From Okeanomitos corallinicola TIOX110 (GTDB lineage: Bacteria; Cyanobacteriota; Cyanobacteriia; Cyanobacteriales; Nostocaceae), in the NCBI RefSeq assembly GCF_038050375.1, contig NZ_CP150886.1, positions 3,885,318 to 3,949,317 of the forward strand: a stretch of DNA of 64,000 bases, in the 5' to 3' direction. Each line of letters opens with the position of its first letter. Position 1 is the first letter of the stretch. Both the position numbers and the translations under genes were made by a program. Under the pieces are notes generated by a model that had not been told where the DNA came from, searched no databases, and saw nothing but the letters and a program-made list of their open reading frames with translations. Of the stretch, positions 1-64,000 are shown piece after piece.

Positions 1-38
1 GTAAAGTCTCAAACAAGTGAAGTTATGACTAATCAATA

Positions 39-131
39 AGGCGTTGCTGCATCAGGGGATGATTTTACCCAATTTCTAAGGATTTTTCAATAGTTTCAAC
101 CGCCAATTCATCCCACATTTATGCAACGCCT
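39..131. repeat. MITE-like inverted-repeat element
   Basis: The ends AGGCGTTGC at 39 and GCAACGCCT at 131 are inverted repeats. The similarity continues inward for about 27 bp, with GGGATGA near the left end and TCATCCC near the right. No open reading frame of useful length lies inside. The size (93 bp) and terminal inverted repeats fit a miniature transposable element just downstream of the chelatase gene. The parent transposon was not identified. Confidence 0.45.
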
Positions 132-170
132 GATTTTATTCTTTTTCGCAGATGTCTATTATACTTATAC

Positions 171-3100
171 CTAATGCACCGTTACACCTTCCAATTCTTC
201 ATCACTCAATTCATATAATTGACGCAATTTTTCCAACCTATTTCCATCAGCATCCCACAAACCGCGACCATGTGCTTCTAACATTCTGCTGACAATATTT
301 CTAAAAGCTTCCGGGTTTGCTTGACGTAATTTTTCCGCCATTTCTGCATCTAAAGCATAGGTATCAGCAGCTTGTTCATAAACCCAATGATCACGAAAAT
401 CTGCTGTTCCACCCCATCCTATTAAAGCCGTCATCCGTTGGGAAATTTCAAAAGCACCACCAGAACCTTGACTAGCCATTGCATTAGCCCATTTAGGATT
501 TAATAACTTAGTTCTGTACTCCATTCTTAACAAATCATCTAAGTTTCTAGGGGTAGTATCCTTAGAAAAACTTTCCACAAAACTAGCTGTAACTTTCTTC
601 CCACTTTGCTGTTCAGCCGCTTTTTTCAAACCACCAGTATTGGCGTAATATTCCTGAATATCAGTTAAACCATATTCAACAGAATCTATTTCTTGAACAA
701 TGCGGTCACTTGTTTTTAATAAAGTCTGTAAAACCTCTGGTCTTGCTTGTCCTTTATCCTGTCTTCCATAACTAAAAACATTGCGACTTTCCCAAGTTTT
801 ACCCAACTCATCCCCATTTTCCCAATTACCATCCACAACTCTATCATTAACCAAAGAACCAAAATCACCAGAGGGATTAGAAAACAACCTTGCAGAACAA
901 TTTTCCACACCTTGCGCTTTCAATTCCAAAGCGTGTTTCCTAATAAAATTCATTTCTTCCGATTCATCAGCTTCCGCAGCACGACTAAATAAATCATCCA
1001 ATAATTCAATAATATTCACAAAACTATCACGGAAAATACCAGATAGATTTCCTAAAACATCAATTCTGGGATGTCCCACCTTTTCCAAAGGAATTAAATC
1101 ATATCTGACAATTCTTCCCGTACCCTCCTTCACAGGTTCAGCACCAACCAATTCTAACAGAATTCCCAAAGATTCACCCTTAGTTTTAATAGCATCCAAA
1201 CCCCATAATAAAACCGCCACAGTTTCCGGATATTTCTTATTTTCATCTAAATGCTGATCAATAATCTTCTTAGCAATTTCCCTACCTCGTTCATAAGCAG
1301 CAGGAGAAGGCATTCTATAGGGATCTAAAGCATGAATATTCCTCCCCGTAGGTAACACCCCAGCCCCATCCCGCAACAAATCACCACCAGGTGCAGGAGG
1401 AATAAACTCACCATTTAAACCCCGTAATAAATTTGTTAACTCATCAGTAGATTGATTTAATAAATTTGTAATTTGCTGCTTTTCTTCTTCTCTTTCTTCT
1501 TCCCCAAAATACGCATCCAAATAACCCTTTAACTCCTCCTCATTTGGTGCTTCACCTAAAACGTGCAAACCAGAAGAAAACAACCGATTTTCTAACACCT
1601 GTAAATACTCATACAACTTCACCAAATAATCATCAAAAGCATGACCACTAAACAGCCTCACATTTTCAGGAGTAAAAGAAATACCCAACCTTTTCGCATC
1701 ATCAAAAGGACAATCTACCTCCAAACCAGTATCAACAATCTTCTTACAAATTCCCTCCTTCAACACATAATTCTTCTGAGGATCTTCCCGATATTCAGCA
1801 ATCAAATCCCGTAAACTCACCAACTCCTTATACAAACCTGCCCGTCCATAAGGAGGTACATTATGAGAAATTAAAACCCCATAACCACGACGTTTTGCTA
1901 AAATTGATTCCGAAGGATTATTAGCAGCATAGATATATAAGTTCGGCAGATTTCCTAACAGAATATCCGACCAAGAATAACCAGTATTTCCTAACGGTGA
2001 ACCCGGTAACCATTCCACAGTTCCGTGCATTCCAAAATGAACAACAGCATCAGCTTGAAAATCATTTTGTAACCATTTATAATAAGCTGCATATTGGGGA
2101 TGGGGAGTTAAATCTCTCTCAAACATCAACCGCATTGGATCACCTTGAATCCCCAAAGGTGGCTGAATACCAATCCAAATATTTCCTAATTGTACACCCC
2201 CAATATGTAACTCATCACCATAGGTTTTAATACCAGAACTGGTTAAAGATTTCCATTGTTTTTCAATCTTAGTAGTGCGGAGATATCCTAACCATTTTTC
2301 TAATTTATGAACATGAACAGTGTTAGCATTTATGGGAAAAGGTTTATTTTTTTCCCAGGTTTCCAATTCTTCATCTACTGCTTTTACCTGTCTAATTAAT
2401 TCCTCGCCATCTTCAGGAATTTCACCCACGTGATAACCTTGTTCTTTCAGTGCATGAAGTAATTTAATTAAACTGCGAGGAACGTTTAATAAGGCCGCAG
2501 TTCCCACCGCTCCATAACCAGGAGGAAAGCCATATAATATAATGGCAATTTTTCTTTCTGCGGCTGATTTTTGACGTAATGAAACCCAGTTTTTAACTCT
2601 ATCAATTAAACGCTGTACTCGTTCAGGAACTAAATAAATATCTTCCCCAACTAAACCACCCAAAGGTATAGTATCAATTGCCCCATCTAATTCAGGAAGT
2701 GCATATAAAACTACACTTTGCAAACCACCAATTCCTTGACGAGTCCAAGAATGAATATCTTGAATTAATAAAGGTGCAGCAACAATATAAGGGACATTTT
2801 TAGCAGTAAGAATGCGTTTTGCAACTTCTATTTGTCGTCCCGCTTCCATTGAACCAGCAGGGCCACCAACTAGGGGAAAACCAATTGTAGAAATGATGGC
2901 ATCAACTTTTACTGCTTCGGAAGAAAGGGAAGGAGTTTCTATGTTTCCCTGTTGTCTTTGTTGGGTTTCATGGTCAGTTGTCATCCAATCTCTAACAGCA
3001 ACATGACCTTCAACTCCGTTAATAAAAATTGGTAAAGGTATTAAACCTGATTCTTCAAATTTTTTGATTAATTGGGGAATATATTTCTGTTTTGTAATTA

Positions 3101-3839
3101 CGTGCTTTCTATAAAGCAAAATACCAATAACTGGTAAATTCTTTCTTCCCTGTTCCCTCTGTTGATACCATTCTAAATACAACTTTGGTGATGTAAAATA
3201 ACCTGGATAATCTGGATGTAATAAACCCATGTTTGGGGTTTCGATAGGTGCAGGAATATCACCAATTTTTAGACCTAAATATTTTTCTGCAAGTGTCCAA
3301 AATAAAGCAGCAACATTTTCCGTTCCTCCTGCGTTCCAATAACCATAAATAATTAACCAGTTGCGCAGGTCTTGGACTTTTTGGACTGGAACAAATTTTA
3401 ATAATTTGGGGCCAATTTTTAAAAAACTAATATAACCTGCTAGTTTATCTTCTTCTTTACCGTTACTGAATTTATCAAGAATGAATTTAACGGGTTTTGG
3501 CATTCCTTTGGGTTTATCACCGATGGAAAACGCGCCTATTTTCGTTAAACTCATTAACTCTAGTGCTGACTCAAAAACAAGCCGGATGGGGATATTAGTG
3601 ATATGCTCCCGTAGCCATAAAACCTGGTCATAGTCAAATATTAAGCTACCGAAAAAAACATCAGCACCTTGAAGTGCAGCCTGTACCTCATCGGGATTAG
3701 TAGTGATGTTGCGATCGCTAAATACCTGGATATCCAACTCAGGACAGCGAGAACTAGCCAAAAAAGCCGCTTTTCGGTACAAGTCAGCATTAAAAGATTC
3801 AAACCCAGCAATTAAGACAATACGTTTCATAGGATTCAT
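171..3839 (-). CDS. chlH: Magnesium chelatase subunit H-type protein (ChlH/BchH/CobN family), shorter paralogue type
   Basis: This 1222-residue protein belongs to the large porphyrin-binding chelatase subunits that, with the AAA+ partners ChlI and ChlD, insert Mg into protoporphyrin IX. The N-terminal region (GSLIFDYDQ, about residues 85-95) resembles the ChlH N-terminal domain. The core carries HFGMHGTVEWLPG near residue 600 and a C-terminal GWGGTADFRDHWVYEQ segment near 1130, both typical of the CobN/Mg-chelatase fold. It is about 100 residues shorter than the usual cyanobacterial ChlH (about 1330), so it is probably a second H-type paralogue and not the housekeeping copy. Its start does not look like CobN as I know it. 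ATG at 3839 has a weak ribosome binding site, and a second ATG lies three codons in. Metal specificity cannot be read from the sequence. Confidence 0.82.
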   Translation of the reverse strand: MNPMKRIVLIAGFESFNADLYRKAAFLASSRCPELDIQVFSDRNITTNPDEVQAALQGADVFFGSLIFDYDQVLWLREHITNIPIRLVFESALELMSLTKIGAFSIGDKPKGMPKPVKFILDKFSNGKEEDKLAGYISFLKIGPKLLKFVPVQKVQDLRNWLIIYGYWNAGGTENVAALFWTLAEKYLGLKIGDIPAPIETPNMGLLHPDYPGYFTSPKLYLEWYQQREQGRKNLPVIGILLYRKHVITKQKYIPQLIKKFEESGLIPLPIFINGVEGHVAVRDWMTTDHETQQRQQGNIETPSLSSEAVKVDAIISTIGFPLVGGPAGSMEAGRQIEVAKRILTAKNVPYIVAAPLLIQDIHSWTRQGIGGLQSVVLYALPELDGAIDTIPLGGLVGEDIYLVPERVQRLIDRVKNWVSLRQKSAAERKIAIILYGFPPGYGAVGTAALLNVPRSLIKLLHALKEQGYHVGEIPEDGEELIRQVKAVDEELETWEKNKPFPINANTVHVHKLEKWLGYLRTTKIEKQWKSLTSSGIKTYGDELHIGGVQLGNIWIGIQPPLGIQGDPMRLMFERDLTPHPQYAAYYKWLQNDFQADAVVHFGMHGTVEWLPGSPLGNTGYSWSDILLGNLPNLYIYAANNPSESILAKRRGYGVLISHNVPPYGRAGLYKELVSLRDLIAEYREDPQKNYVLKEGICKKIVDTGLEVDCPFDDAKRLGISFTPENVRLFSGHAFDDYLVKLYEYLQVLENRLFSSGLHVLGEAPNEEELKGYLDAYFGEEEREEEKQQITNLLNQSTDELTNLLRGLNGEFIPPAPGGDLLRDGAGVLPTGRNIHALDPYRMPSPAAYERGREIAKKIIDQHLDENKKYPETVAVLLWGLDAIKTKGESLGILLELVGAEPVKEGTGRIVRYDLIPLEKVGHPRIDVLGNLSGIFRDSFVNIIELLDDLFSRAAEADESEEMNFIRKHALELKAQGVENCSARLFSNPSGDFGSLVNDRVVDGNWENGDELGKTWESRNVFSYGRQDKGQARPEVLQTLLKTSDRIVQEIDSVEYGLTDIQEYYANTGGLKKAAEQQSGKKVTASFVESFSKDTTPRNLDDLLRMEYRTKLLNPKWANAMASQGSGGAFEISQRMTALIGWGGTADFRDHWVYEQAADTYALDAEMAEKLRQANPEAFRNIVSRMLEAHGRGLWDADGNRLEKLRQLYELSDEELEGVTVH

Positions 3840-4126
3840 TTATGAAATTTTTCTTTACTTTGATCTTAAACATTGTTGCGAATTAATGGGGGAATATCTA
3901 CCTAGAGAATAAAATAATGAGTGTATCTGTGGAAGCTGGAAGCATGATCAAAAGTAGATTTAAACTTTTTTTATGGTAATTATAAATATATAGGTTAGAT
4001 CATGATTGGATAAATATATATAGTGATATGTGATATTATAAATCTGTGTTTTCTGAATAGAAAAAATCCTGAATAAGCCGATTTTCTTAAATTAATCTTT
4101 TTGTGAAAGTAAGTTGAGGATACACC

Positions 4127-5071
4127 ATGAAATTTGGAATTGATATGGGGCATAATTGCCCTCCAGACACTGGAGCTAGAGGTATTAAATACGAAGATAC
4201 TTTAACGATGGAGGTAGGTAATAAAGTTATATCTAAGTTAAAAAGTCTCGGACATACAGCCATATCTTGTACACCAAGTAGTGCCAGATCAGTTAGTCAA
4301 TCACTTGGTAGACGTTGTGATACAGCAAATAGAAACAGAGTAGATGTTTTTGTTTCGATTCATTTTAATGCTTTCAATGGTAGAGCAAATGGCACAGAAA
4401 TATTTGCCATGAGTGATGCAGGCAGAAAAATTGCCCAACCTGTATTAAATGAAATTATTAAGTTAGGATTTTTTAATCGCGGTGTTAAAAATGGCTCTCA
4501 TTTGTATGTGGTTAGAAATACAAATATGCCAGGAATTCTCGTAGAATGTTGCTTTATTGATTCTGCCAAAGATATGCAAATCTACGATAGCGAAGCCATG
4601 GCTAATGCTATTGTTAAAGGCTTAACTGGTAAAGTGGCATCGGCCCCTGTCAGCACAGTCAAAGATGAAGAACAGAATACAGATACCACTATTCTCAGAC
4701 TACAGAAAGCCTTAAATCAACTGAAAATTACGGATAAAAATGGTAAGACTTTGGATGAAGATAACTTCATTGGACCTGCTACAACTTCCGCTGTAGAAAA
4801 GTTCCAGAGAATTGTGGGAATTCTACCTACAGGAATGGCAAATAGTGCAACAACATGGAGTGCTATTAATCAAATTCTCTCCAAGAGATTAGTCCAAGGA
4901 AATCAAACCACAGGGGCAATAATGAGATACATACAGTATCGTGTAGGTTCTGTTGCCGATGGAATTTATGGGCCAAATACAGAAGCAGCAATCAAGAGAT
5001 TTCAACAGCAAAATGGTTTAACTGCTGATGGAATTGTTGGCCCAGCAACTTGGCAAAAATTGATAGGATAA
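4127..5071 (+). CDS. N-acetylmuramoyl-L-alanine amidase (Amidase_3) with two peptidoglycan-binding repeats
   Basis: The enzyme cleaves the amide bond between N-acetylmuramic acid and the peptide stem of peptidoglycan. Zinc-ligand positions of the Amidase_3 fold are visible: His9 (DMGHN), Glu23, His79 (SIHFN), and catalytic Glu140 (GILVECCF). Residues 175-250 and 258-314 resemble two PG_binding_1 repeats; the second ends GLTADGIVGPATWQKL. There is no N-terminal signal peptide, so export would need another route, or the enzyme acts after lysis or from a phage-like context. GAGGA lies about 9 bases before the ATG. The gene is divergent from the chelatase gene, with 287 bp of AT-rich sequence between them. 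314 residues is a normal length for this architecture. Confidence 0.9.
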   Translation: MKFGIDMGHNCPPDTGARGIKYEDTLTMEVGNKVISKLKSLGHTAISCTPSSARSVSQSLGRRCDTANRNRVDVFVSIHFNAFNGRANGTEIFAMSDAGRKIAQPVLNEIIKLGFFNRGVKNGSHLYVVRNTNMPGILVECCFIDSAKDMQIYDSEAMANAIVKGLTGKVASAPVSTVKDEEQNTDTTILRLQKALNQLKITDKNGKTLDEDNFIGPATTSAVEKFQRIVGILPTGMANSATTWSAINQILSKRLVQGNQTTGAIMRYIQYRVGSVADGIYGPNTEAAIKRFQQQNGLTADGIVGPATWQKLIG

Positions 5072-5118
5072 GCTGTTACACAGCTAAATTTTATCATCCT
5101 AAAATAGTTAAATGTAGT

Positions 5119-5135
5119 GCGGGCATCTTGCCCGC
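5119..5135. repeat. Short palindromic repeat (GCGGGCA-TCT-TGCCCGC)
   Basis: A perfect 7-bp stem with a 3-base loop follows the amidase stop. A degraded relative (GCGGACAAGATGCTCGC) sits inside the MITE at 13559-13665. The type resembles dispersed palindromes of Nostocales genomes. It could also act as a transcript-stabilising hairpin, but no T-run follows. Confidence 0.5.
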
Positions 5136-5143
5136 TAGACTTA

Positions 5144-5249
5144 TACAGCGGAAACCGCTCTTATGAGATACATCTTAGCCCCCTCATCGCTTGCGGGGAG
5201 GGGGTTGGGGGTGGGGTTCTTGTACCTCATAACATCGGGAAGTGCTGTA
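5144..5249. mobile_element. IS630-type MITE, copy 1 (106 bp)
   Basis: The element begins TACAGCGGAAACCGC with TTATGAGATAC following, and ends with the inverted counterpart GTACCTCATAACATCGGGAA..CTGTA. The outermost TA at each end fits the TA target of IS630/Tc1-type elements. The same ends are found at 13559-13665 and 16467-16726, where transposase remnants identify the family. The interior is a G-rich filler with no coding capacity. Confidence 0.65.
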
Positions 5250-5280
5250 AAACCTAATCGAATAGTTGGTAATATTAAAA

Positions 5281-6249
5281 TTATAGAATTTGTATTATTA
5301 TTGAGTGTAAATTATGCTTATTTTCTGGACTGAGATATTGTGCTTTTAGTGGTTGCCACTGTTGCCATAACTGATAGCGATTGACAGCTAATAATGTCTT
5401 TAACCCACTCAGTTTTTCATTCATATCTGACTTAAAAATATTCACAAGCCATTCATTTAAAACCATACTATCTTGGATATTACCTAAAATTTCTTGAATA
5501 ATTTTTACTTGGGAAATATGGACAGTAAAAGCTTCGTCATATAAATCAGCAAATAATTCCATTTGATAGCGAACCCGTTTAGCTTGTTTTCGTAAACTAT
5601 GCAGAATTTCACCTTGATGTTGCAAATATTGTTCTAATTGTTCTGGTGTCAATTCAGTAGAAATCACAACTTCTGACTCTGTAACTTCTGTGCCAATCAT
5701 CCACCCTGGATGTAATAAAAACTTGCTGATTTCTGGTAATAGTAAATCTGGCAATACCTGCTGAATTGGCAGATTTGCTAATGGTTGATACCTGGGTTTT
5801 TCTAACCATTGCTGCAAGTTATTCTTAAAGGATTTATAAGCTTCATCTTTTAATGTTTTCTGGACACGGGAAAATGCAGCATCTCTTTGTTTAGATAAAC
5901 TAGAAAAAGCTATCTGTAAATAAGTTTTTTCCTGGTCTAGTAAATGTGGTTGATAGTTATTCTCTAATATTTCTTTGAGAACATCTAAATCTCGAAGGTT
6001 TCCGAGAATTTTGGCAATTTTACCAATATTTTTATTACTAGCTGACTTAGGTAAATCCAAATGTGACCCAAATCCACTCACAGATGTGCGGAGGCGGCGC
6101 ATTCCTACACGCATCTGGTGCAGTGCTTCAGGATCTTTATGTTTCTTCACAGAATTTTCCCATTTAAGAGTTTTGTGTAAGTTTTTTTCAATTGCCTTAC
6201 ACGCATAGTTCCCTAGACTTGTAAATGTGGTTGTTGAAGATAAATTCAT
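5281..6249 (-). CDS. CHAD domain protein
   Basis: CHAD is a conserved histidine alpha-helical domain, known from other proteins to bind inorganic polyphosphate and often found with polyphosphate enzymes. The hallmark is EALHQMRVGMRRLRT near residues 43-57, with a second basic helix RKQAKRVRYQME near 225. The protein is helical, 322 residues, with no membrane segment. A reading frame extends four codons upstream to a TTG, but ATG at 6249 has GAG about 8 bases before it and is preferred. A polyphosphate kinase (ppk1) lies 45 kb away in this window; a functional link is an inference only. Confidence 0.82.
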   Translation of the reverse strand: MNLSSTTTFTSLGNYACKAIEKNLHKTLKWENSVKKHKDPEALHQMRVGMRRLRTSVSGFGSHLDLPKSASNKNIGKIAKILGNLRDLDVLKEILENNYQPHLLDQEKTYLQIAFSSLSKQRDAAFSRVQKTLKDEAYKSFKNNLQQWLEKPRYQPLANLPIQQVLPDLLLPEISKFLLHPGWMIGTEVTESEVVISTELTPEQLEQYLQHQGEILHSLRKQAKRVRYQMELFADLYDEAFTVHISQVKIIQEILGNIQDSMVLNEWLVNIFKSDMNEKLSGLKTLLAVNRYQLWQQWQPLKAQYLSPENKHNLHSIIIQIL

Positions 6250-6343
6250 AACTGATCTCAATTAAATAGGGAATCAGACGATTTTATAAATTTTTATGGA
6301 TTAGCTCACTATTAGCTATTACTTAGAGAAAAATTTCCCCCAA

Positions 6344-7822
6344 CTAGGAAATTTGTAAAATTCGAGCCAAAAATTCAGGCAACGGTAATACAATTATCAG
6401 TAATACAGCTATTGCCATTAATCCTAATAAATCCCTTCTATTGTCTAATTCCGTGACATCGTTAAGTGCAGGTTCATCAACTAAGGGAATTAAGAATAAA
6501 ATTATTGCCCACAATAAAAATTCTTGTCGGATTAAAGAAAGTGTAAGTAACAACCAGCGAGAAATTTGACCAATGCTCACTGCTGTGCGTTGTCCAAACA
6601 TGGCATGAACTATATGACCACCATCAAGTTGTCCTACGGGCATCAAATTTAATGCTGTGACAATTAAACCTAAAAGTCCAGCTACTGCAATTGGATGTAA
6701 ATCTAGAGCAGATTTTGGAGTTAATTGACTACCCAAAGCTAGTTTTGACAGAATAGCTAAAAGGATAGAATATTTAGGGTTAAGTGCATTAGGGTTTAAA
6801 AGTCCTGTTTTTTCACTTATTGGTACTACTTCAGAGTTAGCTAAACCCCAAATTATTAAAGGTAAAGTAGCTAAAAAACCGGCAATTGGCCCAGCAATAC
6901 TGACATCAAATAAAGCTTTGCGGTTAGGAATTGGACTACGCATTTGAATAAATGCCCCAAAAGTTCCTAAGAAAATAGGTACAGGAATAAAAAAGGGCAA
7001 AGTTGACTTAATTCTATGGAATCTAGCCATAGAATAGTGACCAAGTTCATGAATACCCAAAATAGTAATTAAGCCTAAAGCATAGGGTAAACCTTGAAAA
7101 ATAAGAGTCAGATCAGATTTTAGTTGTTTAACTTCAACACCAGCAATTTGCGCTCCTATAAAGCTAGTAGTTACTAAAGTTAGTAGTAACAGTACCAGTG
7201 CTTTTACAACTTGATTTTTGTCATCAATACTACTCTTTGTATTTTGTCTATTAGTTTTAGTATTGGGAACAAGTACAAAGAAGGGTTTCCCATCCATACC
7301 TTCTTGAAATACCAGCAGGAAGCGATCGCTAAATTGCTCTTCAATATTTGTCCTAATGCGCTGATAAGCCTGACTAGGATTAGTTCGCAACTGACCACGA
7401 CAAATTATAGCTTGGGGTCTATACTCAATATTTTGGATGTAGTAAACAGACCAAGGAAAACAATTTCGCAAATTAGTTTCTTCGGCTGCTTCTATGGGAC
7501 GCACTGGTAATGGTTCGGTAATAGGATGATTAGCTGATGTAGATTCTGTGGTTTGACCTTGAGTTCGGTTGCTGGGAACTCTATTACCCCATAAAAATAA
7601 AGTCCAGTATAAAAGTAGACAAATAATCAAAGGAGCAATAATCAAACTGGGTGGTGGTGATTGTTTGTCACCATGTATCAATGTCCAGCCTGTTAAGATA
7701 AATGCTGGTGTCATTAGTACCAACCATAACAACCATACTGGGGTTCTAGTGATATTAGCAACGCTCCGCTGCACTATCAGATAAGTAGCTATTCCCAGTA
7801 TAAGTAGAAACCAAAATACCAT
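6344..7822 (-). CDS. Site-2 protease family (M50) membrane metalloprotease, EGY-like
   Basis: This is an intramembrane zinc protease of 492 residues. The zinc-binding HELGH is near residue 258, inside a hydrophobic segment, and the third ligand motif (GQLDGGH) lies about 140 residues later. Two membrane helices occupy the first 90 residues, then a soluble insert (about 110-215), then six or so further membrane segments. This arrangement matches the cyanobacterial and chloroplast EGY group and not RseP, because no PDZ domain is evident. The substrate is unknown. The upstream neighbour is divergent (metallo-beta-lactamase-fold gene, 150 bp apart). Confidence 0.88.
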   Translation of the reverse strand: MVFWFLLILGIATYLIVQRSVANITRTPVWLLWLVLMTPAFILTGWTLIHGDKQSPPPSLIIAPLIICLLLYWTLFLWGNRVPSNRTQGQTTESTSANHPITEPLPVRPIEAAEETNLRNCFPWSVYYIQNIEYRPQAIICRGQLRTNPSQAYQRIRTNIEEQFSDRFLLVFQEGMDGKPFFVLVPNTKTNRQNTKSSIDDKNQVVKALVLLLLTLVTTSFIGAQIAGVEVKQLKSDLTLIFQGLPYALGLITILGIHELGHYSMARFHRIKSTLPFFIPVPIFLGTFGAFIQMRSPIPNRKALFDVSIAGPIAGFLATLPLIIWGLANSEVVPISEKTGLLNPNALNPKYSILLAILSKLALGSQLTPKSALDLHPIAVAGLLGLIVTALNLMPVGQLDGGHIVHAMFGQRTAVSIGQISRWLLLTLSLIRQEFLLWAIILFLIPLVDEPALNDVTELDNRRDLLGLMAIAVLLIIVLPLPEFLARILQIS

Positions 7823-7972
7823 GTTATTTTAGGAGTTCAGGAATTAAGAAGTTGAAGATTTATGGGAGTTTAGGAGGTTAGGAGTGAGAATGTTTGACAA
7901 ATCAGTGGATTATTCAAAGAGTATTAAATATATGACTTACGTAACAACACAATTTATTCAGTTATTTAATTG

Positions 7973-8701
7973 ATGTTCTCTACAACTAAACCCCCACAAA
8001 CTGTACTTACTGAAGAAATGCCAGTAGGAGAAATCCTACCCAACTCTACGGAAATAAAATCAGATTTTACTGACTCAAGGATCAAAAAAATTATTTCCTT
8101 CCCACCCAATAGAGAAACATTAGGAGGGACTTCTTATCTTATCGTAAGAAATGAAGGTAATATCCTCATAGATTGCCCAGCATTTGAGCAAATCAATCAG
8201 AATTTTTGGCAGTGTTTGGGTCATGATAAACCTACACCGGGTGCTGTGCGCTGGTTTTTTATTACTCATCGTGGTGCTATTGGTAAAGCAGCAGAAGTCA
8301 AAGAAGTCCTTGATTGTGAGATTCTCATTCAAGAGCAAGAAGCTTATTTGTTACCTGGTTTAACTGTCACTACCTTCAGTCAAGAATTTACTCTTGATGA
8401 CACCACACAAGTAATTTGGACACCAGGCCATTCACCAGGTTCTTCATGTCTATACTATCGTGAATTTGGCGGAGTGTTATTTTCGGGTCGCCACTTACTC
8501 CCTAATTTGCAAGGTGAAGCAGTACCGCTGCGTACACCTAAAACCTTTCATTGGCCTAGACAACTTAAAAGTGTTCAAGCTCTACGCGATCGCTTTACAC
8601 CGGAAACGCTTAAATACATCTGCCCCGGTGCTAATATTGGCTTTCTGAGAGGAAAACGCATTATTGATAATGCTTATCAGTCATTAGGCATTAGTCATTA
8701 G
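7973..8701 (+). CDS. Metallo-beta-lactamase-fold protein with degenerate metal site
   Basis: The fold is recognised from the order of its motifs: a LGGTSYLIVRNEGNILIDCP beta segment, ITHRGAIGKA, WTPGHSPGSS and VLFSGRHLL. The usual HxHxDH metal motif is replaced by THRGAIG (about residues 98-104), and the Asp of the SGD motif is replaced by Arg, so only the TPGH histidine remains. It may therefore be non-catalytic or use a different site. The first ATG is at 7973, with a TTG immediately before it; no clear ribosome binding site is visible. The last codons and the stop are built from a tandem heptamer repeat (8681-8730), so the C-terminus has probably been remodelled. Confidence 0.78.
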   Translation: MFSTTKPPQTVLTEEMPVGEILPNSTEIKSDFTDSRIKKIISFPPNRETLGGTSYLIVRNEGNILIDCPAFEQINQNFWQCLGHDKPTPGAVRWFFITHRGAIGKAAEVKEVLDCEILIQEQEAYLLPGLTVTTFSQEFTLDDTTQVIWTPGHSPGSSCLYYREFGGVLFSGRHLLPNLQGEAVPLRTPKTFHWPRQLKSVQALRDRFTPETLKYICPGANIGFLRGKRIIDNAYQSLGISH

Positions 8702-8730
8702 GCATTAGGCATTGGGCATTGGGCATTGGG
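8681..8730. repeat. STRR heptamers (GCATTAG / GCATTGG)
   Basis: About seven heptamer units of the form GGCATTAG/GGCATTGG run through the stop codon of the preceding gene and into the spacer. Short tandemly repeated repetitive sequences of this kind are characteristic of Nostocales. Confidence 0.8.
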
Positions 8731-8754
8731 TTATTTACCTTACCCCTCTCCCCA

Positions 8755-10008
8755 TCAAGAACCTGCTACCACAAAATTTTTGTTTAATAATTCCACTGCG
8801 GCTTGATATTGTTGATCTGCGTCTGTACCTATTTGCTCCCGACTAATAGGCGGCTGGGGGATGACTATATCTGGTTTAATACCCAGTTTATTAATATCCC
8901 GGTGGTTGGGTGTTTCATATTTAGCAATGGTGACAGCTACACCTGAACCATTTGATAATTCAAACAAAGATTGAATTAGACCTTTACCAAAAGTGGTTTC
9001 ACCAACTAACTGAGCGCGGCCGTTATCTTGTAGCGCTCCAGCTAAAATTTCACTAGCACTGGCAGTTCCTTGATTGACTAAAATCACTAAGGGATTTTGT
9101 GTGAGTGCTGGACCAAAAGCTTCAAAACTGCCTTGGATACCTTGACGGTTAACGGTATAAACTACAGTTCCTGAATCTAACCACTCACGGGCAACTTCAA
9201 CACCTGCTTGTAACAACCCACCAGGATTATTTCTCAAATCCAGAATATAAGCCGCTGCGCCTTTTGTTTCTAATTGACTGATGGCGTGTGCTAATTCCAT
9301 GGCAGCATTAGCATTAAATTGGGTAAGACGCAAATAGCCAATGGGTTTTCTTTGGGGGGATAACCGTAATTCGGCAATGACAGGGTTTAACTCAATGCGA
9401 TCGCGGACTAAGATAATTTCTTTCTCTGACTCACTTTCTCTACCAATCACAAGAGAGACAACACTACCAATAGGTCCACGCATTCTGGCCGCAGCTTCAT
9501 CAAGTGTGAGATTATCGGTAGGAAAGCCTTCTATTTTCAGAATGCGATCGTGTGGTTGAATCCCGGCTTTGTCTGCTGGTGAACCCTCTATAGGTGTAAT
9601 TACTTCCAATGCTCCTGTTTGTGAGTTGAGGGCAATTTGTAAACCTACTCCCGTTAATTCTCCAGAAGTATTAACCTGCAAACTGCGGTACTGCTCTGGG
9701 TCTAGAAACCGGGTAAAAGGGTCATCAAGGCTTGCCAGCATATTTCTGATAGCAGTGTATGCAGCTTGGTCATTTGCTGGTGGTTTTCTGAGTGCATCTT
9801 GGCGAACTGCTCTCCAATCTTGATTGTTAAACGTATCATCCAGATAGGAACGATTAACAATCCGCCAAACTTCAAAAACAAGCTTTTGCTCTTGTGTTAA
9901 AGCTATTGCTGGTGGAATGAGTGAGCCAAAAACCAAGCCAAAAACTAAGCCAAAAACCAAAAATAATGAAAATACAAACCGAAAAACCTGTTTATTCATG
10001 AACTCCAT
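8755..10008 (-). CDS. ctpA: C-terminal processing peptidase (S41 family, CtpA/CtpB type)
   Basis: S41 proteases of this type trim C-terminal extensions; in cyanobacteria CtpA matures the D1 precursor of photosystem II, and paralogues have other substrates. An N-terminal signal segment is followed by a PDZ domain (about 100-185) and the S41 core. The catalytic Ser lies in GTASASEILAG near residue 317 and the Lys in TTFGKGLIQ near 341. The signal peptide contains a VFGLVFGLVFG repeat encoded by a 12-base tandem repeat. ATG at 10008 is chosen because AAGGA lies just upstream; a TTG seven codons earlier and an ATG three codons later are alternatives. Which Ctp paralogue it is cannot be settled here. 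Confidence 0.85.
   Translation of the reverse strand: MEFMNKQVFRFVFSLFLVFGLVFGLVFGSLIPPAIALTQEQKLVFEVWRIVNRSYLDDTFNNQDWRAVRQDALRKPPANDQAAYTAIRNMLASLDDPFTRFLDPEQYRSLQVNTSGELTGVGLQIALNSQTGALEVITPIEGSPADKAGIQPHDRILKIEGFPTDNLTLDEAAARMRGPIGSVVSLVIGRESESEKEIILVRDRIELNPVIAELRLSPQRKPIGYLRLTQFNANAAMELAHAISQLETKGAAAYILDLRNNPGGLLQAGVEVAREWLDSGTVVYTVNRQGIQGSFEAFGPALTQNPLVILVNQGTASASEILAGALQDNGRAQLVGETTFGKGLIQSLFELSNGSGVAVTIAKYETPNHRDINKLGIKPDIVIPQPPISREQIGTDADQQYQAAVELLNKNFVVAGS
9923..9963. repeat. 12-base tandem repeat inside the ctpA signal peptide
   Basis: About three units of GCCAAAAACCAA (plus strand) encode the repeated VFGL residues of the signal peptide. The unit keeps the reading frame, so copy-number changes would only change the hydrophobic core length. 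Confidence 0.75.
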
Positions 10009-10166
10009 CTTTCCTTCTGTATCAAGCAAATAAGCTGTAACTTAGCATTTACAATCTTTTAGATGAAATGTATCTCTGGACTATGTTACTTTTTTTATAG
10101 AACAACTAAGAATCCGTAACATCTGTTGAGGATATGTGAGTTTACTTTAGCTTGCTTCCTAAAAAG

Positions 10167-10240
10167 GTGGGATAACCGCTCTCATAATCTCGTTAAAATT
10201 AGACATAAATATCTAGACTTGTCTAGAATTTAGATAGCAG
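10167..10240 (+). promoter_or_regulatory. 74-bp conserved upstream element, copy A (upstream of petB)
   Basis: This stretch matches 31032-31104 (upstream of psb34) at about 54 of 74 aligned positions, counted by hand, with one indel. Both copies begin G(A/T)GGGATAACCGCTC and end ATAGCAG. Near the 3' side copy A has the perfect inverted repeat TCTAGAC-TT-GTCTAGA. It could be a regulatory site, a leader RNA structure, or the decayed right end of an IS200/IS605-type transposon. Confidence 0.5.
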
Positions 10241-10442
10241 GGACATCATTCTGATTAAATTGTTAAGCAATGACTGGGACGTAAATCCCCCCTGAAAAAC
10301 GATAAAATCTACTTTGTGACCAACATTTTCAGCTTTGGCTTGCAAAGAGATCGCAATATATCTCATATTTACAGAATGTTAAGTTTCTGAAAATCTTAAC
10401 AATTCTGACGACCAACTTACTCTTTGTGAAAATCCCAAAATC

Positions 10443-10448
10443 TATAAT
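10443..10448 (+). promoter_or_regulatory. Candidate -10 box (TATAAT) of petB
   Basis: A perfect TATAAT lies 48 bases before the petB ATG. No convincing -35 hexamer is seen at the expected distance, which is common for cyanobacterial promoters. Confidence 0.4.
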
Positions 10449-10495
10449 TTGGGAGATTTATCAAACACAACTGATTTTTAGGAACTCGTGATTCT

Positions 10496-11143
10496 ATGGC
10501 CAATGTCTATGACTGGTTTGAAGAGCGCTTAGATTTAGAAGCACTCGCAGAAGACGTAACCAGTAAATATGTACCTCCCCACGTCAACATCTTTTACTGC
10601 TTGGGTGGAATTACCCTAGTTTGCTTCCTGATTCAGTTTGCAACTGGATTTGCGATGACATTCTACTACAAACCCACCGTTACAGAAGCATTTTCTTCCG
10701 TACAGTACATCATGAACGAAGTCAACTTCGGTTGGCTAATTCGCTCCATCCACCGCTGGTCTGCCAGCATGATGGTATTAATGATGATTCTCCACGTTTT
10801 CCGCGTTTACTTGACCGGTGGTTTCAAAAAGCCCCGCGAATTAACCTGGGTAAGTGGCGTAATCCTCGCTGTGATTACTGTTTCCTTTGGTGTAACTGGT
10901 TACTCCTTACCTTGGGACCAAGTTGGTTACTGGGCTGTAAAAATCGTTAGTGGTGTACCTGAAGCTATTCCCGTAGTTGGTGTTTTAATTTCTGACTTAT
11001 TGCGTGGTGGTTCTAGTGTTGGTCAAGCTACATTAACCCGCTACTACAGCGCTCACACTTTTGTATTACCCTGGTTAATTGCGGTATTCATGTTGTTCCA
11101 CTTCTTAATGATCCGCAAACAAGGTATTTCCGGACCTTTGTAA
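10496..11143 (+). CDS. petB: Cytochrome b6
   Basis: This is a core subunit of the thylakoid cytochrome b6f complex, which moves electrons from plastoquinol to plastocyanin or cytochrome c6. It is 215 residues, the usual length, with four membrane helices. The two pairs of heme-b histidines are present in the [10 protein letters not shown] / [10 protein letters not shown] and [10 protein letters not shown] / [11 protein letters not shown] helices, and Cys35 (IFYCLGG) is the attachment site of heme cn. AGGAACT precedes the ATG. petD follows 276 bp downstream in the same direction, the normal cyanobacterial petBD order. Confidence 0.98.
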
Positions 11144-11419
11144 TTTAAAGTTACCTGTCAACAGGTAAAAGCAGTTTCCAGATCCAAGCTGTTTGTTTTA
11201 AACTGAAAGCAAATAACTCATTAAGTTAGAAACAAGCACAATTCTTGAAACTGTTAGCGGCAAAAGTTATGAACATTAAACTTCAAACCTCAAAATTGAA
11301 CTTAGTGTCATACTAAATTTGTGGCTTTTTACCAAATACACAAATAAGCGGCTAAACTGCATAGCTGATAGCTTTCACTAATGCTTTAACTTAAATTAAG
11401 CAGGAGACCACATCCAAAA

Positions 11420-11902
11420 ATGTCTACACAGAAAAAACCGGATCTGAGCGATCCTATTTTAAGAGCCAAACTCGCCAAAGGTATGGGTCATAACTACTAT
11501 GGCGAACCTGCTTGGCCTAATGATTTGCTGTACGTGTTCCCCATTGTCATCATGGGTTCATTTGCTTGTATTGTGGCTCTAGCTGTACTAGATCCCGCAA
11601 TGGTAGGCGAACCAGCTAATCCTTTCGCTACACCTTTGGAAATTCTCCCAGAGTGGTATTTATTCCCAGTATTCCAAATCCTCCGCTCACTACCTAACAA
11701 ACTGTTAGGAGTATTGGCGATGGCTTCCGTACCCTTGGGGTTAATTCTCGTTCCCTTCATTGAGAGCGTTAACAAGTTCCAAAATCCTTTCCGTCGTCCA
11801 GTTGCGACAACAGTATTCTTATTTGGTACTCTTGTCACCATTTGGTTAGGTATTGGTGCGGCATTACCCTTAGACAAATCTTTGACTTTGGGATTGTTCT
11901 AA
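11420..11902 (+). CDS. petD: Cytochrome b6f complex subunit IV
   Basis: Subunit IV corresponds to the C-terminal half of mitochondrial cytochrome b and helps form the quinol-oxidation site. It is 160 residues with three membrane segments. The conserved [21 protein letters not shown] motif region (quinol site) is at about residues 77-97; the PEWY tetrad is intact. CAGGAGACC precedes the ATG by about 9 bases. It follows petB in the same orientation and is probably co-transcribed with it. Confidence 0.98.
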
Positions 11903-11931
11903 ATTAGTTTGCAGTCTTTTTGCACTAATTT
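11901..11931 (+). terminator. Hairpin at the end of petD
   Basis: AAATTAG-TTTGCA pairs with TGCA-CTAATTT across a short T-rich loop, overlapping the petD stop codon. No T-run follows, so it may protect the 3' end or act as a weak terminator. Confidence 0.4.
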
Positions 11932-11945
11932 CCACTAAGTGTTGT

Positions 11946-12067
11946 GACACCTGTGAGTTTTAGGAGCATATACCCAAGTTATGAGTCTAAGGACTCTCCG
12001 CAAGGATTTCCTAACCACTAGCTACTCATACTGATGGTTGATATGCTTTTAAAACTATACAGGTGTC
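11946..12067. repeat. MITE-like element downstream of petD
   Basis: Left end GACACCTGTGAGTTTTAGGA and right end (ending ACAGGTGTC) are inverted repeats of about 26 bp, 122 bp from end to end. An inner inverted pair ATGAGT/ACTCAT would extend the fold. It has no coding capacity. It occupies much of the 302-bp gap between petD and the next gene; the rest holds only the upstream sequence of that gene. Confidence 0.5.
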
Positions 12068-12204
12068 AATTTTATGAGAATATATTTTTGATAGCAGTTG
12101 GCAATCAACTAATGGCTGTAAACTCTATTAACCAGTCTAAAACTAATAAAGACGCAAAATAAATCACATTTTTATCAACTCAATACTCAATCAAGTCAAG
12201 GTCA

Positions 12205-12648
12205 ATGCTTACTAAAGTGCAGCAAGACCATCTGACGGTGAAGAGCGATCTTAAGCTCCAAAGCCAGGTACAACAATGGTTTGAAAAGTTTTCTCAGCAA
12301 CATCTAACTCAAAACGGTTGGTCCGATAGTCAACTCTACAGACTTAATTTAGCATTGGCAGAAGGTTTTACCAATGCTGTCCGTCATGCTCATTTAGCTT
12401 TACCGCCGGAAACAGATATAGAAATTAGATTAAGTTTGTGGGTTGACAGATTAGAGATTAGAATTTGGGATTATGGTCAACCTTTTAATCCTGATAATAT
12501 ACCTGAACCAAAGCCAGGTACTTTACAAGATCACGGTTATGGATGGTTTTTAATTCGGCGTGTAGCTGATCACGTTATTTATGAGCGTGATTCTGATCAT
12601 CGAAATTGTCTTTTAATTGTTAAATATCTTTTAGAATCACAGCATTAA
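12205..12648 (+). CDS. Anti-sigma factor-like serine kinase (RsbW/SpoIIAB-type ATPase)
   Basis: The protein is 147 residues of a single GHKL ATPase domain. The N-box ALAEGFTNAVRHAH (about 49-62), the G1-like IRIWDYGQPF (about 89-98) and the HGYGWFLIRRVAD G2-like segment are all present. Proteins of this type phosphorylate anti-sigma-factor antagonists in partner-switching circuits. No sigma factor or antagonist lies beside it here, so its partner must be encoded elsewhere. It stands alone between petD and the convergent pirin gene, with a shared terminator downstream. Confidence 0.85.
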   Translation: MLTKVQQDHLTVKSDLKLQSQVQQWFEKFSQQHLTQNGWSDSQLYRLNLALAEGFTNAVRHAHLALPPETDIEIRLSLWVDRLEIRIWDYGQPFNPDNIPEPKPGTLQDHGYGWFLIRRVADHVIYERDSDHRNCLLIVKYLLESQH

Positions 12649-12651
12649 TTT

Positions 12652-12705
12652 GAAAAAAAAGCCCAGTCCATTTATAAGTTTTTGGTACTGGGGTAAGTTT
12701 TTTGA
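12652..12705. terminator. Bidirectional terminator between convergent genes
   Basis: CCCAGT (12662) pairs with ACTGGG (12687). A run of eight A lies on the left and a TTTTTT run on the right, so it can end transcription from both the kinase gene and the convergent pirin gene. Confidence 0.6.
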
Positions 12706-12731
12706 CTTTAAAGTTAAAGTTAAATTTAAAT

Positions 12732-13448
12732 TTAAGCTAAATCAAACAACAAAATTTCTGCGTTTGAATTGGTACTAATTTCTAATTTTTCTGCTCCTGA
12801 GATTTGCACTCCATCACCTGCGCTGAGTTGTTGACTGTTAAAAATTACTTCCCCTTGAGCTATTTGTAACCAAGCATAGCGATGGGGTTGAACATGATAA
12901 TTCACCACATTTCCCCGTTCTAAAATAGCAGCATATAAGTCAATATCTTGATGAATTGTTATCGCTCCATCGCGTCCATCTTTAGCGCCAATTAAACGTA
13001 GTTTTCCTTTTTTATCTTCTACAGAAAAAGCTTTCTGTTCATATCTTGGTGTAATTCCTTGCTTATTTGGTAACATCCAAATTTGCAGCAAATGCAATTC
13101 TTCGGTTTGTGAATGATTAAATTCACTGTGCATAATTCCTGTACCAGCACTCATAATTTGAGCATCACCAGGACGAATTACTGAACCTGTTCCTAAACTA
13201 TCTTTATGTTCTACTGCTCCTGATAATACATAGGTGAGTATTTCCATATCTCTATGTCCGTGTGTAGGAAAACCTGCACCAGCAGCGATGCGATCATCAT
13301 TAATTACCCTTAGAGAACGAAAACCCATGCGGTTGGGATCATGAAAATGACTGAAGGAAAATGTATGATAACTATCAAGCCAGTCAATTTGACTATGACC
13401 TCTTAAATTACTTTTGTGGATGATGTAGTTAATAGTATTTTGAGACAT
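12732..13448 (-). CDS. Pirin family protein (cupin, YhhW-like)
   Basis: The protein has 238 residues in a two-cupin fold. The N-terminal cupin carries the metal ligands in FPTHGHRDMEILTYVL (about residues 57-72) and a later His/Glu pair in MHSEFNHS. Some bacterial pirins oxidise quercetin; others bind regulators, so the role here is open. AAGGTGA stands 6 bases before the ATG, which fixes the start. It converges on the kinase gene and is separated from pyrE by a MITE and STRR. Confidence 0.88.
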   Translation of the reverse strand: MSQNTINYIIHKSNLRGHSQIDWLDSYHTFSFSHFHDPNRMGFRSLRVINDDRIAAGAGFPTHGHRDMEILTYVLSGAVEHKDSLGTGSVIRPGDAQIMSAGTGIMHSEFNHSQTEELHLLQIWMLPNKQGITPRYEQKAFSVEDKKGKLRLIGAKDGRDGAITIHQDIDLYAAILERGNVVNYHVQPHRYAWLQIAQGEVIFNSQQLSAGDGVQISGAEKLEISTNSNAEILLFDLA

Positions 13449-13558
13449 AATTTCACCTTATTATTTTGTAAATTTGATATTTTGGCAGCAATTCAAATCT
13501 ATTCATTTTAGATAATTATCGAACTATGAAAATTGCTGTTTTATCAATTCTGTGGAAC

Positions 13559-13665
13559 TACAGCACTTCCCGATGTTATGAGGTACACATCTAGCGGACA
13601 AGATGCTCGCACCACAAGAGTTTCATTATTCAATTTTGTACCCTTCATCAAAGAAATCTGCTGTA
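13559..13665. mobile_element. IS630-type MITE, copy 2 (107 bp)
   Basis: Left end TACAGCACTTCCCGATGTTA followed by TGAGGTAC is nearly the same as the ends of the elements at 5144-5249 and 16467-16726. The right end is a more diverged inverted copy (GTACCCTTCATC...GCTGTA). It sits between pirin and pyrE, upstream of the pirin start, and contains a decayed copy of the 5119 palindrome. Confidence 0.6.
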
Positions 13666-13777
13666 ATGTAGAACTGTTTTTATCTTAAAGTAGTTACATA
13701 TCAAATGAAAAGTACGTACTAAAAAGTGGGTTACTTACCAAAAGGATACTTTGACAGGAAATAGGTAATAGAAACTT

Positions 13778-13806
13778 ACACCTGTCACCTGTCACTTGTC
13801 ATCTGT
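13778..13806. repeat. STRR heptamers (CACCTGT)
   Basis: Four imperfect CACCTGT units end at the pyrE stop codon. They are the complement of the GTGACAG units found at several other places in the window. Confidence 0.7.
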
Positions 13807-14420
13807 TATTTTTGCTGATAGTGTGTTTGTAAGTCTTTGATAGAAAAGAGGGCCTCAAATTCTAAACCAGCAGATTTATATAATTCTGCACCTCCCTGTT
13901 GTCTATCTATTAGAGAAATTACTTTATCAACTGTATAACCTGCTGCTTGTAAACGTTCAAATGCTTTTAGTGCAGATTGGCCAGTTGTCACTACATCTTC
14001 TAAAACTACTACCTTTGCACTAGGGGATAAATTTGGACCTTCAATATAAGCCATTGTGCCATGACCTTTGGCTTCTTTACGAATAATTAACGCGGGGATG
14101 GGACGGTTTTCATAGACAGAAACCACGCTGACAGAGGAAACAATGGGATCTGCGCCCAAAGTTAAACCAGCGATCGCCTGAGTATCTGCTGGTAAAATAT
14201 TTAATATCAGCCTAGCTATAGCCAAAGCTCCTTGGGGGTGGAGTGTTACCTGTTTACCATTAATATAGTAAGAACTACGTTGTCCAGAAGAGAGAACAAA
14301 ATCACCTTCTTGATAAGCAAGTTGGCAAAATAAATCTAGTAACTTCTGACGCAGAGTGGTTAAATCAGTAGTAGTTGCCCAAATATCTGATGGGTTGGAT
14401 GTTTCAGTAGAATACGACAT
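13806..14420 (-). CDS. pyrE: Orotate phosphoribosyltransferase
   Basis: The enzyme joins orotate and PRPP to give orotidine 5'-monophosphate in pyrimidine synthesis. It has 204 residues with the type I phosphoribosyltransferase fold. The PRPP loop VVVLEDVVTTGQSALKA starts near residue 137 and the catalytic-loop lysines appear in IRKEAKGHGTMAYIEG. An N-terminal extension of about 15 residues precedes the conserved core, and ATG at 14420 is the only convincing start. The last bases adjoin a heptamer repeat, which does not disrupt the protein. Confidence 0.93.
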   Translation of the reverse strand: MSYSTETSNPSDIWATTTDLTTLRQKLLDLFCQLAYQEGDFVLSSGQRSSYYINGKQVTLHPQGALAIARLILNILPADTQAIAGLTLGADPIVSSVSVVSVYENRPIPALIIRKEAKGHGTMAYIEGPNLSPSAKVVVLEDVVTTGQSALKAFERLQAAGYTVDKVISLIDRQQGGAELYKSAGLEFEALFSIKDLQTHYQQK

Positions 14421-14521
14421 TACAAACCGTTAAAAGTTGTGCTACACCAAAGGTTGAACTAATAATAGTTCTGACATTAAGCATAAAATAAGATTCGCCC
14501 AAAAATTGAGGAGTTGTAAAC

Positions 14522-14959
14522 ATGAGTATAAATTTACAAGGCTTGAGTGGATTACTGGTGATACTTGCTACTACTACATTTCCTGTAGTTGCACTTGCAC
14601 AGATGCAAACAGAAAATGAAAATTATGAATCAATATCCAATAGTATTGATCAAGCATTTTTTAACAGTAATCCGAATTTCTACGGGAATCGCACTTTACA
14701 GCGTCAGGTAGATTTTTTATTCGGTCCTGGACGTAAGTTTGGAACTACATTTCCTGAGAATGAAATTGCTAGAGATGGTGAGTTAGTGAATATTATGTAC
14801 AAGGATATTATGGAACAACAATCACAGAATGATCCTTATCTTCGTACTCCTGATTTACCCAACCCCTATAATTCTTCCTTGTTAAATTCTCCCAAATACA
14901 ATGGAGATCAACTCAAGGTGGGAACTGAATATCGCTTTGATAGTTTGACATCTCGTTAG
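14522..14959 (+). CDS. Secreted protein of unknown function
   Basis: The 145-residue product has a clear signal peptide (hydrophobic stretch about 8-25) with likely cleavage after VALA before QMQT. The mature part is polar, rich in Asn, Gln and Tyr, and has no cysteines or motif that I recognise. A perfect GAGGAG lies 8 bases before the ATG. It is divergent from pyrE (101 bp apart), so the two share a promoter region. It is probably a periplasmic or cell-envelope protein. Confidence 0.7.
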   Translation: MSINLQGLSGLLVILATTTFPVVALAQMQTENENYESISNSIDQAFFNSNPNFYGNRTLQRQVDFLFGPGRKFGTTFPENEIARDGELVNIMYKDIMEQQSQNDPYLRTPDLPNPYNSSLLNSPKYNGDQLKVGTEYRFDSLTSR

Positions 14960-14965
14960 ATATAT

Positions 14966-14994
14966 AGGTGACAGGTGACAGGTTACAGTGAACA
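14966..14994. repeat. STRR heptamers (GTGACAG)
   Basis: About three GTGACAG units follow the secreted-protein gene. Confidence 0.7.
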
Positions 14995-15009
14995 GTAAGA
15001 TGGAAAGGA

Positions 15010-15083
15010 AAATTTTAGATTTTTTAGATTTTAGATTGGAGTTGACAAAAACAATCCAAAATCCAAAATCCAAAATCCAAAAT
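15010..15083. repeat. STRR heptamers (ATTTTAG ... CCAAAAT) in inverted arrangement
   Basis: ATTTTAGATTTTTTAGATTT (15010-15038) faces four CCAAAAT units (15053-15083). CCAAAAT is a heptamer of the STRR class. The inverted arrangement can form a long hairpin between the convergent genes. Confidence 0.7.
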
Positions 15084-15095
15084 AAATAACTCCTA

Positions 15096-15605
15096 TCATC
15101 TGCTGCTTGACTTTTCTCCAACTCGTAAACCCATAATAATTAAGTCTCTTTCCGTATTTCCTAAGTCAGCTATTTTGGGCAAATTTCCCCATTGTTGAAA
15201 ACCAAATTTGGCAAACAGTTTTAAACTTGGGTGATTATGAGCAAAAATAAAGCTGACTAGATTTTTTAAACCTAAATTTGGACTGTCTCTAATTGCTTTT
15301 TCTAAAAGTAGTTTTCCTAAACCTTGTTTTTGAAAGTCTGGGGAAATGTAAATACTAATCTCAGCGGTAGAAGTGTAAGCGGGTCTACCATAAAATGATT
15401 GAAAACTTAACCAGCCAGCAATTGTATTATCTATCTCAATGACCCATAAAGGACGTTGTGAAGGAATACGGTTTTCAAACCACGCTAAACGACTTTCTAC
15501 GGATACTGGTTCTAAGTCTCCTGTGGCTATATAACTGGGAATAGCAGCATTATAAATGGCTACAATTGCTGGTAAGTCGGTTTTTGTGGCATGACGGATG
15601 ATCAT
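15096..15605 (-). CDS. GNAT family N-acetyltransferase (phosphinothricin acetyltransferase-like)
   Basis: The protein has 169 residues and begins IIRHATKTDLPAIVAIYNAA, the usual start of the PAT/YncA group. The acetyl-CoA loop appears as SPDFQKQGLGKLLLEKAI (about 89-106). Members acetylate small amines such as methionine sulfone or phosphinothricin; the substrate here cannot be told. The gene sits tail to tail with the secreted-protein gene and shares its orientation with the methyltransferase upstream. Confidence 0.85.
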   Translation of the reverse strand: MIIRHATKTDLPAIVAIYNAAIPSYIATGDLEPVSVESRLAWFENRIPSQRPLWVIEIDNTIAGWLSFQSFYGRPAYTSTAEISIYISPDFQKQGLGKLLLEKAIRDSPNLGLKNLVSFIFAHNHPSLKLFAKFGFQQWGNLPKIADLGNTERDLIIMGLRVGEKSSSR

Positions 15606-15657
15606 TGTGACTATCTAAGAAAGATGTTGAAAAATTGCAGAACTCCTTTATTTTCTC

Positions 15658-16377
15658 TTAAAACCGGACTTTAAATAATTCAAATAATTCTCCTTGCTGC
15701 CGCTTGACTATTTTACAACCTGCGGCTTTAATATTTTTTTCCCATTCATTTACAGTTTCTAAAAATACTTCTGCACCTAAATAGGTTTCTAAAACTGCCC
15801 AATCTTCTGCTAAAGGTTGTTCTGAATTAAGAATATCAAATACAAAATGTCCGCCTGGTTTTAATACTCGTTTCACTTCTAATAAAACTGATTGCCAATA
15901 TTCTAGGGGGAAGTAACAACTAAATCCGGTAGCGATGACTAAATCAAATTGTTCTGCTTCATATTTTAACTGATGTGCTGCACCTATTTCTACACCTTTA
16001 TATAATTTTGAATTTAATTGTGAACCACGGGAATTAAGTGTATCTCTGGCTATGTTACTAATTTCTTGTCCGTAAAAATATGCTTGCCAATCTCGCCAAG
16101 GATAGATTAAAAAGCTGACTCCACAACCGATATCTAAACAACGTTGATTTTTTTGTGGTTGGGCAATTTCCCAAAATGGTGAGGCAATTTTATCAGCTAA
16201 GATGCCACTTTTCCATTCTTGATAAATGGGCATTTCTTCTACTTCTGCGGGGATTTCAAAGGGTTTATTTTCGTATTGTTTATTAAATCTATAGGCGACT
16301 TGTGTAATGGTTTCTTGCCATTTGTCTGAAGTAGAGGATTTATTTTGGAGGAAGTTGGAAAGGTTGTTTTTAGACAT
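15658..16377 (-). CDS. Class I SAM-dependent methyltransferase
   Basis: The 239-residue protein contains SAM motif I as CLDIGCGVSF (about residues 79-88), an acidic motif II region (YFYGQEIS), and the post-motif EVKRVLKPGGHFVFDI (about 170-185). This is a Methyltransf_11/25-type fold. The substrate is not evident. About 50 bp separate it from the acetyltransferase gene in the same direction, so they may be co-transcribed. Confidence 0.85.
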   Translation of the reverse strand: MSKNNLSNFLQNKSSTSDKWQETITQVAYRFNKQYENKPFEIPAEVEEMPIYQEWKSGILADKIASPFWEIAQPQKNQRCLDIGCGVSFLIYPWRDWQAYFYGQEISNIARDTLNSRGSQLNSKLYKGVEIGAAHQLKYEAEQFDLVIATGFSCYFPLEYWQSVLLEVKRVLKPGGHFVFDILNSEQPLAEDWAVLETYLGAEVFLETVNEWEKNIKAAGCKIVKRQQGELFELFKVRF

Positions 16378-16770
16378 CTTTTGATATGTGGATAATTTGA
16401 TTAATAAATCATAACTAATGTTATTAACTTTTGGAAAAATTATAAAAATATTGATTTTGTTTTCAATACAGTAATTCCCGCTATTATGAGGTACAGTTAG
16501 TTAGTAATAATAAAAAGATGATTTTTTTATGAAAGCATATTCAATAGCTCTCCGAGAAAAAAAGTAGTAGGATTAATGACAATGAATAATTCAATGGATA
16601 GTCAAGCATTTGAGGTATTTATTGAACAGTTATCTCAGTTGCACTCGACTTAATGAATCCTAAACATTTAAAAAACTGGTTTACTAATTGCTGTTATTGT
16701 ACCTCATAAAAGCGGGAAGTTCTGTATCAGTGAAATTTGCATTCTGACTCCTGATTCTTGATAACTAAAA
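16378..16770. other. Intergenic region with an IS630-derived element
   Basis: A 393-bp gap between two minus-strand genes. Two thirds of it is the mobile element at 16467-16726; the rest is AT-rich with no credible gene. Confidence 0.6.
16467..16726 (+). mobile_element. IS630 family remnant/MITE, copy 3 (260 bp) with transposase fragments
   Basis: The ends are inverted repeats: TACAG(T/A)A(A/C)TTCCCGCTNT followed by TATGAGGTAC, bounded by TA. Between them, three pieces of an IS630-type transposase survive in different frames: MKAYSIALREKK (from 16529, ended by a frameshift at an A7 run), NNSMDSQAFEVFIEQLSQLH (to 16653), and KHLKNWFTNCCYCTS (ending in the right repeat). These are the N-terminus, part of the DDE region and the C-terminus, so about three quarters of the gene has been deleted. 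It identifies the family of the smaller copies at 5144 and 13559. Confidence 0.75.
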
Positions 16771-18417
16771 TTATACCCTAGCTAATAAAGGTGCAGCAGC
16801 TAAAAGGGTTTTGGTATAAGGATGCTGGGGATTAGCAAAGATTTCCTTTGTATTTCCTAATTCGACAATTTTACCACCATTCATGACGGCGATGCGATCG
16901 CACAAAAACCGAGCCAACCATAAATCATGGGTAATAAATAAATAAGTTAATTCAAATTCCTCTTTTAATTGCAACATCAAATCTAAAACTTGAGTTTGTA
17001 CACTTGCATCTAACATACTCACTGGTTCATCACAGATTATCAATTTTGGTCTAGTAATTAAAGCCCTAGCAATAGCAACCCGTTGTTGTTGTCCTCCTGA
17101 TAAATCAGATGGATAACGTTGATAATAGGTTTCTGCTGGTGTTAATCCTACTTTTTCTAACATCCATAAAACCTCTTTTTTGGCTTTTTCCGCATTGGCT
17201 AAATTGTGAATTAATAAAGGATCTGCTATACTTTGTCCCACGGTCATAGCCGGATTTAAACAAGCATGGGGATCTTGAAAGATCATCTGGATTTGTCTAC
17301 GGGAAGAACGGATTTCTTTCCTGGGTAAATTGGTTAATTCTTGTCCTAAAAATTCTACTTTTCCCGCAGTTGGTTGAATTAGTTGTAAAATAGTTCGAGA
17401 AAGGGTACTTTTCCCACAGCCAGATTCTCCCACTAAACCTAATATTTCCCCTGGATATAATTCTAAATCAATACCATCTACAGCTTTAATTGTTTGTCCT
17501 TGACCTTTAAATATGCGTTCAATAAAATTCGGTTCTATAGTGTAATGTTGCTTGAGTTCAGTAACTTTTAAAATCGGATTTTCTTGACTTACTGTTCCCT
17601 GTTCCCTGTTCCCTGTTCCCTCTTCCTGTTGAATATGTAAAGCTGCTTTTAATAAAGATTGGGTATATTCATGTTGAGGATTTTTAAACACAGTTTCGGT
17701 GTTACCCATTTCTACCACTTTACCTTGATACATGACACCGATGCGATCGCAATATTCAGCAACCATTGCTAAATCATGGGAAATTAATAATAATCCCATA
17801 TTTTCTTCCGCACATAATCGCGTTAATTCCTGTAAAATTTGGGCAGAAACAGTAACATCTAAACTGGTTGTCGGTTCATCAGCAACAATTAATTTCGGAT
17901 TCAATAATAACGCTAATGCAATAGCAACCCGTTGACGCATTCCTCCACTAAATTCATGGGGATATTGACTCCAGCGACTAGCGGGAATATTCACCTTTTC
18001 TAAAGTTGCTAAAGCTTTTTCTTTCGCTTGTTGTTTAGATAATTCCGGTGAATGTGCTTGCAAAGTTTCTAAACAATGATTACCAATAGTCATTAATGGG
18101 TCTAATCGCGTCATTGGATCTTGAAAAATCAAAGCCACAACTTCACCCCGAAATTTTTGCATCTGTATGGGGTTTAAATCTAATACCGAATCTCCCCGAA
18201 AAATTACTTTACCTTCAATACAACTATAATTAGGCAATAACCGCATAATTGCCCTACCAATAGTAGATTTACCACAACCAGATTCACCCACCAAACCCAT
18301 TTTTTCTCCAGGTTCTAGTGTAAAAGATACATCATCAACAGCCCAAGTTTGTGCTTCGTTGTGACGTTGGGGATAAGCTACGCGCAGATTTTCAATACTA
18401 AATAAGGTTTCATTCAT
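16771..18417 (-). CDS. Double-domain ABC ATPase of the peptide/nickel (Dpp/Opp) type
   Basis: Two complete ABC ATPase modules are fused in 548 residues, corresponding to DppD and DppF. Module 1 has Walker A GESGCGKST (about 38-46), signature FSGGMRQRV and Walker B LIVADEP. Module 2 has GESGCGKST (about 330), signature LSGGQQQRV and LIICDEP. Both keep the C-terminal oligopeptide-transporter tail (HPYTKTLL). No permease or binding protein is adjacent, as often in cyanobacteria. The linker near residues 264-277 (GTGNREQGT) is encoded by four GGGAACA heptamers, an STRR that has entered the coding region without breaking the frame. Confidence 0.9.
   Translation of the reverse strand: MNETLFSIENLRVAYPQRHNEAQTWAVDDVSFTLEPGEKMGLVGESGCGKSTIGRAIMRLLPNYSCIEGKVIFRGDSVLDLNPIQMQKFRGEVVALIFQDPMTRLDPLMTIGNHCLETLQAHSPELSKQQAKEKALATLEKVNIPASRWSQYPHEFSGGMRQRVAIALALLLNPKLIVADEPTTSLDVTVSAQILQELTRLCAEENMGLLLISHDLAMVAEYCDRIGVMYQGKVVEMGNTETVFKNPQHEYTQSLLKAALHIQQEEGTGNREQGTVSQENPILKVTELKQHYTIEPNFIERIFKGQGQTIKAVDGIDLELYPGEILGLVGESGCGKSTLSRTILQLIQPTAGKVEFLGQELTNLPRKEIRSSRRQIQMIFQDPHACLNPAMTVGQSIADPLLIHNLANAEKAKKEVLWMLEKVGLTPAETYYQRYPSDLSGGQQQRVAIARALITRPKLIICDEPVSMLDASVQTQVLDLMLQLKEEFELTYLFITHDLWLARFLCDRIAVMNGGKIVELGNTKEIFANPQHPYTKTLLAAAPLLARV
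17593..17620. repeat. STRR heptamers inside the ABC ATPase gene
   Basis: Four exact TGTTCCC units (plus strand), read as GGGAACA on the coding strand, lie in the linker between the two ATPase modules. They encode a seven-residue cycle GTGNREQ. Confidence 0.9.
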
Positions 18418-18451
18418 AGTTAATTATCTGTTTTATTGAAAATATGATTAT

Positions 18452-19696
18452 TTAATCTCTTAAATTTTGTTCAGTTCCACAATGATAACAATAGAGTAAC
18501 TTTTTATAAGTTAACTCATGGCAATGGTGACATTCAATATATTGATAATAGCCGCAATGTGGACAATGGGCATGAAAAGTTTTAATAGTTTTTGCACAGT
18601 TAATACACTGTGATTTTTGTACTCTTTTTGCAGCTTGAGATTTGGGATTAAAAACAATAGTTTGAAAGAATTTAATCACTAAAAACCCAAACAAGGGAAT
18701 TAACAATATATAAACATAGCTAACTAAGAATAGTAAGCCACCTAATAAAGCACCAAGAGTATTAAATAAGAATTGGAATATCACCCCAAATTGTAAAAAT
18801 TCCAAGACTTTTAAAAGCAGAGGAATTAAAAATATCACCAGCAAATGCCAGCTAATTAAGGCTATGAGTCCATAACCCCTACTTTGACTACCTCGATGGA
18901 CTAATAAAGCAATAATAATCAGAGGTGTGAGAAATATAGCCTGTAGTCCAAATTGAATACTAGGATACCAAAATAAAGCATCTTTATATCCTTTTTCTAC
19001 TGTTGTAAATTGTGTCTGATCTTGCAGAAATGAAAGAAAAGTGACACTATCTTTTCTATTCACAATAGTGCTTTTTAAGTTAGCAACCTGTTGTTTTAGA
19101 TTGGAAATTTGCTGACTATTTTTATCTAATTCTTGTTTCGCTTTTTCGGCACTAACTTTATTAATTGAATTATTAGGAGACTGTCCGGCAATTTTTTCTA
19201 ATAGTGTAGAATCATATTGACGACGAATATTACTATTTGCTGATTCTAAGCTACTAATTTTACCTTGGATATTATTGATATTAGTATAATCTTTATTATT
19301 GGCATCACTAATAACATTATCTCTTAATTTACCATAATTTAAACATACTTCTGATACTTTACCCAAATTTTTAATTTCTTGTTGTTGATATTCTTGTCGA
19401 AATCTAGGACGATTATCATAGCCTAAAGAATTAACTATAATTTGATAATCTTTATCTTTGCTGCTACTGTTTCTATAAGTATCCCATTCTGAATAACAAG
19501 GATAGGCTTGATATGGACTAAGATGCCAGTTACTAATATCATTTAAACCGACAAAAACAGTAATTAGAATAAAAATGTCAACAAAAATTATCACCATTAA
19601 ACTGACTTTATTTAATGGTTCATTATTGACTTTTCTAGAGTTATTAAAAAACTGAACAAAGAGACGACGCATCCAATTAAACATATAATTAAACAT
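18452..19696 (-). CDS. Membrane protein with C-terminal double zinc ribbon
   Basis: The protein has 414 residues. One membrane helix lies near 30-52, then an extracytoplasmic or lumenal segment with a coiled coil (about 140-215, SLESANSNIRRQYDS and SQQISNLKQQVANLK), then three or four hydrophobic helices (about 250-355). The C-terminus has CxxC pairs CINC, CPHC, CHHC and CYHC, forming two zinc ribbons. I do not recognise a named family; cyanobacterial genomes hold similar uncharacterised proteins. It is 34 bp upstream of the ABC ATPase gene in the same direction and might be co-transcribed with it. Confidence 0.72.
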   Translation of the reverse strand: MFNYMFNWMRRLFVQFFNNSRKVNNEPLNKVSLMVIIFVDIFILITVFVGLNDISNWHLSPYQAYPCYSEWDTYRNSSSKDKDYQIIVNSLGYDNRPRFRQEYQQQEIKNLGKVSEVCLNYGKLRDNVISDANNKDYTNINNIQGKISSLESANSNIRRQYDSTLLEKIAGQSPNNSINKVSAEKAKQELDKNSQQISNLKQQVANLKSTIVNRKDSVTFLSFLQDQTQFTTVEKGYKDALFWYPSIQFGLQAIFLTPLIIIALLVHRGSQSRGYGLIALISWHLLVIFLIPLLLKVLEFLQFGVIFQFLFNTLGALLGGLLFLVSYVYILLIPLFGFLVIKFFQTIVFNPKSQAAKRVQKSQCINCAKTIKTFHAHCPHCGYYQYIECHHCHELTYKKLLYCYHCGTEQNLRD

Positions 19697-20803
19697 CTAA
19701 TTTATATATCTGATTATTTGTCATATAGTTATTAGGTGTGCTGATGTAACAGCATTCAAAGGTAAAACCTTCTGAATCTTGTGATTTGGACTATCTATCA
19801 ATATATATTTAGAGTATTAGCATTTTAAGTTTACTTTTATGCGTAATTTCATATTTCTTCACACTTTACCTAAATACTAACCCAAGTTGCGGGTAATAAA
19901 ATGCAGGACTGTAGGTAGAGATTCAACTGAGAAGAAAGTCATCAAAAATTGACTCCTGCGATGCAGAAACAACTGTCAGTAGTTTCAGTAAAAACCCAGC
20001 AATTCTCATTTTGAAAAAAATAACAGATTTTGACAGATAATTATCATCCAACCTTGGAGATAGACAGGTGTTAAGAAAATTGTCCATGAAAAATAGATTT
20101 CAACTAATAAATTTAGATAAAGTTCTAAACAAATTTTTAGTTTTTTTTAATAAATAACTTTTTCAAAACTCTATTTCTATTTAACCATTCATAGACTTCC
20201 TGAAAAGCCATAAAGACAGTAGCGGCTAGAACTGGATCTAACAAATTTCTTATTTGATTATCACACGGGATTTTCTCAATTCTTTGTCAGGCCATCCCTC
20301 TATTTTATTGAGTATTTATACTTATTTTTGACCAGGCTGTTTTTTTAGCTAGAGACAATGGCTAAAAATAGATATTTTGTACTATATTTTGAATTCCAAC
20401 ATCGGTGTTAATACTCTATTTTTTCAAAATGAGAATTGCTGGGGATTTTATTACTTTACTGACACAGTGCCTTCACAACGTGCTACCTAGCACTCAACTC
20501 TGGTACCGCACTACGTGCAAGCACTTTTCGCCATAACTAGCAACTTGGATTACTACATCCTGCTGCAAGCATGAGAATGTCAATTTAATGATGTTGACAC
20601 TAGCAACTTCGTATGTTATTTAGTGTAATAATAGTAAAAGAAAACATTTACCATAACACACACACTTATATAGCTTGTTTCTGTATAACCTTATAGGTAA
20701 AGGGCTGTTTTTATAGCATTAAAAGTTAAGTATTTTTAACAGTATCAGTAAATCAATAGTTATTATCTTCCTTGGTAACTATACTTTGATGCCAAGGGTT
20801 TAG
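19697..20803. other. Gene-poor kilobase of transposon debris
   Basis: No intact gene is visible. The stretch contains a 449-bp inverted-repeat element (19995-20443) nested inside a weaker inverted pair (CCAAGTTGC at 19882 and GCAACTTGG at 20540), then AT-rich sequence running into a truncated tnpB. Confidence 0.6.
19995..20443 (-). mobile_element. Degraded insertion element with 25-bp inverted ends
   Basis: CCCAGCAATTCTCATTTTGA plus five A at the left is matched by its inverted copy at the right (25 of 25 positions in the core). On the minus strand near 20147-20250 a short frame reads LLDPVLAATVFMAFQEVYEW followed by LNRNRVLKKLFIKKN and stop. This looks like the C-terminal end of a protein, probably the lost transposase. 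The family was not identified. Confidence 0.55.
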
Positions 20804-21178
20804 TATGTAGTGGAAGTTGTCTATGAAAAAGAGGAAACAGATTATGGTTTAGACCCTAATTCCATAGCAGCGATTGATTTAGGAATAGATAATCTAGCAA
20901 CTTTAACATCAAACCAGCCGGGATTTATACCAGTTCTGGTTTCCGGGCGGATTATCAAATCAATTAATCGTTATTACAATCAAAGAAAAGCCAATTTACA
21001 ATCTTTACTACCTGCACATCAAAAGACCTCTAAACGACTACAAAGTTTAACTAAAAAAAAGTAGTCCCGACAGCATTTAGTCTAGGGATAGAGGGCGTTG
21101 TAGTCCGAGAAAGTCGGGGTTATTCCCGGCAAACGAAAGGCATAAGATATTTGTCTATGTTTTTTGGAACTATTAGAA
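20804..21178 (+). pseudogene. Doubly deleted tnpB remnant (IS200/IS605 superfamily)
   Basis: The sequence is nearly identical to parts of the complete tnpB at 61997-63235. It starts at the codon for about residue 165 and runs to residue 249. It then jumps over about 406 bp, at a run of A residues shared by both breakpoints, to codon 385, and continues through the 3' end and right-end sequence. The deletion shifts the frame, so only a peptide of about 84 residues remains (20810-21064). The last 120 bp, matching 63147-63268, are well preserved. Confidence 0.88.
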
Positions 21179-21267
21179 CTTTTGGGAATTTAGAATTGAT
21201 AATTACCCCAAATCTACCATCAATTTAGTTACAAACTATACTTTTTAACCAGGTGAAAAACTAACAT

Positions 21268-24200
21268 ATGCTGCAACAATCCTTACTTGATTTACTAAAT
21301 AAATCCTGGCAAATTACAGACTTCAGTGATTTACCAACAGACCAAGGCGGAAGAATTACAATACCAGGGCGCAGTTTGCTAATCAGCAATATAACTGAAC
21401 CTACAAGTGAATTTATTGACACATTAACCGCAGCTATTCCCAGTATTAGCTCTAGTAGTAGTTCATTACCTTTTAACAGTCAAAACCCCATCACTGTCAC
21501 TCAACCTAGAATTGCCAATCTTAGTCCTAACCAAGACTCGAACAACAACGCCTCTACACAAAATTTACAAGCAGCAATTTGTACCTGCTCATTTTGCAGT
21601 TTACCCCCGATTACTCAAGATTATCAACCGCAAACATTACCATCACCACAGACAGCCGTTAATTTAGCTAACACATTTACCCTCAACAGCTTACCAGGTG
21701 CTAATCACACAATTTACTTAGATTTCAACGGACACACTACCTCTGGTACTTTCTGGAATAGTCAGTTTAATAATAATGCTAACATTGTCACCCCCGCCTA
21801 TGACTTTGATGGCAATACAGCTTCTTTTAGTACAGAGGAACTAGCAAGTATCCAATATATTTGGCAACGTGTAGCCGAAGACTTTATCCCCTTTAATGTC
21901 AACGTCACCACTCAAGCACCAACAGATATTAATGATCTGATTAATAATGGTGCTGGTGATACTCGCTGGGGCGTGCGTGTAGCTATTGGTGGCAGTAGTT
22001 ATGACTGGTTCGGCGCTGGTGCTGGTGGAGTTGCTTATGTGAAATCTTTCAATTGGGGTAATGATACTCCCACTTTTGTTTTTGAGGACCAACTAGCTAA
22101 TGGTAATGAAAAATTTACAGCTGAAGCTATTAGCCATGAAGTAGGTCATACTTTAGGACTATACCATGATGGTCGAACTAGCCCAGCAGAGGAATACTAT
22201 CAAGGACATGGTAGTGGAGAAACTGGTTGGGCAGGAATTATGGGAGCAGGATACTACCAGAACTTAACCCAGTGGAGTAAAGGTCAATATCTGGCAGCTA
22301 ATAATCTAGAAGATGACTTAAGCATTATTACCACCCAAAACGGTTTTGGCTACCGAGCAGATGATACTGGTAATACAATTGCCACTGCTCAAGCACTCAG
22401 CCAAAGTGGGACATCATTGAGTGGTAGTGGGATCATCGAGCGGAATACAGATGTAGATTTTTACCGTTTTTCTACTGGTGCGGGTTTTATTAGCCTAACT
22501 GTAAATCCCTTTGAACGTGGACCTAACCTAGACATTTTAGCAGAGCTATATAACGGGGCAGGGAATTTAATTGCATCTTCTAATTTTACAGAATCACTTT
22601 CTGCAAGTATCTCTACAACCGTTGCTGCGGGAACTTATTATCTGAAAATTGATGGTGTTGGTAAAGGAAATCCTTTAGGTACTGGGTATACAGATTATGG
22701 TAGTTTGGGTCAGTATTTTATTACTGGTTCGTTTGTTAATAACCCTCCTACTGTCACCACAACCAATAGCACCCTATCTTATCTGGAAAATGCCACTACA
22801 GCGATAGATTCAGGAATTATCATCAATGATATTGATTCCGTAAATCTTATAGGTGCAACAGTAAGATTTAGTTCTGGTTTTGTTTCCAGTCAAGATACCC
22901 TAAGTTTCGTCAATCAAAACGGCATTACAGGTAGTTTCAACAGCAGTACAGGAGTTTTAAATTTAACAGGAACATCTAGCGTAGCTAATTACCAAGCTGC
23001 TCTCCGTTCTATTACTTACACCAATAATAGCGACGCTCCCAGTACCATAACACGCACAATTGAATTTACTGTTAGTGATGGTATTGCTACCAGCAATTTA
23101 GCTACTCGTAACGTCAGTATTACTGCTGTTAACGACACTCCTACTAATCTTTTCCTCAGTAATAACAATGTCCCCGAAAATCAAGCTATTGGTACAACAG
23201 TAGGTAGCTTTAGCAGTGCAGATCCAGATGCTAACGAGTCCTTTACCTACAGTTTAGTCACAGGTACAGGTGATACGGATAATAGCTTTTTTAGCATTGT
23301 TGGAAATCAACTGCAAACTAACGCTGCTTTCGATTACGAAAGCAAAAATAGCTATAGTATCCGTGTGAGAACAGCAGATCAAGGTGGATTATTTTTTGAG
23401 AAAGTATTTACAGTCAATATTAATGATGTTAATGAGTTGAGTAACATTAATGTCATTGCGGCAAACGTAACCGAAGGTGACAGTGGTACAACTCCTTTAA
23501 CATTTACAGTCAGTCTAAATGCACCTAATACCCTACCAGTAACAGTTAACTATGCTACGTTTAACGGTAGCGCTTACTCTGGATATGACTACAACTCTGT
23601 TTCTGGTATTCTCACTTTTAATCCAGGGGAAACGAGTAAAAATGTAACTGTGAATGTGATTGGAGATGTGTTTAGTGAAGGTAACGAAACCTTTGGATTA
23701 TTATTAACTAACCCCACTAATGGCATTATCCAAACTTCCCAAGCAGTAGCGACAATTATTGATAACGATTCTTTACCTAGTCTGAGTATTAATGATATGA
23801 GTATAGCTGAAGGAAATAATGGTACTACTTTAGCTACCTTTAATGTTCAGTTATCTGCTGCTTCTGGTCAATCTGTCACGGTTAATTATGCTACTGCTGA
23901 TGGTACGGCCACTTTAGCTGATAATGATTACATTAGCACCAGCGGTACTTTAACTTTTGCTCCGGGAAATACTTTACTGACGGTGAGTGTGGCCATTGTC
24001 GGAGATACTCAGGTAGAAGGAAATGAAACTTTATTCCTGAACTTGAGTAATGTTAATGGAGCGACTCTAGGGGATAGTCAAGGTGTAGTTACCATTTTAG
24101 ATAATGATACGATTCCTGATTTATCCCTAACTGGAACATCTGGGAATGATACTCTGACCGGTGGAGATGGGAATGATAGTATTTTTGGGTTAGAGGGTAA

Positions 24201-24684
24201 TGATGTTCTGGATGGGAAAAGTGGCGATGATTTTATTAATGGTGGTTTAGGTAGAGATGTGATCACGGGTGGTTTAGGTGCTGATAACTTCGTTTATCAA
24301 AGTTTCAGTGAGTCCGTTTTTGGTACACAAGATCGTATCCGTGATTTTAATCCAGGATCTGGTGATCGCATTTTCCTAAATACTCCACCCGATGCTATCT
24401 TTAATGCAGGTGTTATCAGTGCAGCAAATTTAAGTGCAGCGGTGTTAGCTGCTTATAGTGACGCTGATCCAGTTACAGCAGGTTCACAAGCATTAGCGGC
24501 TAATCAAGCAGTATTCTTTAGTTTTGGTGCTACCCCAGCAACTAGGCGTACCTATGTATCTGTTAATGACGGTACTACTGCCTTTAGTTCCAGCAGTGAC
24601 TTATTTATAGAAGTAACAGGTTTGATAGGTACAATACCCAATGGATCTTTAATAGTGGATGACTACTTTTCAGCTATTGTCTAG
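21268..24684 (+). CDS. Secreted zinc metalloprotease with PPC, cadherin-like, Calx-beta and RTX repeats
   Basis: The 1138-residue protein contains a metzincin-like active site SHEVGHTLGLYHDG (His near residue 290), with a later Met in AGIMGAGYY. A PPC-type beta domain follows at about 380-490, a repeat domain at 495-620, a cadherin-like domain at 622-725 and two Calx-beta domains (about 727-834 and 836-948, both ending IIDND/ILDND). RTX calcium-binding nonapeptides of the GGDGNDSIFG type are at about 954-1011. No signal peptide is present. RTX repeats and a C-terminal hydrophobic region fit type I secretion. It probably acts at or outside the outer membrane. The next gene follows after 43 bp in the same direction. 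Confidence 0.9.
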   Translation: MLQQSLLDLLNKSWQITDFSDLPTDQGGRITIPGRSLLISNITEPTSEFIDTLTAAIPSISSSSSSLPFNSQNPITVTQPRIANLSPNQDSNNNASTQNLQAAICTCSFCSLPPITQDYQPQTLPSPQTAVNLANTFTLNSLPGANHTIYLDFNGHTTSGTFWNSQFNNNANIVTPAYDFDGNTASFSTEELASIQYIWQRVAEDFIPFNVNVTTQAPTDINDLINNGAGDTRWGVRVAIGGSSYDWFGAGAGGVAYVKSFNWGNDTPTFVFEDQLANGNEKFTAEAISHEVGHTLGLYHDGRTSPAEEYYQGHGSGETGWAGIMGAGYYQNLTQWSKGQYLAANNLEDDLSIITTQNGFGYRADDTGNTIATAQALSQSGTSLSGSGIIERNTDVDFYRFSTGAGFISLTVNPFERGPNLDILAELYNGAGNLIASSNFTESLSASISTTVAAGTYYLKIDGVGKGNPLGTGYTDYGSLGQYFITGSFVNNPPTVTTTNSTLSYLENATTAIDSGIIINDIDSVNLIGATVRFSSGFVSSQDTLSFVNQNGITGSFNSSTGVLNLTGTSSVANYQAALRSITYTNNSDAPSTITRTIEFTVSDGIATSNLATRNVSITAVNDTPTNLFLSNNNVPENQAIGTTVGSFSSADPDANESFTYSLVTGTGDTDNSFFSIVGNQLQTNAAFDYESKNSYSIRVRTADQGGLFFEKVFTVNINDVNELSNINVIAANVTEGDSGTTPLTFTVSLNAPNTLPVTVNYATFNGSAYSGYDYNSVSGILTFNPGETSKNVTVNVIGDVFSEGNETFGLLLTNPTNGIIQTSQAVATIIDNDSLPSLSINDMSIAEGNNGTTLATFNVQLSAASGQSVTVNYATADGTATLADNDYISTSGTLTFAPGNTLLTVSVAIVGDTQVEGNETLFLNLSNVNGATLGDSQGVVTILDNDTIPDLSLTGTSGNDTLTGGDGNDSIFGLEGNDVLDGKSGDDFINGGLGRDVITGGLGADNFVYQSFSESVFGTQDRIRDFNPGSGDRIFLNTPPDAIFNAGVISAANLSAAVLAAYSDADPVTAGSQALAANQAVFFSFGATPATRRTYVSVNDGTTAFSSSSDLFIEVTGLIGTIPNGSLIVDDYFSAIV

Positions 24685-24727
24685 TCAAAAAGGTTTCAAT
24701 ATTAATCATAATTGTGTGAGGTAAAAA

Positions 24728-25339
24728 ATGTTCAATGCACATCCTCTTGTTAACCGTTCTCTTGTACGTTGGAGTTTAGCAACCTCCGTTGCTTGTATTA
24801 CCTTTGCGAGTGTACCTAGTCCAACCCTGGCTTTAAGTGGTTTTACTGGTGATTTTGATCCTGGTAATTGGTCATTGAATAACAGTAACGCTGATGGTTT
24901 CGTTGACACAACTAATGCTGCTAGTGGTGCAATTAATTTATTTGGTGGTGACAATAGTAGCTTCAGTTCTGGAAACACAGACTGGACTACCACTGCTACC
25001 AATACATTTGCAGTCAGCTTTGATTGGAATTATTCATCACTGGATATTGATGGACAGGATACAGCAGGTTATCTACTCAATAGTGTATACAATGTATTAG
25101 CATCAGCAGATGGAGAATTTAGTACCTCTCCTGTGAGTTTTACAGTCAATCCCGGTGACACTTTCGGTTTTCGAGTATTTACTGTAGATAATTCTGGAGG
25201 ATCGGGAGTCTTGAGTGTGAGTAACTTTAATGCTGAACCAGTACCTTTTGAATTTTCTCCCATATTAGGTTTATCCATTTTCGGTTTAAATGGCTTATAT
25301 CGTGTTTGGCGCAAACAAAAATTAAATAATCTGAATTAA
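24728..25339 (+). CDS. Exported protein with PFE/PEP-CTERM-like sorting signal
   Basis: The 203-residue protein has an N-terminal signal peptide (to about residue 36, TLALSG) and a beta-rich middle. It ends with PVPFEFSP, a hydrophobic helix (ILGLSIFGLNGLY) and a basic tail (RVWRKQK). That tripartite end is the CTERM signal used by cyanobacterial exosortases (the PFE variant). GAGGT precedes the ATG by 6 bases. It lies 43 bp after the RTX metalloprotease gene, so both may be made together as extracellular proteins. The molecular role of the middle is unknown. Confidence 0.78.
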   Translation: MFNAHPLVNRSLVRWSLATSVACITFASVPSPTLALSGFTGDFDPGNWSLNNSNADGFVDTTNAASGAINLFGGDNSSFSSGNTDWTTTATNTFAVSFDWNYSSLDIDGQDTAGYLLNSVYNVLASADGEFSTSPVSFTVNPGDTFGFRVFTVDNSGGSGVLSVSNFNAEPVPFEFSPILGLSIFGLNGLYRVWRKQKLNNLN

Positions 25340-25354
25340 TAGGTATTCTGTCTA

Positions 25355-25687
25355 TTAATTGATCATAGCCTGACAAAATGATACCAAGGTGTTAAGACGT
25401 TCTTTAATGTTATTCACTCTTGTTTGTATGGTTTCAGGCTTTTTCGCTCCTTGCAGAAATGTAATATCTAATTCTAACAGACGCAGTTGCTTACTCATCT
25501 CAGTATGGTAAGACTGCTGACGTGAGTTTAAATCTGTTAAAGATGCAATTTCTTTAACAAAGTATTGCTTTAATTCAATCAGACTTTGACGTAAACCAGG
25601 AGCATCTAATAGATTTTCAGAGATATCATCACTCAATAACTCCAGTAATGTTACAAATTTTTGATATATTTCCAGATTTACAGACAT
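25355..25687 (-). CDS. patD: Probable heterocyst frequency control protein PatD
   Basis: The 110-residue, all-helical protein has a C-terminal half SYHTEMSKQLRLLELDITFL that agrees with what I remember of the PatD family, a small factor that influences heterocyst frequency in Anabaena. There is no membrane segment or signal peptide. The gene converges on the CTERM-protein gene with only 15 bp between stops, and 510 bp separate it from rel. The identification rests on remembered similarity and should be treated as probable. Confidence 0.58.
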   Translation of the reverse strand: MSVNLEIYQKFVTLLELLSDDISENLLDAPGLRQSLIELKQYFVKEIASLTDLNSRQQSYHTEMSKQLRLLELDITFLQGAKKPETIQTRVNNIKERLNTLVSFCQAMIN

Positions 25688-26196
25688 CTAAGTTTTAATA
25701 AAATTTACTAAAAATAGTATTGCAAAACTTTACGACTTTTCCAAACATTAGACATATTATGTCAAATCAGCTAAAATAGACAAACAAATTATAAGTTCTG
25801 TCCTTAAAAACCAACTGGCTGAACTTATCAGTACCCAGTTGAATCTTAACGCAGTCCGTGAAGTTAGAGCTTCTAAAACTAATTAAACTGGATGCTTTTT
25901 CCGTATAATTAGCCAATATGTGTTAATTTCAACTTAATTTCTTTCTAAAATTTGCTTTCTGAAGACTTTAATTTTAGTGCAAGCGTTGAACTATGTTTGA
26001 GGCTTAAATTATTAGTTATAGATTTTTAAACTTACATATTTGGAAACCAGTAATGGATATATATTTGTAAGTAATCAGGAAATCTCGACTGTACTACTTT
26101 TCACCCATCAGCGGGACAGCATCTTCTAATTATGACGGTGCTGTCATTTTCGTCTATATCTGAACTTAGTCACTAAAAACCTATCATATCTCTTGT
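25688..26196. other. Intergenic region between patD-like gene and rel, with two hairpins
   Basis: A 509-bp spacer between divergent genes has no credible reading frame. It contains a hairpin at 25812-25841 (CAACTGG...CCAGTTG, 7-bp stem) and a terminator-like hairpin at 26115-26150. A short non-coding transcript between them is conceivable. Confidence 0.5.
26115..26150 (+). terminator. Terminator-like hairpin upstream of rel
   Basis: GACAGCATC pairs with GGTGCTGTC (9 bp, one G-U) and ATTTT follows. It lies only 47 bp before the rel start codon, so it would end an upstream transcript or act as a leader attenuator. Confidence 0.4.
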
Positions 26197-28473
26197 ATGA
26201 GCAGCTTACTTCTTGATTCTTCAGTTGATGTCAGCCTCCCGGAATGGCTTAAGAAATGTTTACGAGAAACATCAGCAAAAAGTAATGTGGGGGAAGATGA
26301 ACGAACGCACAATGACTCTATTTTGATATGTAATGCCTTTAAATTTGCTTATCAACTCCATCAAGGTCAGTCACGCAAATCTGGAGAACCGTATATTGCC
26401 CATCCAGTTGCTGTAGCCGATTTACTCCGAGATTTAGGGGGTAGTCCTGCTATGATAGCAGCTGGATTTCTTCATGATGTAGTTGAAGATACAGAAGTTA
26501 CAATTGAACAGATAGAAGAAAATTTTGGTCCAGAAGTTAGACTACTGGTAGAAGGTGTTACTAAACTTTCTAAAATCAATTTCACTAGCAAAACCGAAAG
26601 CCAAGCAGAAAATTTCCGCAGAATGTTTTTAGCAATGGCCCAGGATATCCGGGTAATTGTGGTCAAGTTGGCGGATCGTTTGCATAATATGCGAACTCTG
26701 CAATATATGTCAGAAGCCAGCCGTCGTCGTAGCGCCCAAGAAACCAGAGATATTTTTGCACCTTTGGCGAATCGTTTGGGGATTTGGCGGATTAAGTGGG
26801 AATTAGAAGATTTAGCTTTTAAATATTTAGAACCGGAAGCTTTTAGAGAAATTCAACAGCACGTTTCCGAAAAAAGAACAGCTAGGGAAGAAAAATTAAC
26901 TAAAGCGACGGAAGTTTTAAAAGATCGAATGCGACTGGCGGGGATTAAATGTTTAGATGTGAGTGGCCGTCCTAAACATCTTCATAGCATTTATCAAAAA
27001 ATGCAGCGACAGCAAAAGGAATTTCATGAAATTTACGATTTAGCTGCACTGAGAATAATTGTTCAGACTAATGAAGATTGTTACCGGGCTTTGGCGGTAG
27101 TTCATGATTCTTTCCGCCCTATTCCTGGCAGATTTAAAGATTACATTGGTTTACCAAAACCTAACCGTTATCAATCTTTGCATACTGGGGTAATTGGTTT
27201 AACAGGTCGTCCGCTAGAAGTGCAAATTCGGACTATGGAAATGCACCATATAGCAGAATACGGCATTGCCGCCCATTGGAAGTATAAGGAAACAGGTGCT
27301 TCTAATAGTCAAGTGACGGGAACAGATGAGAAATTTACTTGGCTGCGACAGTTATTAGAATGGCAGAGTGATTTAAAGGATGCACAGGAATATTTAGATA
27401 GTGTCAAGGATAATTTATTTGAAGATGATGTTTATGTCTTCACCCCCAAAGGTGATGTTGTACCTTTAAGTCCTGGGGCTACTACTATAGATTTTGCTTA
27501 TCGCATTCATACAGAGGTGGGAAATCATTGTGCAGGGGCGCGGGTAAATGGACGGATTGTACCATTATCAACGCGTTTACATAATGGTGATATTGTTGAT
27601 ATTATTACGCAAAAAAATAGCCATCCTAGTTTGGATTGGTTAAATTTTGTGAGGACTTCGGCGGCGAAATACCGGATTAAGCAATGGTACAAGCGATCGC
27701 ACCGAGATGAGAATATTGCTAGGGGTAGGGATATTTTAGAGAAGGAATTGGGTAAAACGGGTTTTGATAATTTACTCAAGTCTGATGCCATGCACACTGT
27801 GGCAGAAAAGTGCAACTATCACAGTGTTGAAGATTTATTAGCAGCTTTGGGTTATGGTGAAATTACTTTAAATTTGGTATTGAATCGCTGGCGAGAAGTG
27901 ATTAAGGTAGAACAACCTGTGGCTGATGTGATTCCATTTATACCCAAGGAATCTACCTCAAAAACTGCTAGAGAATCACAACCGATATCTTCCCGTGCGA
28001 GTGATTCACCAATTATTGGTGTGGAGGGGTTGGTTTACTATATTGCCGGGTGTTGTACACCAATTCCAGGGGAAGGAATTATTGGTGTGGTGACAAGAGG
28101 TCGAGGTATTTCTGTTCATCGCCAAGGATGTCAAAATGTAGATCATGTGGAGTGTGAACGGCTAGTACCTGTGAGTTGGAACACCGGAGTTATAGAAACT
28201 CAAAGCCGTCCTTACACTTATGCTATAGATATTCAAATTGAAACTTTGGATCGGGTAGGTATCCTCAAGGATATTTTGTCCCGGTTAAGTGACCAAGGTA
28301 TTAATGTCCGTCATGCTAATGTAAAAACGGCTTTAGGACAACCTGCACTGATGGATTTAGGTATTGATGTCCGCGATCGCACGCAATTGGAAAATGTGTT
28401 TATACAAATTAAAAAAATGAGTGATATTCTCAACATTCGCAGAATTGGCCAAGTTGAAGAATCCCCAGGATAG
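26197..28473 (+). CDS. rel: Bifunctional (p)ppGpp synthetase/hydrolase (Rel/SpoT)
   Basis: This is the stringent-response enzyme, 758 residues, with the full long-RSH order. The HD hydrolase domain has HDVVEDTE (near residue 95), the synthetase domain has IYDLAALRIIV (near 275), the TGS domain has VYVFTPKGDVVPL (near 412), and the C-terminal ACT domain has DRVGILKDILSRL (near 685). The hydrolase motif is intact, so it should both make and degrade the alarmone. A conserved CCxPIPGxxI segment (YIAGCCTPIPGEGI) is in the zinc-finger/helical region. No strong ribosome binding site precedes ATG 26197. Confidence 0.95.
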   Translation: MSSLLLDSSVDVSLPEWLKKCLRETSAKSNVGEDERTHNDSILICNAFKFAYQLHQGQSRKSGEPYIAHPVAVADLLRDLGGSPAMIAAGFLHDVVEDTEVTIEQIEENFGPEVRLLVEGVTKLSKINFTSKTESQAENFRRMFLAMAQDIRVIVVKLADRLHNMRTLQYMSEASRRRSAQETRDIFAPLANRLGIWRIKWELEDLAFKYLEPEAFREIQQHVSEKRTAREEKLTKATEVLKDRMRLAGIKCLDVSGRPKHLHSIYQKMQRQQKEFHEIYDLAALRIIVQTNEDCYRALAVVHDSFRPIPGRFKDYIGLPKPNRYQSLHTGVIGLTGRPLEVQIRTMEMHHIAEYGIAAHWKYKETGASNSQVTGTDEKFTWLRQLLEWQSDLKDAQEYLDSVKDNLFEDDVYVFTPKGDVVPLSPGATTIDFAYRIHTEVGNHCAGARVNGRIVPLSTRLHNGDIVDIITQKNSHPSLDWLNFVRTSAAKYRIKQWYKRSHRDENIARGRDILEKELGKTGFDNLLKSDAMHTVAEKCNYHSVEDLLAALGYGEITLNLVLNRWREVIKVEQPVADVIPFIPKESTSKTARESQPISSRASDSPIIGVEGLVYYIAGCCTPIPGEGIIGVVTRGRGISVHRQGCQNVDHVECERLVPVSWNTGVIETQSRPYTYAIDIQIETLDRVGILKDILSRLSDQGINVRHANVKTALGQPALMDLGIDVRDRTQLENVFIQIKKMSDILNIRRIGQVEESPG

Positions 28474-28510
28474 TTTGACGACTTTGTGGGGACGTAATCA
28501 ACAACGTCTC

Positions 28511-28559
28511 TACAAAAACATTTCTACAAAAACATTTCTACAAAAACATTTCTACAAAA
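28511..28559. repeat. 14-base tandem repeat
   Basis: About 3.5 copies of ACAAAAACATTTCT lie between the convergent rel and BtuF-like genes. Confidence 0.85.
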
Positions 28560-28591
28560 TAGTAGATAGACGGACATGATATGGTTTCTGC

Positions 28592-29545
28592 TTACCTACT
28601 CAAACATTTTTCATAGCTTTTGAAAGTTTGCCACCCTGTACCTTGATAACCATATTCAAATATTTCTGGGTGCAATATTTCCGCTAAAATTTCCACAGAG
28701 TCAACTAACCGAGGGCCAGGACGATTAAAGTAGGCGTTACCATCGGTGACAAATACCCTTCCCGTTTTGACAGCGTGGAGTTGTTCCCATTCTGGACGCA
28801 AAGTTAATAGTTTTGCTTCTTCCTGAGTTCTTTGTAAGTCAAAACCACAAGGCATAAAAATGATCACATCTGGGTTACTAGCAACTAATGTTTCCCAGTT
28901 TACTCGGACGGAAGGTTTACCAACGGCACTAAATAAAGTCTGTCCACCTGCTAAATGGATTAATTCAGGAACCCAATTGGCAGCAGTCATCAGGGGATCA
29001 GTCCACTCGATACAAGCGACTGTAGGCATTTCTCCGATGGAAAGGCCTTGAATTTTACGATTGCAAATTTTTACTCTTGCTTCTAGATTTTCTAGTATTT
29101 TTACTGATTCCACACCAAAGATTTGGCCTACTCTCTCGATATCATTCCATACATCCCGCAAGGTATTAGGTTGTAAAGAAATGATCTGGGGTGAACTGTG
29201 GGTAAGTTGGGTAATGGCTTTTTCTACTTCTGGTAGGCTGACTGCACATACATCACATTGATCTTGTGTGAGAATGTGGGTAGGTTGCAATTTTTCTAAA
29301 ACATCAGTTTTGATTTTGTAGATGCTTAAAGCTGATTGTAAGATTTTACCTACATTATTATGAATGTTGTTGCTGGATGCTTTACCATCTAGACGGGCTT
29401 CGGTACAAATCGGCAGGTGTGCTATTTCTGGTGGGTAGTCACATTCATGCGATCGCCCGACAATGGCATCTTGTAAACCCAGTATAGCAGCAATTTCCGT
29501 CGCGCTAGGAATTAGAGAGACAATTCTTATATCTGTATCTATCAT
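28592..29545 (-). CDS. Cobalamin-binding (BtuF-like) periplasmic-binding-fold protein
   Basis: The 317-residue protein resembles the substrate-binding components of cobalamin/iron ABC importers (RIVSLIPSATEIAAILG at the start, VGRSHECDYP, and a TDGNAYFNRPGPRLVDSVE C-terminal motif). It has no signal peptide or lipobox, unlike true BtuF. A cytosolic form with this start is common in annotations of cyanobacteria, so its role in transport is uncertain. No permease or ATPase genes are adjacent. The ATG at 29545 has GGAGGTAAAA just upstream, a strong ribosome binding site that fixes the start. Confidence 0.82.
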   Translation of the reverse strand: MIDTDIRIVSLIPSATEIAAILGLQDAIVGRSHECDYPPEIAHLPICTEARLDGKASSNNIHNNVGKILQSALSIYKIKTDVLEKLQPTHILTQDQCDVCAVSLPEVEKAITQLTHSSPQIISLQPNTLRDVWNDIERVGQIFGVESVKILENLEARVKICNRKIQGLSIGEMPTVACIEWTDPLMTAANWVPELIHLAGGQTLFSAVGKPSVRVNWETLVASNPDVIIFMPCGFDLQRTQEEAKLLTLRPEWEQLHAVKTGRVFVTDGNAYFNRPGPRLVDSVEILAEILHPEIFEYGYQGTGWQTFKSYEKCLSR

Positions 29546-29690
29546 AAGTTTTACCTCCTGGAGAAAGGAGTTATGGGATTCTAGAATTACGGAAGTTCAG
29601 AATAAATGGAGTCAATTTTTTTATCAGATGCTGCCACCTTTTATTATCACAGACTTTCGGAAATAGAGTATCTATCTTTAGAACAATAAA
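29546..29690. other. Spacer upstream of the BtuF-like gene
   Basis: It holds the leader of the minus-strand gene. Beyond its ribosome binding site I see nothing distinctive; no cobalamin riboswitch core was recognised. Confidence 0.4.
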
Positions 29691-29729
29691 TATGCAACAC
29701 ACTGATCTAATATAAAAGACGCATCATCA

Positions 29730-30040
29730 GAATTATCCAAGAATTACCCGATTTAAAACCTATAAATCTAAAAAGATTAGGACGTGATCAAATAGATTAG
29801 CAGAAAGGACAGAGGAATTACTGTGCGGTATTAGTAGATTTAGAGCAAAGCAAGTTAATTGCAATTTTACCTGTTTTAGGGAATGGGGAACAGAGATTCT
29901 AGAAAATATAGAAGCAGTCAGTATAGATTTGTGGAGTAGCTATAAAACTTTAGTAACAGAATTAATGCCGAATGCTCAAGTTGTAGCTGATAGATTTCAC
30001 GTAATGACACAGATTAATACAGAAAAATTAATTATATCAA
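29730..30040 (+). pseudogene. ISL3 family transposase remnant
   Basis: Translation shows QRNYCAVLVDLEQSKLIAIL (near 29810-29870) and, in a shifted frame from 29881, EWGTEILENIEAVSIDLW followed by SSYKTLVTELMPNAQVVADR and FHVMTQIN. These are consecutive conserved parts of the ISL3 DDE transposase. A stop and a frameshift with missing sequence separate them, and both termini are lost. The fragment ends about 100 bp before the Coq4-like gene. Confidence 0.8.
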
Positions 30041-30137
30041 TATATCTCCCTTTTGATACAGGAAAAATAATTCTACTATCCCCAATAATAAAAGTATATT
30101 TTCAGTATTTACAAACGCAGACAAATGAAGAATTATC

Positions 30138-30806
30138 ATGGATAATCTTATTACCTACAACAATGATAAAGGACTCTTGGCTTACATTCAATTTCTGTCA
30201 TCAAAGGCAGTAAAAACACAATATGATGGAACTGATCCAGTATTTGACTTTGAAGATGCACTTGATCAAACAGAAATAGCACATTTAACTATAGATGAAC
30301 TGAAAAAAAATCCGGAAATTAACTCCTTATTTACAGAACGCTGGTTACCTGCACCGATAAATTTAGATGAATTAAGTAAACTTCCACAAGGAACTTTAGG
30401 TTATACTTATGCCCAGGAAATGAAAGCTAGAGGCTTTGATCCTAACTTCTACAAAACAGTTCCTGTTGTTGATGATATTTCTTATTTGAAGATGCTTTGG
30501 AGAACTACCCATGATATTTATCATGTAGTTGCTGGCTTTGATACTGATGTTGTGGGTGAATTGGGTTTACAGGCTTTTATCTTAGCACAAACTCCCATTC
30601 CTATCAGCATCATGTTGGTAAGTTTTAGCATGGTTTTAATTAGTCTTTATCAACCTACTAAATTCAAACCTTTAATGGCAGAAATATCTCGTGGTTATCA
30701 TCTAGGTTCTCATACTCCTATTAAATTCATCACTCAAAAATGGGATCAATTTTGGAATGTTCCAGTTACTGAAATTCGCGCTCAATTAGGAATGAATTCA
30801 ATTTAA
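30138..30806 (+). CDS. Coq4 family protein
   Basis: The protein has 222 residues. The Coq4 signature HDIYHVV...GELGLQ (HDxxH followed 11 residues later by Glu, near residues 130-145) is intact; in mitochondria this motif binds metal and Coq4 organises ubiquinone synthesis. Cyanobacteria make plastoquinone and not ubiquinone, so the substrate here is open. The C-terminal part is moderately hydrophobic. The gene starts about 100 bp after a transposase fragment and has no partner gene nearby. GAAGAA precedes the ATG at a fair distance. Confidence 0.85.
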   Translation: MDNLITYNNDKGLLAYIQFLSSKAVKTQYDGTDPVFDFEDALDQTEIAHLTIDELKKNPEINSLFTERWLPAPINLDELSKLPQGTLGYTYAQEMKARGFDPNFYKTVPVVDDISYLKMLWRTTHDIYHVVAGFDTDVVGELGLQAFILAQTPIPISIMLVSFSMVLISLYQPTKFKPLMAEISRGYHLGSHTPIKFITQKWDQFWNVPVTEIRAQLGMNSI

Positions 30807-31031
30807 AGAGAGTTTGTCCTAAGTTGACAATTTTATCGTCAAAAATAGACTTATGTTGACAAACATTGACATAAGTTAGCTAAGAAAAATCCCAACTTGA
30901 TGTATAATCCTAGTATATCAAGTATTGAATAAGACTATTACCGACGCGAAAACCAAGCATTGATAGTGGTAGTCTGTTTCCAAATCTTAACTTGAGAAAG
31001 TCGCGTTGGGCTACAGCGTGCAAGTCTACCG

Positions 31032-31104
31032 AGGGATAACCGCTCCCATGCTCCCATTGAAGTAGAAAGTGAAGTCTAGCTTTGTCTAGGTTTTATATAG
31101 CAGA
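31032..31104 (+). promoter_or_regulatory. 74-bp conserved upstream element, copy B (upstream of psb34)
   Basis: It matches 10167-10240 upstream of petB at about 54 of 74 positions. The shared parts are GGGATAACCGCTC at the 5' side, TCTAG...TTGTCTAG in the middle and ATAGCAG at the end. It lies 174 bp before the psb34 start. The upstream sequence (GGGCTACAGCGTGCAAGTCT) has the look of an IS200/IS605 right end, so a transposon-derived origin is possible. Confidence 0.5.
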
Positions 31105-31229
31105 AAGTATACAATATTGTCATTACGCCAATACATAAATTAATACTTTTGTCAATAGCAAAAATGGCTAAAAGTATTAAGTTTTGTGAACAAAATATTA
31201 AGTTTTATATCTTAATGTAAGAGTAAAAA

Positions 31230-31235
31230 TATAAT
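31230..31235 (+). promoter_or_regulatory. Candidate -10 box (TATAAT) of psb34
   Basis: A perfect TATAAT stands 43 bases before the psb34 ATG. The -35 position lacks a TTGACA match. Confidence 0.45.
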
Positions 31236-31277
31236 CTCTGTAACATTAAACAAAAGAAGATAATAAGGAAATATTTC

Positions 31278-31457
31278 ATGCCCTATACCGAAGAAGAAGG
31301 CGGTCTTCTCAATAATTTTGCCCGTGAACCCAAAGTTTACCAAGCCGAACCACCAACGAATGGGCAGAAGCGTACCTATATTATTTTAGGAGTTGCTGCT
31401 GCGCTTTTAGTGAGTGGTGTGGTTTATGTAGCCTTCGCCGTATCTAGTGCTGGTTAA
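31278..31457 (+). CDS. psb34: Photosystem II assembly protein Psb34 (Ssl1498 family)
   Basis: This is a 59-residue single-helix thylakoid protein. The N-terminal motif MPYTEEEGGLLNNFAREPKV and the helix KRTYIILGVAAALLVSGVVY match the Ssl1498/Psb34 family, which binds photosystem II assembly intermediates at the CP47 side in other cyanobacteria and resembles high-light-inducible proteins in expression. AAGGAAA lies about 7 bases before the ATG. A strong terminator follows within 45 bp, so it is monocistronic. Confidence 0.88.
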   Translation: MPYTEEEGGLLNNFAREPKVYQAEPPTNGQKRTYIILGVAAALLVSGVVYVAFAVSSAG

Positions 31458-31497
31458 TAGCAACACACTTTAATAAAATTAAATATCTTTAGTTTTT

Positions 31498-31533
31498 CAG
31501 GTTCTTATCTAAGGAAGAGCCTGATTTTTTGGT
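31498..31533 (+). terminator. Rho-independent terminator of psb34
   Basis: CAGGTTCTT pairs with AAGAGCCTG (9 bp, one G-U), followed by ATTTTTTGGTTTTTT. Confidence 0.8.
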
Positions 31534-31696
31534 TTTTTGCTAGGATTGAATAGATTTTTAAGTCTAATTAAACACTTTTAACCTTACAAACTCCAGAAAA
31601 GTTAATTCATCCTGAAAAAAAAATTTTTATGTGAAAAGCAAAATAAGGAGATTTTTTAATCAGGATATATATTGTAATTAGGCTTTTGTAGCCATC

Positions 31697-33862
31697 ATGA
31701 GCGTGAATGAAACTTCAACAACAGATAATTTTACCTTGAATCGGCAGACCTACCAACGCCTAAAATTTGCCTTGAGCATTGGTTTACGACGACAGATATT
31801 TTTTGCCGTATGTGATGACTTACACCTAAGAAATCAAATAGCCACTAGATTGCATTCTAGCCTGGCCTATCCGGTAGGTCAAGTTTTATATCAACTAGGG
31901 GAGACGGGAGGAATTAGCACTCCTGCCTATCCTAGATTAGTAACATTAAGGTTGAACTTAAACGATCCTAACCCCATAGCCCAGATAAATCAATGGTTAG
32001 CGAATTATCCACCGCCAATCATTGGTGAAACAAAAGATCAACCAGGCCGTCCTTTACCCATACCAGCATTTCAGATTGTTGGTGTAGAATTATTAACCAA
32101 ACAATCAGTATCTGTACAACGTTTATTTGTTCATTATTTACGGTTAAGTGAACAGTATTTTGCTACCCAGGAAGCTAGTTCATTTTTAGAATCTAGTTTA
32201 TTATTTTGGGTTCCTCGTCCTTGGTTGTACACTATCCAACAGTCAGCACCCAAATTTTGGCAATGTCGGACAGGTATATTTATTTTTGCAGGAGAACCAA
32301 CACCAACAGTAAATAATCGCTCTTATCCAGAAAATTTATCTAGTTTAAGAAGTGTAGATTTAGAAAATACTGACAAATCAGTTGCGGATGAATCTATAAT
32401 TTCCGAGGAAGAAATTAATAAAACTATTGAAGAGTTTAAATTTATTGAAGATGATGATTTCCTAGAAGATAGTTATGAGAATTTAGCCGAGAAATCAGAA
32501 AATTTAGAGCAAATATTTACCAATAATCAAGTTATTCCTAAACTTTCTTCCTTGCTGCATATTAATGATGAGTTAGTGTCTTTAGTTCAAGTCACACTAA
32601 ATCAAAATATTTCTGAAGATGCCGAGGAAAATTTACAACCAAAACAAATACTTTGGGAAATTGAACAATTAAAAATTCAGAAAGCACCAAAAGAAGAAAT
32701 TGCCACTGGTTATCATAAATTAGGCAATTTATATCGCTCCCGGATTGAAGAAGGACAAATAAGTTTAGAAAACTTGATGGTAGCGATCATTGCTTATCAA
32801 GAATCTGTGAGTCATGATGATAATTCACCCCATTTACCAGATACATTAAATGATTTAGGTACTCTCTACTGGATGTTGCACCGCACACCAGGAAGTAGTG
32901 AAGAAGGAAAAACTTATATAGAACAGGGGATTGAATTTTATCAGTTAGCAATTAAACTGATTACCCCAGATAGTCAACCAGAAATTTATGCCCGTGTACA
33001 AAACAATTTAGCCACAGCTTATGGTGATTTAACTAGATATTCTAACCCAGTAGAAAATTGGCAAAAAGCTGTGCAGGCTTACAATGAAGCACTACGTTAT
33101 CGTACAGAAAAAAGTGATCCTTTAAAGTATGCTGCTTGTCAAAATAACTTGGGAACTGCCTATTGGCATTTAGGACAATATAGCGAACCAATTGAGCATT
33201 TACAGAAAGCAATTACTGCTTATAAATCAGCACTGATTTATTATCAAGCTGATGATGAACCTAGCAAATATGGAATGCTACAAAATAATATTGGTACTGC
33301 TTATTGGAATTTATCTCAATATAATAAACCACTGGAAAATTTACAGTTAGCTGTTGATTTTTACCAAGAGGCTTTAAAATATCGCACACCGAATAATACT
33401 CCTACTGCTTGTGCTGCAACTCGGAATAATTTAGGAACAGCTTATTGGCATATAGCTAATTTACCAGAAGTCACCAAAGAAATTCGTCAAAATTTTCTCC
33501 AACTGTGTATTAAAACCTATCAAGAAACTGTGAGTTTAGCTAATTCCTTAAATTCAATTAATTTAAGTTTTGATTTATTGGCAACTTATAATAACTTGGG
33601 TTTAGCCCATTATACATTAGTTACAGATCCTTATTTTAAGGAAGATAAGAAAACGCTTTCTCAACATTTAGAATCTTCTTTAGCTAATCATGCACAAGCA
33701 TTAGCTGGTTTAGGGCAAAATCCAGAAGCTTATCAAACAACTTTCAATCATATAATCAAAATCATTCGTACCTTCCATAATGAGTTAGGTATTCAAGGAC
33801 AAAATCTAGCTTTATCAAAAATTCCTAGTCATTTAATTCCTGAGATTTTACCTAAGTTGTAA
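31697..33862 (+). CDS. Tetratricopeptide repeat protein
   Basis: The protein has 721 residues. The N-terminal third (about 1-205) is a globular region without an obvious signature. An acidic, low-complexity linker (about 215-300) follows. From about 330 to 650 there are six or seven TPR units with the recurring NNLGTAYWHLGQYSEPIEHL pattern. Such proteins are scaffolds for protein contacts; the partner is unknown. No membrane segment or signal peptide is seen. It precedes an ABC ATPase gene in the same direction with 106 bp between them. Confidence 0.82.
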   Translation: MSVNETSTTDNFTLNRQTYQRLKFALSIGLRRQIFFAVCDDLHLRNQIATRLHSSLAYPVGQVLYQLGETGGISTPAYPRLVTLRLNLNDPNPIAQINQWLANYPPPIIGETKDQPGRPLPIPAFQIVGVELLTKQSVSVQRLFVHYLRLSEQYFATQEASSFLESSLLFWVPRPWLYTIQQSAPKFWQCRTGIFIFAGEPTPTVNNRSYPENLSSLRSVDLENTDKSVADESIISEEEINKTIEEFKFIEDDDFLEDSYENLAEKSENLEQIFTNNQVIPKLSSLLHINDELVSLVQVTLNQNISEDAEENLQPKQILWEIEQLKIQKAPKEEIATGYHKLGNLYRSRIEEGQISLENLMVAIIAYQESVSHDDNSPHLPDTLNDLGTLYWMLHRTPGSSEEGKTYIEQGIEFYQLAIKLITPDSQPEIYARVQNNLATAYGDLTRYSNPVENWQKAVQAYNEALRYRTEKSDPLKYAACQNNLGTAYWHLGQYSEPIEHLQKAITAYKSALIYYQADDEPSKYGMLQNNIGTAYWNLSQYNKPLENLQLAVDFYQEALKYRTPNNTPTACAATRNNLGTAYWHIANLPEVTKEIRQNFLQLCIKTYQETVSLANSLNSINLSFDLLATYNNLGLAHYTLVTDPYFKEDKKTLSQHLESSLANHAQALAGLGQNPEAYQTTFNHIIKIIRTFHNELGIQGQNLALSKIPSHLIPEILPKL

Positions 33863-33968
33863 ATTAGGTAATGGGTGATTGGTTGAATTACAAATTATTT
33901 ATTTCAACGGACTTGATATAATATATTCTTTTATTACCTGTTCCTTGTTTAATTACCAACTCAGACTT

Positions 33969-35849
33969 ATGAGAGAAATATTTCTAGAGGTTCGCAATCT
34001 ACAAGTTGAATTTTCCGGTGATGGTAGTCAGGTTAAAGCTGTGGATGGTATCAGCTTTAATTTATGTCGAGGGGAGACTCTAGGAATTGTGGGAGAGTCT
34101 GGAAGCGGTAAATCGGTGACAGCGTTAGCTATTATGGGTTTGTTGCAATATCCCGGTCAGGTGAGTGAGGGAGAAATTTTATTTCGTCCCCAGGAAAATG
34201 CTAAACCGATGGATTTGTTAGCTTTACCTGCGGAGGAAATGCAACTCTATCGGGGTGGAGATATTGCGATGATTTTCCAAGAACCAATGAGTTCTTTAAA
34301 CCCGGTTTATAATATTGGGTTTCAGCTAACAGAAGCAATTATGAGACATCAAAATGTGACTTTAGCTGAAGCTAAAAGAATTGCTATTTCAGGTTTACAA
34401 GAAGTTAAACTTTTACCAAGTGATGAAAATATTCAAGCACAATATTTAAATAATTGGCATTTTACCAACCCACAAACACCTTTACCTAATGATTTTCAGT
34501 TAGCGCAATTAGTGAAGGAACACAAATCAGCAATGTTAGCACGTTTCCCTCATGAATTGTCTGGAGGTCAGCTACAAAGGGTCATGATTGCTATGGCAAT
34601 TTCTTGTAATCCATCATTATTAATTGCAGATGAACCAACTACAGCTTTGGATGTAACCGTCCAAGCAACAATTATTGAATTGATGGGAGAATTACAAGCA
34701 AGTCGTGACATGGGAATGATTTTTATTAGTCATGATTTGGGGTTAGTTTCAGAAATTGCTGACTATGTTGCAGTTATGTATAAAGGTAAAATTGTGGAAT
34801 ATGGTGCAGCAGAACAAATTTTTAGTCATCCTCAACATCCATATACAAAAGGTTTAGTCGCTTGTCGTCCTTCTCTTGATAGTCGTCCCCATAAATTACT
34901 GACAGTTTCTGATTATATGAATGTGGAAGAAGATGGAGATGGTAGAGTCGTAATTAAACCCCAAGAACCATCTGCACCAAGGGAAGTAACCAGGGAAGAA
35001 ATTCATACAAGATTAGAAAATATTACCTCTCAAAAACCACTTTTAGAAATTAATAATCTGAAAGTTGGTTTTCCCATTCGGGGTGTTTTTGGAGGAACGA
35101 AACGTTATCATCTTGCTGTTAATGATGTTTCTTTTCATGTTTTTCCGGGAGAAACTTTAGGATTAGTGGGTGAATCTGGTTGTGGTAAAACAACTTTGGG
35201 GAGAACTTTACTCAGGTTGATTGAACCAATGGCTGGTAAAATTATTTTTGATGATCAAAATATCACTAATCTCAAGGGAAATACATTACAAAAATTACGT
35301 CGAGAAATGCAAATTGTTTTCCAAAATCCCTTTAGTTCTCTTGACCCCAGAATGAAAATTGGTAATGCAGTAATAGAACCTTTATTAATTCATGCTGTTG
35401 GTAAAACTAAAAAACAAAGAAGAGATAGAGCGGTAGAATTATTAGAAAGGGTGGGATTAAGTGCTGATGATATGAACCGCTATCCTCATCAATTTTCCGG
35501 TGGACAAAGACAAAGGGTTTGTATTGCACGTTCCTTAGCTTTAAACCCTAAATTTATTATTTGTGATGAGTCGGTTTCCGCTTTAGATGTTTCTGTCCAA
35601 GCACAGGTTTTAAACCTATTAAAAGAACTGCAACAAGAATTTAACCTCACCTATATTTTCATTTCCCATGATTTAAGTGTGGTCAAATTTATGAGCGATC
35701 GCATTTTGGTCATGAATCAAGGTAAAATAGTAGAATCTGGTACAGCGGAAAATATTTACCTGCAACCGCAACAAGAATATACACAGAAATTAATTGCAGC
35801 AATTCCTACAGGTAATCCTGAAAGAGTGAAAAATAAAAATTTGAATTAA
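33969..35849 (+). CDS. Double-domain ABC ATPase of the peptide (Dpp/Opp/Gsi) type
   Basis: Two fused ATPase modules form a protein of 626 residues. Module 1 has GESGSGKSV (about 49-57), signature LSGGQLQRV and Walker [13 protein letters not shown]. Module 2 has GESGCGKTT (about 395), signature FSGGQRQRV and [12 protein letters not shown]. Module 1 carries an insertion of about 45 residues before its signature ([10 protein letters not shown] to [11 protein letters not shown]). The frame is open further upstream, but ATG 33969 gives the usual start [15 protein letters not shown]. No permease gene is nearby. It is the second such protein in the window (see 16771), and they differ in the linker and in the insertion. 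Confidence 0.9.
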
Positions 35850-35875
35850 GTTAAAACTTGAAAATTACTATTGTA

Positions 35876-35943
35876 GTAACGCACCATGATTAAAGGTTTA
35901 CTTGTCAAGGTGTTGGTGCGTTACGCTGTCGCTAACGCACCCT
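35876..35943. repeat. Palindromic repeat (GGTGCGTTA...TAACGCACC)
   Basis: A perfect 9-bp stem at 35915-35923 and 35933-35941 with a 9-base loop (CGCTGTCGC) is preceded by another GTAACGCACC at 35877. This is a dispersed palindrome type of Nostocales. It lies between convergent genes and may also act as a terminator. Confidence 0.65.
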
Positions 35944-35945
35944 AC

Positions 35946-36839
35946 TTATTTCCTCTCCGCAATTCTCAACTTCGCAGAACGAGAACGGGGATTTTGTTTA
36001 ATTTCTTCCTCAGTTGCAATAATGGGTTTCTTAGTTAACACCTTTAATAACTCCGAACCTCTCAAACCATGTTTAGCAATTCTATCTTCCAAACTATGAA
36101 AACTAATAATAGCAATTTTCCCCCCAACAACCAGCGCGGGTGGTGCTTTTGCTATCAACGTTTCTAACACCTGTAATTCATCATTAACAGCAATTCTTAA
36201 ACCTTGAAAAACACGAGTTGCAGGGTGTATTCTTCCATGACGATATTTAGGAGGAACAGAATAAAAAATTGCCTCTGCTAATTCTGTCGTCGTATTAAAT
36301 GGACGCTTTTCTACAATTCTCCTCGCAATTCTCCGTGAAAGTCTTTCCTCACCATATTTAAAAAATATATCAGCTAACTCTTTTTCATCCCATTCATTAA
36401 TAATATCAGCAGCGGTTAAAGATTGTTGTTGATTCATTCGCATATCTAAATTAGCAGCATTTCTAAAACTAAAACCCCTTTCTGGATTATCCAAATGATA
36501 GGAACTCACCCCCAAATCAGCTAAAATTCCATCATAAGTATGTTCAGGAAATTGAAAATCTGCAAAATTGCTATGAATAAAATTAACCCTATTTCCAAAC
36601 TCAGCTAAATTATTTTTTGCTGCATTTAAAGCATCCAAATCTTGGTCAACTGCGGTAATTTTTATATTTTCAGCACTTTCTAAAATTAAGCGACTGTGAC
36701 CACCACCACCCACAGTTAAATCTAAATAATTTCCACCTGGTTGAATATCTAAACCCGTAATTACTTCCTGACTTAAAACAGGAATGTGAGAAAAAGCAAC
36801 TTCATCTAAATCTATGGGAGTTTGTAAATCTGATTGCAT
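35946..36839 (-). CDS. rsmH: 16S rRNA (cytosine-1402-N4)-methyltransferase
   Basis: RsmH (MraW) methylates C1402 in the ribosomal P site using SAM. The 297-residue protein has [10 protein letters not shown] at the start, the SAM loop [15 protein letters not shown] (about 39-53), [14 protein letters not shown] (about 105-118), PERGFSFR and the C-terminal [12 protein letters not shown]. The length and all motifs are normal. In many bacteria it is in the mra/dcw cluster; here it stands alone, as is usual in cyanobacteria. An unknown gene lies 18 bp upstream in the same direction. Confidence 0.95.
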
Positions 36840-36857
36840 TATTAGTTGATTAATTTA

Positions 36858-37280
36858 TTAAAATGTAACTATTTTTTGCTTTTCAAGGAGAGGACTAAAA
36901 TCAATTCCCTGCCAATCTTTAAACAATTCAGCAATTTCTTCTGGTGTTGTAAAATTATCTGTGAAATATTCAAATTGACAACGATCAAGATTCAGGAAAA
37001 AGCTCAAAAAACTACAGTGATCTTTTGCGCCAAAACCAAGGGGACAATCAACACGCCAATTATCTACACTTGTGGCATATTCTTTAATAATATCACATAC
37101 CTTAGTAATTTTAATAAAATATTTTTCACATAATTCTAATAATTCAAAAGGATTTTTACCGATTTCACAAAATAACTCTATTGCTTGGTAGGTTGAATTT
37201 GTAGGACGATATTTAAAATCAATTAATGATTCACAAATGTCTAATGCTACCAGAAACTTTTGTTCAGATATTTTGTTCAT
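36858..37280 (-). CDS. Hypothetical protein
   Basis: A 140-residue protein begins MNKISEQKFLVALDICESLI. It is mixed alpha/beta, acidic, with four Cys (ELCEKYF, KVCDIIK, VDCPLGF, DHCSF, DRCQF region) but no CxxC pairing, and has no signal peptide or membrane helix. I do not recognise the family. Its stop is 18 bp before the rsmH start, so the two genes are probably co-transcribed, which weakly suggests a housekeeping context. Confidence 0.55.
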   Translation of the reverse strand: MNKISEQKFLVALDICESLIDFKYRPTNSTYQAIELFCEIGKNPFELLELCEKYFIKITKVCDIIKEYATSVDNWRVDCPLGFGAKDHCSFLSFFLNLDRCQFEYFTDNFTTPEEIAELFKDWQGIDFSPLLEKQKIVTF

Positions 37281-37760
37281 TCTTACTTATGCTCCTTTAG
37301 TGATAATTATAGACCAGGGATATTGCTTGTAGGCTATTTCATGAGCATCTCATTGATTTATAGATTAATTACTAAGTCAGATTCCAGAATTTCATGCTTT
37401 AGTAAAACCTCATCACTATCAATTTTTTCTCCTAACGTCATTCTTTTCCAACTAACCACCAACATAAAATCAGCAAAATTACCCAGATTTAGATAAAATT
37501 CATAATTAGATAATACCACTGATTAAATATTGCCATCCCACATACACCCTCAAGGTAGATGAAAAAAAATATAGAGTATTAATCTCTGGAATCGCCAGAT
37601 CCCTATAATAATTGAAGAAGCTAGACAAAATAAAACATCACGTACAACTCCAAACCTGCTATCCTGACAAGCTGAAAATTAGCAGATGCGGTAAATCGCC
37701 TCTGGTTAGCATCTTGGCGGTTCAATACAAATTCTTGATAACGGGAGAACAACAAAATCT
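37281..37760. other. Intergenic region upstream of ndhH
   Basis: A 480-bp spacer between divergent genes. No credible gene, repeat or strong promoter match was seen, apart from GGGAG at 37743, probably a distant ribosome binding site of ndhH. Confidence 0.45.
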
Positions 37761-38945
37761 ATGAGTAGAATAGAAACCCGCACTGAACCAATGGTGCTAA
37801 ATATGGGGCCTCACCACCCTTCCATGCACGGGGTTCTCAGATTAATTGTTACCTTGGATGGTGAGGATGTCGTTGACTGTGAACCAGTCATTGGCTACCT
37901 ACACCGAGGAATGGAAAAAATTGCCGAAAGCCGTTCCACAGTCATGTATGTCCCCTACGTTAGTCGTTGGGACTATGCAGCGGGAATGTTTAACGAAGCA
38001 GTAACAGTTAACGCACCGGAAAAACTAGCTGGTGTGGAAGTTCCCAAACGCGCTAGTTACATCCGGGTAATTATGCTGGAACTGAACCGCATTGCCAACC
38101 ACTTATTATGGTTTGGGCCCTTCCTTGCTGACGTAGGCGCTCAAACTCCCTTTTTCTACCAATTCCGGGAACGAGAAATGATTTATGACCTGTGGGAAGC
38201 TGCTACAGGTTATCGGATGGTCAATAACAACTACTTCCGCGTTGGTGGTGTAGCTGCTGACTTACCCTATGGTTGGGTAGATAAGTGTTTAGAATTTTGT
38301 GAATACTTTTTACCTAAAGTAGATGAATATGAACGCTTAGTTACCAATAACCCGATTTTCCGTCGCCGCATTGAAGGTATCGGTACAATTACCCGCGAAG
38401 AAGCGATTAACTGGGGGCTTTCTGGCCCAATGTTACGCGGTTCTGGGGTGAAGTGGGATTTACGCAAAGTTGACCACTATGAATGTTACGATGACTTCGA
38501 CTGGGATGTACAGTGGGAAACCGCAGGTGATTGTCTGGCGCGTTACATGGTGCGGATGCGGGAAATGCGGGAATCTGTCAAGATACTCAAACAAGCCATC
38601 AAAGGTTTACCTGGTGGTCCCTACGAAAACCTAGAAGCTCAACGGATGATGGCGGGTAAAAAATCTGAGTGGGATGCTTTTGATTATCAATACGTTGGTA
38701 AGAAAGTTTCTCCTACTTTCAAAATTCCTCAAGGTGAAATTTACTCCCGTGTCGAAAGCGGTAAAGGTGAACTAGGAATTTATCTAGTTGGTGATAATAA
38801 TGTTTTCCCTTGGCGCTGGAAAATTCGCCCTGCTGACTTCAACAACCTGCAAATTCTGCCTAGTTTATTAACAGGTGTGAAACTAGCAGATGTGGTGGTT
38901 ATTCTGGGTAGTATTGACGTGATTATGGGTTCTGTTGATAGATAA
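37761..38945 (+). CDS. ndhH: NAD(P)H-quinone oxidoreductase subunit H
   Basis: NdhH is the 49-kDa-type subunit (NuoD/NDUFS2) of the peripheral arm of NDH-1, which serves respiration and cyclic electron flow and forms part of the plastoquinone site. It has 394 residues, the usual length. The quinone-site motif [14 protein letters not shown] is at about 16-29, and [11 protein letters not shown] at about 43-53 holds Arg49, the equivalent of the NDUFS2 arginine that is dimethylated by NDUFAF7. The C-terminus ends DVIMGSVDR as in the family. A terminator follows 15 bp downstream. Confidence 0.97.
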
Positions 38946-38960
38946 TTACAATTACCCTTA

Positions 38961-38995
38961 TCCCCGATTTCGTTCTGGAGTCGGGGATTTTAGAT
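38961..38995 (+). terminator. Terminator of ndhH
   Basis: TCCCCGA (38961) pairs with TCGGGGA (38981) and TTTTAGATTTT follows. Confidence 0.75.
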
Positions 38996-39238
38996 TTTAT
39001 ATGATGTGAAATAAGATGAAATGCTTTGGAAATGAGATATAGTGTTTTTCTGTTTTTTTTTAAATATAAATTTTTAGTTAAAATTACCAGTAAAATCATT
39101 TTTTCAAGTTACTGTTTTGATTATGTTTTGGAAAAATCGTGACTAATCAAGAAATTCTTTGCTGAATTAATTCAAATGTTATAATAAGTTCCTATAGAAA
39201 GCCAAAAAATTACCTGATTATTATTTTATATCTATATC

Positions 39239-39778
39239 ATGCAAACTTATTCTAACGCAGAATTTGAAAACATTCCTAATCATCCTCTTGAGCAGGGTTT
39301 ACAGCAACTACTTGAGCGACTGATCAGCAAAATGCAGCGAGATGAATTAATCCGAAATACCATAAATCAAGTGAGAGAATCCCTTGAAGTTGACCGTGTA
39401 GTGTTGTATTACTTTTATGAAGAATGGTATGGACAGGTAACATTTGAGTCTTTGATTTCTCAAGAATTATCAATATTTGGTTCAACTGGTGCAGAGAATT
39501 GTTTTAACTACGAGTATGCAGCTTTATATTTAGCAGGAAGAACAAAAGCGATCGCTGATATCGAATTAGAACCTATTGAAACTTGTCATCGAGATTTTCT
39601 TCGCAGCATCCAAGTACGTGCTAACTTAGTAGTACCAGTTTTGGTACCAAGAGGTTTATGGGGTTTGTTAATAGCCCATCAATGTCATAAACCTCGCTTA
39701 TGGTTAGAAACAGATATTAAAATGATGCAAATTGCAGCGCAAACTTTATCTACAGACTCTAATGTTTTAGAGAGTTAA
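39239..39778 (+). CDS. GAF domain protein
   Basis: The 179-residue protein consists of one GAF domain. The central DRVVLYYFYEEWYGQVTFES and the C-terminal RANLVVPVLVPRGLWGLLIA segments are typical of cyanobacterial GAF sensors. The C-H motif for bilin attachment is absent around the usual position (the only nearby Cys-His pair is TCHRDF at about 119-122, followed by FLR), so chromophore binding is uncertain. It is followed after 14 bp by a methyltransferase gene in the same direction, most likely one transcript. Confidence 0.8.
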   Translation: MQTYSNAEFENIPNHPLEQGLQQLLERLISKMQRDELIRNTINQVRESLEVDRVVLYYFYEEWYGQVTFESLISQELSIFGSTGAENCFNYEYAALYLAGRTKAIADIELEPIETCHRDFLRSIQVRANLVVPVLVPRGLWGLLIAHQCHKPRLWLETDIKMMQIAAQTLSTDSNVLES

Positions 39779-39792
39779 GTTTTTTTGAAATT

Positions 39793-40986
39793 ATGGATTC
39801 CCAACCCGCTCTACATCAAATCATAGCCAAACAGATCAACAATAATCCCCACAAGCGTATTACCTTTGCCGAATACATGAATATGGTGCTATATCATCCA
39901 GAATATGGCTACTATTCCAGTAATGCAGTTAATATTGGTTTTCAAGGGAGTGACTTTTTTACATCTTCTAGTTTAGGTAATGATTTTGGTGAATTACTAG
40001 CTATCCAATTTTTCCAAATGTGGGAAATTTTAGGAAAACCAAAAACATTTTACTTAGTAGAAATGGGGGCAGGAAAAGGTATTTTAGCAGCCCATATTTT
40101 AACTCATCTACAATTAAATTATTTGGATTTTTTCAGAGCAGTAGAATATATCATTGTTGAAAAATCCCCAAGTTTAAAACAGGAACAACAAGAAAAATTA
40201 AAGGAATTTCCGGTAAAATGGTTGACTTTGGATGAAATTAAACCAAACTCTATCATCGGTTGTTTTTTCTCAAATGAATTAGTAGATGCTTTCCCCGTGC
40301 ATCAGTTTGTTTTACAAGAAGGGAAATTACAAGAAATTTATGTAACAATTCAGAAAAATCAAGGAAGTAATGTTTCTGAATATTCTGAAAATTCATTTAT
40401 AGAAGTAATAGGTGAACCATCCACACCACAGTTAGCAGAATATTTACAATTAGTGGAAATAGATATCAGCCAAAATGCCTATGAAGACGGTTATCGCAGT
40501 GAAATTAATTTAGCTGCTTTTGATTGGTTGAGTATAGTGGCAGACTGCTTGGAACGAGGTTATGTGTTAACAATTGATTATGGCTATCCTGCCAGCCGTT
40601 ATTATAACCCCAGGCGATCGCAAGGAACTCTACAGTGCTACTACCAGCATCGTCATCACAACAACCCCTACATCAACATCGGCAAACAAGATATTACCGC
40701 CCATGTTGACTTTACAGCTTTAGAAGTTTGGGGTCAAAAATGCGGTTTAAATCCAGTGGGTTGGACACAACAAGGTTTATTCTTAATGGCATTGGGTTTA
40801 GGTGCAAGAATAGCCGCCCTTTCCGATCAAGAAAAATCCATATCACAGCTACTCAAACGCCGAGAATCATTACACCAGCTAATTTCCCCAGAAGGACTAG
40901 GTAACTTTGGGGTTCTAGTACAAAGCAAAGGATTAACACAAACACAAAGTCAGCGATCGCTCCAAGGACTAACCATACCAGAGTAG
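39793..40986 (+). CDS. MidA/NDUFAF7-type SAM-dependent methyltransferase
   Basis: The protein has 397 residues. The family start RITFAEYMNMVLYHPEYGYY is at about 17-36. The SAM loop VEMGAGKGILAAHIL (about 92-106) and GCFFSNELVDAFPVHQF (about 156-172) are clear, and the end DITAHVDFTAL is typical. In mitochondria NDUFAF7 dimethylates an arginine of NDUFS2 and is needed for complex I assembly. The NDUFS2 homologue, ndhH, lies 850 bp upstream on the same strand with one GAF gene between. That this enzyme acts on NdhH is my inference. Confidence 0.88.
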   Translation: MDSQPALHQIIAKQINNNPHKRITFAEYMNMVLYHPEYGYYSSNAVNIGFQGSDFFTSSSLGNDFGELLAIQFFQMWEILGKPKTFYLVEMGAGKGILAAHILTHLQLNYLDFFRAVEYIIVEKSPSLKQEQQEKLKEFPVKWLTLDEIKPNSIIGCFFSNELVDAFPVHQFVLQEGKLQEIYVTIQKNQGSNVSEYSENSFIEVIGEPSTPQLAEYLQLVEIDISQNAYEDGYRSEINLAAFDWLSIVADCLERGYVLTIDYGYPASRYYNPRRSQGTLQCYYQHRHHNNPYINIGKQDITAHVDFTALEVWGQKCGLNPVGWTQQGLFLMALGLGARIAALSDQEKSISQLLKRRESLHQLISPEGLGNFGVLVQSKGLTQTQSQRSLQGLTIPE

Positions 40987-40987
40987 A

Positions 40988-41015
40988 GGTGACAGGTGCT
41001 ACGCCACGGTGACAG
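40988..41015. repeat. 28-bp exact repeat (copy 1)
   Basis: GGTGACAGGTGCTACGCCAC followed by GGTGACAG occurs identically at 60018-60045. It is a GTGACAG heptamer array interrupted by GTGCTACGCCACG. Confidence 0.85.
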
Positions 41016-41182
41016 TATTAAAAGTCTATTTTTGTCGAAGTTTTCTGATCATGTTGTCAACCACCACTTTGACGGGGACTATCAAAGGTTAAAACTATAT
41101 ATAAGAATCCTGAATCTGTCCTTCTTGGACTAGCATAACAGTGATTACATTAAAGTTAAAAACCTTGGGAAATAAATAAATT

Positions 41183-41278
41183 ATGACTGCTCATGAATTG
41201 ATTTTGTTAGTAACCCTACTTAGCCCCGGCATTTTACTATCAGTTGTAATTATGGCAACTTTCGCTGCCGGCGGCTAG
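41183..41278 (+). CDS. Small single-helix membrane protein (31 residues)
   Basis: The frame encodes MTAHELILLVTLLSPGILLS followed by VVIMATFAAGG. Almost the whole peptide is one hydrophobic helix with a Pro-Gly kink. The size resembles small subunits of photosystems or cytochrome b6f, but it matches none that I know (not PsaM, PetN, PetG, Psb30). A GGGAA lies 13 bases upstream, a weak match. It stands alone between the MidA-type gene and a dehydrogenase gene. It may be a real small thylakoid protein or chance. Confidence 0.5.
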   Translation: MTAHELILLVTLLSPGILLSVVIMATFAAGG

Positions 41279-41366
41279 TTGGAAAATAGGAGGATGGGGA
41301 AATAGAAAGACTGTGAAACGGGGAAACAAAAAAATTCCCCACTATCCATTCCCTATTTCCTTCTCT

Positions 41367-41396
41367 ACCAATGACCAATAACCAATAACCAATGAC
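41367..41396. repeat. STRR heptamers (CCAATAA)
   Basis: Four units of CCAATGA/CCAATAA stand just before the dehydrogenase gene. Confidence 0.75.
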
Positions 41397-41411
41397 TAAG
41401 GAAAGTGAAAC

Positions 41412-42290
41412 ATGAAGGTTGCATTTCTGGGAACTGGACTGATGGGACTACCGATGGCTCAAAGGTTATTAGCTGCCAACATAGAACTAATAGCCTACAA
41501 CCGCACCCCAGAAAAATTAGCACCGCTACAAGCAGCCGGGGCAGAAATTGCCACAAAACCCCGTGAAGCCATTCGCTCTGCTGACTGTATAATTCTGATG
41601 CTCTCCAACGCCGCAGCTATTTATCACGTCTTGCTCACAGATACCTCTTGGCATACTTTATCAGGACGCAGCATCATTCAAATGGGAACAACCACCCCCC
41701 AAGAAAGCCAAGAAATTAGAGATGCGGTAGTTGCAGCAGGTGGTGAATACATAGAAGCACCCGTACTCGGTAGTACCCCAGAAGCGGAAACAGGTAAATT
41801 AATTGTCATGGTCGGTGGTGAACAAGAACAATACCAACGCCATCTCAAATTACTACAAAATTTTGGCCCCGATCCTGTTTACATTGGCCCTGTAGGATCA
41901 GCAGCATCTTTAACTTTAGCCCTCAATCAACTCATTGCTTCCCTAACTACTAGCTTTGCCCTCAGTCTAGCTTTTGTACAAATGCAAGGCATAGAAATAG
42001 ACTTATTCATGCGTGTCCTGCGGGACAGTAAACTTTATGCCCCCATTTTTGATCAAAACCTGAAGCGGATGTTAGAAGGCAACTACACAAAAGCCAACTT
42101 ACCGACTAAACAATTGATCAAAGAAATAGATTTATTTATCTCTGAAGCTAAATCCCTTGGTTTGAATCTCAGCAGTATTGAGGGCGTAAAACACATTTTA
42201 CAGTCAGCAATGAAAATGTCCTATCCCGAAGATGACTATTCTTCAGTATTCCCCGCTATCCGTGAATGGGGAGAAGCCAGCGGAGAATAG
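41412..42290 (+). CDS. 3-hydroxyisobutyrate dehydrogenase-type NAD(P)-dependent oxidoreductase
   Basis: The 292-residue protein belongs to the beta-hydroxyacid dehydrogenases. The nucleotide-binding loop is VAFLGTGLMGLPMAQRL at the N-terminus, followed by YNRTPEKL. The substrate motif EAPVLGSTPEAETGKL (about 115-130) and the family's catalytic Lys position in the NQLIASL helix region fit, although the usual G-x-G-x-x-x-K is altered. Arg after YNR suggests NADP preference. The substrate could be a small hydroxyacid or glyoxylate. The start at 41412 is fixed by GGAAAGTGAAAC just before it. Confidence 0.87.
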   Translation: MKVAFLGTGLMGLPMAQRLLAANIELIAYNRTPEKLAPLQAAGAEIATKPREAIRSADCIILMLSNAAAIYHVLLTDTSWHTLSGRSIIQMGTTTPQESQEIRDAVVAAGGEYIEAPVLGSTPEAETGKLIVMVGGEQEQYQRHLKLLQNFGPDPVYIGPVGSAASLTLALNQLIASLTTSFALSLAFVQMQGIEIDLFMRVLRDSKLYAPIFDQNLKRMLEGNYTKANLPTKQLIKEIDLFISEAKSLGLNLSSIEGVKHILQSAMKMSYPEDDYSSVFPAIREWGEASGE

Positions 42291-42291
42291 T

Positions 42292-42318
42292 TGACAGGTG
42301 ACAGGTGACAGGTGACAG
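42292..42318. repeat. STRR heptamers (GTGACAG)
   Basis: Four units (TTGACAG then three GTGACAG) between convergent genes. Confidence 0.8.
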
Positions 42319-42358
42319 ATAATTTTAATTAATCACCTATTACCTATTGCCAACCTGA

Positions 42359-42865
42359 TTAAAATGGGATGTCATCTGGATCAGGTTCTGCCTCTGTCAT
42401 CGGTTCATAGGATGGAGGCTGAAAGTTTGCCTGTTGATAGGCAGGTTCTGGGGTTGCTGGTTGAGGTACTGTGGTTGTGGGTATTGGGGCTGGTTGATAT
42501 GTTTCTGCGGGATGCTGTACTGCTGGTGGTACAGTGGCCGCTACTGGTGAACTTGTTTGCACACCCTTACTCACAACATGAATTTTTTGTATTGTCAACT
42601 CAGCGCGTTTTTCTTTAAAACCTTCAGGACGATCAAAGGTGTTCATTCCTAATCTACCTTCAATGACTACGCGATCTCCTGGATGATAATTTTGATGAAC
42701 TTCTTTGGCTAAATTTCCCCAAGATATTACTTTTAAAGGGTATGAAGGATCATCTGGCCTCAACCCGGCAACATGAACGATCATTTCTGTCACTTCCAAG
42801 CCATCCGGTGTATGCCGTAATTGGGGAGCATCATAGATTTCTACCATTAAAATACAACTGTTCAT
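42359..42865 (-). CDS. ssb: Single-stranded DNA-binding protein
   Basis: SSB protects single-stranded DNA in replication and repair and recruits partners through its acidic tip. The 168-residue protein starts MNSCILMVEIYDAPQLRHTP; the OB fold occupies about 1-110 (VISWGNLAKEVHQNYHPGD, VIEGRLG). A Pro/Gln/Thr-rich tail follows, and the end is DPDDIPF, the canonical tip. The frame is open 89 codons upstream, but AAAGGAAAG just before the ATG at 42865 fixes the start. Confidence 0.92.
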   Translation of the reverse strand: MNSCILMVEIYDAPQLRHTPDGLEVTEMIVHVAGLRPDDPSYPLKVISWGNLAKEVHQNYHPGDRVVIEGRLGMNTFDRPEGFKEKRAELTIQKIHVVSKGVQTSSPVAATVPPAVQHPAETYQPAPIPTTTVPQPATPEPAYQQANFQPPSYEPMTEAEPDPDDIPF

Positions 42866-43231
42866 AATCTTTCCTTTTAATCGAATTATTACTTTTTCCG
42901 ACTGACCACCATGATACCAATTGGAAAAATGATTGTGACAAATGAATCTATACAACCCTGACATAAAAGGGTGTTTATAGTCAAAAATATCAAATCCAAG
43001 TGGCATAGCAAAAGTCAAGCGATAGCTGCGAACAAAGATTAAATAGCTGATGAATAGCCTTAACAGTTGTTTAGTAACTACGCCTGACCAAAACGAGCAT
43101 TTTATTCTGCACGAGTAGTACACATGTATCATACAATTGTTAAACCTGGCAACATAAAATCCTCACATAGATATCAAGGACTAAATTGGACTACTTAGCA
43201 ACGGTGTGATCAGGAAAAAACGTTACTATCA

Positions 43232-43324
43232 TAGGACTTACGCACGAATTACGGAATACCAAACCGCAGAGGACGCAGAGAATACAGAGGATAGGAGTTT
43301 GATAGACTTCTTGCGTAAGTCCTA
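43232..43324. mobile_element. MITE with perfect 13-bp ends (TAGGACTTACGCA)
   Basis: TAGGACTTACGCA at the left and TGCGTAAGTCCTA at the right are exact inverted repeats, 93 bp end to end. The interior (CCGCAGAGGACGCAGAG) is non-coding. It abuts, and seems to have cut into, the left end of the next MITE. Confidence 0.7.
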
Positions 43325-43432
43325 ATTTCATATTTAGGGAAGGTGACAGGTGACAGGTGACAGGTGACAGACAAGAGATACAGAGATTTCTATTGTTTTC
43401 CCAAATGTGCAATTAATTTTGCATGGGTACTT
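43325..43432. mobile_element. Heptamer-bearing MITE, copy 1 (left end truncated)
   Basis: It is nearly identical over about 105 bp to 49386-49494. Both contain AATTTCATATTTAGGGAAGG, a GTGACAG array, CAAGAGATACAGAGATTTCT and the right end CCCAAATGTGCAATTAATTT. This copy has lost the outer 20 bp of its left end where the other MITE is joined. Confidence 0.8.
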
Positions 43433-43666
43433 AACTAAAATTATCAACATCTAAGTAAACCCGTTAATACATATAGTAAACCAACAATTTGTTTTTGTAT
43501 TTGAACAAAGACATATATATATTATTTTGCGGCAATATAAGATTCTATATCTGATTAAAAATCAATCAAATTTAATTTTCAATACTGAAGTAAAAAAACT
43601 TTTACTAACTACTGGAGTGCTAGTACGGCTATAATTTATGTCGAAACCTATGATGGGGCTTTAATT

Positions 43667-44584
43667 ATGACTAATCAGTCTATTATTTATGAAATAGCAT
43701 ACAAATTAGATACTCATACCAACTCAAGGCGAATTAAAAAATTAATCTTCTGTGCTTGTAAAAATATTTGGCAAAATGATCAACAAATATTGAATACATT
43801 TAAATCATCTGAACTTATTCAAGAATTGTATGATCATCATCCAACAATAGAACACGTTAACTATACATTATCACAAATCGTTAATACCCTGAATAAACCT
43901 GGTGAATATTCCATAGTCGCCAATACTATTTTAGGGGAATTAGAAAAACTCTATGTAACCCATGCAGAAAATACAGAAATAGTGCTAAATTATGCACATT
44001 CTGAAGAATCAACACACATAACGTATCATCAAAATCAACAAGAAATATCTGCCAGCTTGGTAGAAGAATTGAAAAACCATCAAATCAAGTATGAATATAA
44101 TCCTTTTGATTTGCGGCAAAATATTATGAAATATACAAATCCATTGAGAGCTAAAATTGTTTTATTTTCTGCTCTGAATAACCAGTTTAATTTTCAAAAT
44201 GATGATTGGTCAAAACTAAAACAAGAAAATTTGGATACTTTATTACAAAAATTATTTGCTAGTTGTGAAACATTTGAAGAGCTTGAAATCAAACTAAACA
44301 ATAGTATAGTTTCTTTAGGAGATCAAGATGAAACTATTCAATCAGTAGGCGCGATTCTTCAATTCATGCGAAGCTTATATGGTAACATTTCCTGTCATCC
44401 ATATCAACATCAACCTAAGAATCAGTATCATCTTCAAGAAGATAAGTTAATTGTTAACTCCGAATATCAACTAGCAACAACAGATATTGATGATTTCGAC
44501 TTTTATGAAGATGATCAAGGTAACACCTGTCAATTTATAGAACCACCAAAAATAAATATGTTCAGACAAGAGCATAATAATTAA
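43667..44584 (+). CDS. Hypothetical protein
   Basis: The 305-residue protein starts MTNQSIIYEIAYKLDTHTNS. It is predominantly helical and acidic towards the end (DIDDFDFYEDDQGN) with no signal peptide, membrane helix or recognised motif. AT content and Asn/Gln richness are similar to neighbouring accessory genes. It is followed after 70 bp by a pentapeptide-repeat gene on the same strand. I do not recognise it. Confidence 0.6.
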   Translation: MTNQSIIYEIAYKLDTHTNSRRIKKLIFCACKNIWQNDQQILNTFKSSELIQELYDHHPTIEHVNYTLSQIVNTLNKPGEYSIVANTILGELEKLYVTHAENTEIVLNYAHSEESTHITYHQNQQEISASLVEELKNHQIKYEYNPFDLRQNIMKYTNPLRAKIVLFSALNNQFNFQNDDWSKLKQENLDTLLQKLFASCETFEELEIKLNNSIVSLGDQDETIQSVGAILQFMRSLYGNISCHPYQHQPKNQYHLQEDKLIVNSEYQLATTDIDDFDFYEDDQGNTCQFIEPPKINMFRQEHNN

Positions 44585-44654
44585 TAACAGTTACTAAAAC
44601 TGTGAATCTTCTTGGGTAAACGGGAAAAATCAATATTAATTAACAGCCAAAAAT

Positions 44655-45647
44655 ATGGATGCTAACGAGATTATTAAGAGATATGCAGACGGAGAAACAA
44701 AGTTTATTGAAGCTCAACTCAACGGAGTTAATTTATTTGGTGCAGACTTGATTGGTATAGACTTAAATAGAGCAAACTTGCGAGATGCCATTCTCATTTT
44801 TACTTATCTAAGTCGAGCAATATTAAATAAAGCCAACCTAATATCTACTAATCTGAGTGGTGCTAACTTAAATCAGGCAAGTTTAATCAGTGCCAATTTG
44901 CATGATGCTAATTTACATGGTGCAACCTTAGAAGGTGCAGATTTACGCAACGCTAATTTAACATTAGCGGATCTACTAGATGCTAACTTAATGAATGCAG
45001 ATTTACGTGGTGCAAATCTTAGCGGTGCTAACCTGACAGGAGCTTGTTTAAGAGGCGCTAATCTCCGGGAAGAAAAGAGAATCTACAATGCTATTTTGCG
45101 GGGTACTAATCTACATAAAGCTGACTTACGAGGTGCTAATTTAACAGGTGCGGATTTAGCAAAAGTTGATTTAAGTGGTGCTAATTTGAGTGAGTCAACC
45201 CTACGTGGTGCTGATCTCAGTGGTGCAAATCTCAGTCAAGCCATTGTACAAAACGCATCTCTGACTGAGATTAACCTTGCAGGTGCTAATTTAAAAGCAG
45301 CTAATTTGATGAATTCCAGACTAGACAGAGCCAACCTGAGTGAAACTGAACTAACAGATATTAACTTACAAGGTACATTGTTAGCAGATGCAAAGCTAAA
45401 TAAAGCCAAAATGAGTGGGGCAAATCTGAGTTTTGCTAGACTAAGTAGAGCCGATTTAAGTAGGGTGAATCTGCGCGGAGCTAACCTAAATGAAGCAGAT
45501 TTGGTAGATGCTTATCTGGCTAGAACAAATCTCATGGGTGCTAATTTAAGTAAAGCAATTCTCATTAGAGCAGAAATAAGTACAGCAAATCTCATGGGTG
45601 CTAATTTGCATGAAACAATAATGCCTGATGGTACAGTTAACTACTAA
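44655..45647 (+). CDS. Pentapeptide repeat protein
   Basis: Nearly all of the 330 residues are A(D/N)Lxx pentapeptides (LRGANLSGANLTGACLRGAN and similar), which fold as a right-handed quadrilateral beta-helix. The repeat is interrupted once near residues 135-145 (REEKRIYNAIL). There is no signal peptide, so it should be cytosolic. Cyanobacteria have many of these proteins and most have no known function. Its position 70 bp after the unknown 305-residue gene suggests a shared transcript. Confidence 0.9.
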   Translation: MDANEIIKRYADGETKFIEAQLNGVNLFGADLIGIDLNRANLRDAILIFTYLSRAILNKANLISTNLSGANLNQASLISANLHDANLHGATLEGADLRNANLTLADLLDANLMNADLRGANLSGANLTGACLRGANLREEKRIYNAILRGTNLHKADLRGANLTGADLAKVDLSGANLSESTLRGADLSGANLSQAIVQNASLTEINLAGANLKAANLMNSRLDRANLSETELTDINLQGTLLADAKLNKAKMSGANLSFARLSRADLSRVNLRGANLNEADLVDAYLARTNLMGANLSKAILIRAEISTANLMGANLHETIMPDGTVNY

Positions 45648-45735
45648 TACAAAATCTTAGTCAGCAAACCCTAAATACAAGCTATAAATTATCAACTATA
45701 ATGATAGGATTAAGAAATACTAAACCCTGACTTGC

Positions 45736-47118
45736 TTACTCACCTTTTAACTTCAAAGCCTCAGTTGTTGACATACCCTCACTTTGAAGGCCAAAATATG
45801 ACAAAGCCGCCGCAGCTTCAGCCCGATTTACAGCTTTTTTAGGTTGAAAAAGAGTCGTATATCCAAACACTCTCCTAATATTTGACTGTTCAGCATTTTG
45901 AAAATCAGCTAAAATTGCTCTTAATGCTTTGGGGTCAATTTTTTCCGTATCTTGAAAACCCCAAGTTTGTTTGACAGCTTCTAGATTAGCATTAGGTAAA
46001 GCTTGACGAGTATCTAAGGGGACTTTCCACAGCAATAAGTTTTCCCTGGTTAAAGGTGCATCAGGACGAAATAAAACCGCTGTTGCATCCCCAGATAAGC
46101 TACTAGGAATTAATCCTGCTTCTGCTAATCCTTGAATAGCTGGAAAATCAGCATCTTGAGGTAAAACATCTTTAAAAGCTGGTTGAGTGCTAGTAGATGC
46201 TAAACGGATTTTTTTAGCTGGATTATTCGCATACATGACATTATTAGCAGCAACTAACCAACGGGCATATTCTCGGCGGGTAATGGTTTTGTCAGGCTCA
46301 AATAATTGACTATTGGTCGCCATAGAAACACTATTATTTGGCTTTGTAGCTATTGATAAAACGCCTAATTTACCTAAATCTCCAATTTGTTTCCGCCATT
46401 CCGGTGGAACTTTATTTAAGTCACTAAATTCTATAGATTTTAATATTTCAGTATCGTTATTTACTTCTTTATTAGCTGCATTGTCAACTTTATTAACAGG
46501 TAAGTTCGGTCCTATAAATTCAGATTTATTGATTGAAGGTGATACACTGGGATTTTTGGCTAAGTCAGATTCAGTTTTAGTTATATTAATAGGTGTATAT
46601 TCAATTAACAATTCTGTTGATGTTTGAGGTTGGTTATTTTTTGCATTTGTAACTGATTTAGGTTTAATTGACACCTTGAAGAATAAATTATCATTTTTGA
46701 CTTCAAAAGTACCTTCTGTGTCATCTTTTGGTTGTTGTAAAATTTCCCAGTTCTTATTTTTAAATTGACTTCTATAAAAGTCGGTAATCGCATTACTAGG
46801 GTCAGCACTTTGCCAACGAGTTAAAATGCGACTATCGGTTTTGTTATCAGAATTTTTAGCCGTTTCAATCTCTGTTAATTGGGCATTAGGATATTTAGGA
46901 ATGTTTTCGGGAAAGTTAGTAGGTAAAGAAACTAAAGACGGTGTTGGTGTTGCCTGACTTTTAGTTTCCCCAAAAACTATGGGGTTGCTTTGCAGTCTGG
47001 TATCTGCTGCTAAAGACTGTTCTAAATTCTTAGCTGCTGATCCGTTATCACAGGCAGTTAATGTAGAAATTAAAACAGCTATACTGAAAAATAAGACTGG
47101 GGGTTTGGACAGTATCAC
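45736..47118 (-). CDS. SLH-domain-like lipoprotein
   Basis: The protein has 460 residues. The N-terminus has a hydrophobic stretch and lipobox LTAC (Cys near residue 23), so the mature protein is probably lipid-anchored in the envelope. The C-terminal half has SLH-like segments (FEPDKTITRREYARWLVAAN near 275-294 and LFRPDAPLTRENLLLWK near 357-373; a third RAEAAAALSYFG near 440). The start codon is GTG at 47118 and no ATG fits. SLH domains in cyanobacteria bind peptidoglycan or its polysaccharide. The middle is low-complexity. Confidence 0.8.
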   Translation of the reverse strand: MILSKPPVLFFSIAVLISTLTACDNGSAAKNLEQSLAADTRLQSNPIVFGETKSQATPTPSLVSLPTNFPENIPKYPNAQLTEIETAKNSDNKTDSRILTRWQSADPSNAITDFYRSQFKNKNWEILQQPKDDTEGTFEVKNDNLFFKVSIKPKSVTNAKNNQPQTSTELLIEYTPINITKTESDLAKNPSVSPSINKSEFIGPNLPVNKVDNAANKEVNNDTEILKSIEFSDLNKVPPEWRKQIGDLGKLGVLSIATKPNNSVSMATNSQLFEPDKTITRREYARWLVAANNVMYANNPAKKIRLASTSTQPAFKDVLPQDADFPAIQGLAEAGLIPSSLSGDATAVLFRPDAPLTRENLLLWKVPLDTRQALPNANLEAVKQTWGFQDTEKIDPKALRAILADFQNAEQSNIRRVFGYTTLFQPKKAVNRAEAAAALSYFGLQSEGMSTTEALKLKGE

Positions 47119-47836
47119 AGGAAGACCACAAATTAATTTGTTTTCAATTTCTACACTAGCATTTCTGTTATCGGTGGTGATTTCACAATGTTTGAGGATT
47201 TATAACTTACAAAAAGCGTAGATATAGATTTGTTCATTTATGAATACGCTCTACATTTGCACGATTCTATTTATCCTTGATAATAGAGCTAAAGATAGGA
47301 TTTAACTCTGATTAAGCAAACAGGGGATACATTTCTCTATATCTATCTGAAAATTGTTATTTCGCTGCTGCTAGTGCTAATATAAGAGAATAATCTCTTA
47401 AAACCTAGCTCACAGGAAAATAAAAATCAAGCTCACTAATACTAGGCTTTAGTGATTCTTAAAAAGTATCAGCTAAAGACAGTACGCTGAAAAATTAATA
47501 CTCGCAAAGTCCCCATGTCAGGCAGTTGCAAAAGCTGAACATAGGTTTGTCATGATTGGGAATTAATGCCATAATCAAACTTATCTAGTATCTTCCTTGT
47601 TTTATTCAAGGTAAATAAACTTAATGTTTGCAGGGAATAATTTCGAGGCTGCTTTCTGAGAGTGATGGGAAATTTTAAGCTTAGTTATCTATCAGCTGTG
47701 AGATATTTATCAGAGTGTATGAAAAATATAAAATAGATATTAAATTGGAAGATAACAACGACCATAGACCATCGTTAGTTGATTTCACTTCCTACAAAGT
47801 GTCGCCAGGTTGTTACCAGTGCTGAAACAAGATTAC
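47119..47836. other. Intergenic region upstream of sasA
   Basis: A 718-bp gap between divergent genes. No gene, repeat or strong hairpin was recognised. The frame upstream of sasA stays open for nine codons from a TTG at 47810. Confidence 0.45.
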
Positions 47837-49024
47837 ATGCAAGTTTCCCAGGATCAGCCTATCTATTCTGAGGCTCCACTCCAGCTGTTACTGTTTGTTG
47901 ACGGACGGCCAAAATCTCGTCAACAGGTACAGAGAATACGCGCCTACTTACGAGAATTAGAGGCTGAGTATAGTTTTGAACTTCAAATTATTGATGTTGG
48001 TCAACAACCTTATTTAGCTGAACATTTTAAGTTAGTAGCAACGCCCGCTTTAGTGAAAATCCATCCAGAACCTCAACAGACTCTGGCTGGGAGTAACATC
48101 ATAGCTCAATTAAAAAGCTGGTGGCCGCGTTGGCAAGCAGCGGCGGAAGCATTTTTGAAGTTACACGAAGACTTGAAAGAACTTTCTGATGAGAATGGAT
48201 ATGTGACATCACCTACATCTACAATTCATTCTGTTGCTGTGTCGGCTGAGTTAATTAAACTTTCCGATGAAATTTTTGACTTGAAGCAGGAAAAAGAAAA
48301 ACTGCAAGAACAGCTACAGTTTAAGGATAGGATTATGTCTATGTTAGCCCATGACCTGCGTAATCCTTTAACTGCTGCTTCAATCGCAATGGAGACGCTT
48401 CAAAATAACTATGATTTAGAACAGGGTAAGTTCAAAACTTTAAAGCCATTAATGGCTGAACACCTGCTTAAACAAGCTCGCGCTCAAGCAAAAATAATTG
48501 ATCGGATGATTGCTGATCTCTTACAAGTAGGCCGTGGTAATGATACGGATTTGCCGATCATACCTCAAAGACTAGAGCTAAGTAAAATCAGTTTGGAGGT
48601 ATTGGCAGAACTGGGCGATCGCTGCATTGCTAAATCCCAAAAAGTAGAAACAGATATTCCTAATGACCTGCCATCTGTATATGCAGATCCAGAACGCATC
48701 CGCCAAGTTTTAGTGAATTTATTAGATAATGCGATTAAGTACACACCTAATGGGGGCATCATTAGCTTATCTGCTCTCCATCGTACCACTCAAAAAGTGC
48801 AGTTTAGTATTGGTGACAATGGACCGGGGATACCTCTGGAAAACCGCGATCGCATTTTTGAAAATCATTTTCGTCTAGAACGGGATGAAAGCAAAGATGG
48901 GTATGGGATTGGTCTGTCCTTATGCCAGCGTATTATTAGAGCGCACTATGGTCAAATTTGGGTAGACTCAAACCCTGGTGGTGGCTCATGGTTTCATTTT
49001 ACGTTACCAGTTTATCCATCTTAA
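47837..49024 (+). CDS. sasA: Circadian clock output histidine kinase SasA
   Basis: SasA receives time-of-day information by binding KaiC through its KaiB-like N-terminal domain and passes phosphate to RpaA. That domain is visible as [20 protein letters not shown] to [17 protein letters not shown] (about 15-80). The H-box [13 protein letters not shown] holds His near residue 171, then [18 protein letters not shown] and [12 protein letters not shown] complete the kinase. ATG 47837 gives the expected start [10 protein letters not shown]; upstream GTG and TTG codons are less likely. kai and rpaA genes are not in the window. Confidence 0.93.
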
Positions 49025-49104
49025 ATAAATAGTCAGTAGTCAGTTATTTTATTTATTTAATCCTGACTTCTAAATTGTTACGCACAAATCCTATAAATAA
49101 AAAA

Positions 49105-49365
49105 ATGCCACATCCGTTAATGTATGAAGAAGATAACTTTGTTGTTTTAGAAACAAATCAACCAGAACAGTTTCTGACAGCAGCAGAGTTATTAGAAAAA
49201 TTAGTCAAAACTTTACAGAAAATCTCATTTGATGACCTGCCTCAAGATATAAAAAAATTTTCATCAGTAACAGAACAAGCACAATATTTAATTGATACTG
49301 GTTGTGAATTAGATATTGAACCTGGCAAATATTTACAGTGGTATGCAGTGAGGCTAGAAAAGTGA
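49105..49365 (+). CDS. crr7: Chlororespiratory reduction protein 7 (CRR7 family)
   Basis: The 86-residue protein starts MPHPLMYEEDNFVVLETNQP and ends LQWYAVRLEK, both family signatures. In chloroplasts CRR7 is needed for assembly or accumulation of the NDH complex. The open frame extends ten codons upstream (49075), but the family start is the ATG at 49105. It follows sasA by 80 bp on the same strand. Together with ndhH and the MidA-type gene it is the third NDH-1-related gene of the window. Confidence 0.82.
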   Translation: MPHPLMYEEDNFVVLETNQPEQFLTAAELLEKLVKTLQKISFDDLPQDIKKFSSVTEQAQYLIDTGCELDIEPGKYLQWYAVRLEK

Positions 49366-49367
49366 AT

Positions 49368-49494
49368 AAGTAGTCGTGCAAAATAAATTTCATATTTAGG
49401 GAAGGTGACAGATGACAGGTGACAGGTGACAGACAAGAGATACAGAGATTTCTATTGTTTTCCCAAATGTGCAATTAATTTTGCCCAGGTACTT
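49368..49494. mobile_element. Heptamer-bearing MITE, copy 2 (127 bp, complete)
   Basis: The left end AAGTAGTCGTGCAAAATAAA and the right end (TTTTGCCCAGGTACTT) are inverted repeats of about 38 bp with interruptions. A GTGACAG array lies inside. It starts just after the crr7 stop codon. Its sequence matches copy 1 at 43325-43432. Confidence 0.75.
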
Positions 49495-49496
49495 AA

Positions 49497-49521
49497 ATGG
49501 GCATTGGGCATTGGGCAATCA
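49497..49521. repeat. STRR heptamers (GGGCATT)
   Basis: Two to three GGGCATT units adjoin the MITE. Confidence 0.65.
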
Positions 49522-49584
49522 ATCTTCTCCTAACTACCCCTGCCTTTTGCCTACTACTTTATGCCTCCTGACTGCTTGTACTAC

Positions 49585-50136
49585 TTACTGTTGATTAATA
49601 GTAATTAACTCTAGTTCAATTCTATCTTCATCAGGCTGCGTAACTTTTACTTCTACATTAGGTGCGAAAAACTTATTCATTTTTTCCTGTTTTTGCAACC
49701 ACTTATCCAAAGGGATAAAAGGTGAATCAAACTCTAAAGTTAAAGAATAAGCACCATTTACTTCTGCTTCTCTTAAACCAGTTACAACAGGTCTTTCATC
49801 ATCATTAGGACTCAGACCTAAGAATTCTAAAGCTCGGTCTAAATGCGCTTCTTGTCCGTAGCAGAATCTAGTGATGTCCTTACGGATCTTATTTTGAGTG
49901 ACAGTTGCTTGATCTTTCCTGAGTGCTAATACCGTTGGTGTCGTCTCTTGACTAAAGGGTATGGGCTTGAGTTCATTAGCTTTGAGAGCCAATCCTCCTA
50001 ACAATAGAGGAATGCCATAAAAAAAACCGACTAGGTTGAGAGTCGCGTTATCAGCAGCATAGGCCACAAAGCCAATGATGGTTAATGTGCTACCCACGGT
50101 TAAACCAAGTGTTCCTAAAGAAATTTTGCCCAGCAT
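49585..50136 (-). CDS. DUF2854 family membrane protein
   Basis: The 183-residue protein has two N-terminal membrane helices (about 8-28 and 33-50, with GFFYGIPLLLGGLALKANEL) and a soluble C-terminal domain (TRFCYGQEAHLDRALEFLGL). This arrangement is the DUF2854 family, found in cyanobacteria and plant chloroplasts and without an assigned function. It is divergent from a small helical-protein gene, 155 bp apart. Confidence 0.8.
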   Translation of the reverse strand: MLGKISLGTLGLTVGSTLTIIGFVAYAADNATLNLVGFFYGIPLLLGGLALKANELKPIPFSQETTPTVLALRKDQATVTQNKIRKDITRFCYGQEAHLDRALEFLGLSPNDDERPVVTGLREAEVNGAYSLTLEFDSPFIPLDKWLQKQEKMNKFFAPNVEVKVTQPDEDRIELELITINQQ

Positions 50137-50291
50137 AATTGAAAGTATTTATCATTTCTTAATATCTTAGTTTTATTATCATCTCTTAGAAAGCAACTTC
50201 TCGGAGAACTCAGGACATTTGTGCTGATTGATCAGCTTCAGCCCATTTTGCGTTAAGTTTAATTAAGAACAGGAAATACAGGAATAACACA

Positions 50292-50474
50292 ATGGATATT
50301 CAAACAATCAAAGAAAGAATTGCCTCTGTTCAGAGTAAACGTGAATACCTGCTGAGTTTACTAGAAAAACCAAATTTAGGAACTTTAAAAGTTGATGTCA
50401 ATCAGGCATTGGACGAATTAGATGATCTAATTGATGAATTTAGACGCACCATACCTGAAGAAGGAACTAATTAG
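50292..50474 (+). CDS. Small helical protein
   Basis: The 60-residue product (MDIQTIKERIASVQSKREYL start) is predicted to be two helices, acidic and without Cys. AGGAATAACACA before the ATG is a good ribosome binding site. The sequence looks like a conserved small cyanobacterial protein, but I cannot name it. Confidence 0.6.
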   Translation: MDIQTIKERIASVQSKREYLLSLLEKPNLGTLKVDVNQALDELDDLIDEFRRTIPEEGTN

Positions 50475-50611
50475 GGCTTGTTGAGAAAGTCTTTCTGTCA
50501 GAACAAGGAGGCAGGGGAAGCAGGGGAAAAACCCAATATCCCATGCCCCATGACTAGGTTAAACAAATAAGATAAATATTAAAGCATTAAAACAAACGTA
50601 CGTAAATGATG

Positions 50612-51019
50612 TTAATGACTACATTTAAAACGCTGACCTAACTGTCTAACTAAAGCTAGAAGTTCACTGGTAGGAGTATCTTTTTTACAAACTTCATCAA
50701 AACTAGACATTGCCTTTGTTTGCTGCAAACTTGCGTCTTCTACGGAAGAGAAAGCCAGAATTTGAGTTTTTGGGGATATGGATTTAATGTAACTAGAGGC
50801 ACACCAACCATCCATCACAGGCATTTGTAGATCCAACACAATGACATCAGGTCGGTAACATTCAACCATTTCTATAGCTTCCTGACCATTACTTGCTAAA
50901 CCTACGACTTCCATATTCTCTTGTCCAGAAAATGCAAATTGTAGGGTTAAACGAGTTAGTTCATGATCGTCAACTAACAGAACTCTCAAAGAAGAAGATT
51001 CACAGGACAACATTAACAT
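50612..51019 (-). CDS. Single-domain response regulator
   Basis: The 135-residue receiver domain has acidic pocket VDDHE (17-18), the phospho-acceptor Asp63 (IVLDLQMPVMDGW), Ser91/92 and Lys112/113. There is no output domain, so it would act by protein contacts, as CheY-like or Rcp-like proteins do. A second Met at position 3 is an alternative start. It lies 174 bp downstream of ppk1 on the same strand. The nearest histidine kinase gene (53473) is divergent from ppk1; pairing is only possible, not shown. Confidence 0.88.
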   Translation of the reverse strand: MLMLSCESSSLRVLLVDDHELTRLTLQFAFSGQENMEVVGLASNGQEAIEMVECYRPDVIVLDLQMPVMDGWCASSYIKSISPKTQILAFSSVEDASLQQTKAMSSFDEVCKKDTPTSELLALVRQLGQRFKCSH

Positions 51020-51193
51020 TCCCGAAAAAGAAAATTATATATAGTTAGTCATAGTGTATGGGAATAACTACCAGTATTGAATCTATCTTTCGGTTGAATA
51101 AATGCCTCTAACACCACAAATTAATTCGGGTGTTTGTACTATGAATCAAGAATACCTGGCTTTTACGCGTTGGCAGTACGCTATCAGAAAACC

Positions 51194-53359
51194 CTAAGTG
51201 ATACTTGCTGATGATAAAGCCATAGACATGAGAGTTTTTTGGGAATTGGCTTCTGGACAATCATTACCTGGTCTTCTTTGAATATAACTACCATCTGATT
51301 GTAAATCCCAAGCATGGCGGTTATCAGCCAACATAATTCCCAGAATTGCTTGTAAATCCTTGGCAATATCTGGGTCTTTAATAGGGGTAATAACTTCTAC
51401 GCGCCGATCTAAATTGCGACGCATCCAGTCAGCACTACCGATGTAAATTTCTTCCTGACTATTGTTATAGAAGTAAAAAAGCCGGGAATGTTCTAAAAAT
51501 CTGCCAATAATGCTCATAATGCGGATATTTTCGCTAATATCTTTCAGTCCTGGTCGTAAACAACAAATACCGCGAATAATCAGGTCTATTTTTACACCAG
51601 CACGGGAGGCGTTATATAAAGTGGTAATAATTTGTGGATCAACTAAGGAGTTCATTTTGGCAACTATCCGCCCAGAAAAACCATTTTGAGCATTTTCAAT
51701 TTCTCGGTTAATTAGTCCCAAGAAGCGATCGCGCATATTTACAGGGGCGACTAGTATCTCCCGATAGGTTTTTTGGCGAGAGTATCCGGTCAAAAAGTTA
51801 AACACATCGGTTAAATCTGCCCCTAATTCTTCCCGACAACTCAACAGACCTAAATCTGTGTATAATCTTGCCGTTTTTGGGTTGTAGTTTCCAGTACCGA
51901 TATGGACGTAACGACGGATGCGGTCTTTTTCCCGTCGGACGACTAAAACAATTTTGCTGTGGGTTTTTAAACCTACCAAACCATAGACAACATGAACACC
52001 TACTTTTTCTAAACGCCTAGCCCAGTAGATATTATTTTCCTCATCAAACCGTGCTTTTAACTCCACTAACACAGAAACCTGTTTACCATTTTCTGCGGCA
52101 GCTATTAAAGCATTGACAATGGGTGAATCACCGGAAGTCCGGTAAAGAGTCATTTTGATAGCTAAAACGTTGGCATCCCAGGCTGCATGAGTAATAAATT
52201 TTTCGACTGTACCGGTAAATGACTGATAGGGGTGATGCACCAGTAAATCTTTTTCCCGGATGACAGAAAAAAAGTCTTTTCCCTCTTCCATTTCCAATAA
52301 ATTTGGATCTATATTTGGTTCTCTGAGGCGTTGTAGACGGGAAGGTACTACGGACTGACGTGGTGGATCTTTGAGTTCTGGTAGTTGTAGGGACATAAAA
52401 TACATCAAGTCCCGTAGTCCTAGCAGATCATCTACTTGATAAATGTCGTTTTCAGTTAATTCCAAATCTTGTAACAAACGAGAACGCAATGCTTCTGGGG
52501 TTTGGGATTGAATTTCTAACCTGACAGGAGTTCCACCCATGCGACGTTTACGCAGTTCTTGTTCAATGGCTAATAGTAAATCATCTGCTTCGTCTTCTTC
52601 CAGTTCTAAGTCAGCATCACGAGTAATGCGGAAAGGGTGACATTCAATAATTTTCATCCCTGGAAACAGGTATTCTAGATTGTGGGCGATCGCCTGTTCT
52701 AAAGGTACACCGACCCAATGAACGACTTTGCCATTATCCTCATTTCTTAACTCTGACGGTAAAGGGATAAATCTTGGTAAAACTTTAGGAACTTTGACTC
52801 TCGCAAAAAATTCTTCCCCTTTTTCCGGGTTTTTGACCACAACTGCTAAATTTAAGCTGAGATTAGAAATATAAGGAAAAGGATGACTAGGATCAACAGC
52901 TAGGGGAGTCAAGACCGGAAATATTTGTTCTTTAAAATATTCGTCTAAATAATTACGTTGTTGAACATTTAATTCAATGTAATCAAGAATATAAATACCA
53001 TGATTAACTAATAGGGGTTGTAAAACTTTCTTAAACTGTTCATTATGTCTGGTGACTAAAGGGTTTAAAAGCAGTCTAATATCATCTAATTGTTTCTGCG
53101 GCGTGCGGCCATCGGGAGTTAATAAATTAACCTTTGCCTCTACCTGCTGTTTTAATGCAGCAACGCGCACCATAAAAAATTCATCTAAGTTAGAACTAAA
53201 AATAGCCAAAAATTTCAGGCGTTCTAATAGAGGTGTCCGTTCATCACAAGCCTCATGTAAGACTCTAGTGTTAAACTCTAACCAGCTTAACTCGCGGTTA
53301 ATATAGTATTGCGTATCACTTAAATCAATAGTAGGGGTAATTTTTTTAGATTTTGGCAT
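51194..53359 (-). CDS. ppk1: Polyphosphate kinase 1
   Basis: PPK1 polymerises the terminal phosphate of ATP into polyphosphate. The 721-residue protein has the full set: N-terminal NRELSWLEFNTRVLHEA, the middle HHPYQSF segment, the active-site HIGTGNYNPKTARLYTDL (the His is the phospho-acceptor) and the C-terminal GSADWMRRNLDRRVEV. The length is normal for cyanobacteria. The upstream neighbour is a divergent histidine kinase gene, 113 bp away. A CHAD (polyphosphate-binding) protein is at 5281. Confidence 0.96.
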   Translation of the reverse strand: MPKSKKITPTIDLSDTQYYINRELSWLEFNTRVLHEACDERTPLLERLKFLAIFSSNLDEFFMVRVAALKQQVEAKVNLLTPDGRTPQKQLDDIRLLLNPLVTRHNEQFKKVLQPLLVNHGIYILDYIELNVQQRNYLDEYFKEQIFPVLTPLAVDPSHPFPYISNLSLNLAVVVKNPEKGEEFFARVKVPKVLPRFIPLPSELRNEDNGKVVHWVGVPLEQAIAHNLEYLFPGMKIIECHPFRITRDADLELEEDEADDLLLAIEQELRKRRMGGTPVRLEIQSQTPEALRSRLLQDLELTENDIYQVDDLLGLRDLMYFMSLQLPELKDPPRQSVVPSRLQRLREPNIDPNLLEMEEGKDFFSVIREKDLLVHHPYQSFTGTVEKFITHAAWDANVLAIKMTLYRTSGDSPIVNALIAAAENGKQVSVLVELKARFDEENNIYWARRLEKVGVHVVYGLVGLKTHSKIVLVVRREKDRIRRYVHIGTGNYNPKTARLYTDLGLLSCREELGADLTDVFNFLTGYSRQKTYREILVAPVNMRDRFLGLINREIENAQNGFSGRIVAKMNSLVDPQIITTLYNASRAGVKIDLIIRGICCLRPGLKDISENIRIMSIIGRFLEHSRLFYFYNNSQEEIYIGSADWMRRNLDRRVEVITPIKDPDIAKDLQAILGIMLADNRHAWDLQSDGSYIQRRPGNDCPEANSQKTLMSMALSSASIT

Positions 53360-53472
53360 GGTTATTTAAAGACTAGTAGATTTCACGCAGCACAAGGTAG
53401 ACAATCAGTTAACTTAATTAAGTTAATTACTATAGTAATTTTTGGTTAAGAAATATTTAACACTTTGGAAAT

Positions 53473-54846
53473 ATGTTTCAAGCAACCCGTCGCCGTCTTG
53501 CCCTTTGGTACACTGCTGTTACTGCTATCTTACTACTCTTGTTTGCCACTGGAGTATATTTATATGTCCGCAGCACCCTGGTAGAAAGAATTGACGATAC
53601 CTTAAATCATGTAGTGGAAGTAGTAGAAAGATCCCTGGTGATTGAACCTGTTAACTTCCAAGCTAATAAATTGCGGGTAAATATAGAAGCCAGTTTTCGT
53701 AATAATGCGGATAACGGCGAAGATGACCGGATTGACCTAGAATGGTTTAGCCCCACCGGTGAATTACAGTGGTCTACTTTTTCTGAACCGTTGCATATTC
53801 CCATTCATGGTCATCGTATTGGTGAAACCGTGCGCTTAGTGGGAATGGGGGGATGGGGAGACTCAGAACTGTTATTAAGACAAGTTACCCATCGAGTAGA
53901 AATGGGAAGACAGGTTTTAGGATATCTGCGTGTTAGTCATCCTTGGTTTGAGGTTACTAAACCCAGTCGTCAGTTAATTTTTGATTTAGCTTTGGGTAGT
54001 GGTTTAATGGTGCTTTCAGTAGCTGCAAGTGGTTGGTTTCTTTCTGGTAAAGCGATGGAACCGGTGGGGGAGTCTTATCAACGTCTCAAGCAGTTTACCG
54101 CTGATGCTTCCCATGAACTGAGAAGTCCTATTGCTTTAATACAGACTAATGTCCAAGTGGCACTGGCTGATTTAGACTTAGAATCTAGTAATATTTCTGA
54201 TTATCGTCAACAATTAAGGTTAATAGAAAGAATAACTCAGCGTTTGGGTAGATTAGTCAATGATTTATTATTTCTAGCACGACAAGATAGTGGAATTAGT
54301 CAAGATGTTTTTTCTTCTTGTCCCTTGGATGCTTTACTGATAGAAGTGGTGGAAGAACAACAAGTTTTAGCTAAAGAGAAAGCTATTACCCTCACTCTCA
54401 ATTTAGTTGATCCTCCCTTAGAACTAGATCCAGAGTTACAAGAAAATTGGCTAACTTTAATAGGGAATTGGGATGAATTAGTGAGATTATTTACAAATTT
54501 AATTGGTAATGCTTTGCAATATACACCTACCCAGGGAAGTGTAGAGGTGGAATTACAGCGACTTGTAGGAATTCGTTACAGTGTTTCTTATTTACAAATT
54601 AAAATCAGTGATACGGGAGTTGGTATTCCTGGTGAGTCCTTACCTCAGTTATTTGACAGATTTTACCGTGTAGATCCAGCGCGTACCCATCAAGGTCGGG
54701 AAAGTCAGAAAATTACCACTGGTTCTGGTTTGGGTTTAGCGATCGCTCAAGCTATTGTAGAACATCATCAAGGTCAAATCCAAGTTGATAGTATTGTTGG
54801 GAAAGGTACTACTTTTACTGTGATTTTACCAGTTAGTTTTGACTAG
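53473..54846 (+). CDS. Two-component sensor histidine kinase
   Basis: The 457-residue membrane kinase has helices at about 9-30 and 165-188 that flank a periplasmic sensor of about 135 residues. No clear HAMP is present; the H-box FTADASHELRSPIALIQ (His near 214) follows almost directly. N-box (NLIGNALQYTP), G1 (DTGVGIPGE) and G2 (GSGLGLAIAQAIV) are intact. This is the general RppB-like type of cyanobacteria. No response regulator gene is adjacent; the signal is unknown. Confidence 0.88.
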   Translation: MFQATRRRLALWYTAVTAILLLLFATGVYLYVRSTLVERIDDTLNHVVEVVERSLVIEPVNFQANKLRVNIEASFRNNADNGEDDRIDLEWFSPTGELQWSTFSEPLHIPIHGHRIGETVRLVGMGGWGDSELLLRQVTHRVEMGRQVLGYLRVSHPWFEVTKPSRQLIFDLALGSGLMVLSVAASGWFLSGKAMEPVGESYQRLKQFTADASHELRSPIALIQTNVQVALADLDLESSNISDYRQQLRLIERITQRLGRLVNDLLFLARQDSGISQDVFSSCPLDALLIEVVEEQQVLAKEKAITLTLNLVDPPLELDPELQENWLTLIGNWDELVRLFTNLIGNALQYTPTQGSVEVELQRLVGIRYSVSYLQIKISDTGVGIPGESLPQLFDRFYRVDPARTHQGRESQKITTGSGLGLAIAQAIVEHHQGQIQVDSIVGKGTTFTVILPVSFD

Positions 54847-54872
54847 GTAATAGGTAATAGGTAATAGGTAAT
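54844..54872. repeat. STRR heptamers (GTAATAG)
   Basis: Four GTAATAG units directly after the kinase stop codon. Confidence 0.85.
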
Positions 54873-54978
54873 AACTGCTATATATTCAACATTTGTTTCT
54901 TGAGGTAGAGGGAGACAAATATATTTACTTATTAGTCTGAATATAGTGCAACATGAAAAATAATAACTATAGGAAAAT

Positions 54979-55848
54979 ATGCCAATTGCGATTAGAAATG
55001 ATATTACCTACACCTTACTAAAAAAAATCAAAGAAACTGGTGAAGGGATGCACGAGGTACATTTTCATCAAAATGATTTTCCCAGCCATAGAATTACAAT
55101 ATCTGATTTTTTGGGACATTTAGATTATTTAAACCAAAAGCATTATATTAATGCTGAGTTTACAGGTAATGCCTACGCAACGCAAGCAGATGTTCCTGAT
55201 TTAGTTCATCCCCAAGAATTTGATTTGCGAATTGCTAATACTCTAGGCGCACCGGATGGACCTTTACCGCATTTAATAACTTTTAAAAAAGCGGAAATGA
55301 CAGAAAAAGGACAAAAGCTATTAGAGAAATTAGAAGTTAATCCCCCAATCATTTCAGATGAGAAACAAACAATTGCTATTGCCGAAAAAGATTTACCTTT
55401 TTTAGAAAAAGTCATGGTTAAAAGTGGCTTATCAGATATTTTTGATGCCAGAGATTTAACGGAAGTTGTTTTTCGGGTCATGCGGGATTTAATGACTACG
55501 GAAGCTGCTGATAGAGTAGAAGCAGAACTACATGAAGCGGCAGAAATAAGTGAAGATAAATCTCTGCAATTAGAAATTGCTGATTTGTGGCATGATACTA
55601 ACCCAATTGTATCATTTTTAAGCCGGATACGTCCACCTTTACAACCGAGAGGAATCTTTAGAGGAATTGATAGCGATCGCTTTTTATTCCGAGTCGCAAA
55701 TGAAGGGGGAATGCCTAGTAATGTCAATGTAGAAAAGGTAATTAAAGCTGTATTTTCTGCCACAAAAAATGAACTATCAGCAGCAAGAATTCAAGAAATT
55801 TCTACTTGGTTACCTGATAAAATTCGCCAACTTTGGGAACAAGCATAA
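54979..55848 (+). CDS. DUF2267 domain protein
   Basis: The 289-residue protein has two parts. Residues 1-120 look like a winged-helix-type module (TYTLLKKIKETGEGMHEV), and 140-289 match the DUF2267 pattern, with DARDLTEVVFRVMRDLMTTE and an acidic AELHEAAEISED. The C-terminal portion ends LPDKIRQLWEQ, as DUF2267 proteins do. The function is unknown; it is cytosolic. ATAGGAAAAT lies before the ATG. Confidence 0.72.
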   Translation: MPIAIRNDITYTLLKKIKETGEGMHEVHFHQNDFPSHRITISDFLGHLDYLNQKHYINAEFTGNAYATQADVPDLVHPQEFDLRIANTLGAPDGPLPHLITFKKAEMTEKGQKLLEKLEVNPPIISDEKQTIAIAEKDLPFLEKVMVKSGLSDIFDARDLTEVVFRVMRDLMTTEAADRVEAELHEAAEISEDKSLQLEIADLWHDTNPIVSFLSRIRPPLQPRGIFRGIDSDRFLFRVANEGGMPSNVNVEKVIKAVFSATKNELSAARIQEISTWLPDKIRQLWEQA

Positions 55849-55909
55849 GCAGCTGATAGTTTCAGACAGAAATAAATCTAAAATATAAGATCAGATAACA
55901 GGAGAAAAT

Positions 55910-56674
55910 ATGATGATTTTTCACCAAAAAGCTCAAGTTTTGGGGATTATTTGTGGTGGTTTGTTGATGAGTTTACCAGCCATTTCTCAAGTAGCAATGG
56001 CTCAAAAAATTGTACAACCATTGACTCCTAAAGTTAATCCTTGTCCCGGTATTTTTTATGAAGAACCTCATAACTATCGGGTATTAGTTCCCGTTGGATG
56101 TCCTCCTAATGCTTTTACTTTACGCTTGATGGAATTAGGAATTATTCCTTTTATTATTACTCCGTTTCCAGATCAAAATAGATTCGGTGTTGGTGGTGAA
56201 GCACCTTCTCTGCTTAATCCCAATCCGAGTATTTTTAATGAACCACCTTATAATCAATTTGAACGTCTTGATCCACAAAGCAATTTACAATCAGCATTAC
56301 CAACCCGTCCTCCTGTTACTTTATTACCACCCCCAGTAACAGCACAAAGACAAGATCCCATTACTAAAATTGCTTTAGCAAATGGCAAAGCAAATATTAA
56401 ATTAATCAATAATACGAATGCAAAAATCTCTTATCAAGTAATTGGTGACACACCACCAAGAATTTTATCTGGTCAGTCAAATGTTACCCTACGAGATTTA
56501 AGTACACCAGCGACGGTGACATTTCAAAGGGAAGATGGGGGACTGTTGATGGTGACACCTGAACCTGCTTCAGAAATAGGAAGTTTAGAGGTGAGATTAC
56601 AGGAAACTACAGATATTAACCAGGATAGAAATGCTATGAGAATTCAGAGTAATGGTTCAGTGTTTTTGAATTAA
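55910..56674 (+). CDS. Secreted protein of unknown function
   Basis: The 254-residue protein has a signal peptide with probable cleavage after AMA before QKI (about residue 31). The mature protein has a Cys pair (NPCPGIF and PVGCPPN), a Pro-rich middle (PTRPPVTLLPPPVTAQ) and a beta-rich end (IKLINNTNAKISYQVIGDTP) similar in style to a small Ig-like domain. CAGGAGAA just upstream sets the start. It is 61 bp after the DUF2267 gene. Confidence 0.72.
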   Translation: MMIFHQKAQVLGIICGGLLMSLPAISQVAMAQKIVQPLTPKVNPCPGIFYEEPHNYRVLVPVGCPPNAFTLRLMELGIIPFIITPFPDQNRFGVGGEAPSLLNPNPSIFNEPPYNQFERLDPQSNLQSALPTRPPVTLLPPPVTAQRQDPITKIALANGKANIKLINNTNAKISYQVIGDTPPRILSGQSNVTLRDLSTPATVTFQREDGGLLMVTPEPASEIGSLEVRLQETTDINQDRNAMRIQSNGSVFLN

Positions 56675-56717
56675 TCCCAGCAGCAGTTAAATAGTAATGA
56701 TAATGAATGATCAACAA

Positions 56718-56752
56718 AAAAAAGGGGGATAATTCAAGATTGTCCCCTTTTA
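56718..56752. terminator. Bidirectional terminator
   Basis: AAAGGGGGAT...ATTGTCCCCTTTT forms a stem flanked by A and T runs, between two convergent genes. Confidence 0.75.
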
Positions 56753-56799
56753 TATATGTGAATAATTTATAATCGCTCATTGAAATTTGTAATTACAAA

Positions 56800-58899
56800 C
56801 TACAAATTGTCGTCTATGGGATCTGAAGATTGTTCCGTTATCGGTACTGGAGTAAATGATGGCGTAGGTAGTAAGTCCGGGGTTGCTACGGGTGCTGGTG
56901 GTGGCATCAAAAATCTTTTCCAAGTTCGGATTTGTTGTTGAGCATCTGTATAAGCTGAACTACCACGAGGAACTAACCTAGCTGTCTCAATACCTCTAGT
57001 AATATCAGATGTGCTTTGAGAAATTGCTATTTGTAAGATTTGCTGACTCCATTGATCAATTGCTACGTTGACATCCATGCGGAGGATGTTACGGCTAGAT
57101 ACTTGATCAGCTAACCGGATGGCTTCTACTAAAGCTTCTGGTGTACCAGTAACGGCTACTTGTCTAGCTTTTCTCCAGTTGTCTCTAGCACGAATTTGTT
57201 CTTGCCAAGAATCAATATCTGTTTGTGCTTCACCTGCGAGCGCCCTGCCAGAATTGGCTAATCTTCGAGCTTTACTAATTGCGGTATTCAAATCTCCACT
57301 AGATGCGGCCATCCTAGCTTCGTCTAGGTAAGGTTGGTCTTGGATGCGTTGTATTTGCGCTGTCCAGTTCTTAATTTTTTTCTGTGCTGCTGGATATAAT
57401 GCACGACCAGAGCGGATTTGACTGGCTTCGGCGATCGCTGCTTGTAGGGAGACGGGATCTACTAAGAGAGCCATTTGTTCAGCCCGGTCTAAAAAAGGTT
57501 GATCTTCTATAGATTCTACCTGTGAACGCCAGCGGCTCATTTCTGTTCTAGCTTCTTGAGCGCGGGGGTTATTGTTGGGAATCATTTGGGCTTCGGAAAT
57601 AGCCGCATTTAAATAATTTATTGTACCTTGACTAGCTAGATTTCTAGCTTTATCTAAGCGAGAAACATCTTCAATTTCTATTTGCCAACGACTAATTAAT
57701 TCCTGTGCTTGATTGTATATTTCCCTAGAAGCGTCTATTTGTTGAGCTTGGGAAATGGCTACTTCTAAACCAGTAACTGTACCTACCCAAGCACTGCGTT
57801 TTGCTTCACCCAAAACAATGAAATCATCAATTTCTGATTGTAATGACGGAATTGAGGGAATTTGTCTAGCTATTTCTAAAGCTCTATCGGCATCTCGTCG
57901 TTTCATTCTCGCTTCGGCCAAGTCCAGGATTTTGCGGCCAAAATCAGGAATCAACTCTTGGGCTTTTTGATGTAGATAACTATTGGAACTAATGGAGTTG
58001 GCTAATTTAATCGCTTCTAGTAAGTTATCTACTGAACGTCTTCTAGCTAAACTTTCAGCTTGATCAAGTTTATCGCCATCTTCCCTGGCTGTGACAATAA
58101 TATTATTTAGTTCATCATATTTTGTTGTTGACCAATATCTATTATTGACCCGTAAAAGTTTGGCTGAGAGCATAAAAGCTGATTGCCAACGTCTTTCTTG
58201 TAGTTCTGTTTCTGATTTCTGGTAAATTTCCTCTGCTTTTGACCAGATGGATTGCCATTTGGTAATTTGCTCTTCGACTATGCTGCGAGCTTCTAGGTTT
58301 TCAGGAATTTGTCTAGCAGTAGCGATCGCCTCATCCAAGTTCCCAGATTGAAAACTCTGATCGGCTAACTGGAGAATATCCCTAGACCACTCTTCCAGCA
58401 AATCATTAATCTGCCCTCTGAGTGGGTGATCCTTGGGTAAATCTCGGACTAAGGCGATCGCTTGCAGTAAATCATTGACATTTTGCTTAGAAGCCGCTAG
58501 GGAAGCACAATGTAACCTCACTGAAGCACTGGCTAACGGCCAAAATATTTGTGGACAATTGGGTGCTGATGGTAGTTTGAGCAGCATAGACATAGAAATA
58601 AATCCTATGCCACTAGGAACTACAGTTAATACTATTGACCACAATACCCAACTTTTCATCCAACGAGGCAATTTTTCAACTATACCGTTGATGTTAAATT
58701 TTGGCTCTGAGTGATTTGTGGGCAAGGTTTCTGAATTTTTATCTTGTTGTTGCGTCACTGATTTTAAGTTGTAACCAGTAGCTGGGACACCAGATGATTG
58801 AGTTGTCCCGACTTCTGGAGTTCGGGATAATTGTGTACTTTGATCCGGCTTTCTAGCTCTGGTTGGAGACCAATTATTTGAAATATCCCGTTCTGTCAT
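56800..58899 (-). CDS. Membrane protein with long helical repeat region
   Basis: The 699-residue protein has a disordered N-terminus (about 1-80), one membrane helix (about 88-110, WSIVLTVVPSGIGF) and then about ten helical repeats of some 55 residues. Typical units are LDRAEQMALLVDPVSLQAAI and LDEARMAASSGDLNTAI, each with W near a Q-I motif (WQEQI, WTAQI, WRSQV). The tail is Pro-rich. It has no known domain that I recognise. The repeats resemble TPR-like helical arrays facing the periplasm or lumen. ATG at 58899 is preferred over a GTG four codons upstream. Confidence 0.7.
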   Translation of the reverse strand: MTERDISNNWSPTRARKPDQSTQLSRTPEVGTTQSSGVPATGYNLKSVTQQQDKNSETLPTNHSEPKFNINGIVEKLPRWMKSWVLWSIVLTVVPSGIGFISMSMLLKLPSAPNCPQIFWPLASASVRLHCASLAASKQNVNDLLQAIALVRDLPKDHPLRGQINDLLEEWSRDILQLADQSFQSGNLDEAIATARQIPENLEARSIVEEQITKWQSIWSKAEEIYQKSETELQERRWQSAFMLSAKLLRVNNRYWSTTKYDELNNIIVTAREDGDKLDQAESLARRRSVDNLLEAIKLANSISSNSYLHQKAQELIPDFGRKILDLAEARMKRRDADRALEIARQIPSIPSLQSEIDDFIVLGEAKRSAWVGTVTGLEVAISQAQQIDASREIYNQAQELISRWQIEIEDVSRLDKARNLASQGTINYLNAAISEAQMIPNNNPRAQEARTEMSRWRSQVESIEDQPFLDRAEQMALLVDPVSLQAAIAEASQIRSGRALYPAAQKKIKNWTAQIQRIQDQPYLDEARMAASSGDLNTAISKARRLANSGRALAGEAQTDIDSWQEQIRARDNWRKARQVAVTGTPEALVEAIRLADQVSSRNILRMDVNVAIDQWSQQILQIAISQSTSDITRGIETARLVPRGSSAYTDAQQQIRTWKRFLMPPPAPVATPDLLPTPSFTPVPITEQSSDPIDDNL

Positions 58900-59049
58900 C
58901 TCACACACCAAAGTAATTAAATAGGAATTTAGGTCAAACTGAGAATTCCATTTTTGCCATACTAACTTGCTTTTCGGTCATTAAAAAGCTATTTTTTTCA
59001 TAATCTATCCCCATAGATATCATTTGCAACTAAAAAAATTAGTATTTTT

Positions 59050-59961
59050 CTATACTTGACTAGATGATGATGCTTCCGTTCGTAAATCCACAATTAGTTG
59101 ATTCAAGTGTTCACTATTAGCTTGGTAAACATTGCCACAAAAATCACAAGTTGCCTCTGCACCATCATCTTTGATCATCATATCTTCTAGTTCTGCTTCC
59201 CCTAATATTTTCAATGCTCCCAAAACTTTTTCAAAGGAACAACCACAATGAAAGCGCAACATTTGAGTGTCTGAGAAAATGCTTAATTCCATATCTCCTA
59301 AAAGATCATGAAAAATTTCCGGTAAGGTTTTCCCAGCTTGTAATAATGGCGTAAACCCCGATAAAGCAGAAACCCGTGATTCTAATGTGGCGACTAAGGC
59401 TTCATCTCTGGCAGCTTTTGGTAAAACTTGTATGAGTATCCCTCCAGCAGCAGTCACACCTTCTGATCCTACAAATACACCCAAAACTAAAGCTGAAGGT
59501 GTTTGCTCTGAACTTACCAGATAATGAGCTATATCGTCACCAATTTCTCCAGAAACTAATTGAACCGTACTAGAGTAAGGATATCCATAACCAATGTCTC
59601 TGACAACGTAGAGGTAGCCGTTACCCACAGCACCACCAACATCTAGTTTACCTTTGGCATTGGGAGGTAGTTCTACGGATGGATTTTGTACATAACCTCT
59701 AACTGTACCATCCAAACCTGCGTCTACTAATATACCACCCAGTGGTCCATCCCCTTTGACTCGCACATTCACCCTAGAACCATGACGTTTCATGCTGGAA
59801 GCCATTAGTAACCCTGCGGACATTGTTCTTCCCAATGCTGCTGTGGCTACGTAAGATAGCTTATGGCGCACCCGTGCTTCTTCGGTTAAACGTGTGGTTA
59901 ATACTCCCACCGCTCTAATTCCTCCACCGGCTGCTGTCGCTCTAATTAGTTGATCTGCCAT
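59050..59961 (-). CDS. hslO: Redox-regulated chaperone Hsp33
   Basis: Hsp33 is a holding chaperone switched on when oxidation releases zinc from four cysteines. Those cysteines are present: CGC near residues 239-241 and CDFC near 270-273. The N-terminal substrate domain starts MADQLIRATAAGGGIRAVGV and has GDGPLGGILVDAG. The frame opens eight codons earlier, but AAGG 6 bases before the ATG at 59961 fixes the start. It has 303 residues, the normal length. Confidence 0.95.
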   Translation of the reverse strand: MADQLIRATAAGGGIRAVGVLTTRLTEEARVRHKLSYVATAALGRTMSAGLLMASSMKRHGSRVNVRVKGDGPLGGILVDAGLDGTVRGYVQNPSVELPPNAKGKLDVGGAVGNGYLYVVRDIGYGYPYSSTVQLVSGEIGDDIAHYLVSSEQTPSALVLGVFVGSEGVTAAGGILIQVLPKAARDEALVATLESRVSALSGFTPLLQAGKTLPEIFHDLLGDMELSIFSDTQMLRFHCGCSFEKVLGALKILGEAELEDMMIKDDGAEATCDFCGNVYQANSEHLNQLIVDLRTEASSSSQV

Positions 59962-60017
59962 GAAAAACCTTACAATTCTTAACAAGATACTTTTATATTG
60001 TAAGTTCTCTGGGGGCA

Positions 60018-60045
60018 GGTGACAGGTGCTACGCCACGGTGACAG
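60018..60045. repeat. 28-bp exact repeat (copy 2)
   Basis: Identical to 40988-41015; GTGACAG-type heptamers around GTGCTACGCCACG. It lies between hslO and the divergent next gene. Confidence 0.85.
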
Positions 60046-60070
60046 TTAAAGAACCAATTACAAACTAATT

Positions 60071-60457
60071 ATGCTAGGTACTTTTCAACAAAGCCAAATC
60101 AGAATTGAAATTGCAGCATCCGCTGATGCTATTCACGATAGTTTATTAATTCCTACACAGCTACAAAAATGGTTAGTCGGACAAAGTTTTTCTTTGGGAA
60201 TGCCGGAGAAATTAACATCAGGATTTGATTTTACTACTTATACAGGTTTAGTTCCCATTCACCATCATGTAGATGTGGCAAGAAATAATTGTTTGCGGTT
60301 AATTCTCAGTGGGGGAATTGATGGTTTTCATGAGTGGTATTGGGGTGATGGTTGGGTACAGTCCCGGTTGGAAGGGATATCAATGTTACCTTTGGATTTA
60401 GGTCAGACTGCGAGTTTGTTAAGTTTGAGAGAGTTTTTAACGGGTAAGAAGGGATAA
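60071..60457 (+). CDS. SRPBCC-like small protein
   Basis: The 128-residue protein resembles the START/Bet v1-like fold: an initial beta strand with IRIEIAASADAIHDSLL, PTQLQKWLVGQSF, and C-terminal helix TASLLSLREFL. The fold forms a ligand pocket; no ligand is known for this group. It is divergent from hslO. The spacing to the next gene is about 110 bp. Confidence 0.65.
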   Translation: MLGTFQQSQIRIEIAASADAIHDSLLIPTQLQKWLVGQSFSLGMPEKLTSGFDFTTYTGLVPIHHHVDVARNNCLRLILSGGIDGFHEWYWGDGWVQSRLEGISMLPLDLGQTASLLSLREFLTGKKG

Positions 60458-60567
60458 GAATTTTTTGCCCGCAAAAACGCAAAGGTTTAAAGTTTATTTT
60501 TGGGGTGTGTTCAAGATGCGGAGGTTTTTTGGATGCACCTTGTTATTTTTTGTTAGGTAATTTGTTT

Positions 60568-61161
60568 ATGGAGTCAATGATGATGTTTTCTTCTCCTTTG
60601 GTTTTACAAATGCCTGCTTCTATGACTGATGATCAATTTTTTGAGTTTTGTCAGTTAAATGGTGATTTGAAGATTGAAAGAAATAAGTTTGGGGAAATTT
60701 CTATTATGCCACCTACGGGTTCGGAAACAGGAAATCGTAATTTTAATCTTGCTGGACAGTTATATGTTTGGTCTGAAAAAGATGGGACGGGAATTTGTTT
60801 TGATTCTAGTACAGGTTTTAAACTTTCTACTGGTGCAGAACGTTCTCCTGATGCTAGTTGGATAAAGTTAGAAAGATGGAATGGTTTGACACCGGAACAG
60901 CAGAAAAGGTTTGCTCCTATTTGTCCTGATTTTTTAATTGAGTTACGTTCTGCTACTGATAGTTTACAATCTTTAAAGGATAAGATGAATGAATATATGC
61001 AAGAACCTGGTATACAGTTGGGGTTGTTAATTGACCGTCAAAATCGGCAGGTTTATGTTTATCGTTCTGGGGAAGTTGAGGAATGTTTGGAAAGTCCTGA
61101 TGTTGTTAATTGTGATTCTATTTTACCTGGATTTGTTTTGCAGATGGGGAAGATTTGGTAG
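60568..61161 (+). CDS. Uma2 family (DUF820) PD-(D/E)XK nuclease-like protein
   Basis: The 197-residue protein belongs to the large cyanobacterial Uma2/DUF820 family with a restriction-endonuclease-like fold. Candidate catalytic residues are Asp in RSPDASW and Glu in CPDFLIELRS; the end DKMNEYMQEPGIQLGLLID is typical. The family is very numerous and the biological role is uncertain. The open frame begins earlier with GTG (60505), but ATG 60568 with AGG upstream gives the usual family start. Confidence 0.82.
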   Translation: MESMMMFSSPLVLQMPASMTDDQFFEFCQLNGDLKIERNKFGEISIMPPTGSETGNRNFNLAGQLYVWSEKDGTGICFDSSTGFKLSTGAERSPDASWIKLERWNGLTPEQQKRFAPICPDFLIELRSATDSLQSLKDKMNEYMQEPGIQLGLLIDRQNRQVYVYRSGEVEECLESPDVVNCDSILPGFVLQMGKIW

Positions 61162-61247
61162 GTATGATATTAAGAACATGGGTAAGCTGTTATGCAGCAG
61201 TTCAGTTCTTCAAGGGTCATCGGCATATTTGTCTTTCCAATATCAAT

Positions 61248-61637
61248 TTAGAATTTTATTCCTAGTTGTCCATTAAAACCACGTATAGAATGATATCCAG
61301 CACCGAGAAAAATATTTTTAGTGGCGTTTGCGTGGACACCACCAGAAAAAGCAACTCCCTTATCTTCTGAATAGTAACCCACTCCCACATAAGGGGAAAT
61401 TACAGGTAATTTGAGAAATTTTAAGATGTCTGCACCTGTAGCACCATCTTCACCTGTTCCCACTTCAAAACCTAAACTTAATGCTTTGGCACCTACAGCA
61501 TAAGTAACATCACCATCTTTTCCACCTACAGAAACCCAAGGTTGAGGTATAATTTGTGCTGATGCTTGACTGGGATTGAATAATACTAAAAAACCCAAGG
61601 ATGTGATTAGTGTTTTGATAATAACTGATGATTTCAT
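61248..61637 (-). CDS. Small exported beta-rich protein
   Basis: The 129-residue protein has a signal peptide (cleavage after ASA before QII, about residue 27) and a Gly-rich beta pattern (GVGYYSEDKGVAFSGGVHA, ending GQLGIKF). The C-terminal aromatic residue and the alternation resemble a small outer-membrane barrel, but no family was recognised. It converges on the Uma2 gene. Confidence 0.65.
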   Translation of the reverse strand: MKSSVIIKTLITSLGFLVLFNPSQASAQIIPQPWVSVGGKDGDVTYAVGAKALSLGFEVGTGEDGATGADILKFLKLPVISPYVGVGYYSEDKGVAFSGGVHANATKNIFLGAGYHSIRGFNGQLGIKF

Positions 61638-61996
61638 TTGTTTTTCTGGATATTAAGTTTGTCTACTTTTGAAAAGTTATTCCCTATTTAAAAATCTCAC
61701 GCAAAACCGCAAAGATACAAAGTCAGAAAGGAAGAGAATGATTAGGTGTGATCTAATTCCATGAAAACTACTTTGAATATACAACAATTTATGAGACGTA
61801 TTTTCATAGTATTGGTAAAATTCGCCGAATTTATAGACAAATATAGTCATCTCTAGTCATTAATCACACAGAAGTCAGCTAAAATCACTTATACAGCTTT
61901 TCTTGTGCAAAGGGAACTGAGCAAGAATTTTGTGCATTATCAGATCTAAGATATGTTAGTATATATGGGCGAATATTCATAGAAACTAGCTAGTGT
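61638..61996. other. Intergenic region upstream of tnpB
   Basis: A 359-bp gap. Its last part should contain the transposon left end, but no second copy exists here to define it. No gene is visible. Confidence 0.45.
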
Positions 61997-63235
61997 ATGC
62001 AAGTAGTCGAGCGGCATATCATTCAAAGAAATCATCCCCATTATCAGGAGATTGATAAATTATGTTTTGCTGCCAAAAACCTCTACAATTATGCTAACTT
62101 TCACATTCGCCAAAGTTTCATCTTTGCTCAAAAATATCTTGACTACAATTGTTTAGCAAAACAATTAAAAGGGACAGAACCATACCAGGCCTTACCAGCC
62201 AAAGTAGCCCAACAAGTATTATTAGGACTACATCGCAACTGGTTAAGTTTTTTTGCAGCAATTAAAGCTTATGCAGAAGATAAATCCAAATTTTTAGGTA
62301 GACCCAAATTACCTAAATATAAACACAAAGAAAAAGGTAGACATTTATTAGTTTATACAGCCCAAGCAGTGAGTAAACCCAAAATGAAATCTGGGTTGAT
62401 TCATCTGTCACAAACACAGATTCACATTCCTACAAAAGTAGATTATTGTTATCTAAATCAAGTAAGAATTGTCCCCAAGATTGACCATTATGTAGTAGAA
62501 GTTGTCTATGAAAAAGAGGAAACAGATTATGGTTTAGACAGTAATGCTATAGCAGCGATTGATTTAGGCATAGATAATCTAGCAACCTTAACATCAAACC
62601 AGCCGGGATTTACACCAGTTCTGGTTTCCGGGCGGATTATCAAATCAATTAATCGTTATTATAATCAAAGAAAAGCCAATTTACAATCTTTACTACCTGC
62701 ACATCAAAAGACCTCTAAACGATTACAAAGTTTAACTAAAAAACGGAATTTTCGAGTAGATGATTATCTGCATAAAGCCAGTCGCTTAATTATTAACCAT
62801 TTAGTCAAGTGTGGGATTGGGACTTTAGTAATAGGTCAAAATTCCTTGTGGAAACAGAATGGGAATTTGGGCAGTAGAAATAATCAAAACTTTGTTTGTA
62901 TTCCCCATACTCGATTTGTACAGCAGTTGAGTTATAAAGCGAAATTAGTGGGGATAAATGTATTGGTTTCTGAGGAGTCTTACACTTCTGTAGCTTCTTT
63001 TTTAGACCAAGATGTGATTCCTACTTATGGCAAAGTTGACTCGAAAGAAGTTAAATTTAGTGGTCGCAGAATCAAAAGTAAACTTTATAGAGCAGGTAAT
63101 GGTTTATTCATTCATGCTGATGTCAATGGTAGTTTGAATATTTTACGAAAAGTAGTCCCGACAGCTTTTAGTCTAGGGATAGGGGGCGTTGTAGTTCGCC
63201 CCGTCGGGGTTATTCCCGGCCAACGAAAGGCATGA
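61997..63235 (+). CDS. tnpB: TnpB-type RNA-guided endonuclease (IS200/IS605 OrfB), zinc-ribbon-less type
   Basis: The 412-residue protein is complete. RuvC-I is AAIDLGIDN (Asp189) and RuvC-III is FIHADVNGSLN (Asp375). At the position where most TnpBs have a VxxEDL glutamate it reads LVIGQNSLWKQ (277-287); Glu326/Glu327 in VSEESYTSVASFLD are the alternative acids. There are no Cys between 302 and 412, so the usual CxxC zinc ribbon is absent. No tnpA lies nearby, so it is a solo (IS1341-type) element. The 3' end and right end also occur at 21055-21178 in a remnant. It probably processes and uses a right-end-derived guide RNA. Confidence 0.92.
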   Translation: MQVVERHIIQRNHPHYQEIDKLCFAAKNLYNYANFHIRQSFIFAQKYLDYNCLAKQLKGTEPYQALPAKVAQQVLLGLHRNWLSFFAAIKAYAEDKSKFLGRPKLPKYKHKEKGRHLLVYTAQAVSKPKMKSGLIHLSQTQIHIPTKVDYCYLNQVRIVPKIDHYVVEVVYEKEETDYGLDSNAIAAIDLGIDNLATLTSNQPGFTPVLVSGRIIKSINRYYNQRKANLQSLLPAHQKTSKRLQSLTKKRNFRVDDYLHKASRLIINHLVKCGIGTLVIGQNSLWKQNGNLGSRNNQNFVCIPHTRFVQQLSYKAKLVGINVLVSEESYTSVASFLDQDVIPTYGKVDSKEVKFSGRRIKSKLYRAGNGLFIHADVNGSLNILRKVVPTAFSLGIGGVVVRPVGVIPGQRKA

Positions 63236-63268
63236 GATATTTGTCTATGTTTTTTGGAACTATAGAAC
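63147..63268 (+). ncRNA. Candidate omega-RNA/right-end region of the TnpB element
   Basis: The last 85 bp of tnpB and about 33 bp after it match the remnant at 21055-21178. The conserved part includes GACAG(C/A)TTTTAGTCTAGG, CCCGTCGGGG-type stems and TTGTCTATGTTTTTTGGAAC. In TnpB elements the guide RNA overlaps the gene's 3' end and the right end, which is the basis of this call. Confidence 0.45.
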
Positions 63269-63283
63269 CCATTTGGGATCTAT

Positions 63284-63530
63284 CTAACCAGTGGCTAGTC
63301 TTTTAAGCATGAGGCGCGCCAAACAAAGATTAATCTTGGTGGTGGCATGATCCAAAGTGCGCTCAAAATTTTTGACTAGACTTTTACAGCGTTCCATCCA
63401 AGAGTTGGTTCTTTCTATGACCCATCTGGCTTTAACTAGCACAAAGCCTGTTTTTCCCTCTTTCTACTTTTGAGTTTTTGAAGGTTTTGGTGATAACTGG
63501 AACTTAATCTTGGTCATAATAGCCGGATCA
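63284..63530 (-). pseudogene. IS5 family transposase remnant
   Basis: The minus strand reads GFVLVKARWVIERTNSWMER followed by CKSLVKNFERTLDHATTKIN and ends LARLMLKRLATG and stop at 63284. This is the C-terminal end of an IS5-type transposase. An in-frame stop near 63465 and a shift separate it from the preceding VDPAIMTKIKFQLSPKPSKT. The rest of the gene is missing. It directly adjoins the right end of the TnpB element. Confidence 0.75.
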
Positions 63531-63561
63531 ACTTTCTTCATAACTTAATTAGTAACTAAAT

Positions 63562-64000
63562 TTAATTATCTATATAACCTCCTGCGTAGGTAATAACGCA
63601 CATTTGTCTATAGGATTTATGAATACCAAAAGCAACACCAGCTACTTTAAAATCAGGGTTAAAAATATTAGTTCTATGACCCCGTGAAGGTACACCATCA
63701 TCAATAATTAATTGCATGATAATATCTTGGGCAGTATTAGAACCATAACTAATATTTTCTGCTGCTGTTTTTTGCCATTGACCATAACGATTAATACGAG
63801 TAAAAGGGGTACTACCATCACTACCATTATGACCTGTAACACCTTTTGGTCCTTGATCTTTAACGTGGTCTTTTGCACCTAAAGACATTCCTTTAGAGGT
63901 AGTTAAAGCACCTACAGGACGGACTGATTTTAAAAAAGCGATCGCCTCATCAACAGGTTTTACTCCTTCTTGAGTAATTAAATAAGTATTACGAGATAAT
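63562..64000 (-). CDS. CAP (SCP/PR-1) domain protein, cut by the window end
   Basis: The frame is open from the window edge to the stop at 63562, so only the C-terminal part (about 145 residues) is visible. It shows the CAP motifs [20 protein letters not shown] and [19 protein letters not shown]; a CAP histidine lies in VTGHNGSDG. An internal ATG at 63888 is not the true start because the reading continues upstream ([20 protein letters not shown]). The family is usually secreted; the N-terminus is outside the window. Confidence 0.85.

What the first reader, a model, noticed from the sequence alone, without database searches (positions are those of the whole stretch)
61997..63235. TnpB without zinc ribbon and without the canonical RuvC-II glutamate
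Asp189 and Asp375 are intact, but the VxxEDL position reads LVIGQNS and no cysteines occur in the C-terminal 110 residues. Glu326/327 just before YTS could replace the missing acid. Rearranged catalytic sites are, as I recall, reported for some TnpB and Fanzor clades, so this may be an active but unusual RNA-guided nuclease.
Basis: partly seen in the sequence, partly recalled or inferred. Interest (0 to 1): 0.58.

Follow-up and report, generated by a model that had tools for sequence, protein, structure and literature searches.

The report
Zinc-free TnpB with relocated catalytic glutamate
A cyanobacterial jumping gene carries an RNA-guided DNA-cutting enzyme that has lost its zinc-binding part and has one of its three catalytic residues at a place already known from eukaryotic Fanzor enzymes, so it looks intact rather than broken.

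Summary
ORF 61997-63235 is a TnpB with Asp189 and Asp375 intact, Gly280 where canonical TnpB has its RuvC-II Glu, and no Cys after residue 301. It lies in an IS element, 61809-63263, with 13 near-full copies in this genome and no tnpA inside. The rearranged site is known: Glu327 is the 'alternative Glu' (Ealt) of some TnpBs and of Fanzors (PMC10711439), and one RuvC-II-rearranged TnpB was active in vitro (PMC10278001). Asp189, Gly280, Glu327 and Asp375 are invariant in 29 of 29 relatives; Glu326 is not. Selection is purifying (dN/dS about 0.2). The right-end RNA keeps a covarying hairpin whose loop can pair with the element's 3' end, the pseudoknot of TnpB guide RNAs. A resident IS607-type element with an open serine-recombinase gene shares both ends, so transposition in trans is likely. 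What stands out is the missing zinc ribbon: all 40 zinc-free Ealt rows form one clade (SH-aLRT 100). I found no description of that loss in the papers searched, but the main classification paper was not held. Most likely a probably active Ealt TnpB; cleavage is untested.

The parts
61809..63263 (+). whole IS element (1455 bp), tnpB only, no tnpA inside
   Evidence: ends of similarity of the own-genome copies
61809..61860 (+). left end GTATTGGTAAA..TTTATAGACAAATAT, shared with a resident IS607-type element
   Evidence: 16 own-genome matches with up to 3 mismatches; similar start in L049
61997..63235 (+). tnpB ORF, 412 aa, Ealt type without zinc ribbon
62561..62563 (+). codon of Asp189 (RuvC-I, IDLG)
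   Evidence: invariant in A2, 29 of 29 rows
62834..62836 (+). codon of Gly280, the place of the canonical RuvC-II Glu
   Evidence: invariant Gly in A2
62975..62977 (+). codon of Glu327, the alternative RuvC-II Glu
   Evidence: invariant in A1 and A2
62996..63118 (+). residues 334-374, zinc-free segment in place of the C4 ribbon
   Evidence: alignment with zinc-bearing TnpBs; no four-Cys pattern in the clade
63119..63121 (+). codon of Asp375 (RuvC-III, HADVN)
   Evidence: invariant in A1 and A2
63184..63201 (+). right-end RNA hairpin 1: stem 63184-63188/63197-63201, loop with GTAGTT at 63191-63196
   Evidence: two pairs with changes on both sides
63203..63220 (+). right-end RNA hairpin 2 (GTCGGGG/TCCCGGC)
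   Evidence: minimum-energy fold; not kept in the L013 group
63258..63263 (+). AACTAT, last six bases of the element, able to pair with loop 63191-63196 (pseudoknot)
63236..63263 (+). right end, identical in 22 places of the genome
63264..63283 (+). first 20 bases of the right flank: inferred guide stretch of this copy
   Evidence: inference from known TnpB guide RNAs and the mapped right boundary

Best explanation
This is a TnpB of the alternative-glutamate (Ealt, RuvC-II-rearranged) class that has also lost its zinc ribbon. It is encoded by a 1455-bp tnpB-only derivative of an IS607-type element. The transcript's right end folds into a guide RNA scaffold (hairpins plus a pseudoknot between a loop and the 3' end), followed by a guide copied from the flanking DNA. 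The protein binds it and, with Asp189, Glu327 and Asp375 as the RuvC triad, cuts DNA that matches the guide, typically the empty donor site, so that the element is kept after excision. Movement is done in trans by an IS607 TnpA (serine recombinase) such as the resident one. Shown here: sequence features, conservation, clade, purifying selection, element ends, RNA covariation, ends shared with the IS607 element. Inferred: guide-RNA production, cleavage, trans mobilisation, Glu327 in the metal site.
For: TnpB profiles pass curated cut-offs (NF040570 175.5 bits against 100; PF01385 72.7 against 30.5; PF07282 33.6 against 26.3). Asp189, Gly280, Glu327 and Asp375 invariant in 29 of 29 rows of A2. 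Mean dN/dS 0.21 over the 78 pairs of 13 own copies; 0.14-0.20 against eight relatives, one of them (L013) with saturated dS. The model (mean pLDDT 85.5) matches AsCas12f (Z 20.9), ISDra2 TnpB (Z 20.0) and mimivirus Fanzor2 (Z 16.9) over residues 1-389 or 1-390. 40 zinc-free Ealt rows form one clade, beside zinc-bearing Ealt rows (89), in a tree built without residues 273-372. Hairpin covariation; loop/3'-end pairing in a closed hairpin in 6 of 8 elements tested, against 0.5-1.6% of shuffles. 22 identical right ends. Both ends shared with the IS607-type element at L049, whose TnpA ORF is open.
Against: Model confidence is under 50 at residues 293-297 and 329-336, next to Glu327, and atomic distances were not available. 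The pseudoknot pairing is incomplete in L087 and L088. Within A3 five of its six pairs never vary, and the sixth is broken in 4 of 14 rows without a compensating change, so only the more distant elements speak for it. One relative, L082, has lost Glu326, Glu327 and Asp375, so some members decay. The empty site and core dinucleotide could not be read. No expression or cleavage data.
Confidence: 0.82

Rival explanations
1. A nuclease-dead TnpB kept as an RNA-guided DNA binder or repressor (like TldR, recalled, or Cas12m).
For: The canonical Glu and the zinc ribbon are absent.
Against: Glu327 is invariant together with Asp189 and Asp375 in 29 of 29 rows; the Ealt position is catalytic in Fanzors (PMC10432273, PMC11423790, passages); the gene sits in a repeated mobile element at different genomic places, not in one fixed gene neighbourhood.
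Confidence: 0.1
2. A decaying, non-functional passenger ORF in a non-autonomous IS.
For: Truncated and internally deleted copies exist (L031, L033-L036, L038, L041), as does the decayed L082.
Against: 13 near-full ORFs are open, differing in structure mainly by an in-frame insert and a stop a few codons earlier; dN/dS about 0.2.
Confidence: 0.06
3. A different acidic residue (Glu326, Asp337 or Asp339) is the third catalytic acid.
For: Glu326 is 90% or more conserved; Glu326, Asp337 and Asp339 are invariant in A1.
Against: Of these only Glu327 is invariant in both alignments, and only it has the published Ealt spacing.
Confidence: 0.1

Closest known systems
Ealt TnpBs with D-hydrophobic-G at RuvC-I (PMC10711439); RuvC-II-rearranged clades RII-r3 and RII-r5 (PMC10278001)
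   Same: DLG at RuvC-I, no canonical Glu, Glu at the alternative place, IS607 link
   Different: zinc-bearing members have a C4 ribbon after YTSK; here it is absent. Which RII-r clade this falls in could not be settled.
Fanzor2 and pro-Fanzors
   Same: alternative Glu; IS607-type element; fold match to mimivirus Fanzor2
   Different: they carry DPG and a zinc finger; the window has DLG and no zinc finger, and the Fanzor-like zinc-bearing Ealt rows branch apart
ISDra2 TnpB and AsCas12f1
   Same: overall fold, RuvC-I and RuvC-III Asp, guide RNA
   Different: canonical Glu and zinc ribbon present there
IS607 family; tnpB-only IS1341-like elements
   Same: ends shared with a resident IS607-type element
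   Different: no tnpA in this copy

Membership tests
TnpB (NCBIfam NF040570, Pfam PF01385/PF07282) | score above curated cut-off | tested here: met
TnpB, classical motif of PMC3627910 | D-X(125,275)-[TS]-[TS]-XX-[C4 zinc finger]-X(5,50)-RD | tested here: not met
   Asp189 and T330-S331 fit; no C4, and AD375 in place of RD
canonical (Ecan) TnpB | RuvC-II Glu in VxxEDL | tested here: not met
   Gly280, invariant in A2
Ealt TnpB | Glu six residues before the first zinc position | tested here: met
   Glu327 to Ser334, which aligns with the first Cys of zinc-bearing rows
Ealt TnpB as searched in PMC10711439 | CxxC..CxxC after the Glu | tested here: not met
   no Cys after 301
Fanzor / pro-Fanzor | DPG at RuvC-I with Ealt | tested here: not met
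   window has DLG
IS607 element | own serine recombinase tnpA | tested here: not met
   no such ORF in 61809-63263
IS607 element | ends recognised by an IS607 TnpA | tested here: inconclusive
   ends match those of an IS607-type element with an open TnpA ORF; binding not tested
RNA-guided TnpB nuclease | right-end RNA with hairpin and pseudoknot | tested here: met
   predicted only:
RNA-guided TnpB nuclease | guided DNA cleavage | not testable with these tools
   no bench data
TldR-like dead TnpB (definition recalled) | loss of RuvC acids | tested here: not met
   three acids invariant in A2

The most novel reading that the evidence does not exclude
A large, old clade of RNA-guided nucleases dispenses with zinc altogether: the lobe that loads the target strand is held by a zinc-free ribbon (invariant Ser334, Gly356, Arg358, near-invariant Asp337) beside a relocated Glu, and this pair of changes gives a nuclease with its own cut pattern or little collateral single-strand cutting.
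Probability: 0.25. Interest if true: 0.55.

Novelty: new variant of a known kind. Interest (0 to 1): 0.36.

Why it matters
It shows that the zinc ribbon, part of the classical TnpB motif and of the published pattern search for Ealt proteins, is dispensable in a widespread lineage, so such searches would miss it. The clade offers compact (about 410 aa), zinc-free candidates for nuclease and editing studies, and its place beside zinc-bearing Ealt TnpBs lets the order of events (Glu moved first, zinc lost later) be tested.

Tried and rejected
Empty donor site and IS607 core dinucleotide: flanks of L026 and L030 were found in relatives, but the junctions were too diverged to read. The window's right flank recurs over its first 41 bases at one other place, preceded there by CTAT, which does not decide it. 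The left flank of a plasmid copy in Dolichospermum gave no readable empty site. At 16 own-genome left junctions the base before GTATTG (or its counterpart) is A in 12, G in 3, T in 1 (counted by eye); I saw no consistent target duplication. Rfam gave nothing at gathering scores. Three Y1 (HUH) transposase matches are in the genome; I did not test a link to this element. Zinc loss in print: ten paper searches listed no paper that I saw describing it; not every listed paper was opened. Altae-Tran et al. 2023 (recalled) was not held, and supplements could not be read. Active-site distances: the model's coordinates were not in the script box. SpuFz1 is only rank 50 in Foldseek's list. The tree is a quick one without bootstrap; 28 of 56 zinc-bearing NAD rows were used, and several long branches are flagged. 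Papers: PMC10711439 abstract, passages and sections 25, 26, 28; PMC10432273, PMC10278001, PMC11423790, PMC3627910, PMC9956272 and PMC6426976 passages only; all others as search listings.

Full report
WHAT IS THERE. It passes curated cut-offs for TnpB (NF040570) and for the Pfam families PF01385 and PF07282. Asp189 and Asp375 are present, residue 280 in LVIGQNS is Gly where AsCas12f1 has its MEDL stretch, and no Cys follows residue 301.

THE ELEMENT. Comparison with 12 further near-full copies in the same genome (96-97% identity) puts the element at 61809-63263. There is no tnpA ORF in it. The 28-base right end occurs 22 times in the genome, each time without a mismatch although up to three were allowed; the left end occurs 16 times with up to 3 mismatches. 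Internally deleted copies of 237, 392 and 448 bp keep both ends. The genome also has an IS607-type element (L032/L049) with an open serine-recombinase ORF beside a broken, 59% identical zinc-free tnpB. Its left end (GTATTGGTAAA..TTTATAGACA) and right end (ATTTGTCTAT..ACTAT) resemble those of the window element. Homologues of that TnpA lie just upstream of zinc-free tnpB genes in L013, L084, L086, L089, L091, L092 and L131 as well (loci differ in the flank held, so a miss says little). Mobilisation of the window element in trans by this TnpA is therefore likely, but inferred.

THE CATALYTIC SITE. In A2 (29 rows; the 28 others are 30-92% identical to the window) Asp189, Gly280, Glu327 and Asp375 are invariant; Glu326 is only near-invariant. 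In A1 (29 rows, some of them fragments) Glu326, Glu327 and Asp375 are invariant. The clear exception among the rows is L082 (74% identical), in which Glu326, Glu327 and Asp375 are all changed, as expected of a decayed copy. Yoon et al. (PMC10711439) define the alternative Glu as lying six residues before the zinc motif; Glu327 lies six residues before Ser334, which aligns with the first zinc Cys of zinc-bearing Ealt proteins. Fanzor structures use this Glu: E541 with D383 and D606 at the metal site of SpuFz1 (PMC10432273, passages), and the Glu is described on the loop after the fifth beta strand, the second Asp on the helix (PMC11423790, passage). The AlphaFold2 model (mean pLDDT 85.5, pTM 0.69; under 50 at 293-297 and 329-336) has strand 274-280 ending at Gly280, strand 321-325 just before Glu327, and Asp375 on helix 374-386. 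It matches Cas12f, TnpB and Fanzor2 structures. The topology fits; the distances were not measured. Nety et al. (PMC10278001, passages) name clades with RuvC-II rearrangement and report one RII-r5 member active in a dsDNA cleavage screen, so a rearranged site can be active.

SELECTION. Between the 13 near-full own copies the mean dS is 0.094 and the mean dN 0.020 (ratio 0.21, 78 pairs); against eight relatives the ratios are 0.14-0.20, with dS saturated for L013. The protein is being maintained.

NO ZINC RIBBON. The segment after YTS reads, in most members, SFLDxD..SGxR..LY..G..NAD. Of 28 viral-contig loci with a DNA pattern for that motif, 20 gave a readable ORF, and none had more than two Cys in the following 75 residues. 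The same is seen in Ktedonobacter (L009) and on plasmids of Anoxybacillus and Methanohalobium (L283, L284). By contrast, 16 different Ealt rows with a C4 ribbon were kept from a second pattern search. In a tree of 88 rows built without residues 273-372, all 40 zinc-free rows form one clade (SH-aLRT 100); their nearest neighbours are seven zinc-bearing Ealt rows (89), while eight zinc-bearing Ealt rows of a Fanzor-like group, six of them DPG, lie elsewhere. The simplest reading is one loss of zinc after the Glu had moved. The rooting is weak and the tree is a quick one.

GUIDE RNA. The last 120 bases fold better than all 200 shuffles (z -3.75). Hairpin 1 (GGGCG/CGCCC) becomes GGGGA/TCCCC in the L013 group: two pairs are changed on both sides and all its cells are paired. 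Its loop GTAGTT can pair with the last six bases AACTAT. In A3 five of these six pairs never vary and the sixth is broken in 4 of 14 rows, so A3 alone is no test. More distant elements have GCAGTT/AACTGT (L266), GTAGCT/AGCTAT (L267) and GCAGTG/TACTGT (L009), which are changes on both sides; of 8 elements tested, 6 have the pairing in a closed hairpin, against 0.5-1.6% of shuffled sequences, and L087 and L088 do not. A pseudoknot of this kind is required for the IS607 TnpB of ISXfa1 (PMC10711439, section 26). The stretch after 63263 is the inferred guide.

VERDICT. An Ealt TnpB, probably active, in a tnpB-only IS607 derivative. The moved glutamate is known. The zinc-free clade is, as far as ten paper searches show, not described in the papers I saw, but the classification paper most likely to mention it was not held. 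NCBI already names such proteins 'RNA-guided endonuclease TnpB family protein', so the clade is catalogued even if its lack of zinc is not discussed.

Noticed in passing
window 20804-21173: A second, truncated and internally deleted copy of the same element; its right end (21146-21173) is identical to that of the main copy. One arm of its hairpin 1 differs.
   Followed up: partly
L041, L035, L036: Internally deleted miniature copies of 237, 392 and 448 bp that keep both ends.
   Followed up: partly
L082: 74% identical relative with a 469-aa open frame in which Glu326/327 read KK and Asp375 reads Asn: a decayed or nuclease-dead member.
   Followed up: no
L177 and L286: TnpBs with the alternative Glu (NEYKTS, SERDTS), a zinc ribbon and an NAD-type RuvC-III: possible intermediates.
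   Followed up: no
L100, L104, L132, L135: Zinc-free Ealt proteins that carry DPG at RuvC-I, the motif called a Fanzor fingerprint, without a zinc finger.
   Followed up: no
L027-L030 and L011; L011, L031, L033, L035, L041: In-frame inserts inside tnpB copies: an eight-residue one (NTSTKLSV or near it) and a block near the 3' end (EEPLRWAGFPTCSKWRG), perhaps small nested repeats.
   Followed up: no
window 63264-63304: The first 41 bases of the right flank recur (90%) at one other genome place, there preceded by CTAT.
   Followed up: partly
own genome, L052-L058: Several canonical zinc-bearing TnpBs live in the same genome as the zinc-free family.
   Followed up: no
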